Shown in pieces: positions 1-44,121 of a stretch of 44,121 nt of DNA. The position numbers and the translations under genes were made by a program. Below the pieces are notes generated by a model, which made no database searches, was not told the origin of the DNA, and was given only the letters and a program-made list of their open reading frames with translations. Source of the DNA: Bacteroidales bacterium (lineage in GTDB: Bacteria > Bacteroidota > Bacteroidia > Bacteroidales > UBA932); contig JAGCYX010000006.1 in NCBI GenBank assembly GCA_017960585.1, positions 1-44,121 of the forward strand, written 5' to 3'. Every line of letters begins with the position of its first letter. Positions within the stretch are counted from its first letter, which is position 1.

Positions 1-2
1 TC

Positions 3-677
3 ATCAGCTCGCAGCTGGCTCCCGACTTGATGGGCGCCATCGCCGTGTCGGCCTACTCCTACATGGCCCTCGTGCCCGTGATCCAGAAACCCATCATGCT
101 GCTCCTGACCACCAAGAAGGAGCGCGTAATCCGCATGAATAAGCCGCGCGTGGTAAGCCAGCACGAGAAGATTATCTTCCCGATCATCGGCTTCCTCTGC
201 ACCGCGTTCATCGTCCCCTCCGGCCTGCCGCTGCTCGGCATGCTCTTCTTCGGCAACCTGCTCAAGGAGAGCGGTGTCACCAAGCGCCTCGCCGCCACGG
301 CCAGCGGTCCGCTGATCGACGTGGTCACCACGCTCATCGGCCTCACCGTGGGCGCCTCCACGCAGGCGGACGTGTTCCTGAACGGCCGTTCGGCCCTCAT
401 CTTCGGCCTGGGTCTCGCGTCCTTCGTGATCGCCACCACCTTCGGCGTGCTCTTCACCAAGTTCATGAACCTCTTCCTCCCGGAAGGCAAGAAGATCAAT
501 CCGCTCATCGGCAACGCCGGCGTGTCCGCCGTGCCCGATGCAGCCCGCGTGTCCGAACAGGTCGGACTCGAAGCGGATCCCTCCAACCACCTGCTGACCC
601 ACGCCATGGCCCCCAACGTGGCCGGCGTGATCGGCTCCGCCGTCGCGGCGGGCATCCTGCTGGGATTCCTCGGCTAA
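3..677 (+). CDS. oadB: Na+-translocating decarboxylase beta subunit, 3' part
   Basis: This is the C-terminal part of the membrane-embedded beta subunit of a biotin-dependent sodium pump (oxaloacetate, methylmalonyl-CoA or glutaconyl-CoA decarboxylase). The subunit decarboxylates carboxybiotin and exports Na+. The reading frame is open from the first base of the window, so the true start lies upstream; the TTG at 27 and ATG at 30 are internal. About 224 residues are visible, with several hydrophobic spans. The family signature GNAGVSAVPDAARVS lies near the C-terminus, followed by the HLLTHAMAPNVAGVIGSA helix typical of the last membrane segment. The family is clear, but the substrate cannot be decided without the alpha subunit gene, which is outside the window. 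A terminator follows directly. Confidence 0.93.
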   Translation: MSSQLAPDLMGAIAVSAYSYMALVPVIQKPIMLLLTTKKERVIRMNKPRVVSQHEKIIFPIIGFLCTAFIVPSGLPLLGMLFFGNLLKESGVTKRLAATASGPLIDVVTTLIGLTVGASTQADVFLNGRSALIFGLGLASFVIATTFGVLFTKFMNLFLPEGKKINPLIGNAGVSAVPDAARVSEQVGLEADPSNHLLTHAMAPNVAGVIGSAVAAGILLGFLG

Positions 678-700
678 CACAGATATTTCATACCATTTCA

Positions 701-740
701 AAAATCCGGCTTTTTCTTGTGAAAGGCCGGATTTTCTTTG
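701..740 (+). terminator. Rho-independent terminator after oadB
   Basis: A perfect 10-bp stem (701-710 with 726-735) encloses a 15-nt loop. It ends in a T-rich tract and lies 23 nt after the oadB stop. Confidence 0.8.
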
Positions 741-767
741 CTCTTTGCGGGATTTTTTTTAGCTTTG
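737..767 (+). promoter_or_regulatory. Bacteroidetes-type promoter of the V-ATPase operon
   Basis: TTTG at 737-740 and TAGCTTTG at 760-767 are separated by exactly 19 nt. This matches the Bacteroidetes sigma-ABfr consensus (-33 TTTG, -7 TAnnTTTG). The predicted transcript would have a leader of about 40 nt before the first operon gene. Confidence 0.75.
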
Positions 768-813
768 TAAGACACCACCACAGGTGTAGCATGACTAATA
801 ACAAGCATAGAAT

Positions 814-1419
814 ATGTCCAACAAACTACAGGAACTCACAGAGAAACTCTACAATGAGGGTCTCTCCAAAGGCAAGGAAGAAGGAGAACAGCTGCTCGCA
901 CGCGCCCGCAGCGAGGCAGAAGGCATCGTAGCCGCCGCCCGCAAGGAAGCCGACGAGATCGTGGCCGCCGCCCGCAAGGAGGCCGACGACCTGCGCGAGA
1001 AGACCGCCTCCGACGTCAAGATGGCCTCCGCCCAGTGCCTGCAGGCCACCCGGAAAGACATCGAGGACCTGCTCGTCGGCGCCGTGAGCGCGGACAGCGT
1101 GAACAAATCCCTCTCCGACCCGGACTTCCTCAAGAAGATCATCACCACCGTCGCGGAGCGCTTCAGCGCCACCGAGTCGGCCGACCTCGCCCTCATCCTG
1201 CCCGCCTCCCTACAGCAGGAGCTGGAGCCCTGGGTGGCCGGCGCCCTCGCCAAGACCCTCGGCAGCACGCCGAAGGCGGAATTCAGCAAGAAGGTCGGCG
1301 GCGGCTTCTCCATCGGCCCCAAGGACGGCAGCTGGTTCGTCAGCCTGACCGACGAGACCTTCCGCGAACTGATCGCGGAATACCTCCGCCCCGTGACCCG
1401 CAAGCTCCTCTTCGGCTAG
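814..1419 (+). CDS. atpE: V-type ATP synthase subunit E
   Basis: This is the peripheral-stalk subunit E of a V/A-type rotary ATPase, which holds the catalytic A3B3 head against rotation. The 201-residue protein starts with about 80 charged, Ala/Glu/Lys-rich residues containing a near-repeat (AAARKEADEIV then AAARKEADDLR). That is the long coiled coil of the stalk. A globular C-terminal half follows and ends in ETFRELIAEYLRPVTRKLLFG, similar to the end of the family. The ATG at 814 is the first start after the promoter. The gene opens a seven-gene run, all on the plus strand. A subunit G partner for this coiled coil was not found nearby. Confidence 0.9.
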   Translation: MSNKLQELTEKLYNEGLSKGKEEGEQLLARARSEAEGIVAAARKEADEIVAAARKEADDLREKTASDVKMASAQCLQATRKDIEDLLVGAVSADSVNKSLSDPDFLKKIITTVAERFSATESADLALILPASLQQELEPWVAGALAKTLGSTPKAEFSKKVGGGFSIGPKDGSWFVSLTDETFRELIAEYLRPVTRKLLFG

Positions 1420-1425
1420 TCCGCG

Positions 1426-2037
1426 ATGAACAATTACGAGTATATCGTCGCCAGCCTCCCGGCCCTCCAGCTGGAAGACGACCGGTCGGACAACCTGGTC
1501 GTCCAGGAGCTCGTGGACGAGATCCGCGGGCAGCTCTCCGAGCGCGACGCTGCGGTGCTGGACGTGTTGTTGTCGGGCTACGATGACAACCGGCTCGACG
1601 CGGACTTCTACCGGGCGGCCCTGAAGCACGGCAACCGCTTCATCCGCGATTGGTTCCGCTTCGACCTGGACCTGCGCAACACCACCGTCTCCTACCTCAA
1701 CGACTCGCTCGGGCGTCCCGACAAGCAGGACATGATCCTGCTGGAAGGCCGTGAGACCGAGGAGTTCTTCGAGCTGCAGGACGCGCAGAACGTGCTGAAC
1801 CTCGGCGACATCCTCAAGCGCGAGCGCAGCCTGGACGAGCTCCGCTGGCGCAAGATCGACGAAATCACCATCCTGGACAGCTTCAACCTGGATGCCCTGC
1901 TCGGCTACGTGGCCAAGCTCAAGATCATCGACCGCTGGCTGCAGCTCGATCCCGACTCCGGCCGGGAGCTCTTCCGCCGGCTCGTCGATGACATCCGCTC
2001 CACCTACGACAACAAAAAACAGAATCTTACGATATGA
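1426..2037 (+). CDS. DUF2764 family protein of the V-ATPase operon
   Basis: This 203-residue soluble protein (MNNYEYIVASLPALQL...) belongs to DUF2764, a family known mainly from Bacteroidetes V-ATPase operons. It lies between E and A, where other bacterial operons often carry subunit C or F. It is acidic and largely helical by composition, with no signal peptide or membrane segment. It begins 6 nt after atpE and its TGA overlaps the atpA ATG in an ATGA junction, so the two are probably translationally coupled. A role as a central-stalk or C-like subunit is inferred from position only. Confidence 0.85.
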   Translation: MNNYEYIVASLPALQLEDDRSDNLVVQELVDEIRGQLSERDAAVLDVLLSGYDDNRLDADFYRAALKHGNRFIRDWFRFDLDLRNTTVSYLNDSLGRPDKQDMILLEGRETEEFFELQDAQNVLNLGDILKRERSLDELRWRKIDEITILDSFNLDALLGYVAKLKIIDRWLQLDPDSGRELFRRLVDDIRSTYDNKKQNLTI

Positions 2038-3776
2038 GTACAAAAGGAAAGGTAACGGGCATCGTCTCGAACCTCGTGACCGTGACCGTGGACGGCCCGG
2101 TGGCGGAGAATGAACTCTGCTACATCTCCGTCGGCGGCGAGAAACTGCTCGCCGAGGTCATCAAGGTCACCGGAGACAAAGCTTCGGTCCAGGTGTTCGA
2201 AAGCACCCGCGGCCTGAAGAACGGCGACGATGTCGAATTCCTCGGCAGGATGCTCGAGGTCACGCTCGGCCCCGGCCTGCTGTCCGGCATTTATGACGGC
2301 CTGCAGAACAACCTCCGCACGATGACGGGCGTCTTCCTCAAGCGCGGCGAATACACGGACCCGCTCGACCGCGAGTCCCTCTGGGCGTTCACGCCCCTCG
2401 CCCAGCCCGGCGACCGCGTCGTCGCCGCCGACTGGCTCGGCGAGGTCAAGGAAGGCTGGCTGCCCCACAAGATCATGGTCCCCTTCTCCTTCCGCGGCGA
2501 ATACACCGTCAAGAGCGTGGCCCCGGCGGGCAACTACACCGTCGACCAGGCCATCGCGGTGCTCACCAATGCCGACGGCGAGGACGTGGAAGTCACGATG
2601 ACCCAGCGCTGGCCGGTCAAGGTGGCCGTCCGGGCCTACAAGGAGAAGCCGCGTCCGTCGAAGATCATGGAGACGGGCGTGCGCTGCATCGACACCTTCA
2701 ACCCCATCGCCGAGGGCGGCACCGGCTTCATCCCGGGCCCGTTCGGCTGCGGCAAGACGGTGCTCCAGCACGCCATCGCCAAGCAGGGCGACGCCGACGT
2801 GATCGTGATGGCGGCCTGCGGCGAGCGCGCCAACGAGGTCGTGGAGATCTTCACGGAGTTCCCGGAGCTCGTGGATCCGCACACCGGCCGCAAGCTGATG
2901 GAGCGCACCACCATCATCTGCAACACCTCCAACATGCCCGTGGCCGCCCGCGAGGCCTCCGTCTACACGGCGATGACCATCTGCGAGTACTACCGCGCCA
3001 TGGGCCTGAAATGCCTCCTGCTGGCCGACTCCACCTCCCGCTGGGCGCAGGCCCTCCGCGAGATGTCCAACCGTATGGAGGAACTCCCGGGCCAGGACGC
3101 CTTCCCGGTGGACCTGTCCGCCATCATCTCCAACTTCTACGCCCGCGCGGGCATGGTCGTGCTGAACAACGGCCAGACGGGCGCCGTGACCTTCATCGGT
3201 ACGGTCTCCCCCGCCGGCGGCAACCTCAAGGAGCCGGTGACCGAATCCACCAAGAAGGCCGCCCGCTGCTTCTACGCCCTCGAGCAGAGCCGCGCCGACC
3301 AGAAGCGCTACCCGGCCGTGAACCCCATCGACTCCTACTCCAAGTATCTGGAATATCCCGAGATCTGCGAATACCTCGACACCACCATCCAGCACGGCTG
3401 GACGGACAAGGTCCTCCGGGCCAAGAATTATGTCCGCCGAGGCCGCGAGATGGCCGACCAGATCAACATCCTCGGCGACGACGGCGTGCCGATGTCCTAC
3501 CACGAGGCCTTCTGGAAGTCCGAGCTCATCGACTTCGCCTTCCTGCAGCAGGATGCGTTCGACGCCATCGACGCCCTCTGCCCGCTGGAGCGGCAGAAGT
3601 TCATGCTCGACCTCATCCTCGCCCTGTGCGACCAGCACTACGAGTTCGAGAACTTCGACGAGTGCCGCGTCTTCTTCAAGGACATGATCAACACCCTGCG
3701 GCAGATGAACTACACCCGGTTCCAGAGCCCGGAATTCAACACATACGAGCAGCAGCTACGCAAACACCTCGCATAA
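2034..3776 (+). CDS. atpA: V-type ATP synthase subunit A (catalytic)
   Basis: This is the catalytic subunit that hydrolyses or makes ATP in the A3B3 head. It is 580 residues long, the usual family length. The N-terminal beta-barrel (MSTKGKVTGIVSNLVTVTVDG) is followed by the non-homologous insert typical of A subunits. The P-loop GPFGCGKT is at residues 235-242, followed by the GER motif (AACGERANEVVE). The arginine-rich LLADSTSRWAQALREMS region and the C-terminal helical domain come after it. The ATG overlaps the preceding stop by 4 nt and atpB starts 4 nt downstream. Confidence 0.98.
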   Translation: MSTKGKVTGIVSNLVTVTVDGPVAENELCYISVGGEKLLAEVIKVTGDKASVQVFESTRGLKNGDDVEFLGRMLEVTLGPGLLSGIYDGLQNNLRTMTGVFLKRGEYTDPLDRESLWAFTPLAQPGDRVVAADWLGEVKEGWLPHKIMVPFSFRGEYTVKSVAPAGNYTVDQAIAVLTNADGEDVEVTMTQRWPVKVAVRAYKEKPRPSKIMETGVRCIDTFNPIAEGGTGFIPGPFGCGKTVLQHAIAKQGDADVIVMAACGERANEVVEIFTEFPELVDPHTGRKLMERTTIICNTSNMPVAAREASVYTAMTICEYYRAMGLKCLLLADSTSRWAQALREMSNRMEELPGQDAFPVDLSAIISNFYARAGMVVLNNGQTGAVTFIGTVSPAGGNLKEPVTESTKKAARCFYALEQSRADQKRYPAVNPIDSYSKYLEYPEICEYLDTTIQHGWTDKVLRAKNYVRRGREMADQINILGDDGVPMSYHEAFWKSELIDFAFLQQDAFDAIDALCPLERQKFMLDLILALCDQHYEFENFDECRVFFKDMINTLRQMNYTRFQSPEFNTYEQQLRKHLA

Positions 3777-3780
3777 GATT

Positions 3781-5103
3781 ATGGCAACGAAAGCATTCCA
3801 ACGCACATACACGCAGCTCCAGGCCATCACCAAGGCCACGGTCACGCTGAACGCCAAGGGCGTGTCCAACGAGGAGCTGGCCACCGTGGGCGGCAAGCTC
3901 GCCCAGGTCGTCAAGACCAAGGGCGACAACGTCACCCTGCAGGTCTTCTCCGGCACGGAAGGCGTGCCGACCAACGCCGAGGTGTCCTTCCACGGAGCGC
4001 CCCCGACCCTGCACGTGAGCGACCAGCTCGCCGGCCGCTTCTTCAACGCCTACGGCCACCCGATCGACGGCGGCCCCGAAATCGAAGGCGAAGAGCGCCA
4101 GGTGGGCGGTCCTTCCGTCAACCCGTACAAGCGCCGCCAGCCCTCCGAGCTGATCCCGACCGGCATCGCCGGCATCGACCTCAACAACACCCTGGTCTCC
4201 GGCCAGAAGATCCCGTTCTTCGCCGACCCGGACCAGCCTTATAACAAGGTGATGGCCGACGTGGCCCTGCGCGCCGACGTAGACAAGATCATCCTCGGCG
4301 GCATGGGCCTCACCAACGACGACTATCTCTTCTTCCGCCACGAATTCGAGGCGGCGGGCGCCCTGGACAAGATCGTCTCCTTCGTCAACACGACCGAGGA
4401 GCCGCCGGTGGAGCGCCTGCTCATCCCGGATATGGCCCTCTGCGCCGCCGAGTACTTCGCCGTGGACAAGAACGAGAAGGTGCTCGTCCTGCTGACTGAC
4501 ATGACCCTGTATGCCGACGCCCTGTCCATCGTGTCCAACCGCATGGACCAGATCCCGTCCAAGGATTCGATGCCGGGTTCGCTCTACTCCGACCTGGCCA
4601 AGATCTATGAGAAGGCGGTGCAGCTGCCGGACGGCGGCTCCATCACCATCATCGCGGTGACCACGCTCAACGACGGCGACATCACGCACGCCATCCCGGA
4701 CAACACGGGCTACATCACCGAAGGCCAGCTCTTCCTGCGCGCCGATCCCGACACGGGCAAGGTCATCGTGGACCCGTTCCGCTCCCTGTCCCGACTCAAG
4801 CAGCTCGTGCAGGGCAAGAAGACCCGCGAGGACCATTCCCAGATCATGAACGCGGGCGTGCGCCTCTACGCCGACGCCCAGAACGCGAAGACCAAGCTCG
4901 AGAACGGCTTCGACCTGTCCGACTACGACCTCCGCTGCCTGGACTACGCCAAGGAGTACGCCACGCGCCTGCTCTCCATCGACGTCAACATCACCGTCGA
5001 GCAGATGCTGGACACCGCGTGGGAGATCTTCGCCAAGTATTTCTCGCCGGCCGAGACCGGTATCAAACAAGCGCTCGTAGATAAATACTGGAAAGCCTCG
5101 TAA
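3781..5103 (+). CDS. atpB: V-type ATP synthase subunit B
   Basis: This is the regulatory, nucleotide-binding but non-catalytic B subunit of the A3B3 head. It has 440 residues. As expected for B subunits it lacks a Walker A motif; the equivalent stretch reads IPFFADPDQPYNKVMAD. Conserved features include GHPIDGGPEI (residues 92-101), the LLTDMTLYADALSIVSNRMDQIP segment, and SLYSDLAKIYEKAVQLPDGGSIT. It follows atpA by 4 nt. A 38-nt gap containing a palindrome separates it from atpD, the widest gap in the operon. Confidence 0.97.
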   Translation: MATKAFQRTYTQLQAITKATVTLNAKGVSNEELATVGGKLAQVVKTKGDNVTLQVFSGTEGVPTNAEVSFHGAPPTLHVSDQLAGRFFNAYGHPIDGGPEIEGEERQVGGPSVNPYKRRQPSELIPTGIAGIDLNNTLVSGQKIPFFADPDQPYNKVMADVALRADVDKIILGGMGLTNDDYLFFRHEFEAAGALDKIVSFVNTTEEPPVERLLIPDMALCAAEYFAVDKNEKVLVLLTDMTLYADALSIVSNRMDQIPSKDSMPGSLYSDLAKIYEKAVQLPDGGSITIIAVTTLNDGDITHAIPDNTGYITEGQLFLRADPDTGKVIVDPFRSLSRLKQLVQGKKTREDHSQIMNAGVRLYADAQNAKTKLENGFDLSDYDLRCLDYAKEYATRLLSIDVNITVEQMLDTAWEIFAKYFSPAETGIKQALVDKYWKAS

Positions 5104-5107
5104 CGTC

Positions 5108-5128
5108 ATCCCCGACCTGATCGGGGAT
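5108..5128. repeat. Palindromic repeat between atpB and atpD
   Basis: ATCCCCGA (5108-5115) and TCGGGGAT (5121-5128) form a perfect 8-bp stem around a 5-nt loop. The context GTCATCCCCGAC resembles short intergenic palindromes scattered in many bacterial genomes. It has no T-tract, so it is more likely a dispersed repeat or an mRNA processing or stability hairpin than a terminator. Confidence 0.7.
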
Positions 5129-5141
5129 CCCATACCAAGCA

Positions 5142-5750
5142 ATGGCAATTAAGTTTCAATACAATAAGACCTCGCTGACGAATCTTGGCAAACAGCTCAA
5201 GGTGCGCCAGAACGCCCTGCCGACCCTCAAGAACAAGGAGTCGGCGCTGCGTTCGAGCGTCCTGGAGGCCAAGGCGGAATCCGAGCGCCTTGCTGACGAA
5301 CTGGAAGCCTCCCTGCAGCGCTACGATCACCTGGCCGCCCTGTGGAACGAATTCGATCCCGGTCTGGTCCGCATCGTGGACGTGGACCTGGGTGTCACCA
5401 AGGTGGCGGGCGTGAAGACTCCGCGCGTGGACAATATCCTCTTCGAGGTCCGGCCGTTCAACGCCTTCGTCAAGCCGGCCTGGTTCGCCGACGGCGTGGA
5501 GATCCTCAAGGAGCTCGCGCGCCTGGGCATCGAATCCGAGATCTTCGAACAGAAGCGCCAGATCCTGGAATACAACCGCAAGAAGACCACCCAGAAGGTG
5601 AATCTCTACGAGAAGGTGCAGATTCCCGGCTACAAGGAGGCCATCCGCAAGATCAAGCGCTACATGGAGGACGAGGAGAACCTCTCCAAGGCTTCGTCCA
5701 AGATCGTCAAGACCCGTCACGCAGAAGAAGAGGAGGAGGCTGCCCTATGA
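5142..5750 (+). CDS. atpD: V-type ATP synthase subunit D
   Basis: Subunit D is the central rotor shaft that turns inside the A3B3 head. The 202-residue protein has the expected two long helices. The N-terminal one (KFQYNKTSLTNLGKQLKVR to about residue 65) and the C-terminal one (about 130-195) are joined by a beta-containing middle section. The C-terminus is strongly acidic (HAEEEEEAAL). Its stop TGA overlaps the atpI ATG (ATGA), so translation is probably coupled. The subunit F that normally sits beside D on the rotor is not encoded next to it. Confidence 0.93.
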   Translation: MAIKFQYNKTSLTNLGKQLKVRQNALPTLKNKESALRSSVLEAKAESERLADELEASLQRYDHLAALWNEFDPGLVRIVDVDLGVTKVAGVKTPRVDNILFEVRPFNAFVKPAWFADGVEILKELARLGIESEIFEQKRQILEYNRKKTTQKVNLYEKVQIPGYKEAIRKIKRYMEDEENLSKASSKIVKTRHAEEEEEAAL

Positions 5751-7462
5751 TCGCGAAGATGACCCAATACTCCTTCATCCTCCTGCATGGGGAAAAGGAC
5801 GGTTTCCTGGCCGACCTGCAAGGTCTCGGCCTCGTGGACATCACGCGTGCCGCCAAGCCCGTGGACAACCACTCGCAGACGCTGCTCGACAACATCAAGA
5901 CGCTTCGCGACGACATCGATTGCGTCGAGAAGGGCATGGACGACGACCTTCTCAAACTGCTGGCCGTCCGGGACGCCATCGTCCAGGACATCAAGGAGGC
6001 GACGCCCTGGGGCGACTACGACCGGGAACGGCTCGCCGTCTTCGACCCCCACTTCTACCGGGTCGCCGCCAAGAAATACGATCCCGCCTGGGAGGAGCGG
6101 TACGCCATCCAGGTCGTGGGCGAGGAGGACGGCAACCGCTACTTCGTCATCGTGGGCGACAACGCCGGCTTCCCGCTTAAGCCGCTGACACTTCCCAACC
6201 ATTCGTTACCGGAACTGCAGGCCCTCCTGCAGGAGCAGGAAGTCAAGATCGAGAATCACCGCAAGATCCTGGAAGGCCGCAAGGAAGGCCTTCCCGAGAT
6301 GAAGCGGAACATCCACAAACTGGAAGCGGAGCTCGACCGCTATCTCGCCGGCACGGCTGCCGTGCCCGCCGCAGAGGACACCATCGACACCCTCGTGGGC
6401 TTCGCTCCCACGGAGTGCGACGAGGCGGTGAGCGCCTATCTCGACCAGGCCGGCGTGTTCTACCTCAAGGATGAAGCAACACTTGAGGAGAACCCGCCCA
6501 TCCAATTTAAGAACAATAAGTTCGTCAAGATGTTCGAGGTACTGACCGACATGTACGGCCGCCCCGAATACAACGGCTTCGACCCCACCCCTTTCATCGC
6601 CGTCTTCTTCCTGCTCTTCTTCGCCCTGTGCATGGGCGACGCGGGCTACGGCCTCGTGCTGATCGCCGTCGGCCTGCTGCTCAAGAAAGTGGAGAGCTTC
6701 AAGGGGCTCGCCCCGCTCGTGGTCACGCTCGGCGCGGCGACGGTGGTCGTGGGTTTCTTCCTGCACACCTTCTTCTCCATCGACATCGCCCAGTGGGAGT
6801 GCTTCTCGGGCATCCGCGGCATCTTCCTGCCGGACGAGATCGCAGGTTATGCCGGCGGCATGGTGCTGTCGCTGATCGTCGGCGTGGTGCACCTCTGCCT
6901 GGCGATGGTCGTCAAGGCCATCAACGCCGTGCGGGTGCATGGCTTCGCCGCCTCGCTCGGCACGCTCGGCTGGACGCTGCTCATCGTGGGCGGCGTGATC
7001 GTGGGCGGCATCTCGCTGACCGGCGTGATGAGTTCCGAAGTCACGAAGTGGGTCGTCATCGCCCTCGGCGTCATCTCCGCCATCGGCATCTTCCCGCTCA
7101 ACAATCCCAAGCGCAACAAGCTCGCCAACGTGGGGCTGGGCTTCTGGGACACGTACCAGATGGTCACGGGCCTGCTCGGCGACGTGCTCAGTTACCTGCG
7201 CCTCTACGCCCTCGGGCTGGCGGGCAGCATGCTGGGCATGGCGTTCAACGACATGGGCAAGATGGTGCTCGGGGACGGCTCCAACCCGATTCTCTGGGTG
7301 TTCTTCATCCTGCTGGTGCTCATCGGGCACACGCTCAACATCGCGATGTGCGCCCTGGGCGCCTTCGTACACCCGCTGCGACTCAATTTCCTGGAGTTCT
7401 TCAAGAATTCCGGGTATGAGGCGGGCGGCCGCAAGTTCAATCCCCTGACAAATAACGAATAA
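5747..7462 (+). CDS. atpI: V-type ATP synthase subunit I
   Basis: Subunit I (a-subunit type) is the membrane stator that forms the ion half-channels against the K ring. It has 571 residues, slightly shorter than many homologues. The cytoplasmic N-terminal half (about 1-280) holds coiled coils, for example around residues 160-200. The C-terminal half has multiple membrane spans beginning at FDPTPFIAVFFLLFFALCMGDAGYGL. The essential stator arginine is Arg485 in SYLRLYALGLAGS. The start at 5747 is chosen from the ATGA overlap with atpD and the conserved MIAKMTQYSFILL opening; frame upstream of it is non-coding read-through. Confidence 0.95.
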   Translation: MIAKMTQYSFILLHGEKDGFLADLQGLGLVDITRAAKPVDNHSQTLLDNIKTLRDDIDCVEKGMDDDLLKLLAVRDAIVQDIKEATPWGDYDRERLAVFDPHFYRVAAKKYDPAWEERYAIQVVGEEDGNRYFVIVGDNAGFPLKPLTLPNHSLPELQALLQEQEVKIENHRKILEGRKEGLPEMKRNIHKLEAELDRYLAGTAAVPAAEDTIDTLVGFAPTECDEAVSAYLDQAGVFYLKDEATLEENPPIQFKNNKFVKMFEVLTDMYGRPEYNGFDPTPFIAVFFLLFFALCMGDAGYGLVLIAVGLLLKKVESFKGLAPLVVTLGAATVVVGFFLHTFFSIDIAQWECFSGIRGIFLPDEIAGYAGGMVLSLIVGVVHLCLAMVVKAINAVRVHGFAASLGTLGWTLLIVGGVIVGGISLTGVMSSEVTKWVVIALGVISAIGIFPLNNPKRNKLANVGLGFWDTYQMVTGLLGDVLSYLRLYALGLAGSMLGMAFNDMGKMVLGDGSNPILWVFFILLVLIGHTLNIAMCALGAFVHPLRLNFLEFFKNSGYEAGGRKFNPLTNNE

Positions 7463-7479
7463 ACAATAAAAATCTTTGA

Positions 7480-7911
<432 letters not shown>

Positions 7912-7930
7912 TCTAATCTCGCCAGACAAA

Positions 7931-7975
7931 GCAAAAGCCTTCCGGACTTCCCGTCCCGGAAGGCTTTCACTTTGT
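7931..7975. terminator. Two-way terminator between atpK and the GH13 gene
   Basis: A perfect 12-bp stem (7934-7945 with 7956-7967) has A-rich and T-rich flanks on both sides. It can end transcripts from both converging units. The last base of the stem is also the final base of the GH13 stop codon. Confidence 0.8.
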
Positions 7976-9340
7976 CTTGGCTATCCCGCCTTTTGCAGCA
8001 AGCGTTCCCACGCACCCTGACGCACGGTCAACGCACCGCTTGCTGCGTATCTTGACAATAGCAGCATCCCACGCGGGAGCGACAGCGTTCACGGTTTCCG
8101 GAAGCGGAACGAGGTTGCGGAGGTCGGGCGGGAGGGAGAGGTGCAGGGTGGCGGGGGTGTCGGAGAAGTTGCAGGCGACGAGCCAGGCTTCGTCGGCGCA
8201 GAAGCGCACGAAGGCGAAATGGCGGTCCGGGTTGTAGCCCGGGGCGTTTTCGTTGCAATAGGTGAGGTCCCAGGTGCCGCCGGCGGCGAAGGCGGGGCGT
8301 TTGGCGAAAGCCAGGAGTTCGCGGTAGCGGGCCAGCATGCCGGCCACGGCGGGCGCGAGAGCGGCGCCGCCGTGGAGAGAGCGATAGAGTTCGCGCAGCT
8401 CGGACGGGTCGCTCCAGTTGAAGATGGAAGTGCGCCCATTGGCGCCCTCGATACCGTCCTCCCCCACTTCCTGGCCGAAATAGATCATGAACGGTGCCGT
8501 GTTCAGCAGCAGCGAGCAGGCCAGCGGGGCGTACCCCTTGCGGGCGTCGCCCAGGAACTCGGGCGAACCGAGCCGCTGCTCGTCGTGGTTCTCCAGGAAA
8601 TTCAGCACGCGGGGCTGCAGCTCGCCGAGCCACTGCCAGTTCCAGGTAATGCCGCGGGCCGTCGCGCCCTGGCAGCAGACGGCGCGCAGGGTGTCATACA
8701 GGCCGGACTTGTCGTAGAGCAAGTCGAAGCCCACTTCATCCAGGTAGCGGCGGTAATTGTCCTTCTGATAGACCTCCGCGACGAAGAGCAGATCCGGAAA
8801 TTCGGCCTTTACAGCCGAAATCAGGGCCGCGAGCGCTTCGGCGGGCACCAGCTCCACCATATCGCAACGGAAGCCGTCTACGCCCCGGGAGGCCCAAAAA
8901 CGGAGGATTTCCAGCATCTCCGACCGCGTGTCGGGCGAAGACCAGTCATTCTTGCGCGTATCGGTCCAGTCCCCGTCGCACCAGTCGAAACGGCAGATGC
9001 GCCCTTCGTAGTCCGGCGCCACGTGGTTGGGGATATAGTCGATCAGGACCTTGAAACCCGCCGCATGCGTCCGCGAGACGAGCGCGTCGAACTCCTCCAT
9101 GCGCCGCGCCGGATCGTCCGCCAGGTAGGGATTCACGTCCCACCAGTCCGTGATGGCATACGGCGAGCCGGGATTGCCCTTGACGAAGTCCTTGCCGGTG
9201 GCGTGGCGCGGCACGCCGGTGTACCACACGTAGTCCACGCCCAGCGAGCGCAGATACGCCAGGGACGCCTCGTCCCAGTCGGAGAAACGCCCCTTGCCCC
9301 ATAAGCGGGGCAGCGTCTGGTAGATGATCTTCTTGGTCAT
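7967..9340 (-). CDS. GH13 alpha-amylase-family glycosidase, cytoplasmic
   Basis: This 457-residue (beta/alpha)8-barrel enzyme probably acts on alpha-glucans or malto-oligosaccharides. It has no signal peptide, so it is probably cytoplasmic. GH13 motifs are DYIPNH (101-106), GFRCDMVEL with the nucleophile Asp160, FVAEVY with acid/base Glu189, and FLENHDEQ with Asp253. The start is the ATG at 9340 (MTKKIIYQTLPRLWG), one base after the tamL stop; a longer frame runs back into tamL and is rejected. The last ~25 residues (after AAIVKI) have no family-like character and are encoded by a palindromic repeat running into the terminator. Exact substrate is unknown. Confidence 0.9.
   Translation of the reverse strand: MTKKIIYQTLPRLWGKGRFSDWDEASLAYLRSLGVDYVWYTGVPRHATGKDFVKGNPGSPYAITDWWDVNPYLADDPARRMEEFDALVSRTHAAGFKVLIDYIPNHVAPDYEGRICRFDWCDGDWTDTRKNDWSSPDTRSEMLEILRFWASRGVDGFRCDMVELVPAEALAALISAVKAEFPDLLFVAEVYQKDNYRRYLDEVGFDLLYDKSGLYDTLRAVCCQGATARGITWNWQWLGELQPRVLNFLENHDEQRLGSPEFLGDARKGYAPLACSLLLNTAPFMIYFGQEVGEDGIEGANGRTSIFNWSDPSELRELYRSLHGGAALAPAVAGMLARYRELLAFAKRPAFAAGGTWDLTYCNENAPGYNPDRHFAFVRFCADEAWLVACNFSDTPATLHLSLPPDLRNLVPLPETVNAVAPAWDAAIVKIRSKRCVDRASGCVGTLAAKGGIAKTK
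7995..8046. repeat. Inverted repeat in the 3' end of the GH13 gene
   Basis: GCAGCAAGCG (7995-8004) and CGCTTGCTGC (8037-8046) are perfect 10-bp arms. The 32-bp spacer carries three CGCAC units. The repeat codes for the non-conserved C-terminal tail of the glycosidase. Confidence 0.6.
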
Positions 9341-9341
9341 A

Positions 9342-11489
9342 TCAGAAAGGATAGCCGACACCGAAATGGATGGCGGAACTGCCGTGGAACCAGTCGCGGG
9401 GCCGCACCCAGCGGTCCCCTTCCGCCCGCGCCGGATCATGGATCCGGAAACCGGCGTCCAGCCGGATCAGGATGAAGTCCAGGTTGACGCGAATGCCCAG
9501 GCCCCAGTCGGCAGCCAGGCTGCCGAACGACGGCATCGCCTCGGCATCCGTATAACTCTCCAGGCCTTTCACCGGCGTCTCCCACACGTTGCCGACCTCG
9601 GCGAAGATGGCGCCTTCCAGCTTCCACACAGAAGGGAAACGATACTCCACGTCCGCCTCGAACTTGATGTTGCCGGTCTGGCTCGGAATCTTGAAGATCT
9701 CGCTCTGCGGCTCGTAGCCCGGACCCAGGGTACGGGCCTGCCAGCCGCGCATACTGTTGGCGCCACCGCAGTAGAACTGCTTCTCGAAAGGCAGCGAGAT
9801 CGAGTTGCCGTACACGATTCCGGCACCGGCCATCATGTGCAGGGCCAGCTGCTGCATGTCTCCCCAACCGAAACGGAACACCCGGCCGAGGTTCAGTTCC
9901 GCCTGTACATACTGCCTGTACGGCAGGCCGAAGATCAGATGCTGGACGAGGCCCATGTTCTCCTCGGAAGGGAAAAATCTATCGAAGAGCGACAGCACGT
10001 TGCCGGACGCATCCAGCCGGAGCCGCTCATAATGATAGGCGGTCTTGGGCACCACGTCGGAGTTGGTCGTATGATACAGCATCACCCCGACGCCCGCGTC
10101 GATCTGGTCCTCGAACGTATTCCACAGATACGGATAATCGATCAGGGTATCCAGGAAATCCAGACTGATGTCGTACAGCTTGACCAGGTTGACCTGCAAA
10201 GGATAGATCTGGTAGAAGTAGGTGCTCCCGATCTGCCCGGTGTAGCCGAAATTGAACGAAGTCAGGAATCGGCGGTACTCGGGGCGGTTCTGGTAGCTGA
10301 AGGAAGTCTTGAATTCCGTCCGGGGGATATTTTCACCCCGCAGCCGGTCCAGGGGGAAGCCCAGCAGCCGGGGGAAGCTCAGCGAGGCCGTCATACCCAG
10401 TTCCGACGAGAAGACGTCGGTCCTCGGAATCCACTGCCACTTGCCCGTGAAGCCCAGGTCCAGCCACTCGCCGCCGTGGAAAAGATTCTTGTGATAGATG
10501 TTCAGCTGAGGTTGGAAACCCAGCAGGCCGGAGGAGTTCGTGGACGCCTCCAGATTAACCTTGAAGCCCAGCTGGTCCAGGCCGGAAAGGCGGATGTCGC
10601 AGTCGACCGTGGCACTGTCCGTCGGCGTCATCTCGATGCTGACGCTGTTGAACACCTTGAGCGCGGACAGGCGGGAGTAGGTCTCGTTGATCATCTGCTC
10701 GTTGAACACGGCGCCGGGCTGGATCCTGTTGAACTTGCGGAGCAGGGATTCCCGGATCGGGATGCCGGCCGGGTGGATGATGTTGACGTCGCCGATGTGA
10801 TATTTCAGGATGGGATCGGCCTGGATCCGGTAATACAGGGTGGTCCGGTCCGTGAGCGTGTCCGCCTCGAAAGCGTAGTTGTTCTTGTTGAAATCGTAAT
10901 AGCCCTGGTTGCGGTATACGCCGGCGCCGCGCGTCGACTCCGCCTCCAGTGCCTTTTCCGACAGGAAGTCCCCTACGCGGACGGTCACGTTGGCGCTGTC
11001 GGCGCGGAAAGCCTCGCCGAACTCCCCGTCCGGGACTTCATAGACGATATTGTCGATGGGGAAACGCTTGCCCGGAGTGACGACATACTTCACCCAGGCC
11101 TTCCGGCCTTTGTATTCCACCTCCCCGTCCACGCGGGTACCATAGTAGCCGAGTTTCTCCAGGTGGTTGGCGATGTTGGTGCAGGAACTCTGTACCTGTG
11201 CAGGGTCCAGGACCACGGGGGCCGTGCCCAGGGCTTCCCAGAACCGGTTGATTCCTTTCCCGCTGCCGTCCGACCAGTTGTAGATGCTCAGCGCAGGGCT
11301 CCAGCCGAAAACCAGGCCCTTGTTGGCCTGCTGCCGGATGTAGGGGGTGATTTCGCTGCTGGAGACTTTCTCCCCTTCGAAGGCGACCTTGTTGGCCATA
11401 AGACGGTAGCTTCCCTCGGGTATCAGTTTTGTAGTACTGCACGAGGTAGCCGCAAGTAATAGTATGACCAACAATATGTTGCGCTTCAT
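9342..11489 (-). CDS. tamL: TamL-type Omp85 outer-membrane lipoprotein
   Basis: This 715-residue protein belongs to the BamA/TamA (Omp85) family that inserts or assembles outer-membrane proteins. It has a lipoprotein signal (MKRNILLVILLLAATSC, lipidated Cys17), which marks the Bacteroidetes TamL variant. POTRA-like domains fill about residues 30-350, for example KLGYYGTRVDGEVEYKGRKA. The C-terminal half is a beta-barrel (surface antigen D15 domain) ending in an aromatic residue (HFGVGYPF). FYCGGANSMRGWQARTLGPG around residue 570 is the conserved VRGF/RGY-like loop motif of Omp85 barrels. Its ATG overlaps the methyltransferase stop by 4 nt. No tamB is seen in the window. Confidence 0.9.
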   Translation of the reverse strand: MKRNILLVILLLAATSCSTTKLIPEGSYRLMANKVAFEGEKVSSSEITPYIRQQANKGLVFGWSPALSIYNWSDGSGKGINRFWEALGTAPVVLDPAQVQSSCTNIANHLEKLGYYGTRVDGEVEYKGRKAWVKYVVTPGKRFPIDNIVYEVPDGEFGEAFRADSANVTVRVGDFLSEKALEAESTRGAGVYRNQGYYDFNKNNYAFEADTLTDRTTLYYRIQADPILKYHIGDVNIIHPAGIPIRESLLRKFNRIQPGAVFNEQMINETYSRLSALKVFNSVSIEMTPTDSATVDCDIRLSGLDQLGFKVNLEASTNSSGLLGFQPQLNIYHKNLFHGGEWLDLGFTGKWQWIPRTDVFSSELGMTASLSFPRLLGFPLDRLRGENIPRTEFKTSFSYQNRPEYRRFLTSFNFGYTGQIGSTYFYQIYPLQVNLVKLYDISLDFLDTLIDYPYLWNTFEDQIDAGVGVMLYHTTNSDVVPKTAYHYERLRLDASGNVLSLFDRFFPSEENMGLVQHLIFGLPYRQYVQAELNLGRVFRFGWGDMQQLALHMMAGAGIVYGNSISLPFEKQFYCGGANSMRGWQARTLGPGYEPQSEIFKIPSQTGNIKFEADVEYRFPSVWKLEGAIFAEVGNVWETPVKGLESYTDAEAMPSFGSLAADWGLGIRVNLDFILIRLDAGFRIHDPARAEGDRWVRPRDWFHGSSAIHFGVGYPF

Positions 11490-12139
11490 CTTCTTCTGAA
11501 CTCAGAAAGGGTGATGGCCGTCGCGACGGCCACATTCAGCGACTCGGCTCCGGTGCCGGCGCCCGTCTCCCGGGCGGACTGCCCGAACGACGGGATCAGC
11601 AGCCGGTCGGCCACTTCCGCGGCCACTTCCGGGCGGATGCCCGCCGCTTCGTTGCCCATCAGCACCAGACCCTCCGGCACGAGGGCTTCCTGATACAGGT
11701 TCTTCCCGTCCAGGAAGGTGCCATAGACGCGCATGCCCGCTTCGCGGAAACGCCGGGACAGGTCCGCCAGATCCGCCGTGACGGCATGGACCCGGAAGAT
11801 GGATCCCATCGAAGACTGGATCACCTTGGGGTTGTAGAGATCCACACAGTCGTCCGACAGGAACACCGTCCGGACGCCGAACCAGTCGGCGATCCGCAGG
11901 ATTGTACCCATATTCCCGGGGTCCCGGACACCGTCCAGGCCGAGGTACAGGCCCTTTTCGACGACCAGACCGGCCGGTTTCGGACGGGCCACGACGGCCA
12001 ATACGGGCGAAGGGGTGGAAAGCTGGCTGATGCGGGCCATCGCCGCTTCGCCGACCTCGTCGCGGCGCCACACGTGCACCACTTCGAAATCCGAAAGCAA
12101 GGCCTCCTGCACCATCTTCTCCCCCTCCACGACAAACAA
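11486..12139 (-). CDS. SpoU/TrmH-family RNA 2'-O-methyltransferase
   Basis: This SPOUT-fold enzyme transfers a methyl group from SAM to a ribose of rRNA or tRNA. From the TTG at 12139 it has 217 residues: an N-terminal substrate-binding domain (LFVVEGEKMVQEALL) and the trefoil-knot domain. The latter has motif 1 (LGLDGVRDPGNMGTILRIADW), motif 2 (LVLMGNEAAGI) and motif 3 (ESLNVAVATAITLSEF). Translation upstream of the TTG gives ITQAEIKKVRALREKKFRDAYG, which resembles the N-terminus of homologues, but no ATG, GTG or TTG precedes it in frame before the stop at 12253-12251. The real start may be a rare codon such as ATC at 12205. Confidence 0.88.
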   Translation of the reverse strand: MFVVEGEKMVQEALLSDFEVVHVWRRDEVGEAAMARISQLSTPSPVLAVVARPKPAGLVVEKGLYLGLDGVRDPGNMGTILRIADWFGVRTVFLSDDCVDLYNPKVIQSSMGSIFRVHAVTADLADLSRRFREAGMRVYGTFLDGKNLYQEALVPEGLVLMGNEAAGIRPEVAAEVADRLLIPSFGQSARETGAGTGAESLNVAVATAITLSEFRRR

Positions 12140-12209
12140 TCCGTACGCATCGCGGAATTTCTTCTCGCGAAGCGCACGGACCTTTTTGATTTCTGCCTGT
12201 GTGATCGTA

Positions 12210-12539
12210 CTAGATCTCCTCGACGACCGGGGAGTCGACAGCGTTGCGCATCACGGAAGCGATGCCCTGCTTCATCGTGCGGGCAGAGGCATACATCTGG
12301 CTGGAGCCGATGACCTGGCCGTTGGTGGCTTTCAGGTTGAAGAAAGGCTTGCCGTTCTTGGCTTCCTTGATCTCATAACGCTCGGCCACGGGGCCATTCT
12401 TGCGGACGGACTCGATGCCGTTCAGGCAGGCAGCCTTGGTATTGTAGCCTTCGCTGGTGAGGACGACCTGGCCGTTGGTAGCCTTCAGGTTGAACTGGAA
12501 CTCGCCGTTCTTACGGACGGTAACAACAAATTTACCCAT
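12210..12539 (-). CDS. YegP/DUF1508 tandem-repeat protein
   Basis: This 109-residue soluble protein consists of two DUF1508 (YegP) repeats. Each has the pattern NGxxxFNLKATNGQV (residues about 11-25 and 62-76). The family is small and structurally known, but its function is not established; some members are reported to be stress-linked. The start ATG is preceded by an A/T-rich leader and a TATATTTG box. The gene heads the minus-strand run that continues into the methyltransferase, tamL and GH13 genes. Confidence 0.92.
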   Translation of the reverse strand: MGKFVVTVRKNGEFQFNLKATNGQVVLTSEGYNTKAACLNGIESVRKNGPVAERYEIKEAKNGKPFFNLKATNGQVIGSSQMYASARTMKQGIASVMRNAVDSPVVEEI

Positions 12540-12579
12540 TGTAATATTGTTTTAAAGTGTTGAGGAATTGTCGTATGGA

Positions 12580-12587
12580 CAAATATA
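12580..12587 (-). promoter_or_regulatory. -7 box TATATTTG upstream of the YegP-like gene
   Basis: The minus strand reads TATATTTG, matching TAnnTTTG, 40 nt before the ATG at 12539. No TTTG is found at the expected -33 spacing, so only the -7 element supports the call. Confidence 0.5.
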
Positions 12588-12603
12588 GCAAAATAATGAT
12601 TCG

Positions 12604-12648
12604 GTTACACCCCATTTTACGTATTTTTTGGCAAAATGCGGTGTTAAC
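12604..12648. other. Imperfect hairpin in an AT-rich intergenic spacer
   Basis: The 246-nt spacer between divergent genes (12540-12785) is clearly AT-rich in a GC-rich window. CACCCCATTTT (12608-12618) pairs with AAAATGCGGTG (12633-12643) with one mismatch. Outer GTTA/TAAC bases extend the stem over a bulge, and the loop contains a T6 run. TTAAC recurs twice just downstream. A regulatory role is possible but unproven. Confidence 0.4.
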
Positions 12649-12756
12649 AAAAATGTTATGTCGCTTAACTTATTTGTTTCCTTAACTGATATACAATTAG
12701 TTTCTATGAAAACGACCTAGAATGGCCCAGGTAGGACAAAAACCGCTTTTTTTTCG

Positions 12757-12764
12757 TATCTTCG
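12757..12764 (+). promoter_or_regulatory. -7-like box TATCTTCG before the LOG-family gene
   Basis: TATCTTCG differs from TAnnTTTG by one base and lies 21 nt before the ATG at 12786. The same variant occurs before nqrA. No -33 TTTG is seen at 19 nt. Confidence 0.4.
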
Positions 12765-12785
12765 CAGAAAATATCGACTCGGAAC

Positions 12786-13712
12786 ATGGATAATTATCAG
12801 ATTCGAAAGGAACTTTACGACGCCGCTTCCCTCTACGCCGGCTTCGATCCCGACAACGAAAGCAGCTATGCCAACTGCTACGACGGACACGTTTACGCAG
12901 ACTTCATCGCCAACGGCAAGCGGAGCCGCGACCTCGCCGTCACCCTGCCCCGCACCTTGCACGACCACTCCATCAGCGACGCCCTGTATCGCTTCCTCGA
13001 AGCCTATGATCCGTTCGACATCGTCGGCGTGATGGGCGGCCACGCCATGAAGCGCAGCGACGCCGCCTTCCGCAACGTCGCCCTCATCAGCAAGAAGCTC
13101 GCCGAGCACGGCAAGCTCATGGTCTCGGGCGGCGGCCCGGGTGCCATGGAGGCCACGCACTTCGGCGCCTGGATGGCCGGCCGCACCGACAAGGAACTGG
13201 ACGACGCACTCGCCATCCTCACCAAATCCGACACCTTCCGCGACGGCGGCTGGCTCTCGTCCGCATTCAAGGTCATGGAGCGCTATCCGCAGACGCAGTA
13301 CAAGAGCCTCGGCATCCCGACCTGGCTCTACGGCCACGAGCCTTCCACCCCCTTCGCGACGCAGATTGCCAAGTATTTCGACAACAGCATCCGCGAGGAC
13401 ACCATCCTGACCGTCGCCGTCGGCGGCATCATCTTCACGCCCGGTTCCGCCGGCACCATCCAGGAGATCTTCCAGGAGGCCGCCCAGGACCATTACAAGA
13501 CCTGCGAGGTGTCCAGCCCCATGGCTTTCATGGGCGTAGACTTCTTCACGAAGGAAATCCCCGTCTATCCCTTCCTCGAGGACATGATGGCCCGCGGCAA
13601 ATACCACGACCTGCTGCTCTCCATCTCCGACGATCCCCAGGACCTCATCAAGGAGATCCTCGCCTTCCGGAAGGAAAACGCCATCACCATTCCTGGTAAA
13701 TTCTTTAAGTAA
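12786..13712 (+). CDS. LOG-family Rossmann-fold nucleotide-binding protein
   Basis: This 308-residue cytoplasmic protein has the LOG/lysine-decarboxylase-like Rossmann fold (COG1611 group). Members with known activity are nucleoside 5'-monophosphate phosphoribohydrolases. The family signatures are present in modified form: [12 protein letters not shown] (residues ~113-124) and [16 protein letters not shown] (~217-232) for the PGGxGTxxE motif. That motif has a Ser in place of the second Gly. Its size and N-terminal extension differ from short (~190 aa) plant-type LOG enzymes and are closer to the larger bacterial group. Substrate is unknown. Its TAA overlaps the pfkA ATG by one base, so the two are probably cotranscribed. 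Confidence 0.85.
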
Positions 13713-14683
13713 TGAAAATCAACTCTATAGGCGTACTCACCTCAGGTGGTGATGCACCTGGAATGAATGCCGCCATCCGGGCCGTCACCCGGGCCGCCAT
13801 CTACGAAGGATGGCGCGTCTTCGGGGTCTATCGCGGCTGGGAAGGCCTCATCATGGGCGACATCAAGGAGTTCAACAGCGCCAGCGTCAGCAACACCATT
13901 CAGCGCGGCGGCACCATCCTCAAGACCGCCCGCAGCGAGGAGTTCCGCACGCCCGAAGGCCGCGCCAAGGCCGCGGCGAACATCAAGAAGTTCGGTCTGG
14001 ACGCCCTGGTCGTCATCGGCGGCAACGGTTCGCTGGCCGGCGCCCAGGTGCTCGCCGCCGAATATGACATCCCCGTGATCGGCCTGCCGGGCACCATCGA
14101 CAACGACCTGTACGGCACCGACTCCACCATCGGCTACGACACGGCCCTCAACACCATCATGGAGTGCGTGGACAAGATCCGCGACACGGCCAACAGCCAC
14201 GACCGCATCTTCTTCGTCGAGGTGATGGGCCGCGACGCCGGCTTCCTGACACAGAACAGCGCCATCGCCGCCGGAGCCGAAGCCGCCATCATCCCGGAGG
14301 ACCAGACCGACATCGACCAGCTGGCCACCTTCATCGGCCGCGGCATCCGCAAGAGCAAGAACAGCTCCATCGTGCTCGTGTCCGAGAAGGACGGCGGTGC
14401 GATGCACTATGCCGAGCGTGTGCGCCAGGAATATCCGGAATACAACGTGAAGGTTTCCATCCTGGGCCACCTGCAGCGCGGCGGTTCCCCCACCGCCTAC
14501 GACCGCATCCTTGCGAGCCGGCTGGGTGTCGCCTCCATCGAGGCGCTCAAGGAGGGGCAGCGCAACATCATGGTGGGCATCAAGAACGACCAGATCGTCT
14601 ACGTCCCCATCTCCCGCGCCATCAAGATGGACAAGCCCATCGAGAAGGAACTGATCAACGTCCTTAGCATCCTTTCCATTTAG
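13712..14683 (+). CDS. pfkA: ATP-dependent 6-phosphofructokinase
   Basis: This enzyme phosphorylates fructose 6-phosphate to fructose 1,6-bisphosphate, the committed glycolytic step. It has 323 residues, standard for the bacterial family. Motifs are [14 protein letters not shown] near the N-terminus, GGNGSLAGA for nucleotide binding, [20 protein letters not shown] with the catalytic [14 protein letters not shown] for F6P binding, and [10 protein letters not shown]. Gly rather than Asp follows the Asn in GGNGS, which favours ATP over pyrophosphate as donor. Asn replaces the usual first Asp of GGDGS. It overlaps the preceding gene by one base and lies 5 nt before the next. Confidence 0.96.
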
Positions 14684-14688
14684 GTCTT

Positions 14689-15339
14689 ATGAACATCAAC
14701 GAACCCTTTGTCATCACGGTCAGCCGCGAACTCGGCTCCGGCGGACGCACCATCGGGCGCAAGCTGGCTGCGGAGCTGGGCGTCCGCTACAGCGACAAGG
14801 AACTGGTCAACCAGCTTATGGACCAGTTCAAGCTTTCGGCCAACGGCATCGAGCAGCTGAAAGGAAAGAAGAAAAACTGGGTGTCGGGGTTCATCCAGGT
14901 CGTGGCCCCCGTACCCAAAGTCAGGATGCTGGCGGACACGGACAACGAAGCCGTCCGGGAATTCCGTCCGGACCTTGTTACCGATGATGTTTTCAAAGCC
15001 GAAACCGAGATTCTCCAGGGTATTGCGTCGGAAGGCTCCTGCGTCATTGCGGGCCGCTCCGGCTTCTTCGTGCTCAAGGACCATCCCAACAAGCTGGACG
15101 TCTTCATCACGGCTTCCATGGAGCACCGCATCGAGCGCGTGATGCGCAAGCAGCAGCTGAGCCGCGAGGAAGCGATAGCGGCCATCGAACGGGTGGACGA
15201 GGCGCGCGACAACTACGTCAAGCGCTACACCGGCAAGAGCCGCTACGACGCCCGCAACTACGACCTCGTCCTCAAGATGGACGACCTGTCCGAAGAAGAC
15301 GCCGTCAAACTGATCCTGAAGTTCATCAAGTACAGTTAA
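14689..15339 (+). CDS. Cytidylate-kinase-like P-loop protein
   Basis: This 216-residue protein matches the cytidylate kinase-like family (Cytidylate_kin2 type), common in Bacteroidetes. It opens with a degenerate P-loop (VSRELGSGGRTIGRKLAAEL) in place of the canonical GxxGxGKS. It has a central CVIAGRSGFFVLKDHP segment and a LID-like stretch VDEARDNYVKRYTGKSRYDARNYDLVL. That ending resembles CMP kinases and dephospho-CoA kinases. The true substrate is unknown; a nucleotide kinase role is inferred from fold. It follows pfkA by 5 nt and closes this three-gene run, with the tRNA promoter just after it. Confidence 0.85.
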   Translation: MNINEPFVITVSRELGSGGRTIGRKLAAELGVRYSDKELVNQLMDQFKLSANGIEQLKGKKKNWVSGFIQVVAPVPKVRMLADTDNEAVREFRPDLVTDDVFKAETEILQGIASEGSCVIAGRSGFFVLKDHPNKLDVFITASMEHRIERVMRKQQLSREEAIAAIERVDEARDNYVKRYTGKSRYDARNYDLVLKMDDLSEEDAVKLILKFIKYS

Positions 15340-15342
15340 GTT

Positions 15343-15373
15343 TTTGTCTTTTTCAAAAAACTTGCTACCTTTG
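15343..15373 (+). promoter_or_regulatory. Promoter of tRNA-Ala
   Basis: TTTG (15343-15346) and TACCTTTG (15366-15373) are 19 nt apart, a full match to the Bacteroidetes consensus. The tRNA begins 11 nt downstream. Confidence 0.8.
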
Positions 15374-15384
15374 CGTCCGCAATT

Positions 15385-15457
15385 GGGGGTATAGCTCAGT
15401 TGGTAGAGCGATAGGTTCGCAATCTATAGGTCAGGGGTTCGAATCCCCTTATCTCCA
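15385..15457 (+). tRNA. tRNA-Ala (anticodon CGC)
   Basis: The 73-nt sequence folds into a full cloverleaf. The acceptor stem is GGGGGTA with TATCTCC, the D stem GCTC/GAGC, the anticodon stem ATAGG/TCTAT, and the T arm AGGGG TTCGAAT CCCCT. The anticodon loop TTCGCAA gives CGC at positions 34-36, which reads GCG (Ala). The G3:U70 pair, the alanine identity element, is present. CCA is not encoded. Confidence 0.95.
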
Positions 15458-15503
15458 CAAGACAAAAGTCCGGCAGCCATTGGCGCGCCGGACTTTTGTC
15501 TTG
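15458..15503 (+). terminator. Strong hairpin after tRNA-Ala
   Basis: A perfect 17-bp stem (15458-15474 with 15487-15503) has a 12-nt loop. It starts at the base after the tRNA discriminator and carries TTTTGTCTTG on the 3' arm. It probably ends the tRNA transcript and may guide 3' processing. Confidence 0.75.
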
Positions 15504-15530
15504 CGGAGAGTCATCATCGAGGGGGCATTT

Positions 15531-15565
15531 CATTTCGCATTTTGCGTTTCGCATTTTGCGAAATG
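15531..15565. repeat. Tandem and inverted repeat, operator-like
   Basis: A 14-bp unit, TTTCGCATTTTGCG, occurs twice in tandem (15533-15546 and 15547-15560). The block is framed by inverted arms CATTTCGCA (15531-15539) and TGCGAAATG (15557-15565). It covers the -33 element of the promoter for the following ATPase gene, as expected of a repressor or autoregulator site. Confidence 0.65.
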
Positions 15566-15585
15566 AAAAATAATCCTTATCTTTG
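15555..15585 (+). promoter_or_regulatory. Promoter of the ATPase gene
   Basis: TTTG (15555-15558) and TATCTTTG (15578-15585) are spaced by exactly 19 nt. The ATG at 15603 follows 17 nt later. The -33 element is inside the second copy of the tandem repeat. Confidence 0.75.
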
Positions 15586-15602
15586 GGCAAAGATGTGATG
15601 TT

Positions 15603-16724
15603 ATGAATCCCTTTTATTTGATTCCACACACGCCAGAGCCTTATTTCTGCGATAGAAGGAAGGAGACGGAAGACCTCGTCCGCATGCTGGATAACGGGGC
15701 AAATGTGACCCTGATTTCGCCCAGAAGATATGGAAAAACAGGCTTGATATACCATGTTTTTGACCAGTTTTCGGTAAGGAAAGACGCTCCCGAACTGTTC
15801 TATGTTGATATTTATGCGACATCGGGCGTTGATGATTTCCTTGCTGTTTTCGCGGAAGCAATTGCCAAGGTGCTGAAGAAGGATTCTCTGATCAAGTCGT
15901 TTTTGAAATTCCTGGGGCGCATTCGTCCGGTCGTCAGTCAGGACCCTTTCAGCGGCGAGCCAAAGTATTCTTTCACGCTGCAGACGGATGCCGACCGACG
16001 CTATTCGTTAAAGGCCTTGCTGGATTATCTCGAGCATCGCCCGGGGAGGGTCATCGTGGCCATCGACGAATTCCAGCAGATCCGTCATTATGAGGGCATG
16101 TCCATGGAGGCGCTGCTCCGGACCTATATCCAGCCGCTCACCAACGTGCAGTTCATCTTCTCCGGCAGCCGCAGACATGTCATGGCCGACATGTTCACAT
16201 CCGAAAAAAGCCCGTTCTACGAGAGCGCGGCCCTCTATGTACTGGACAAGATTGACCGCGACGTGTATGCCCGGTTCATTTCGGCGCAGTTCGCCGGACA
16301 GAATAAAAGCATCACCCCGGAGGCCATAGATTACATCCTGGACTGGACCCGCGGGCACACGTTCTATACCCAGTTCCTGTGCAACCGGGTGTTCTCTTCC
16401 GTCAAGAAAGAAGCGGGACTGGTGGATGTACTGACGGCAGCCGACGCCATCCTGAAAGAGAACAGCGACTCCTTCCTGGAGCGGCGCGCCCTGCTGACAC
16501 CCCGACAGTGGAAGTTCCTGATTGCCGTGGCCAAAGAAGGCGAGGTCAGCGAACCCACCGGCGCCGCTTTTTTGCAACAGTATGACCTTGGAGCCCCCTC
16601 CACGGCAGCCAGATTACTGTCTGCCCTTACGGAAAAAGAATTGCTCCTGGAGACCAAGTTCCCGGAGGGCTCTTCCTACTGCGTGTACAATGTATTCTTC
16701 TCCAGGTGGCTGGAGAGATTGTAA
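15603..16724 (+). CDS. AAA+/STAND-like ATPase with C-terminal winged helix
   Basis: This 373-residue ATPase resembles the archaeal-type ATPase group (ATPase_2). The nucleotide-binding domain has a Walker A variant SPRRYGKT (about 39-46), Walker B VIVAIDEFQQI (~150) and a sensor-like FIFSGSRRHVM. Residues ~290-373 look like a winged helix (LTPRQWKFLIAVAKEGEV...). No nuclease or DUF234 domain is seen. The first ~300 nt are visibly less GC-rich than neighbouring genes. It lies just downstream of a tRNA, so horizontal gain is plausible. Function is unknown; a regulatory or defence-related role would be speculation. Confidence 0.85.
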   Translation: MNPFYLIPHTPEPYFCDRRKETEDLVRMLDNGANVTLISPRRYGKTGLIYHVFDQFSVRKDAPELFYVDIYATSGVDDFLAVFAEAIAKVLKKDSLIKSFLKFLGRIRPVVSQDPFSGEPKYSFTLQTDADRRYSLKALLDYLEHRPGRVIVAIDEFQQIRHYEGMSMEALLRTYIQPLTNVQFIFSGSRRHVMADMFTSEKSPFYESAALYVLDKIDRDVYARFISAQFAGQNKSITPEAIDYILDWTRGHTFYTQFLCNRVFSSVKKEAGLVDVLTAADAILKENSDSFLERRALLTPRQWKFLIAVAKEGEVSEPTGAAFLQQYDLGAPSTAARLLSALTEKELLLETKFPEGSSYCVYNVFFSRWLERL

Positions 16725-16725
16725 T

Positions 16726-18807
16726 ATGACGAATATGAAGAAATACGTTTTAATGACAATCATCTGCCTGGCGGGGGTTTTCCAGTCCCTGCGGGCGGAT
16801 GAGGGCATGTGGCTGCCGGTGTTGATTTCGCAGCGCATCGAGGATATGCAGGCCCACGGCTTCCGCCTGACGGCGGAGGACGTGTACAGCGTGAACCAGG
16901 CATCCCTGAAGGACGCCGTGGTGCTGTTCGGCTCGGGCTGCACGGGCGAGGTGGTCTCGCGGAACGGCCTGCTCTTCACGAACCATCATTGCGGCTACAG
17001 CCAGATCCAGCAGCACAGCAGCGTGGAGCACGACTACCTCAAGGACGGCTTCTGGGCGATGTCCCGGGACGAAGAACTGCCCAACAAGGGGCTGACGGTC
17101 AGTTTTCTGGAACGGATGGACGAAGTCACGGACATCGTCCTGAAGGGCTACGAGCCGTCGATGAGCGAGGTGCAGCGCGACTCGCTGGTCAAGGCCAACG
17201 GCAATGCCGTCATCAAGCAGGTGGCCGATCCCGACCGGGGCGTCCGCGCCAGCGTGGAGGCGCTCTACTACGCCAACCAGTATTTCCTCTTCGTTTATAA
17301 GGTGTATCGCGACGTGCGCCTGGTGGGCGCTCCGCCTTCGTCGATCGGCAAGTTCGGCGGCGACACGGACAACTGGATGTGGCCCCGTCATACGGGAGAC
17401 TTCTCCGTCTTCCGTATTTATGCAGATAAGAACAATGAACCGGCTGATTATTCGAAAGATAACGTTCCTTATACTCCCAAGCGTTTCTTCACGGTCTCGC
17501 GTGCCGGCGTGAAGGAGGGGGACTTCACCTTCGTCTATGGCTGCCCGGGCAGCACGAAGGAGTATGTGGCCTCGGACGAGGTGCGCTATGTGGGCGAAGT
17601 GTCCGACCCGGAGAAGATTGCCCTGCGTACCCTGCGGCTGGACATCCTGAAAAAGTATATGTCGCAGGACCAGGCGGTCCGCATCCAGTACTCCTCCAAG
17701 TACGCCAGCATCTCCAATGCCTGGAAGAAGTGGCAGGGGGAGGCGAAGGGCCTGGCGCGGCTGAAGACCGTCGCCGCGAAGGAGGACTTCGAGCGCCGTT
17801 TTTCCGCCTGGGCGGCGGGGACGGAATACGAGGGCTTGCCCGAGCGCCTGCACGGACTGTACGCGCAGCGCAACCCGGTTTACCGGGCCTACGAGTACTA
17901 CACCGAGACCGTCCGGACGGTGGAACTGCTGCAGTTCTCCAACCAGGTCAGGACGGCGCTGGATGCCGGCAGGCCGGTCGACGAACTGGCGGCAAGCTTC
18001 TTCAAGGACTACTACCAGCCGATCGACGAGGAGATCTTCGTGGCGATGCTGGACGCCTTCGACCGGAAGATGGCGCCCGGCTACAAGCCGGCGTATTTCC
18101 AGGAACAGCTGGCCGCGTACGGCAGCCTGGAGGCCTGGCGGGATGCGCTCTTCGCGCAGTCGCTCTTCACGGATCCTGCGCGTGTGTGCGCCTTGACGAA
18201 GGATGATCTGCCGGCCGTGACGGCCGACCCGGCCTTCGCCCTGTACGACGCGTTCTACCAGTGGTACCGGAGCGAACTGCAGCCGGTCATTACCGAACTG
18301 GACCGCTCGATCCGCCTGACTTACCGCGACTACATGCGGGGGCAGATGGCGTTCGAACCGGACAAGGCCTTCTATCCCGACGCCAACCTGACGCTGCGCG
18401 TCGCATACGGCCACGTGGCGGGTTACAGCCCGTCCGACGCCGTGTATTACGCGCCCGTTTCGACCCTCACGGGCATCATGGAGAAGGACAATCCCGAGAT
18501 CTTCGACTACAACATCCCGCAGGTCCTGCGCGACATCTACGCCCTGGGCGGGCATGAGGAGCAGCCGGTCTGCTTCCTGGCGACGAACCATACCTCCGGC
18601 GGCAATTCCGGCAGTCCGGTGATCAACGCGGACGGGAACCTCGTGGGCATCAATTTCGACCGCGTGTGGGAGGGAACGATGAGCGACCTGGTGTTCGATC
18701 CGGACTATTGCCGCAACATCTCGCTGGATATCCGCTACCTGCTCTTTGTCATGAAGGAAATCGGCCACGCCGACTGGCTCTTCGACGAGATGGTTTTCGC
18801 GGATTGA
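16726..18807 (+). CDS. dpp11: S46 dipeptidyl-peptidase, DPP11-like (Asp/Glu-specific)
   Basis: This secreted or periplasmic serine exopeptidase releases dipeptides from peptide N-termini. The 693-residue protein has a signal peptide (MKKYVLMTIICLAGVFQSLRA; the ATG at 16735 is an alternative start). The chymotrypsin-like triad is the His in FTNHHCG (His87/88), Asp225 (RHTGDFSVFR) and Ser628 (GGNSGSPV). Eighteen residues after the serine is Arg646 (NFDRVWEG). The equivalent position in Porphyromonas gingivalis is Arg673 in DPP11 (Asp/Glu at P1) and Gly673 in DPP7, so DPP11 specificity is inferred. It starts 1 nt after the ATPase stop; the longer in-frame extension overlaps that gene and is rejected. 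Confidence 0.93.
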   Translation: MTNMKKYVLMTIICLAGVFQSLRADEGMWLPVLISQRIEDMQAHGFRLTAEDVYSVNQASLKDAVVLFGSGCTGEVVSRNGLLFTNHHCGYSQIQQHSSVEHDYLKDGFWAMSRDEELPNKGLTVSFLERMDEVTDIVLKGYEPSMSEVQRDSLVKANGNAVIKQVADPDRGVRASVEALYYANQYFLFVYKVYRDVRLVGAPPSSIGKFGGDTDNWMWPRHTGDFSVFRIYADKNNEPADYSKDNVPYTPKRFFTVSRAGVKEGDFTFVYGCPGSTKEYVASDEVRYVGEVSDPEKIALRTLRLDILKKYMSQDQAVRIQYSSKYASISNAWKKWQGEAKGLARLKTVAAKEDFERRFSAWAAGTEYEGLPERLHGLYAQRNPVYRAYEYYTETVRTVELLQFSNQVRTALDAGRPVDELAASFFKDYYQPIDEEIFVAMLDAFDRKMAPGYKPAYFQEQLAAYGSLEAWRDALFAQSLFTDPARVCALTKDDLPAVTADPAFALYDAFYQWYRSELQPVITELDRSIRLTYRDYMRGQMAFEPDKAFYPDANLTLRVAYGHVAGYSPSDAVYYAPVSTLTGIMEKDNPEIFDYNIPQVLRDIYALGGHEEQPVCFLATNHTSGGNSGSPVINADGNLVGINFDRVWEGTMSDLVFDPDYCRNISLDIRYLLFVMKEIGHADWLFDEMVFAD

Positions 18808-18841
18808 TAATTTATCCGTAACTTGCAGAAAAAACAGACCC

Positions 18842-19519
18842 ATGAAGAAATCCGCCCGCATAGCCGGTTTTGTTTTCATCGCGCTGTCCCTGCTCGACGT
18901 ACTCCCCCTCTGTTTCGGGGTCGAGAGCATCCATCCCTGCGTCAAGCCGTTCCTGATCCTCTCCCTCCTGGCTGCAGCGCTGCTCGCCCTGCTTCCGGAG
19001 CACAAGGGCCGGCAGACCATTCTGCTCGCCATCGGCATGGCCCTCCATGCGACGGGCGACATCCTGCTGATGTTCGACAGCAAAGGCTTCGTCTGGTTCG
19101 CGGCGGGCCTGGGCGCCTTCCTGCTGGGGCATTTTTGCTACATCGCCGTGCTGCTGTACAAGATGGGCGGGCTCCGGGGCTGGTACGAGATCTTCACCTG
19201 GGCGGTCCCCCTGTTGATGGTATATCCTCTCATTTCCTTCTTCGAGGTCGAAGGGGGCCTGCGCATCGTCCTGGCGGTTTACGCCCTCACGCTGCTGTTC
19301 GTAATAGCGAGCGGTGTGCTCTGGCGGCTGCGCGGGCGCAAGCTGGGCTGGCGCGTGATTGCGGGCGGCCTGTTTTTCATCGTCTCGGACGCCCTGCTGG
19401 CGCTCAAGGTCTTCAACGGCGTCGATTTCCCGCTGAGGCACGCCGCCGTGATGGGGACTTACCTGCTCGCCGAATGGTTGCTGGTCAGCGCCATGGTACG
19501 GCAACGATTTTTTGACTAA
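18842..19519 (+). CDS. YhhN-family membrane protein (lysoplasmalogenase-like)
   Basis: This 225-residue integral membrane protein has about eight hydrophobic segments. It has the YhhN/TMEM86 family pattern: CVKPFLILSLL in helix 2, a GDILLMF motif (about residue 72) and a matching SDALLALKVF motif (about residue 180). Eukaryotic relatives hydrolyse the vinyl-ether bond of lysoplasmalogens. The two conserved acidic motifs are present, but the bacterial substrate is uncertain. A weak TAACTTG sequence 16 nt before the ATG could be a degenerate -7 box. Confidence 0.85.
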   Translation: MKKSARIAGFVFIALSLLDVLPLCFGVESIHPCVKPFLILSLLAAALLALLPEHKGRQTILLAIGMALHATGDILLMFDSKGFVWFAAGLGAFLLGHFCYIAVLLYKMGGLRGWYEIFTWAVPLLMVYPLISFFEVEGGLRIVLAVYALTLLFVIASGVLWRLRGRKLGWRVIAGGLFFIVSDALLALKVFNGVDFPLRHAAVMGTYLLAEWLLVSAMVRQRFFD

Positions 19520-19524
19520 CTTTG
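19517..19524 (+). promoter_or_regulatory. -7 box TAACTTTG before the Rid-family gene
   Basis: TAACTTTG matches TAnnTTTG and overlaps the end of the preceding gene. The GTG start is only 4 nt downstream, so transcription may begin at the start codon. No -33 TTTG is seen. Confidence 0.5.
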
Positions 19525-19528
19525 CACT

Positions 19529-20530
19529 GTGAACAGATTTTCCATCCTCCGACCGGAAGCCTGCGGGTCGTACCGCGACGCACTGAGCTCCGTTCTAGAC
19601 AGATTAGAGAAACACTTCAACGCGGAAGCCGCCGACGGGCGGCGTCCGGTGTTCGTCCGATTCTTCCTGAGCGACGCGCAGAACCAGGCCGTCGCCTTGA
19701 AGGCTGCCCTGGACGCACGCGGGCTGGTTCTTCCCGCACTCTCCATCGTGGAGCAGCCGCCGCTGGACGGCAGCCACATCGCAGCGCTCGTCCAGACCGC
19801 CACGGAACAGCCCGACTGCCTGTTCCACAGCCTGCGGCTCAGCGAGGAAGAAGCCGCCGGGCGTGATTCCTACGCCCAGTCCCGCCTCTTGTTCGACAAA
19901 TACCTCGACATCATCCGCCCGCTTGGGCTGGACCTCAAGACGCACTGCGTCCGGACCTGGATCTATGTCCGGGACATCGACGCCAACTACGCCGGCCTCG
20001 TGAAAGCCCGCAACGACGTCTTTGACGAAGAAGGCCTGAGCCACGACACGCATTACATCGCCTCCACCGGCATCGGCGGCGCCACGGAAGGCCGCTCGGC
20101 CGTCGTCGCCATCGACTTCCTGACCCGCCCCGGCATCCGCGAGGAGGACAAGACCTACCTCAAGGCCCTGTCGCACCTCAGCCCCACGCACGACTACGGC
20201 GTGGCGTTCGAGCGCGGCGTCCGGCTCTCCAACGGTCAGATCTTCATCAGCGGAACCGCCAGCATCGACCACCACGGCCAGGTCCTGCACGAAGGGGACG
20301 TCATCGCCCAGGCCGACCGCCTGCTGGAGAATATCGATACGCTGCTGACCGAGGGTGGTTCTTCCCTCGACCGTGTGCCGTATTTCCTGATCTATCTGCG
20401 CGACATTTCAGACTACGCCGTGGTGGACGCCTATATGCAGAAGCGCTTCCCCACCGTCCCCCGCATCCTGCTCGAGGCCCGCGTCTGCCGTCCTACCTGG
20501 CTCATCGAGATGGAGTGCGAGATCGGCTAG
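19529..20530 (+). CDS. Rid/YjgF-family protein with N-terminal extension
   Basis: This is a 333-residue protein. Its C-terminal half (about 205-330) matches the YjgF/YER057c/UK114 (Rid) fold, with GQIFISGTASIDHHGQVLHEGD, VIAQADRLLENI, IYLRDISDY and VPRILLEARVCRPTWLIEMECE. Canonical Rid proteins are ~130-residue trimers that deaminate reactive enamines/imines. The N-terminal ~200 residues resemble the layout of larger two-domain relatives (the FkbO/Hyg5 chorismatase-like group). Whether it is a deaminase, a chorismatase-like enzyme or neither is undecided. The start is a GTG at 19529 with no visible ribosome binding site. Confidence 0.8.
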   Translation: MNRFSILRPEACGSYRDALSSVLDRLEKHFNAEAADGRRPVFVRFFLSDAQNQAVALKAALDARGLVLPALSIVEQPPLDGSHIAALVQTATEQPDCLFHSLRLSEEEAAGRDSYAQSRLLFDKYLDIIRPLGLDLKTHCVRTWIYVRDIDANYAGLVKARNDVFDEEGLSHDTHYIASTGIGGATEGRSAVVAIDFLTRPGIREEDKTYLKALSHLSPTHDYGVAFERGVRLSNGQIFISGTASIDHHGQVLHEGDVIAQADRLLENIDTLLTEGGSSLDRVPYFLIYLRDISDYAVVDAYMQKRFPTVPRILLEARVCRPTWLIEMECEIG

Positions 20531-20595
20531 CCGGTAGCGGACGTCCAGGCTGAAGATCAGCGTCTTACTTACCTTCCTTCTGTCTCCTGCAGAGG

Positions 20596-21705
20596 TCAGT
20601 GCTCGAACAGGAGCTTCCCTTCCGGGTTGTACATCTGCAGGGACAAGCCCTTGCGGTCGCAGCGGACGTCCAGACGGTGGGCGTCGTCGTTGACGATGAT
20701 GGGGAAACGGTTCTCCATCGTGCCGGGCTCGCAGTACATGAATTCGTGCAGGTCGGCGCCGATCATCAGGTCGATGCCAGCCTTGTTGAGCAGGGGCACG
20801 AAATGGACGTTGAGCCAGCGCTGGAGCAGATAATCCTGCTTGTCGGGATGGTCGATCATCGGGACGTGCAGCAGGCAGATCTTCAGCGGAGCGCTTCGGA
20901 ACGCCGGCTCGCGGACGGCCTTGGCGGCCCATTCCAGCTGCTCGTTGAGGTAGTCCTCATAGACGTCCGATCCGCTGTAGAGGAGGGAGCGGCTCTTGCC
21001 CGTCTCCCCGCCGTCGAACACGATGAACGCCACCGGCCCGTGCCGGAAAGTGTAATAGAACGGCGCCGGGTCGTCGTTGGGATAGATCTCCGAAATCAGT
21101 TGCACGTTGTTGCCGCGGCCCTCGTGGTTACCCCGGCCGAACAGGACGGGGATGCCGGAAGGCAGGTTTCCGAGCGGCTCGATGGCATAGTGAACGAGAG
21201 TGTCCACGTCGTAGTTCCCCGCCGAGACGATGTCTCCGTTCAGGAAGAGGAAGTCCGTACCGGCGGAGTCCACCTGCGCCGCCAGGGCGGCATAGTCCTG
21301 CCTACGCATATGGATGTCGTTGAACACGGAGAAATGGCAGCTCTTCGCCTTGCGGTCGAAGGTGCGGACGCTATGCCATTCGCCTTCATAAGTGCCCTCG
21401 AATACCGGCTTGTAGGGGTCGGAATCATCTGCCAGGTTCACGCCGCAGACGCGGTAACGGACCAGCGCGCCGGCCTCCAGCCCGTCCAGCCGGACCCGGT
21501 GCAGGCGCTTGAAGACGCGCCTTCCCGCATAGGTCTCGAACTTCACCGTCCCGTCGGACAGTTCGACATAAGCCATGCCCGGCTTCTCGCTGACCCAGAG
21601 GATGTTCACGGAATTCTCCCGGGCGCCGTAGACCCAGGGGCCTTGCTGCAGCGGTCCGGCCGCGAGCAACATAAAAAGCAATGTTTGCAGAAGATGTCCC
21701 ATCAT
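20596..21705 (-). CDS. Secreted metallophosphoesterase with N-terminal FN3-like domain
   Basis: This 369-residue protein begins with a signal peptide (MMGHLLQTLLFMLLAAG). A fibronectin-III-like domain of the purple-acid-phosphatase type follows (about 25-115). Then comes a calcineurin-like phosphoesterase domain with its metal-binding motifs in order: FNDIH, NGDIVS, GRGNHEGRG, LLHVPM and GADLHEF. It is probably periplasmic and hydrolyses phosphate esters or phosphodiesters; substrate is not evident. It converges on the Rid-family gene (65-nt gap with only a weak 5-bp hairpin) and diverges from the GH51 gene. Confidence 0.9.
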   Translation of the reverse strand: MMGHLLQTLLFMLLAAGPLQQGPWVYGARENSVNILWVSEKPGMAYVELSDGTVKFETYAGRRVFKRLHRVRLDGLEAGALVRYRVCGVNLADDSDPYKPVFEGTYEGEWHSVRTFDRKAKSCHFSVFNDIHMRRQDYAALAAQVDSAGTDFLFLNGDIVSAGNYDVDTLVHYAIEPLGNLPSGIPVLFGRGNHEGRGNNVQLISEIYPNDDPAPFYYTFRHGPVAFIVFDGGETGKSRSLLYSGSDVYEDYLNEQLEWAAKAVREPAFRSAPLKICLLHVPMIDHPDKQDYLLQRWLNVHFVPLLNKAGIDLMIGADLHEFMYCEPGTMENRFPIIVNDDAHRLDVRCDRKGLSLQMYNPEGKLLFEH

Positions 21706-21724
21706 AATCTCGTAGAGGTATACG

Positions 21725-21732
21725 CAAAGATA
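21725..21732 (-). promoter_or_regulatory. -7 box TATCTTTG of the metallophosphoesterase gene
   Basis: The minus strand reads TATCTTTG 19 nt before the ATG at 21705. It lies only 12 nt from the opposite-strand -7 box of the GH51 gene. Confidence 0.6.
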
Positions 21733-21744
21733 CGATAAAATGAG

Positions 21745-21752
21745 TATATTTG
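21745..21752 (+). promoter_or_regulatory. -7 box TATATTTG of the GH51 gene
   Basis: TATATTTG lies 17 nt before the ATG at 21770. The divergent -7 boxes are so close that the two promoters must overlap. Confidence 0.6.
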
Positions 21753-21769
21753 GCTAAAATACGAACCAC

Positions 21770-23848
21770 ATGAAAGCTAGAATCCTGATCGGCTGTCTCG
21801 CCGCACTGGCGCTGCAGTTCTGCTTCCCGTTCGTCTCCCTGGCGAAGGAAGAAACCCCCAAGATTGAAGCCACCGTCCACCTGGACCAGGAAGGCGCTCC
21901 CATCCATCCCTTCGTGCACGGCATGTTCACCGAACTGCTGGGCAATATGTTCGAGAACGGCATCTGGGCGGAAATGCTCTCCGACCGCAAGTTCTTCTAT
22001 CCGGTGGACAATTCGGAGACCCTGACCCCGCGCAACTCCAAGCGGCATCAGCTCCGCTGGCGGCCCGTCGGGCCGGAGTCCTCGGTGACGATGGACAAGG
22101 CGCATCCCTACGTGGGCAAGCAGTCGCCTGTCGTGAGCCTGGCCTCCGGCAAGGCCGGCATCCGCCAGGCCGGCTTGTGGCTGGAAAACGGCCGCGACTA
22201 CACGGGGCGCGTCATCCTCAAGGCCGACGGCTCCGCGAAGGTCTCCGTCAGCCTGGTCTGGGGTGCCGGGCCAGCTGATCGCCAAACTGTTGTGTTTGAA
22301 GGTCTGACGAAGGATTACAAGAAGTACTACTTCACCTTTACTGCCGGTGCTGACGTGCAGGATGCCGCCCTGGAGATCGTGGGTGAAGGCACCGGCTGTT
22401 TCGGCATCGGCGCCGTCTCGCTGATGCCGGCGGACAACCTGGAAGGATTCCGGGCTGACCTGGTGGGTATCCTCCGGAATGTCGGCTCTCCCATCTACCG
22501 CTGGCCGGGCGGAAACTTTCTCTCCGGCTACGAATGGCGCGACGGCATCGGCGACCCGGACCAGCGTCCGCCCCGCTATGACTACGCATGGAACACGGTG
22601 GAATCCAACGATATGGGTACCGACGAGTACATGACCTGGTGCAGGCTGCTGGGCAGCGAGCCGTACCTGGTCGTGAACACCGGCTTCGGCGACGCCTATT
22701 CCGCCGGACAGTGGGTGGAATACGTGAACGGTGCAGAGGACTCACCGATGGGTAGCTGGCGCGCCAGGAACGGCCATCCTGCTCCGTACGGTGTGACCTA
22801 CTGGGGCGTGGGCAACGAAGGCTACGGCGAGTGGCAGCTGGGCCATATGTCCCCGGAGCACTATGTGCTGAAGCACAATTACTTTGGCGAAGAGATGCTC
22901 AAGAAGGACCCGACCATCAAGCTCATCGCCTCCGGCGCTTCCGTGCCCGAGCAGAGCAGCCAGTACCGCAATTACCGCAAGCCCTACCAGACCGAGCTTC
23001 CGGTCCCGTTCCTGGGCGACTTCGACTGGACGGGACAGCTCCTGAAGGGCTCCCTCGAGTATATCGATTACGTCTCTGAGCACATCTATCCCAACGCCGG
23101 TGCTTACTTCGACGACGCGACCGACAGCTGGATCCCGTATCAGTTCGGCTTCCTCGAGTCCATCCGCCTGGCGGCGAACCGCGTCAAGAATTCCGCCGAG
23201 TCCATGGAGAAATACGAGGAAATGATCCCGGGCGTGAAGGAGAAGCATACGCCATACTGGATCGACGAATGGGCCGGCGGCCGCGGTCGCGGCTTCCAGG
23301 GCACGATCGGGGCGGCCGTGACGCTGCACGAGATGTATCGCTACAGCTATTACGTGATGATGGCCGGCATTACCAGCGTCGGCAGCCTGTACACCTACAA
23401 CGACAATACGGCGACGATCAGTGCCACGGGTCTGTTGTTCAAGCTCTTCATCGAGCATCAGGGCGACCTTCCGCTGGGCCTGACCGGCAACTCTCCGCAG
23501 CCGGCGATGCCGGGAACTCCCTTCGTGGACATCCCGCTGGAGCCGTCCGGCAGTCCCACCTACCCGCTGGACATTTTTGCCAGCAAGGACAGCGAGACCG
23601 GGAAGGTGATCGTGTCCGTCGTCAATCCGACGGAGGAGCTGCAGCGCGTCGCGCTGAAGTTCGAAGGCGGCAAGCCGGACGCGAAGGCCAAGGTCATGGT
23701 CTATGCCCTGGCGCCGGACCAGAGCACCGATGCGAACACCATCGACCGTCCGGACGTCATCCGCGTCCAGACCCGCAGCGAGAAGCTGAATGCGAACCTC
23801 TCCGTCCCGGCGCACAGCGTCGTCCTATACGAGTACAGCATCAAGTAG
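21770..23848 (+). CDS. GH51 alpha-L-arabinofuranosidase, secreted
   Basis: This enzyme removes terminal alpha-L-arabinofuranosyl groups from arabinoxylan, arabinan or related oligosaccharides. It has 692 residues with a signal peptide ending near VSLA. A carbohydrate-binding-like beta domain (~90-215) comes before the catalytic barrel, which has RWPGGNFLSGYEWRDGIG. Acid/base Glu350 is in WGVGNEGYGEW and nucleophile Glu500 in YWIDEWAGG. A C-terminal beta-sandwich ends at SVVLYEYSIK, typical of GH51. It is not next to SusC/SusD genes in this window, so it does not lie in an obvious polysaccharide utilisation locus. Confidence 0.92.
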   Translation: MKARILIGCLAALALQFCFPFVSLAKEETPKIEATVHLDQEGAPIHPFVHGMFTELLGNMFENGIWAEMLSDRKFFYPVDNSETLTPRNSKRHQLRWRPVGPESSVTMDKAHPYVGKQSPVVSLASGKAGIRQAGLWLENGRDYTGRVILKADGSAKVSVSLVWGAGPADRQTVVFEGLTKDYKKYYFTFTAGADVQDAALEIVGEGTGCFGIGAVSLMPADNLEGFRADLVGILRNVGSPIYRWPGGNFLSGYEWRDGIGDPDQRPPRYDYAWNTVESNDMGTDEYMTWCRLLGSEPYLVVNTGFGDAYSAGQWVEYVNGAEDSPMGSWRARNGHPAPYGVTYWGVGNEGYGEWQLGHMSPEHYVLKHNYFGEEMLKKDPTIKLIASGASVPEQSSQYRNYRKPYQTELPVPFLGDFDWTGQLLKGSLEYIDYVSEHIYPNAGAYFDDATDSWIPYQFGFLESIRLAANRVKNSAESMEKYEEMIPGVKEKHTPYWIDEWAGGRGRGFQGTIGAAVTLHEMYRYSYYVMMAGITSVGSLYTYNDNTATISATGLLFKLFIEHQGDLPLGLTGNSPQPAMPGTPFVDIPLEPSGSPTYPLDIFASKDSETGKVIVSVVNPTEELQRVALKFEGGKPDAKAKVMVYALAPDQSTDANTIDRPDVIRVQTRSEKLNANLSVPAHSVVLYEYSIK

Positions 23849-23850
23849 CC

Positions 23851-24531
23851 ATGACGGATATCCAACACCACTACATCGAACAGGGGGAGGGCTTCCCCCT
23901 GTTCTTGCTTCACGGCAACGGGGAGGACACGAGCTATTTCGCGCACCAGATGGAGCCTTTCGCCAAGCATTTCCGTGTAATCGCCGTCGATACGCGCGGG
24001 CACGGGCAGACGCCCCGCGGCGAGGCCCCCTTCACCATCCGCCAGTTTGCGGAAGACCTGTTGGCGTTCATGGACCGGCTGGGCATTGAGAAGGCCCATA
24101 TCCTGGGCTTCTCCGACGGCGGGAACATCGCGATGCTCTTTGCTATGACGCATCCGGAGCGTGTCGGGAAGCTGATCCTGGACGGGGCGAACCTGGACGC
24201 ATCCGGGGTCAAGTGGAAGATCCAGTTCCAGATCGAGATCGGCTACCGGATTGCGAAACTGTTCGCCCGGAAGAGTCCGGAGGCCCGGAAAAACGCCGAG
24301 ATGCTGGGCCTGATGGTCAACGACCCGAACGTGAAGCCGGAAGAGTTGGCGCGGATCCAAAGTCCGACCCTGGTGATCGCGGGCGACAAGGATATGATCA
24401 AGGACGCACACACCCGCCTGATTGCGCAGTCCATCCCCGGAGCGGAACTCGCCATCATCCCGGGCACGCATTTCATCGCGAGCCGGAATCCCGGCCCCTT
24501 CAACGAGGCGGTCCTTCGGTTCCTGCTCTGA
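23851..24531 (+). CDS. Alpha/beta hydrolase
   Basis: This 226-residue cytoplasmic alpha/beta-hydrolase has an oxyanion-hole motif FLLHGNGED (about 18-26). The nucleophile elbow is GFSDGG (Ser about 92), the acid is in GDKDMI and the catalytic His in GTHFI. It is short for the family, with a small cap region around residues 120-160. The start ATG is 2 nt after the GH51 stop, so the genes are likely cotranscribed. A longer in-frame extension into the GH51 gene is out of that gene's frame and is rejected. An ester or carbohydrate-deacetylating role is possible but not shown. Confidence 0.88.
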   Translation: MTDIQHHYIEQGEGFPLFLLHGNGEDTSYFAHQMEPFAKHFRVIAVDTRGHGQTPRGEAPFTIRQFAEDLLAFMDRLGIEKAHILGFSDGGNIAMLFAMTHPERVGKLILDGANLDASGVKWKIQFQIEIGYRIAKLFARKSPEARKNAEMLGLMVNDPNVKPEELARIQSPTLVIAGDKDMIKDAHTRLIAQSIPGAELAIIPGTHFIASRNPGPFNEAVLRFLL

Positions 24532-24549
24532 CGTGTCCGGTTTTTTTGT

Positions 24550-24557
24550 TACCTTTG
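24550..24557 (+). promoter_or_regulatory. -7 box TACCTTTG before the Ntn hydrolase gene
   Basis: TACCTTTG matches TAnnTTTG, and TCTG (3 of 4 bases of TTTG) lies 19 nt upstream at 24527-24530. The ATG is 4 nt after the box, which predicts a leaderless or nearly leaderless transcript. Confidence 0.6.
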
Positions 24558-24561
24558 AGTC

Positions 24562-25620
24562 ATGAAGAAAGGAATTAAGATTGTCCTGTGGGTCATCCTG
24601 GCCCTGTTTGTTGTATTCGGAGTTTATACCTGGACGCTCTTCGGCCCGCTCGTCAAGGGGGCGATGTCCGTCGAGAAGCTGGACGAGGGGCTGTATTATA
24701 TGGAATACAAGGGCGACGACGGCTTCGACGGGCTGATCGCGAGCGGCGGCGGCCGGAACGCCGGCGAAATGGTCGGCTATGTGATGAACTTCCTGTCCAA
24801 AGGGTTCTACCATCCCGCCGCGGAACCCGCCCCCGCGCAGTACGGCTGTTCCGCCCTGACGGTGCGCACGCCGGAGGGCGGCGTCCTGATGGGCCGGAAC
24901 TTCGATTTCTCCTCCGCGACCGGCCTGATCCTGCACACCATCCCCAAGCACGGCTACGAGACGATCACCGCCTTCAACGTGGAGTTCTTCGGATTCGGGA
25001 AAGACTGGCTGCCGGAAGGTTTCGCGAACCAATATATGGCCCTGAGCGGGCTCTTCTTCGCCCTGGACGGCATCAACGAGAAGGGGCTCGCCATCGCGGA
25101 CCTGATGGCCGGCGACGAGGCGGTGACGAACCAGGATACGGGCAAGCCGGGGCTGACCACGACCTCGGCCATCAGCTACCTGCTGAAGAATGCCGCGACC
25201 GTGGATGAGGCGATTGAACTGCTCCGGGGCATCGATATGCACTCCGACATCGGTGCCGCCCATCATTACGCCATCTCCGACGCCTCCGGCAAGAGCGTCG
25301 TCGTGGAATACGTCGACGACGAGATCGTGGTCGTGGACTCCCCCACCGTCGCCAACCACTACCTGTGCGAGGCGAAGCTGAACGTCGGTCTGTATGAGGA
25401 AGACCACCGCTACGAGCAGATGTGCCGGCAGTTCGACGAGGCAGGCGGCGTCATGGACCTGGAACAGCTGACGAAGGCGATCGTCTCCGTCTCCCAGCCG
25501 CCGGCACGGGGAGACTTCCTCGGGACGGCCTGGACCGTGGTCATGGACCTGACCCGGCCATCCGTCACCTACTACTCCCGGCGACATTTCGACAAACCTT
25601 TCCACTTTGAATTGAATTAA
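24562..25620 (+). CDS. Membrane-anchored Ntn amidohydrolase (choloylglycine-hydrolase-like)
   Basis: This 352-residue protein has an N-terminal hydrophobic anchor (about 5-25, KIVLWVILALFVVFGVYTW). A linear-amide C-N hydrolase domain of the choloylglycine/acid-ceramidase-like superfamily follows. The likely nucleophile is Cys96 in YGCSALTVRTPEGGVLMGRNFDF; the RNFDF motif is typical. Further support comes from the segments ALDGINEKGLAIADL and HHYAISDASGKSVVVEY. In soluble family members the Cys becomes the N-terminal residue after cleavage. Here about 95 residues precede it, so processing or a variant arrangement must be assumed. Possible substrates are bile-salt amides, N-acyl amides or acyl-homoserine lactones; none can be chosen. 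Confidence 0.85.
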   Translation: MKKGIKIVLWVILALFVVFGVYTWTLFGPLVKGAMSVEKLDEGLYYMEYKGDDGFDGLIASGGGRNAGEMVGYVMNFLSKGFYHPAAEPAPAQYGCSALTVRTPEGGVLMGRNFDFSSATGLILHTIPKHGYETITAFNVEFFGFGKDWLPEGFANQYMALSGLFFALDGINEKGLAIADLMAGDEAVTNQDTGKPGLTTTSAISYLLKNAATVDEAIELLRGIDMHSDIGAAHHYAISDASGKSVVVEYVDDEIVVVDSPTVANHYLCEAKLNVGLYEEDHRYEQMCRQFDEAGGVMDLEQLTKAIVSVSQPPARGDFLGTAWTVVMDLTRPSVTYYSRRHFDKPFHFELN

Positions 25621-25625
25621 CGCTT

Positions 25626-26405
25626 ATGGTTTCCACGGGTTCCCTGATCATGATGGCCGTCGGCGCCCTGCTCGGCATCGCCATCCCCATCGCCCTGGCG
25701 TGGTATCTGGCAGGTAAGCATCACGCCAGACTGTCCACCATCCTGATTGGCGCAGGCACTTTCATCGTTTTCGCCCTGGTCCTGGAAAGCATTCTGCACC
25801 AGGTGGTACTGAAAGGCCCCCATGGCGACGCCATCATGGGCAATACGCTCTGGTACGCCCTATACGGTGGACTGGCCGCCGGCATCTTCGAGGAGACCGG
25901 CCGCTTCCTGTCCATGAAGTTCCTGATGAAGAAGGAAGCGACGGCTCCGCTGCCCGGCGTGGCCTACGGCATCGGTCATGGCGGCGCGGAAATGCTTATT
26001 GTTTTCGGAATCACGATGATTTCCAACCTGGCGATCTCTGCCCTGATCAATAGCGGGCAGACGGACGTTTTGTTCGCCAAGGTACCGGAAGATGCCGCCG
26101 CACAGCTGCAGACCCAGCTGGACGAGCTGCAAGGCCTGACGGCGGGTTCGTTACTGCTGGGGCTTTGGGAGCGTTTCTCCGCCCTGGTTCTCCATCTGGG
26201 CTTTTCCCTGATGGTGTGGGTGGCCGTGCGCAAACGCGGCAAATGGCTGTGGCTGTTCCCGGCTGCCATCGCGCTGCACGCGCTGGTTGACGCCGGGGTC
26301 GTGATGCTATCGAAATCCGTCGGGATGCTTCCGCTGGAGTTGATCGTGACCGCGGAAGCCGTCGCCATCGGCGTCATCGGCTACAAGGTAGCGAAGAAAC
26401 TGTAA
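25626..26405 (+). CDS. YhfC-family intramembrane metalloprotease
   Basis: This is a 259-residue polytopic membrane protein with about seven hydrophobic segments. Motifs of the YhfC family (related to CPBP/PrsW-type intramembrane proteases) are FEETGRF (about 91-97), GIGHGGAE (~117-124) and the late HALVDAGVV helix (~220). It begins 5 nt after the Ntn hydrolase gene and should be cotranscribed with it. Activity of this family is predicted from conserved Glu/His motifs and not well characterised; the target protein is unknown. Confidence 0.85.
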   Translation: MVSTGSLIMMAVGALLGIAIPIALAWYLAGKHHARLSTILIGAGTFIVFALVLESILHQVVLKGPHGDAIMGNTLWYALYGGLAAGIFEETGRFLSMKFLMKKEATAPLPGVAYGIGHGGAEMLIVFGITMISNLAISALINSGQTDVLFAKVPEDAAAQLQTQLDELQGLTAGSLLLGLWERFSALVLHLGFSLMVWVAVRKRGKWLWLFPAAIALHALVDAGVVMLSKSVGMLPLELIVTAEAVAIGVIGYKVAKKL

Positions 26406-26411
26406 AAGTGT

Positions 26412-26419
26412 TATATTTG
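26412..26419 (+). promoter_or_regulatory. -7 box TATATTTG before the S9 peptidase gene
   Basis: TATATTTG lies 9 nt before the ATG at 26429 and 21 nt before the ATG at 26441. No -33 TTTG is found. Confidence 0.55.
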
Positions 26420-26428
26420 TCGGCTAAA

Positions 26429-28657
26429 ATGAATGATCGCATGAAACGCACTATTATCGCTATTACTTGTCTTATCATGGCTATCAGTTGTGCAAAGAAG
26501 GAGGACAGCGGCTACGTCGGCCCGTCTGAAATCCAGATCGAGAACGGTGTGATGACCCCCGAGACGCTGCTCGCGCTCGGCCGCCTGTCCGACCCCCAGC
26601 TCTCCCCCGACGGAAGCAAGATCCTCTACGGCGTGTCCTATACCGACATCGCGGCGAACCGCAGCTGCCGCAACCTGTTCCTGTGCAATCCCGACGGCAC
26701 CGGCAAGGTACAGCTGACCCGCTACGCCAAGAGCGTGAACGGCGCCCGCTGGTCCGCCGACGGCAAGAGCATCTATTTCCTGCAGGGCGGACAGCTTTGG
26801 AAGGCCGCCCTGAAGGGCAACAAGCTCGGCAAGCGCGTGCAGCTGAGCGACGTCCCGGAGGGGATCGGCGACTTCAAGCTTTCCCCCGACCAGCAGCAGG
26901 TGCTGTACGTGAGCACCGTGAAGAATACGGCGCTGCAGCAGCCGGCCGACCGCTATGAGGACCTGGACAAGGCGCAGGCCTACGCGACGGAGGACCTGAT
27001 GTACCGCCACTGGGACCATTGGGTGACCGAGGTACCCCGGACCTACGTGGCCCCGCTGGGCAAGGCGAAGATCACTCCGGACAACTCCCTGGACATCCTC
27101 GGGACGGAGGAGCTTTTCGAACTGCCGACCGAGCCGTTCGGCGGCGCTGAGCAGCTGGACTGGGCACCAGACAGCCGCCACATCGTCTATTCCTGCCGGA
27201 AGAAGACGGGCAAGGAGTACGCCTTCAGCACCAACTGCGGCATCTATATCTATGACATCCTGACCGGCGCGACGATCGACGTCAAGACGGACGGCGGCTA
27301 CGACACGGATCCCGTGTGGAGCGCCGACGGACAGCATATCGCCTGGATCTCGATGGCACGCGACGGCTACGAGGCCGACCGCCAGCGACTGTTTGTCGCC
27401 GATGTGGAAATCCTTGAAGATGAGGCCGATGGACAGAACGTCGGCGTGCGCGTGCAGAACGTGCGCGAGCTGCTGCCGGACTTCGACCACGACGTGGCCG
27501 GCCCGGTCTGGCACAATGACGAGATCTTCTTCAACGCCCTCGTGGGCGAAGGCATCCAGGCGCTGTACTGCGCCGACCTGACGGGCGACGTGCAGCGCAT
27601 CACCGCCCCCGACTGGAACTTCGACTTCTTCTCCCCCTTCGCGGTGCTCGAAACCGCGGACGGCGTGGAGCTGCTGGCCTCCTACTATTGCCTGAAATTC
27701 CCCACGGAACTCGTGTCCGTGAAGATTACCGCCGCGGGCGTGACCTTCGCCCAGCTGACGGACGAGAATCAGCATATCATCGGACAGTTGTCCGACGTCA
27801 AGGACGAGCGCGTGTGGGTGGAGACGGTGGATCATCAGCAGATGCTCTGCTGGGTGCTCTATCCCCCGCAGTTCGACCCGGCGAAGCAGTATCCGGCCAT
27901 CGAAATCGTGCTCGGAGGCCCGCAGGGCAGCAATTCCCAGGACTGGAGCTACCGCTGGTGCTACCGCCTGATGGCGCAGCAGGGCTACATCGTCATCCTG
28001 CCGAACCGCCGCGGCACAACCGCTTTCGGCCAGGCCTGGAAGGAGCAGATTTCCGGCGACTATCCGGGACTGAACATGCAGGACTACCTGAGCGCCGGGC
28101 GCTATATCAAGGGGCAGCCGTACGTGAACAAGCTCGCCTGCGTGGGCGCTTCCTACGGCGGCTATTCCGCCTATATGCTGGAAGGACTGCACGGCGACCT
28201 GTATGACTGCTTCATCGCGCACGCCGGCATCTTCGACGAGAAGCAGCTCTGGTTCACCACCGAGGAAATGTGGTTCGCAAACTGGGACAACGGCGGCCTG
28301 ACGGAATACGCCTACGAGCCCGGCAAGACGGGTCCTGCCGGCGACGGCGTCACCTTCGGCGGCATGCAGCAGGCCGGCGCGCCGTACGCGTCCACCCCGA
28401 AGGCGCAGCGGCACTACGCCAACTCCCCTTCGACGATGGTCACCAAGTGGCACACCCCTATCCTGTGCATCCACGGCATGATGGACTACCGCATCCCCTA
28501 CGAGCAGGGCATGGCGGCCTTCAACGCCGCCCAGATGATGGGTGTCCCCTCCAAGCTCGTGGTCTTCCCGGAAGAGAACCACTGGATCCTCCAGCCCCAG
28601 AACTCCCTCTACTGGCATCGCGTCTTCTACGACTGGCTGGACCGCTGGATGAAATAA
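26429..28657 (+). CDS. S9 family dipeptidyl-peptidase (prolyl-oligopeptidase family) lipoprotein
   Basis: This 742-residue peptidase starts with a lipoprotein signal (MKRTIIAITCLIMAISC if read from the ATG at 26441). A seven-bladed propeller with WD40/TolB-like repeats follows (LSDPQLSPDGSKILYGV, ARWSADGKSIYFL, DPVWSADGQHIAWIS). The C-terminal alpha/beta-hydrolase domain has catalytic Ser in GASYGGYS, Asp in HGMMDYRIP and His in EENHWI. The layout resembles DPP5-like or DPP4-like enzymes of Bacteroidales. Together with the S46 peptidase it suggests dipeptide release from host or dietary protein. Both ATGs at 26429 and 26441 are possible; the first is given here. Confidence 0.9.
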   Translation: MNDRMKRTIIAITCLIMAISCAKKEDSGYVGPSEIQIENGVMTPETLLALGRLSDPQLSPDGSKILYGVSYTDIAANRSCRNLFLCNPDGTGKVQLTRYAKSVNGARWSADGKSIYFLQGGQLWKAALKGNKLGKRVQLSDVPEGIGDFKLSPDQQQVLYVSTVKNTALQQPADRYEDLDKAQAYATEDLMYRHWDHWVTEVPRTYVAPLGKAKITPDNSLDILGTEELFELPTEPFGGAEQLDWAPDSRHIVYSCRKKTGKEYAFSTNCGIYIYDILTGATIDVKTDGGYDTDPVWSADGQHIAWISMARDGYEADRQRLFVADVEILEDEADGQNVGVRVQNVRELLPDFDHDVAGPVWHNDEIFFNALVGEGIQALYCADLTGDVQRITAPDWNFDFFSPFAVLETADGVELLASYYCLKFPTELVSVKITAAGVTFAQLTDENQHIIGQLSDVKDERVWVETVDHQQMLCWVLYPPQFDPAKQYPAIEIVLGGPQGSNSQDWSYRWCYRLMAQQGYIVILPNRRGTTAFGQAWKEQISGDYPGLNMQDYLSAGRYIKGQPYVNKLACVGASYGGYSAYMLEGLHGDLYDCFIAHAGIFDEKQLWFTTEEMWFANWDNGGLTEYAYEPGKTGPAGDGVTFGGMQQAGAPYASTPKAQRHYANSPSTMVTKWHTPILCIHGMMDYRIPYEQGMAAFNAAQMMGVPSKLVVFPEENHWILQPQNSLYWHRVFYDWLDRWMK

Positions 28658-28659
28658 GC

Positions 28660-29436
28660 ATGAAACTACGTGAAATCATCACCTCGCTGGAGGAACTGGC
28701 TCCGCTGCGGCTGCAGGACGAGTGGGACAACTCGGGTCTGCAGGTCGGATTTCCGGACACGGAGATCCGCCGCGTGCTGGTCTGTCTGGACATTACGGAA
28801 GCAATTGTGGACGAGGCGGTTGCGAAAGGATGTAACTTGATTGTTTCGCATCATCCGCTGCTCTTCAAGGCCCTCCGGCAGGTCTCCGACGCCACTTACC
28901 AGCAGCGCTGCGTGGTCCGCGCGCTGTCGGCCGGGGTCTCCATCTACTCGGCACACACCAGCCTGGACAACGCCCCCGGCGGCGTCAACCACAAGATGGC
29001 CGAACGGATCGGTCTGCAGAACCTCCGCTGGCTCTCGCCGCGGGAGGACGGCGACGGCGGTGCCGGCCTGGTCGGCGAACTGCCGCAGCCGGAGCTGGAT
29101 GCAGACTTCCTGGCCCGGCTGAAGCAACTGTTCGGCGTACAATGCCTGCGCCATTCCGCCCCCGACGGGCGGACCGTCCGGCGCGTGGCGCTGTGCGGCG
29201 GCGCCGGCGCCTTCCTGCTGCGCGACGCCATCCACGCCGGCGCGGACTGCTTCCTGAGCGGCGAATTCCATTATCACGACTATTTCGAGAACGGCGGCGT
29301 ACTCCTCGCGGAGCTGGGCCACTATCAGAGCGAGCAATTCACGCAGGACCTGCTGCAGGCCCACCTGAGCGCGAAATTCCCCGGCCTGGAGGTCGTCAAG
29401 ACCGCGCTCGACACCAACCCCATCCAGTATGACTGA
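28660..29436 (+). CDS. Nif3-like dinuclear metal-centre protein
   Basis: This is a 258-residue member of the Nif3/NGG1-interacting factor family, which forms toroidal hexamers with a dinuclear metal site. It has DEWDNSGLQVG near residue 20, the metal ligands in LIVSHHPLLFK (~60-70), and YSAHTSLDNAPGGVN. The closing ligand motif is SGEFHYHDYFENGGVLLAELGHYQSE. Many Bacteroidetes homologues are ~365 residues with a PII-like insert in the middle; this copy lacks that insert. Its cellular role is unproven. It begins 2 nt after the S9 peptidase and overlaps the next gene by 8 nt. Confidence 0.92.
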   Translation: MKLREIITSLEELAPLRLQDEWDNSGLQVGFPDTEIRRVLVCLDITEAIVDEAVAKGCNLIVSHHPLLFKALRQVSDATYQQRCVVRALSAGVSIYSAHTSLDNAPGGVNHKMAERIGLQNLRWLSPREDGDGGAGLVGELPQPELDADFLARLKQLFGVQCLRHSAPDGRTVRRVALCGGAGAFLLRDAIHAGADCFLSGEFHYHDYFENGGVLLAELGHYQSEQFTQDLLQAHLSAKFPGLEVVKTALDTNPIQYD

Positions 29437-30181
29437 TTCCTATCTCGACGATAAATTCGCGCAGGACTTCATGGTCGCCTGCTACCAGGTGGACCGCCGT
29501 GAGATCCTGCGCCCCTCCGCTTTCCTGGACCTGGCCCAGTACATGGCCGTTTACGGCGCCGATTGCCTGAACTTCGGCGACGAGCAGCTCCGCCCCTACG
29601 ACTGCACCTGGGTACTGGCTCGGCAGCACGTCCGCTTCGAGCGCCCGGTGATGCATAAGGAGCCCTGCAAGATCCTGACCTGGCATAAAGGTATGCAGGG
29701 GCTGTTCTTCATCCGTGACTATCAGCTGATCGGAGCAGACGGCATGCCGGCGGTCAATTCGACCAGTTCCTGGGTGGTGATGAACCTGACCGAGCGCCGC
29801 GTGGACCGGGCCGACTTCCTGACGGAGTTCACCTCCATGCCCCCGCAGAGCACGGACAACGCCATCGCCGAGACGGCCGGCAAGGTCGTTGCGCGCGGCT
29901 TGGAGTTTCACCTGATCGGCACGCACAAGGTGCAGTTCTCCGACGTGGATTACAACCAGCACGCCAACAATGTCAAATACACGGTCTGGGCGATGGACGC
30001 CCTGCCTGAAGTATTGGTTAACAACATGATGGTTAAGGATCTGACCATCAACTTCAACCGCGAGGCCCGCCCCGGCGAGACCGTGGAGCTGTGGCACGCG
30101 CTGGCGCCCGACGGCGCCCACATTGTCGAGGGGCGCGTCGAGGACCATCAAGTGTTTATCGAAAGGTTGCTTTTCGCTTAG
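29429..30181 (+). CDS. Acyl-ACP thioesterase
   Basis: This 250-residue double-hotdog enzyme of the FatA/FatB-like acyl-ACP thioesterase family releases fatty acids from acyl carrier protein. The N-terminal hotdog has the QVDRREILRPSAFLDLAQYMA segment and TWVLARQHVRFERP. The second hotdog carries the DVDYNQHANNVKYTVWAMDALP motif, with the Asn/His catalytic residues. The ATG at 29429 overlaps the Nif3-like gene by 8 nt. The stop codon TAG at 30179-30181 overlaps the stop of the convergent helicase gene. Confidence 0.92.
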   Translation: MTDSYLDDKFAQDFMVACYQVDRREILRPSAFLDLAQYMAVYGADCLNFGDEQLRPYDCTWVLARQHVRFERPVMHKEPCKILTWHKGMQGLFFIRDYQLIGADGMPAVNSTSSWVVMNLTERRVDRADFLTEFTSMPPQSTDNAIAETAGKVVARGLEFHLIGTHKVQFSDVDYNQHANNVKYTVWAMDALPEVLVNNMMVKDLTINFNREARPGETVELWHALAPDGAHIVEGRVEDHQVFIERLLFA

Positions 30182-32685
30182 TCGGCCGGCCTGATCTTAG
30201 CGTATTTCAGCAGCAGGAGCTTCTCGCCGTGGGCGTCGAAGCGGATCTTGGCTTTCATTTCGGGGGCGCGGCCGGAAAGTTCGAGGATGGTGCCGGGGCC
30301 GAAGCGGTTGTGTTCGATGCGCTGGCCTTCCCGCAGTTCCGTCATCGGTACCCCGACGAAGTTCGCGTCCGCCAATGCTGCATGGACGCCGGTCTTCGGT
30401 TGGCCAGCCAGCCCTCGAATGGGTTCGGGGCTGCGCCCCTCATCCCTCCCACTGACCTTTGCCCGGTTGCCCGCAAGCGGGCTTGCGGTCCCCCTGCCAA
30501 AGTTCAGCGGGCCCCTCCCGTTTACGAAGCCACGGGTGGCTACGCCCCTCGAGGGCTGCTGGCCAAACCGATTTTGACCGGCGTCCTTCTGTCCGGGGGC
30601 AACCTGGCTCTGTGCCGACGATCCTATGCCAAAGCGGTTCAGCCGGCCGCCGGTGAAGCGGGAGCCGAAGCCGCCCCATTCATGCGTGACGCCCGAATTA
30701 TCAAAATCCTCGGGGTCGAGCGGATTCTCGATGTAGCGCGGATCGATCTCCGCCAGGAAACGCGACGGCGCGTTGGACTCGTGCTTGCCGTTCCGCATCC
30801 GCGTCCCGGCGAACGACAGCCGCACCGCCTTCTTGGCCCGTGTCATCGCCACATAGAAGAGCCGCCGCTCCTCCTCCACCTCCGGCTTCGCGGACGGCAT
30901 CGTCACGCTCGGGAAGAGATTCTCCTCCATCCCGGCCACGAACACGTACGGGAACTCCAGACCCTTGGACGAGTGCGCCGTCATCAGCGCCACCTTGTTG
31001 TTCGTGTCCTCGTCGTCCGTCACGTCCACATTGCTCAGCAGAGAGACGTTCTCCAGGAAGTCATCCAGGGTGAAAACCCCCACCTCGCCGCCCTCGGCGG
31101 CATAATCCTCGGCTTCCTCCTCCCGCTCCTCGACGAACTGCGCCACGCTGTTGATGAGCTCGTCCAGGTTGGCCACGCGGGACAGGCCCTCGATGGACGT
31201 GTCCTGCTTGTAGAAGGCGTAGAGCGTGCTCTCGTCGGCGATCCGTTTTGCAAGTTCATAGGCGTCCGTCGTCGGGACCAGGGCCGACAGCTTCGCGATC
31301 ATCTCGCAGAAAGGCTGCACCTTGGGCACCTCGCGCGCGGCCTGGAAGAGCGGCCAGCCCTGCTGGCGTGCCACGGCCTCGATGGCCTCGAAGGCCTTGT
31401 CGCCGATGCCGCGCGCGGGCTTGTTGACCACCCGGCGGAAGGACTCGTCGTCGCGCGGGTTGACGACCAGCTTGAAGTAGGCCATCATATCCTTGACCTC
31501 TGCGCGGTCGAAGAAGGAATTGCCGGAATAGATCATATAGGGGATGTTGCGCCGGCGGAGCTGCTCCTCGATGGCGCGCGACTGCGCATTGGTCCGGTAC
31601 AGGACGGCGAAATCCTGGTACTGTGCCCGGGCCGTCCGCATCCGCTCCATGATCTCGGAAACGATCATGACCGCCTCCTCGCCCTCATTGTAGGCCTTCA
31701 GGAGGCGGATCGGCTCGCCGTCCTCGCCCACGGCGTAGCACTCCTTGGGGATGCGCCCCTCGTTGTGGGCGATCAGTGAGTTGGCCGCGTCCACGATGAC
31801 CTGCGTGGAGCGGTAGTTGCGCTCCAGGCGGAAGAGCTTGCACTCGGGGTAATCCTTCTTAAAACTCAGGATGTTCTCGATGCGCGCGCCGCGGAAAGCG
31901 TAGATGGACTGGGAATCGTCGCCTACCACGCAGATGTTGCGGTGGAACTGCGCCAGCTTCTTGAGAATCAGGTACTGCGCCTGGTTCGTGTCCTGGTACT
32001 CGTCCACGAGGATGTGCGAGAAGCGTCCGGCGATGGACTCCAGGGCCGCCCGGTTGTCCCGCAGCAGGAAGTTCATGTTCAACAGGATGTCGTCGAAGTC
32101 CATCACGCCGCTCTGCTTGAGCTTCTCCTGGTAGCGCTGATAGACCTCGCCCAGGCGCGGCCGCTTGCTGTGGTAGTCCTGGGTCTGGAGTTCCTGGCTG
32201 GCCCGGTAGGCCGAGACGGTGATGAGGTTGTTCTTCGCCATCGAGATGCGGGCCAGGACATCGCGCGGTTTATAGACTTTGTCGTCGAGTCCCATCTCCT
32301 TGAGACAGGCCTTGACGGCGCTCTGCGAATCGGAGGTGTCGTAGATGGTAAAGTTCTGCGGATAACCCAGCGAGTCGGCGTATTCCCGGAGGAAGCGGAC
32401 GAACACGGCGTGGAAGGTTCCCATGACCACGCGGCGCACGCTTCCGTCCCCCACCATCGCGGCGATCCGCTCCTTCATTTCGCCCGCCGCTTTCTTTGTA
32501 AAAGTCAGGGCCAGGATGCGCGCATCTGCCTGTAAAGCCAGAATATACGCCACCCGACTCGTCAAAACACGGGTTTTGCCGGACCCCGCTCCCGCCACGA
32601 TCAGCACCGGTCCGTCCACCTGGCAGACGGCTCTCTTCTGCTCCTCGTTCAAATCTTCCAGAATCGCATTCACTTTATCCATCAT
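30178..32685 (-). CDS. uvrD: UvrD/PcrA superfamily 1 DNA helicase with in-frame insert
   Basis: This 835-residue 3'-5' helicase unwinds DNA in repair and at stalled transcription or replication. Motifs: Q motif LNEEQKRAV (12-20), Walker A AGAGSGKT (31-38), VDEYQDTNQAQ (II), DDSQSIYAFRGA (III), LERNYRST (IV), TAHSSKGLEFPYVFV (V) and FYVAMTRAKK (VI). The C-terminal ~50 residues (LREGQRIEHNRFGPGTILELSG...) form the Tudor-like domain that binds RNA polymerase in PcrA. Residues about 700-768, in the linker before that domain, are encoded by a 203-bp palindromic element. The start is the ATG at 32685, 6 nt after a TATTTTCG box; the TTG at 32703 is rejected. Confidence 0.95.
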   Translation of the reverse strand: MMDKVNAILEDLNEEQKRAVCQVDGPVLIVAGAGSGKTRVLTSRVAYILALQADARILALTFTKKAAGEMKERIAAMVGDGSVRRVVMGTFHAVFVRFLREYADSLGYPQNFTIYDTSDSQSAVKACLKEMGLDDKVYKPRDVLARISMAKNNLITVSAYRASQELQTQDYHSKRPRLGEVYQRYQEKLKQSGVMDFDDILLNMNFLLRDNRAALESIAGRFSHILVDEYQDTNQAQYLILKKLAQFHRNICVVGDDSQSIYAFRGARIENILSFKKDYPECKLFRLERNYRSTQVIVDAANSLIAHNEGRIPKECYAVGEDGEPIRLLKAYNEGEEAVMIVSEIMERMRTARAQYQDFAVLYRTNAQSRAIEEQLRRRNIPYMIYSGNSFFDRAEVKDMMAYFKLVVNPRDDESFRRVVNKPARGIGDKAFEAIEAVARQQGWPLFQAAREVPKVQPFCEMIAKLSALVPTTDAYELAKRIADESTLYAFYKQDTSIEGLSRVANLDELINSVAQFVEEREEEAEDYAAEGGEVGVFTLDDFLENVSLLSNVDVTDDEDTNNKVALMTAHSSKGLEFPYVFVAGMEENLFPSVTMPSAKPEVEEERRLFYVAMTRAKKAVRLSFAGTRMRNGKHESNAPSRFLAEIDPRYIENPLDPEDFDNSGVTHEWGGFGSRFTGGRLNRFGIGSSAQSQVAPGQKDAGQNRFGQQPSRGVATRGFVNGRGPLNFGRGTASPLAGNRAKVSGRDEGRSPEPIRGLAGQPKTGVHAALADANFVGVPMTELREGQRIEHNRFGPGTILELSGRAPEMKAKIRFDAHGEKLLLLKYAKIRPAD
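30384..30586. mobile_element. MITE-like nested palindromic element inside uvrD
   Basis: The ends are imperfect inverted repeats: 30384-30418 and 30549-30586. The outer 11 bp are perfect (GGACGCCGGTC and GACCGGCGTCC), followed by matching TCGGTT, GGCCAGC and AGCCCTCGA blocks with small indels. Inside are three more hairpins: GGGGC/GCCCC (30427-30439), CCGCAAG/CTTGCGG near the centre (30471-30488) and AGCCAC/GTGGCT (30528-30541). It carries no transposase, stays open in the helicase frame and shows no obvious target-site duplication. The mobile origin is an inference. Confidence 0.6.
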
Positions 32686-32691
32686 AGCGGC

Positions 32692-32699
32692 ACGAAAAT
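32692..32699 (-). promoter_or_regulatory. -7-like box TATTTTCG of the helicase gene
   Basis: The minus strand reads TATTTTCG, one base from TAnnTTTG, 6 nt before the ATG at 32685. It is divergent from the nqrA promoter, 14 nt away. Confidence 0.45.
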
Positions 32700-32713
32700 A
32701 CAAAAAAAAGTGG

Positions 32714-32721
32714 TATCTTCG
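32714..32721 (+). promoter_or_regulatory. -7-like box TATCTTCG of the nqr operon
   Basis: TATCTTCG lies 35 nt before the nqrA ATG. It differs from TAnnTTTG by one base, the same variant as at 12757. No -33 TTTG is present at the standard spacing. Confidence 0.45.
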
Positions 32722-32741
32722 CGTCGCGATTTGCGAAAACT

Positions 32742-32753
32742 TATAACGTTATA
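32742..32753. promoter_or_regulatory. 12-bp palindrome in the nqrA leader
   Basis: TATAACGTTATA is a perfect palindrome ending 3 nt before the nqrA start codon. It would lie in the mRNA leader, so it could be an operator or affect translation initiation. Confidence 0.4.
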
Positions 32754-32756
32754 TTC

Positions 32757-34115
32757 ATGTCACAAACTTTCGTTTTGAAAAAGGGTCTGAACATCCCGAT
32801 TTCGGGTGAAGCAGAACTCCGTGTCTCAAAGACGATAGCGCCGGGCATCGTGGCCGTCCAACCGACGGACTTCAAGGGTTTCCTTCCGAGACTTCTCGTC
32901 AAGGAGGGTGATCCTGTGCTCTGCGGCTCCCCCGTCATGGCAGACAAAAAGAACGCCGACATCCTCCTGACCTCGCCGGTGAGCGGTACGGTCAAGGAGA
33001 TTGTCCGTGGCGAGAAACGCAAGCTGCTGGCCGTTCTCATCGAGTCGGACGGCAAGCGGCAGTGCGTTGACTTCGGAGTCAAGGACGCAGCCAAACTGGA
33101 CGCCGGGCAGGTTCGTCAGGCGCTGCTCCAGAGCGGCCTGTGGCCCTGGCTGGTCCAGCGCCCGTACGGCATCCTCGCCGACCCGGATGCCCGCCCGCGC
33201 GACATCTTTGTTTCCACCTTCAACACCGCCCCGCTGGCCGCGGACGCGACCTTCTGCTTCGGAGCTGATGTCGCCGCCGCCCAGGCGGGCGTGAACGCCC
33301 TCGCCAAGCTCACGGACGGCAAGGTTTACGTCGGTCTCGACGGCAACGGCAAGTCCGCCTTCGCCGGCCTGCAGGGCTGCGAACTGAACTGCTTCCGCGG
33401 TCCGCACCCCGCCGGCAACGTGGGCGTGCAGATCAGCCACATCGCTCCGATCCGCAAGGAAGATACCGTCTGGACGGTGTCCCTGGCGGGCCTCGTGGCC
33501 ATCGGCAAGCTCTTCCTGACGGGCAAGTACGACGTGCGCCGCAAGGTGGCCGTCACCGGCCCGATGGCCCTCCAGCCGTCCTACGTGGACACCCTGCCGG
33601 GCACGCCGATGCAGGATCTCGCCGCGTACTTCGGGAACACCCCCGCCGAGGAACTCCGCGTCATCGGCGGCGATGCGCTCAGCGGCAAGGTCATCGGCGC
33701 AGCCGGTTACCTCGGCTTCTTCGACACGCAGGTCACCATCCTGCGCGAAGGTACGGACCCCGAGCTCCTGGGCTGGATCCGTCCGTTCCGCTTCAATCAG
33801 TTCAGCGCCGACCGCAGCTACTTCTCCTGGCTCCTGCCGAAGAAGAAGTATGCGATGGACACCAACCTGCACGGCGGTGCCCGCGCGTTCCTGATGAACG
33901 ACGGCTACTACGGCAAGGTCCTCCCGATGGACATCTTCCCCGTCTTCCTGGCCAAGGCCTGCCTTGCCGGCGACATCGAGAAGATGGAGAAGTTCGGCAT
34001 CTATGAAGTGCTCCCCGAGGATCTCGCCACCTGCGAGTTCGTCGACCCGAGCAAGAACAACATCCAGGCAATGATCGAACAGGGCATCGACCTGATGCTC
34101 AAGGAAATGGCTTAA
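32757..34115 (+). CDS. nqrA: Na+-NQR subunit A
   Basis: NqrA is the peripheral cytoplasmic subunit of the Na+-translocating NADH:quinone oxidoreductase and is linked to quinone binding. The 452-residue protein is of normal length. It opens with the conserved LKKGLNIPISGEAE and has a lipoyl-like barrel segment (VKEGDPVLCGSPVMADKKN, SPVSGTVKEIVRGEKRK). Later conserved parts are QGCELNCFRGPHPAGNVGVQI and MDTNLHGGARAFLMNDGYYGKVLPMDIFP. It heads a six-gene operon in canonical order A-B-C-D-E-F, with gaps of 2-12 nt. Confidence 0.97.
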   Translation: MSQTFVLKKGLNIPISGEAELRVSKTIAPGIVAVQPTDFKGFLPRLLVKEGDPVLCGSPVMADKKNADILLTSPVSGTVKEIVRGEKRKLLAVLIESDGKRQCVDFGVKDAAKLDAGQVRQALLQSGLWPWLVQRPYGILADPDARPRDIFVSTFNTAPLAADATFCFGADVAAAQAGVNALAKLTDGKVYVGLDGNGKSAFAGLQGCELNCFRGPHPAGNVGVQISHIAPIRKEDTVWTVSLAGLVAIGKLFLTGKYDVRRKVAVTGPMALQPSYVDTLPGTPMQDLAAYFGNTPAEELRVIGGDALSGKVIGAAGYLGFFDTQVTILREGTDPELLGWIRPFRFNQFSADRSYFSWLLPKKKYAMDTNLHGGARAFLMNDGYYGKVLPMDIFPVFLAKACLAGDIEKMEKFGIYEVLPEDLATCEFVDPSKNNIQAMIEQGIDLMLKEMA

Positions 34116-34119
34116 AAGT

Positions 34120-35235
34120 ATGAACAGTATTTTCGAAAAAGGCGGCAAACTTTACTGGCTGCACTCCACGGTTGACGCTTTTGAGACATTCCTGCACGTG
34201 CCGGGCACCGTCACCAAGAAAGGTTCCCATGTGCGTGACGCCATCGATCTCAAGCGCATCCTCATCCTCGTGGTGATCGCCGCCGTGCCCGCAGCCCTCT
34301 TCGGCATGTGGAACGTCGGTTATCAGCACGGCCTGGCGGTGGGCGACCCCCGCCTCAACATCATCGGCAACTGGTGGTACGGATTCCTCCGGGTCCTGCC
34401 CCTGTACCTCGTCTCCTACATCGTGGGCCTCGGCATCGAGTTCGCCTCGAGCCAGATCCGCGGCGAGGAAGTGAGCGAAGGCTACCTCGTGTCCGGTTTC
34501 TTCATTCCCCTCATCGTTCCGGTGGACATCCCCCTGTGGATGCTCGCGGTCGCCGTCGCGTTCGCGGTCATCTTCGGCAAGGAGGTCTTCGGCGGCACGG
34601 GCATGAACATCGTCAATCCGGCGATCCTGACGCGCGCCTTCCTCTTCTTCTCCTATCCGAACTACATGTCCGGCTCCGACTGCTGGATCCACTACAAACC
34701 GACCGAGCAGCTCGTGGACGGCTTCACCGGCGCCACTCCGCTCGCGCTGGACGGCGCCACGGCGCAGTACGGCACCGGTTTCTGGGATCTCTTCATCGGT
34801 ACGGTCCCGGGCTCCGTCGGTGAGACTTCCGTGATCGCCATCCTGCTCGGTGCCGTCATCCTTATCTGGACGGGCATCGCCAGCTGGAAAATCATGCTCT
34901 CCGGCATCCTTGGCGTGCTCTTCGTGGGCGGCATCGGCAACCTCGCCGGCATCACCGACATCCCCTGCTACATGCAGCTCCTCTACGGCGGCTTCGCCTT
35001 CGGTATCGTCTTCATGGCGACCGACCCGGTGACCTCCGCCCAGACCGAGTGCGGCAAGTGGATCTACGGCTTCCTGATCGGCGCCCTCTGCATCACGGTG
35101 CGCCTCTTCAACCCCGGCTACGCCGAGGGTATGATGCTCGCCATCCTGCTCTGCAACGTATTCGCCCCGCTGATCGACCACTGCGTGACCACCGCGCACA
35201 TCAACCGCCGGGCCAAGAACTTCAAAACTGCCTAG
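34120..35235 (+). CDS. nqrB: Na+-NQR subunit B
   Basis: NqrB is the large membrane subunit that carries a covalent FMN and riboflavin and forms part of the Na+ path. It has 371 residues and about ten membrane segments. The FMN attachment motif is DGFTGATPLA, with Thr206 as the expected flavinylation site (S/T-GAT motif). Family hallmarks include the early LHSTVDAFETFLHVPGTVT segment and GKEVFGGTGMNIVNPAILTRAF. It follows nqrA by 4 nt. Flavinylation would need an ApbE transferase, which is not encoded in the window. Confidence 0.97.
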   Translation: MNSIFEKGGKLYWLHSTVDAFETFLHVPGTVTKKGSHVRDAIDLKRILILVVIAAVPAALFGMWNVGYQHGLAVGDPRLNIIGNWWYGFLRVLPLYLVSYIVGLGIEFASSQIRGEEVSEGYLVSGFFIPLIVPVDIPLWMLAVAVAFAVIFGKEVFGGTGMNIVNPAILTRAFLFFSYPNYMSGSDCWIHYKPTEQLVDGFTGATPLALDGATAQYGTGFWDLFIGTVPGSVGETSVIAILLGAVILIWTGIASWKIMLSGILGVLFVGGIGNLAGITDIPCYMQLLYGGFAFGIVFMATDPVTSAQTECGKWIYGFLIGALCITVRLFNPGYAEGMMLAILLCNVFAPLIDHCVTTAHINRRAKNFKTA

Positions 35236-35239
35236 CCGT

Positions 35240-36028
35240 ATGAATACCAACAGCAACGCTTATACTGTCATCTACACCACGCTCGTGGTCGTAGTCGTGG
35301 CTGCGCTCCTGGCTTTCACGGCCATGAAGCTCAAGCCCTCGCAGAGTGCCAACGCCAAGGCGGAGACCCTGCGTCAGATGATGTCCGCCGCGCAGATCAA
35401 GCCTACGGACGAACTCTATGCTACCAAGAACGCCGGCGTGCTTCAGCTGTACGCCGACAACATCCAGGAGGCCTATACGATCGGCCTGGACGGCCAGAAG
35501 AACGGCGAGCTCTCCGTCAGCAAGGACAAGATCGAGCTGGTGGACAACCTCAAGCCGCAGAACAAGGCCATCAAGGACGGCGGCGAGGCCAAGCTCCCTG
35601 TCTACATCTTCAAGAGCGGCGTGACCGTGATTCCGATTTACGGTGCCGGCCTCTGGGGTCCGATCTGGGGCTATGTTGCCTTCCAGCCCGACTGCCACAC
35701 CATCGCGGGCGCCTTCTTCGACCACGAGTCCGAGACTCCGGGCCTCGGCGCCAAGATCAAGGACGAGCCCTGGTTCCGCGAGAAGTTCGTCGGCAAGACC
35801 GTGGAGTGGGGCGACAGCCCGGCTTTCCGGCTTGAGAAGAACGCCGAAACCACCGGTGCCGACAACGCCATCGACGCCATCACCGGCGCCACGATGACGT
35901 CCAAGGGCCTCAACGAGGCGCTGAACGTCTGGTTCGGCGCTTATGAGAAGCACCTGGGTGTCGGCGCGCTCTTCAACGCCCTCGGCGGTGAAACCCTTTC
36001 GGAAACTGATAACGAAGAGGAGGAATAG
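35240..36028 (+). CDS. nqrC: Na+-NQR subunit C
   Basis: NqrC holds the second covalent FMN and faces the periplasm, anchored by one N-terminal helix (TVIYTTLVVVVVAALLAFTAM, about 9-29). The protein has 262 residues. The flavinylation motif is DAITGATMTSKGL, with Thr218 as the expected FMN-linked residue. The conserved GAGLWGPIWGYVAF and ETPGLGAKI segments precede it. It lies 4 nt after nqrB and 2 nt before nqrD. The acidic tail (ETDNEEEE) is an unremarkable extension. Confidence 0.97.
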   Translation: MNTNSNAYTVIYTTLVVVVVAALLAFTAMKLKPSQSANAKAETLRQMMSAAQIKPTDELYATKNAGVLQLYADNIQEAYTIGLDGQKNGELSVSKDKIELVDNLKPQNKAIKDGGEAKLPVYIFKSGVTVIPIYGAGLWGPIWGYVAFQPDCHTIAGAFFDHESETPGLGAKIKDEPWFREKFVGKTVEWGDSPAFRLEKNAETTGADNAIDAITGATMTSKGLNEALNVWFGAYEKHLGVGALFNALGGETLSETDNEEEE

Positions 36029-36030
36029 TT

Positions 36031-36642
36031 ATGGACAAGAAACTCAAAGAAACGATCCTGAATCCGATCCTGAAGGGTAATCCGATTACCGTTCTCATCC
36101 TCGGTATCTGCTCCTCGCTGGCCGTCACGGTCCAGCTCAAGGGCGCCCTGGTGATGGCCCTCTCCGTGATCATCGTCACGGGCCTGTCCAGCCTGATCTG
36201 CTCGCTGCTCCGCAACAGCATCCCCAACCGGGTGCGCATCATCGTGCAGCTGGTGGTCGTGGCCATGATGGTGATCCTGGTGGACCAGATCCTCAAGGCC
36301 GGCGAAGGCACCTACGCCATCGACAAACAGCTTTCCGTGTACATCGGCCTGATCATCACCAACTGCATCGTGATGGGTCGCATCGAGGCGTTCGCCCTCG
36401 GCAACAAGCCCATCCCCTCGCTGCTGGACGGTCTCGCCAACGGTGTCGGCTACGGTATGATCCTCATCATCGTGGCCTTCTTCCGCGAGCTCCTCGGAAG
36501 CGGCACCCTGTTCGGCCTGCGGGTCCTGCCTGCCGGCTACATTCCCAACAACCTCGTGATCCTGCCGCCGTTTGCGCTGATCCTGCTCGGATGCATCATC
36601 TGGGCCCATCGCGCCTTCGACAAGGACCTTCAGGAGAAATAA
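36031..36642 (+). CDS. nqrD: Na+-NQR subunit D
   Basis: This 203-residue integral membrane subunit has six transmembrane helices. With NqrE it binds an intramembrane iron-sulfur cofactor and forms part of the Na+ channel. Family features include NPILKGNPITVLILGICSSLAVT near the N-terminus, with its conserved Cys. GLIITNCIVMGRIEAFALGNKP carries the second Cys, and LDGLANGVGYGMILI follows. It lies 2 nt after nqrC and 12 nt before nqrE. Confidence 0.97.
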   Translation: MDKKLKETILNPILKGNPITVLILGICSSLAVTVQLKGALVMALSVIIVTGLSSLICSLLRNSIPNRVRIIVQLVVVAMMVILVDQILKAGEGTYAIDKQLSVYIGLIITNCIVMGRIEAFALGNKPIPSLLDGLANGVGYGMILIIVAFFRELLGSGTLFGLRVLPAGYIPNNLVILPPFALILLGCIIWAHRAFDKDLQEK

Positions 36643-36654
36643 TCGCGACGCCCT

Positions 36655-37269
36655 ATGGAATACATCAGCTTATTCGTCAAGTCAATCTTCGTTGACAATA
36701 TGATCTTCGCATACTTCCTGGGTATGTGCTCATACCTGGCGGTATCGAAGAACGTAAAGACAGCCAACGGCCTGGGCCTCGCTGTGATCTTCGTGCTCTT
36801 CTGCACGCTTCCGCTCAACTACCTGCTGAACAAGTTCGTCCTCCAGCCCGGCGCGCTGAGCTGGCTGGGCCCGCAGTTCGCCGAGGTGGACCTGAGCTTC
36901 CTGAGCTTCATCCTCTTCATCGCGGTGATCGCCGCCTTCGTGCAGCTCGTCGAGATGGTCGTGGAGAAGTTCCTTCCCTCGCTGTACTCCTCGCTGGGTA
37001 TCTTCCTGCCGCTGATCGCCGTGAACTGCGCCATCCTGGGCGGTTCGCTCTTCATGCAGCAGCGCGACTTCACCAACATCGGCGAACCGCTGGTCTATGC
37101 GCTCGGTTCCGGCCTCGGCTGGTACCTCGCCATCGTCTGCCTCGCCGCCATCCGTGAGAAGCTGTCCTACAGCAATGTCCCCGCCCCGCTGAAGGGCGTC
37201 GGCATCACCTTCATCACGGTGGGTCTGATGGGTATGGCGTTCATGATCTTCATGGGTATTCAATTATAG
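36655..37269 (+). CDS. nqrE: Na+-NQR subunit E
   Basis: This 204-residue membrane subunit is homologous to NqrD in inverted topology and has six helices. Conserved segments are [23 protein letters not shown] with a Cys near residue 26, and [23 protein letters not shown] with the matching Cys near 123. Those cysteines provide ligands for the shared iron-sulfur cluster in known structures. It lies between nqrD and nqrF, 12 nt from each; the gap before nqrF contains AGGAGG-like bases (TAGGAGGAA), a rare clear Shine-Dalgarno-like site here. Confidence 0.97.
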
Positions 37270-37281
37270 GAGGAACGCGCT

Positions 37282-38556
37282 ATGACACCTACCATTTTAG
37301 CTTCTATCGCAGTCATCGTCATCGTGACGCTGCTGCTGACGGTCCTCCTGCTCTTCGTCAAGGCCAAGATCACCCCGAAGGGCACCATCAAGATTGATAT
37401 CAACGACGGCAAGAAAGAACTTAACGTCACGCCGGGGAACAACCTCATGGCCACCCTGGCCGGCGAGAAGATCTTCCTCCCCTCCGCCTGCGGCGGCAAG
37501 GCCAACTGCGGCCAGTGCAAGGTCCAGGTGCTTGAGGGCGGCGGCGAGATCCTCCCGACCGAGACCGGCTTCTTCAACCGCAAGCAGATCAAGGAAGGCT
37601 GGCGCCTGGGTTGCCAGGTCAAGGTCAAGGACAACCTGAAGATCCAGGTCGCCGAGTCCGCGCTGTCCGTGAAGAAACTCGAGTGCGAGGTCATCTCCAA
37701 CGAGAACGTTGCAACGTTCATCAAGGAGTTCACCGTCAAGCTCCCCGAGGGCGAGGAACTCGAGTTCAAGAGCGGCGAGTACATCCAGATCGACATCCCC
37801 GCCTACGAGGCCGACTTCTCCGACATGGGTGTGGCCGACATCTACAAGGGCGACTGGGACAAGTACGGCATCACCCCGCTCAAGTTCAAGAACACCGTTC
37901 CGACCATCCGCGCCTACTCCATGGCTTCCTATCCGGGCGAGAAGGGCATCATCAAGCTCAACGTGCGTATCGCGACCCCGCCGTTCGACCGCACGCAGCC
38001 GAAGGGTGTCTTCAAGTTCGTGCCGGGCGTGCCTCCGGGAATCGCTTCCACCTACGTGTTCTCCCGCAAGCCGGGCGACAAGGTGATGATCAGCGGCCCT
38101 TACGGCGAGTTCCTGCTGCCGAAGAACGACCCCGACGATATGGAATACATCTTCGTCGGCGGCGGCGCCGGCATGGCCCCGCTCCGCAGCCACATCATGC
38201 AGCTCTTCAAGACGCTTAAGACCAAGCGCCAGGTTCACTTCTTCTACGGCGCCCGCGCGCTCGTGGAGGCCTTCTACCTGGAGGACTTCGCCGAGATCGA
38301 GAAGGAGTTCCCGAACTTCCACTTCCATCTGGCCCTCGACCGTCCGGATCCGGCAGCGGATGCCGCCGGCGTGAAGTACACCGCGGGCTTCGTGCACAAC
38401 GTGATGAACGAGACCTACCTCAAGAATCACGAGGCACCGGAGGACATCAAGTACTTCATGTGCGGTCCTCCTATGATGACCAAGTGCGTGTGCGACCTGC
38501 TCGACTCGCTCGGCGTCGCACCGGAGAGCATCCTCTTCGACAACTTCGGAGGTTAG
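37282..38556 (+). CDS. nqrF: Na+-NQR subunit F (NADH dehydrogenase)
   Basis: NqrF is the electron-entry subunit, which oxidises NADH through FAD and a 2Fe-2S cluster. The 424-residue protein has an N-terminal membrane helix (about 4-28). The ferredoxin domain has cysteines spaced C-x5-C-x2-C (SACGGKANCGQCKV) and a fourth in RLGCQV. The FAD domain has RAYSMASYPGEKG and the NADH domain GGGAGMAPLRSHI. The ending LFDNFGG is typical of the family. It is the last operon gene, and a hairpin terminator begins 8 nt after its stop. Confidence 0.98.
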   Translation: MTPTILASIAVIVIVTLLLTVLLLFVKAKITPKGTIKIDINDGKKELNVTPGNNLMATLAGEKIFLPSACGGKANCGQCKVQVLEGGGEILPTETGFFNRKQIKEGWRLGCQVKVKDNLKIQVAESALSVKKLECEVISNENVATFIKEFTVKLPEGEELEFKSGEYIQIDIPAYEADFSDMGVADIYKGDWDKYGITPLKFKNTVPTIRAYSMASYPGEKGIIKLNVRIATPPFDRTQPKGVFKFVPGVPPGIASTYVFSRKPGDKVMISGPYGEFLLPKNDPDDMEYIFVGGGAGMAPLRSHIMQLFKTLKTKRQVHFFYGARALVEAFYLEDFAEIEKEFPNFHFHLALDRPDPAADAAGVKYTAGFVHNVMNETYLKNHEAPEDIKYFMCGPPMMTKCVCDLLDSLGVAPESILFDNFGG

Positions 38557-38563
38557 CAAAAAG

Positions 38564-38598
38564 AGAAGATGGCCCGCAAAAATGCGGGCCATTTTCTT
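38564..38598 (+). terminator. Terminator of the nqr operon
   Basis: ATGGCCCGCA (38569-38578) pairs perfectly with TGCGGGCCAT (38583-38592) around an AAAA loop. An extended stem with one mismatch and the tract TTTCTT follow. Confidence 0.85.
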
Positions 38599-38680
38599 AT
38601 CAATTCGGAAAAACGGGAAAAATTTCACAATACCCCCCGTACGATTTTTACAGATCCTTGGAGCTTTGCCCGGGCCCGGT

Positions 38681-38688
38681 TACATTTG
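38681..38688 (+). promoter_or_regulatory. -7 box TACATTTG before the lipoprotein gene
   Basis: TACATTTG lies 5 nt before the ATG at 38694. A TTGG/CTTG sequence near 38657-38661 is a partial -33. The short spacing again predicts an almost leaderless transcript. Confidence 0.55.
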
Positions 38689-38693
38689 CCGCC

Positions 38694-39647
38694 ATGAAAA
38701 ATGCAACGAACCCCGGGAGCCGGCAGCGCTCCTCCTTTAACCTTTTACCCGGCCCTTCTCGGCACCGCGGCTCTCTGCCCGGCGCAGGGTCAATTCTTGT
38801 GTACTGCTCAATCTGTGTCTTATTCGCGCTGCCGGCTCTGCTGGGCTCCTGTCAGCGGGAGCCCGTCCCGGAACAGCCGGAGGAAGATCCGGAGCCGCCC
38901 GTAGTAGTCATCGATTCCGTGCTCACGCACGTGGTCCTGCGTGCGGACGGACGGACCGTGCACACCCTGGACCTGTTCGTCTATGGCGCCGACGGGCTCC
39001 GTTCGCTGGAGCGGCATCTTGAACTGAAAGAACTGCCGGAGGCGCTGGATGTCCGCACTCCGCCCGGCGAGAAGCTGCTCGTCGGCATTGCCAACAGCCC
39101 GCGCCGCTTCAACCAGAAGGCGCTGGAGCGCTATGAGGCGATGGAACAATTATGTTTCGACTTTGCAGACGACGATCCGGCGTGCCCCATCCTCGGCGGA
39201 TGCGCAAGCACGAAAGAGCTTTCCGGGGAGATTGAGTTGAAACCCCTGCTCTGCAGCGTCACGCTGGCTAAGATCAGCAATACAATGGACAACTATGAAT
39301 TACTGGAAGAGCCGCGCATCCGCCTGCGCGACCTGCCAAACGCAGCCGAGATCCTGCGAGAGCAGGAGTTCCGGCCGACCGAGCTGATCGACGCCGGTCC
39401 CTGGTCGAAACTCCCCTACGACGTGGGTTTCTTCTCGCAGGAACCCGGCATCACCCTGTGGTGCTACCCGAACGACACGCCGGAAGACGTACTGGGCGTG
39501 CCGCGACCGAGTCTGGAATTCGAGTGCAAGATCCGTGGGGAAACCTGTTCCTTCAACATTCCCCTGCCACCCCTGCCGCGCGGAAGCGGCCGGGAAGTGG
39601 AACTGACCGTCGACGGGCCGGGGAGCTTCCACTATAAGTTCCGCTGA
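38694..39647 (+). CDS. Putative lipoprotein, possibly fimbrial (Mfa/FimB-like)
   Basis: This 317-residue protein has a long basic N-terminal region, then a hydrophobic stretch and lipobox LLGSC (Cys about residue 53). It is probably exported and lipidated. A Pro/Glu-rich linker follows, then a beta-rich domain starting LTHVVLRADGRTVHTLDLFVYGADG. That segment and the later KPLLCSVTLAKIS resemble the FimB/Mfa2 and major-fimbrillin fold of Bacteroidales, but the match is by eye and weak. No other fimbrial genes are adjacent. The n-region before the hydrophobic core is unusually long (~30 residues), so a later start such as the GTG near 38797 cannot be excluded. Confidence 0.65.
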   Translation: MKNATNPGSRQRSSFNLLPGPSRHRGSLPGAGSILVYCSICVLFALPALLGSCQREPVPEQPEEDPEPPVVVIDSVLTHVVLRADGRTVHTLDLFVYGADGLRSLERHLELKELPEALDVRTPPGEKLLVGIANSPRRFNQKALERYEAMEQLCFDFADDDPACPILGGCASTKELSGEIELKPLLCSVTLAKISNTMDNYELLEEPRIRLRDLPNAAEILREQEFRPTELIDAGPWSKLPYDVGFFSQEPGITLWCYPNDTPEDVLGVPRPSLEFECKIRGETCSFNIPLPPLPRGSGREVELTVDGPGSFHYKFR

Positions 39648-39653
39648 CGGGAC

Positions 39654-40486
39654 CTAGACGATATCCCGGAAGCGCTCCGGGATGCGGACGACGATGCGGA
39701 GTTCGAACATCGCCGGTTTGTTGAGCGCGTACGGCGGGCGGCAGAGCGTCTGGCAGATGCGGCCGAAACGCGTCCAGCGGTCGAAATCCCGCGCGGGGAG
39801 CTCCGTGGCGTAGCGGATGGTGCGGGCGCGCTTCTGCATATGGGCGCCCCAGCCCTGGCTGAGCCGGTCGGCGTCGCTGAAGCGGTCCTCGAGACGCTTC
39901 TTGTCGAAATAGCCGAAATGCAGCAGATATAAATCCTTCCCGATGTGGAAGTTGTGCCCTTTGACACGGTGGAAACCGGAACCCCATTCGCACGGACGCG
40001 CAAGGATCGAGCATTTGGTATAGCGGGTGCCGATCTGGGCGTAGCGGCGCTGCTGCAGGAAAGGCCGCGACACATCGATGTCCCCTTCCTCCCCCAGCTT
40101 CTGCCCGAAATCCAGCCCCAGCGGGGACAGGGAGACACCGATCCGGCAGGCGCTGAGGTATTCCGGCAGGGACTGCCCCAGCCGGGGATCCACCACCACG
40201 AATTCGTCGGCATCGGTCCCGATCACCAGCTCATAACCGGATGCGAACAGCTCCGCCGCCTTGTCGCTCATCACGGCCACGCGCCCCTTGTCGTTGGACA
40301 CCAGGTCGGTGCCGATCTTGGGGATGGCCACCGCGTTCGTCCCCTCACAGAAGGGCAGAATCTGCTGGTCTGTGCCGTCGAACCAGATGTAGAGGTTTTC
40401 GCGGCCGAGCTGCGCACCGTAGTATTCCACCCACTTGCGCAGGTAGAAGTCGTCGTTGCGGACCATCGTCAGGGCGGCTATCTTCT

Positions 40487-40490
<4 letters not shown>
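39654..40490 (-). CDS. Glycosyltransferase family 2-like protein
   Basis: This 278-residue protein of the Glyco_tranf_2_4 type opens with KIAALTMVRNDDFYLRKWVEYY, the usual start of the family. It has a DxD-like motif in VIGTDADEFVVVD for nucleotide-sugar and metal binding. The middle HNFHIGKDLYLLHFGYFDKKR and WGAH segments also fit. It has no signal peptide or membrane segment. Its ATG overlaps the uvrA stop (ATGA), so it is cotranscribed with uvrA and the Wzz-like gene upstream. The latter suggests surface polysaccharide synthesis. A longer upstream frame inside uvrA is rejected. Confidence 0.88.
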
Positions 40491-43275
<2,785 letters not shown>

Positions 43276-43276
<1 letters not shown>

Positions 43277-44121
43277 TATGACTTGGCCGGCGCTTTCTCG
43301 GCTTTCTCAGCTTCCTCCTCGTCATCCTTCTTCTTGAAACTGGCGAGGGTGTCGCGGCCCCAGAGGATCCAGACGGCGGCGATCACGCCACCGAGGAAGA
43401 TACTGGCAAACAGGATGGTCACCTTGGAAGGCTTGCTGCGCTTGAGGGGAACCTGCGGCGGGTTGATGATGGTGAACACCGGCGTCTCCTGCTGCACCTT
43501 GGCCTTGGCGGCCTGCAACTGCTGGGCGCAGGTGTTGTACAGCTGGTAGTTGAGGTTCATCTCGTTCTGCAGGCGCTCCTGCTCCGTCTTCACGCGCTGC
43601 AGGATCACGCCCTGGTTGCGGTCGACGTAGCCGGCATACTGCTGCTGGGACTTGAAGTAAGCATCCTTCGCCTCAGCGTACAGCGTCTCGTAGTATTGTA
43701 CGTCCAGCCGGGCCTTTTCCGTGCGATAGTTGGTCACGTAGGTCTGCAGGCGGGAGATCACCTCCTCGGAGATCTCGGCGGCCACCTTCGGGTCCTGCGC
43801 CGTGACGGTCAGGGAGATGACGGACGTCTTCTTGTCCACGGCGAGCATCACGCTTCCACGGATGGCATTCGCTATCTTGTCCTGCTCCGCCGTCAGTGCA
43901 GTGGGATCCAGTTTGGCGTAGCCTTCCACCGGCTCCGGCCCCTTCTCGCGGAACAGACCCATGAACCAGCCGAGGGCCTTCATCGGGAAACCGATGACCT
44001 TGCCCCACCAGGGGCCATGGGTGTACTCCTTAAGATAGGTGTAGTAGTCCGCCTTCATCTCCTGCTTCTTGGCCGTGAAGTCTACCTGCACCGGGAAGAG
44101 CTCCACCACGAAAGGCGTGGA
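43276..44121 (-). CDS. Wzz-type chain-length determinant protein, 5' end missing
   Basis: This protein belongs to the Wzz/polysaccharide co-polymerase family, which sets the length of surface polysaccharide chains. About 281 residues are visible; the N-terminal part, including the first membrane helix, lies outside the window. A periplasmic coiled-coil region ([16 protein letters not shown]..., [17 protein letters not shown]) precedes the Pro-rich motif [15 protein letters not shown]. The second membrane helix ([20 protein letters not shown]) and a charged cytoplasmic tail follow. No tyrosine-kinase domain is attached. The apparent starts at 44109 and 44106 are internal GTG codons. Confidence 0.9.

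Follow-up and report, generated by a model that had tools for sequence, protein, structure and literature searches.

Rickettsia palindromic elements (RPEs) are described as palindromes of about 100–150 bp that occur in many copies, in frame in unrelated genes, with a conserved peptide attributed to each RPE (PMC10969869). The REPs of the GTAG and CGTC super-families are reported near the 3' ends of genes and also inside genes, including uvrABCD, recBCD and that of DNA polymerase I, and some of them lie within longer palindromes (PMC3733652). Intragenic invertons have been reported in Bacteroidales (PMC12632263 and PMC11868660, citing Chanin et al. 2024). The mitochondrial genes of nematomorphs are reported to contain perfect inverted repeats and to stay open (PMC6649704).

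The element family presented here resembles RPEs, by description and not by sequence, as a many-copy palindrome that lies in frame in unrelated genes. It differs from them in that a site in ygiQ is read in both orientations and in more than one frame, with no one conserved peptide, and in that its arms vary from copy to copy and its core flips. REPs are likewise palindromic repeats in and near genes, but they are 20–40 bp single stem-loops with a fixed tag, whereas the present element has a three-hairpin core of ~75 bp and variable arms, and GTAG is its minority form. A MITE has conserved terminal inverted repeats; here, near-identical cores bear different arms, with the exception of two pairs that share them. 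As in an intragenic inverton, a segment between inverted repeats inverts inside a gene, but unlike the invertons as summarized in the citing papers, the flips described here are between species and involve no common recombination site. Homogenized arms, an inverted spacer and compensated changes are also reported for template switching in yeast genes and RNA genes (PMC8604942, PMC8794818); there they are described for resident short inverted repeats, whereas the arms here belong to a mobile element. The available text on nematomorph coding palindromes mentions no shared mobile core, which the present family has.

We regard as new the different self-complementary arms on near-identical cores, the co-changing arms, the inversion of the core, and the recurrently filled ygiQ site. 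The literature matches listed include no description of the family, and the coverage of that search leaves out most subscription papers, so that novelty is unproven. We assign a probability of roughly 0.58 to the explanation that the element is a non-autonomous, dispersed, selfish and translated RPE-like palindrome, whose arms form at the target site, whose cores flip through hairpin-driven template switching, and whose variants are filtered by selection.

Palindrome in the UvrD linker

The window, which is the whole 44,121-nucleotide stretch of Bacteroidales DNA that we analyzed, contains the palindrome inside an uvrD/pcrA gene. The features of the locus are listed below.

30178..32703, minus strand: uvrD/pcrA, host gene of the element; open reading frame of 841 codons (841 residues) with Pfam domains
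UvrD residues 18-286: UvrD-helicase domain (Pfam)
UvrD residues 292-631: UvrD_C domain (Pfam)
UvrD residues 793-837: PcrA_UvrD_tudor domain (Pfam)
30384..30586, minus strand: whole palindromic segment, both outer arms included; UvrD residues about 706-774
30402..30565, minus strand: match of covariance model R1 (core and inner arms); 73.9 bits, E 6.2e-13
30576..30586, minus strand: outer 5' arm, 11 bp, pairing perfectly with 30384-30394 (sequence)
30384..30394, minus strand: outer 3' arm (sequence)
30549..30571, minus strand: inner 5' arm (sequence)
30396..30418, minus strand: inner 3' arm, with one extra G relative to the 5' arm (sequence)
30517..30536, minus strand: hairpin H1 (CCCGT...ACGGG) (sequence); pair type co-varies in the family
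30448..30511, minus strand: hairpin H2, enlarged by a nested palindromic insert (sequence and fold)
30427..30439, minus strand: hairpin H3 (GGGGCTGCGCCCC) (sequence and fold)

An earlier note had described a 203-bp palindrome with inverted ends and a perfect outer 11 bp, three internal hairpins, and an in-frame position in uvrD, and the locus bears out all of this. The outer arms (30384-30394 and 30576-30586) have the sequences GGACGCCGGTC/GACCGGCGTCC, and the inner arms (30396-30418 and 30549-30571) are 23 nt long and 78% complementary when paired ungapped. The fold has a z-score of about -7.5: the energy for RNA is -129 kcal/mol (z -7.34) and that for DNA is -63.8 (z -7.62), with 0 of 200 dinucleotide shuffles as stable in either case. 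Hairpins H1–H3 are present, and the reading frame 30178-32703 is open on either side of the insertion. The ~69 residues encoded by the element belong to the UvrD linker, which joins the helicase domains (18–631) to the Tudor domain (793–837). Its placement ahead of the Tudor domain thus stands, with the residues shifted from the 700–768 given earlier to about 706–774. UvrD of genome G015, 87% identical over residues 1–700, has a shorter and different linker without the element. Compared with the orthologue in G008, the window copy has a longer hairpin H2, caused by the nested palindromic insert, and two compensated pair changes in the outer arm.

Core of the element and its copies

Searched with BLAST, the own genome has 18 places besides the window copy that match the segment (E<=0.001); these share the core, mostly 36–41 bp of it, and do not share the arms of the window copy. 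Eighteen copies were aligned, a structure was named for them, and a covariance model, R1, was made. The aligned copies have a variable outer stem, the 3' arm of which often contains one additional base, followed by three hairpins. Under the named structure, 84.5% of the cells in this alignment are paired, compared with 68.2% in shuffles and at most 51.7% when the structure is slid, and both-sided changes affect 113 cells, compared with 42 in shuffles.

With the R1 model, the own genome yields 25 copies (E<=0.1), one of which is the window copy. Thirteen of the 25 lie in open frames of Pfam-recognized genes, the products of which are DsbD, a SpoU methylase, RNase R (rnr), an FAD-dependent protein, a tyrosine recombinase, a PG_1098-like protein, two TldD/PmbA proteins, an RlmI-like methyltransferase, an aminotransferase, DNA polymerase I (polA), a YgiQ-like radical SAM protein, and UvrD. 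Open frames were sought first, so that split genes could be missed; neighboring open reading frames were scanned for the other 12 copies, and no gene was split over both flanks, several of the neighbors being without a Pfam match. The 13 open frames and the lack of a split gene favor translation of the element over its removal from the message. RNA removal and ribosome bypass were ruled out because the frames are kept.

The core edge is conserved across 178 copies. Arm positions more than 26 nt away from the core hold no more than 0.1 bit each, and positions -25 to -7 have a weak bias of up to about 0.6 bit, G-rich at -20 and -19. The third base of the GTAG tag is A in 26% and G in 74% of the copies, which makes GTAG the minority form at the core edge. 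The earlier note's comparison to a dispersed, RPE-like palindrome in frame is supported by the many copies in the own and related genomes. Its label "MITE-like" fails in the strict sense, because the arms hold no conserved terminal repeat across the 178 copies. It had also taken the lack of any other copy of the segment's arms as evidence against its proposal: the copy search found the core to be shared, and by this measure the arms would count against it.

Several copies have particular surroundings. Within the DNA polymerase I gene (L049), a second, partial copy seems to adjoin the first. In L030, the element is situated between convergent MgsA and LysM genes, with both stop codons (AAG TAG) inside the two arms. 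Several intergenic copies (L231, L234, L221 and relatives) start exactly at the stop codon of the upstream gene. Two different contigs of the own assembly (L037 and L038; G000 contigs C66 and C77) each carry an element upstream of tpiA. These two contigs suggest mixed strains or species in the bin, the contamination of which is 5.77%.

Distribution and a candidate transposase

Sixteen of the 19 genomes of the genus, the own genome included, contain R1 matches, and none was found in G002, G010 and G018 (E<=0.01). Within the family, matches at E<=1e-6 occur in 44 genomes out of 149 and in 11 of the 25 genera sampled, which rules out a genus-only distribution. Twelve genomes that represent 12 other families of the order gave 0 matches (E<=0.01). 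An exact pattern occurs in at least 120 stretches of a species-genome collection. The 80 matches listed are in metagenome-assembled genomes (MAGs) titled Bacteroidales, Bacteroidia or Bacteroidaceae; many of these come from rumen or gut samples, and two are Candidatus Cryptobacteroides. A viral collection contained 0 matches to the exact pattern, by exact matching only, and a phage origin was rejected on this count.

The distribution bears on the strongest alternative, a REP/RAYT-type mechanism in which a Y1 (HUH) tyrosine transposase recognizes the folded single-stranded core and inserts it. This alternative is partly compatible with the explanation we favor, as it could supply the insertion step. 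Y1_Tnp domains are present in 10 of 12 genomes of the genus, and the two without them (G002, G018) have 0 copies; in the family, Y1 genes occur in 36 of 44 copy-bearing genomes compared with 59 of 105 copy-free ones, a cross-count that ignores kinship. However, G010 has three Y1 matches and 0 copies, eight of the 44 copy-bearing genomes have no Y1 gene, none of the four Y1 loci read contains an R1 copy, and the GTAG tag is a minority form. Y1 genes were seen by eye near copies in G195, G234 and G000, with no count against chance. The transposase is weakly associated with the element, and we treat a RAYT-like origin as a tentative possibility.

Filled, empty and re-used sites

Searches with flanking sequences show the same site filled in one species and empty, filled in the opposite orientation, or occupied by a different palindrome in another. 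Sites that vary in this way are in rlmI, the aminotransferase gene, the PG_1098-like gene, tldD and the RNase R gene, and there are further ones; at L144 and L146, the site is occupied by a different palindrome. The uvrD gene is present in 59 of 61 genomes of the genus. Thirty loci of its linker yielded five strong R1 matches (L080, L081, L084, L090, and L092 by position), three of which run against the gene direction, and a weak one (L083, E 0.12); the linker of G059 has the element and that of G035 has none.

The ygiQ site is recurrently filled. Twenty-six loci were tried, five of which were unparsed (L155, L156, L319, L321, L325). Among the 21 species read, 16 have a filled site, with the frame kept in 15, and the other five have an empty site in frame. 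By reading of the sequences, ten of the filled copies run along the gene direction and six against it; the filled set includes two composites with a partial core (G158, G226). The single out-of-frame copy belongs to G136 and is located on a 4.2-kb contig.

Two other repeats were observed. A second, unrelated palindrome family (GCTTGCCGCCCTCGGCAAGGGAGAGGGGGGACCACGTCAGTGG...) occupies the aminotransferase and tldD sites of G070 (L144, L146) and recurs in L195:1004. A third repeat (GGCGCTCA..AGAGCGCCCGGCGGAGGCCG...) is joined to, or nested within, copies of the element, in ygiQ of G158 (L311) and G226 (L315) and in L329 (G243).

Origin of the arms

Six copies in G001 and nine in G141 have cores that are 96–100% identical, and the 20 nt outside their core edges have a mean identity of only 36% and 42%, respectively. 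By eye, each left arm pairs with its own right arm. Because these near-identical cores mostly bear different, self-complementary arms, most of each arm looks made at the site and not carried with the core. Inner arms sometimes travel, since two paralogue pairs have them in common: L386/L390, at 85% over 20 nt, and L034/L040 from the own genome, at 20/20; the strict form of the idea, that every copy has its own arms, is contradicted by these pairs.

Reciprocal searches between G001 and G141 identified three empty alleles (L438, L440, L470) that lack the arms. The longest perfect inverted repeat at their junctions is 4–5 bp, not above shuffles, and L470 contains a perfect 15-bp terminator-like palindrome some distance from the junction. 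Compared for exact insertion ends and a target site duplication, filled and empty alleles are highly diverged at the junction. In L074, the outer right arm matches host sequence that adjoins the L471 palindrome, and the left arm repeats this sequence in inverted form; L234, compared with L284/L286, looks like the same case of a host-derived outer arm. L471 (G141:C54:49200-49850) itself is a core-less palindrome with ~30 bp arms and a 24-nt loop, at a place where G001 has the element.

The arms could instead be hairpins of the host, present before the core entered their loop. Of the 11 core-less ygiQ sites that were parsed, seven have a hairpin in the top 7% of local windows, and the single parsed rlmI site has a hairpin as well; five of 16 ygiQ and 13 of 15 rlmI loci were unanchored in this test, and the remaining two rlmI loci both represent one G070 site. 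TTTGACCGGCCGGTCAAA is present at the aminotransferase site of G008, which is empty, and the palindrome of L471 also agrees with this alternative. Against it, the three empty alleles have no matching palindrome, and core-less hairpins may be leftovers of core loss. Perfect palindromes with arms of at least 20 bp number 20 with a core and only three without in 612 kb of loci that had been picked for holding the core (N runs uncounted). We consider entry into pre-existing hairpins improbable, and favor arms that arise mostly at the site.

Concerted change of the arms

From 204 element entries, we assembled 26 orthologous pairs, leaving out L368 because of wrong coordinates. Counted over 25 of the 26 pairs, 613 paired arm positions are unchanged, 56 changed on one side, 28 on both sides to a complementary pair, and 11 on both sides to a non-complementary one. 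The corresponding numbers in a stricter set of 15 of the 26 pairs, with arms at least 85% alike, are 385, 9, 11 and 2; its 13 both-sided changes compare with 0.75 expected if the arms were independent. Changes are fully compensated in L058/L354 (3/3) and L060/L358 (2/2). The arms change at a rate of 4.3% per arm, lower than the roughly 10% of the flanks. Cores are at least 97% identical in nine of 16 orthologous pairs, with flanks at 87–95%, which could reflect function or gene conversion. Given these cores, selection on pairing may be an alternative source of arm complementarity.

The strong covariation, the conserved cores and the several copies that start at a stop codon would fit a functional structured RNA or DNA signal, the pairing of which is kept by selection. 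This is unlikely in view of the two orientations at one site, which make the transcript differ, and of the gain and loss of sites in unrelated genes. No match exceeded the Rfam gathering score of its family in the eight loci scanned, which gave seven weak matches, and a known RNA family was ruled out on this basis.

Inversion of the core

The core is inverted between its arms in eight of 19 pairs in which both flanks are at least 85% identical; two of the eight share L191. In L413/L433, 140 nt align inverted with 138 identities, and the flanks align directly. The pairs L377/L389 and L404/L430 and the ygiQ pair L075/L373 are inverted in the same way, and in ygiQ of G005/G050 the segment is inverted inside the gene. 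All flips were seen between species only. Inversion leaves the frame open in seven of 13 own genes, compared with a fraction of 0.52 for control segments. We therefore rejected flip-compatible frames as a designed switch; a flip that keeps the frame no more often than controls looks like an accident filtered by selection. The open frames per copy, 3.25 of 6 compared with 2.65 in shuffles, are in small excess (123 copies).

The inversions might be assembly errors at inverted repeats, since the genomes compared are all assemblies seen without reads and the element is about as long as one short read. The perfect arm stretches at the breakpoints are only about 20–24 nt, however, and the final k-mers usual in assembly are longer than that. 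Such errors would also leave co-varying arms, kept frames, and identical cores with different arms unexplained, which makes this very unlikely. Least probable is a programmed intragenic inverton, with a site-specific recombinase that flips the core within a population and switches protein variants: cores do lie inverted and in frame between conserved arms, and within-gene inversions are reported in Bacteroidales (cited in PMC12632263), but the arms of 178 copies have no common recombination site, flipped frames are open no more often than in controls, and the hosts are housekeeping genes.

Proposed mechanism

In the explanation we favor, a dispersed selfish palindrome with site-formed arms, the mobile unit would be a core of ~75 bp with edges RAAACC/GGTTTY and three hairpins. 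Near-identical cores at unrelated sites and presence or absence between species indicate that the core is copied to new sites; these include linkers and loops of conserved proteins, where the kept frames point to translation. The arms would mostly arise at the site as an inverted repeat, as suggested by identical cores with different arms and by the three empty alleles that lack a matching palindrome. We hypothesize that the hairpin disturbs replication and that the polymerase switches template between the arms, which lengthens them into host sequence. The same switching would copy changes from arm to arm and invert the core between them. We propose template switching because arm homogenization and spacer inversion match its described signature, both being given as outcomes of template switching between inverted repeats (PMC8604942, PMC8794818). 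Gene-breaking versions would be removed by selection, and a benefit to UvrD would be unnecessary. It is conceivable, if doubtful, that the transposable unit is barely more than a folded core, which builds its 20–40 bp inverted ends from target sequence by hairpin-driven copying.

Implications

In-frame palindromes in genes were previously described chiefly as Rickettsia RPEs and small REPs. The family described here extends them to Bacteroidales common in gut and rumen and to genes such as polA, rnr and uvrD, and its sites, found filled, flipped or empty across many species, form a natural series. With this series it can be tested whether a drifting stem keeps its complementarity through arm-to-arm copying or through selection, and by what route short selfish palindromes come to lengthen proteins. 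The family is also a warning against taking strong covariation of a stem in an alignment as proof of a functional RNA. If little more than the core is mobile and it builds its ends at each site, the element would remain capable of turnover within genes without loss of the host's reading frame.
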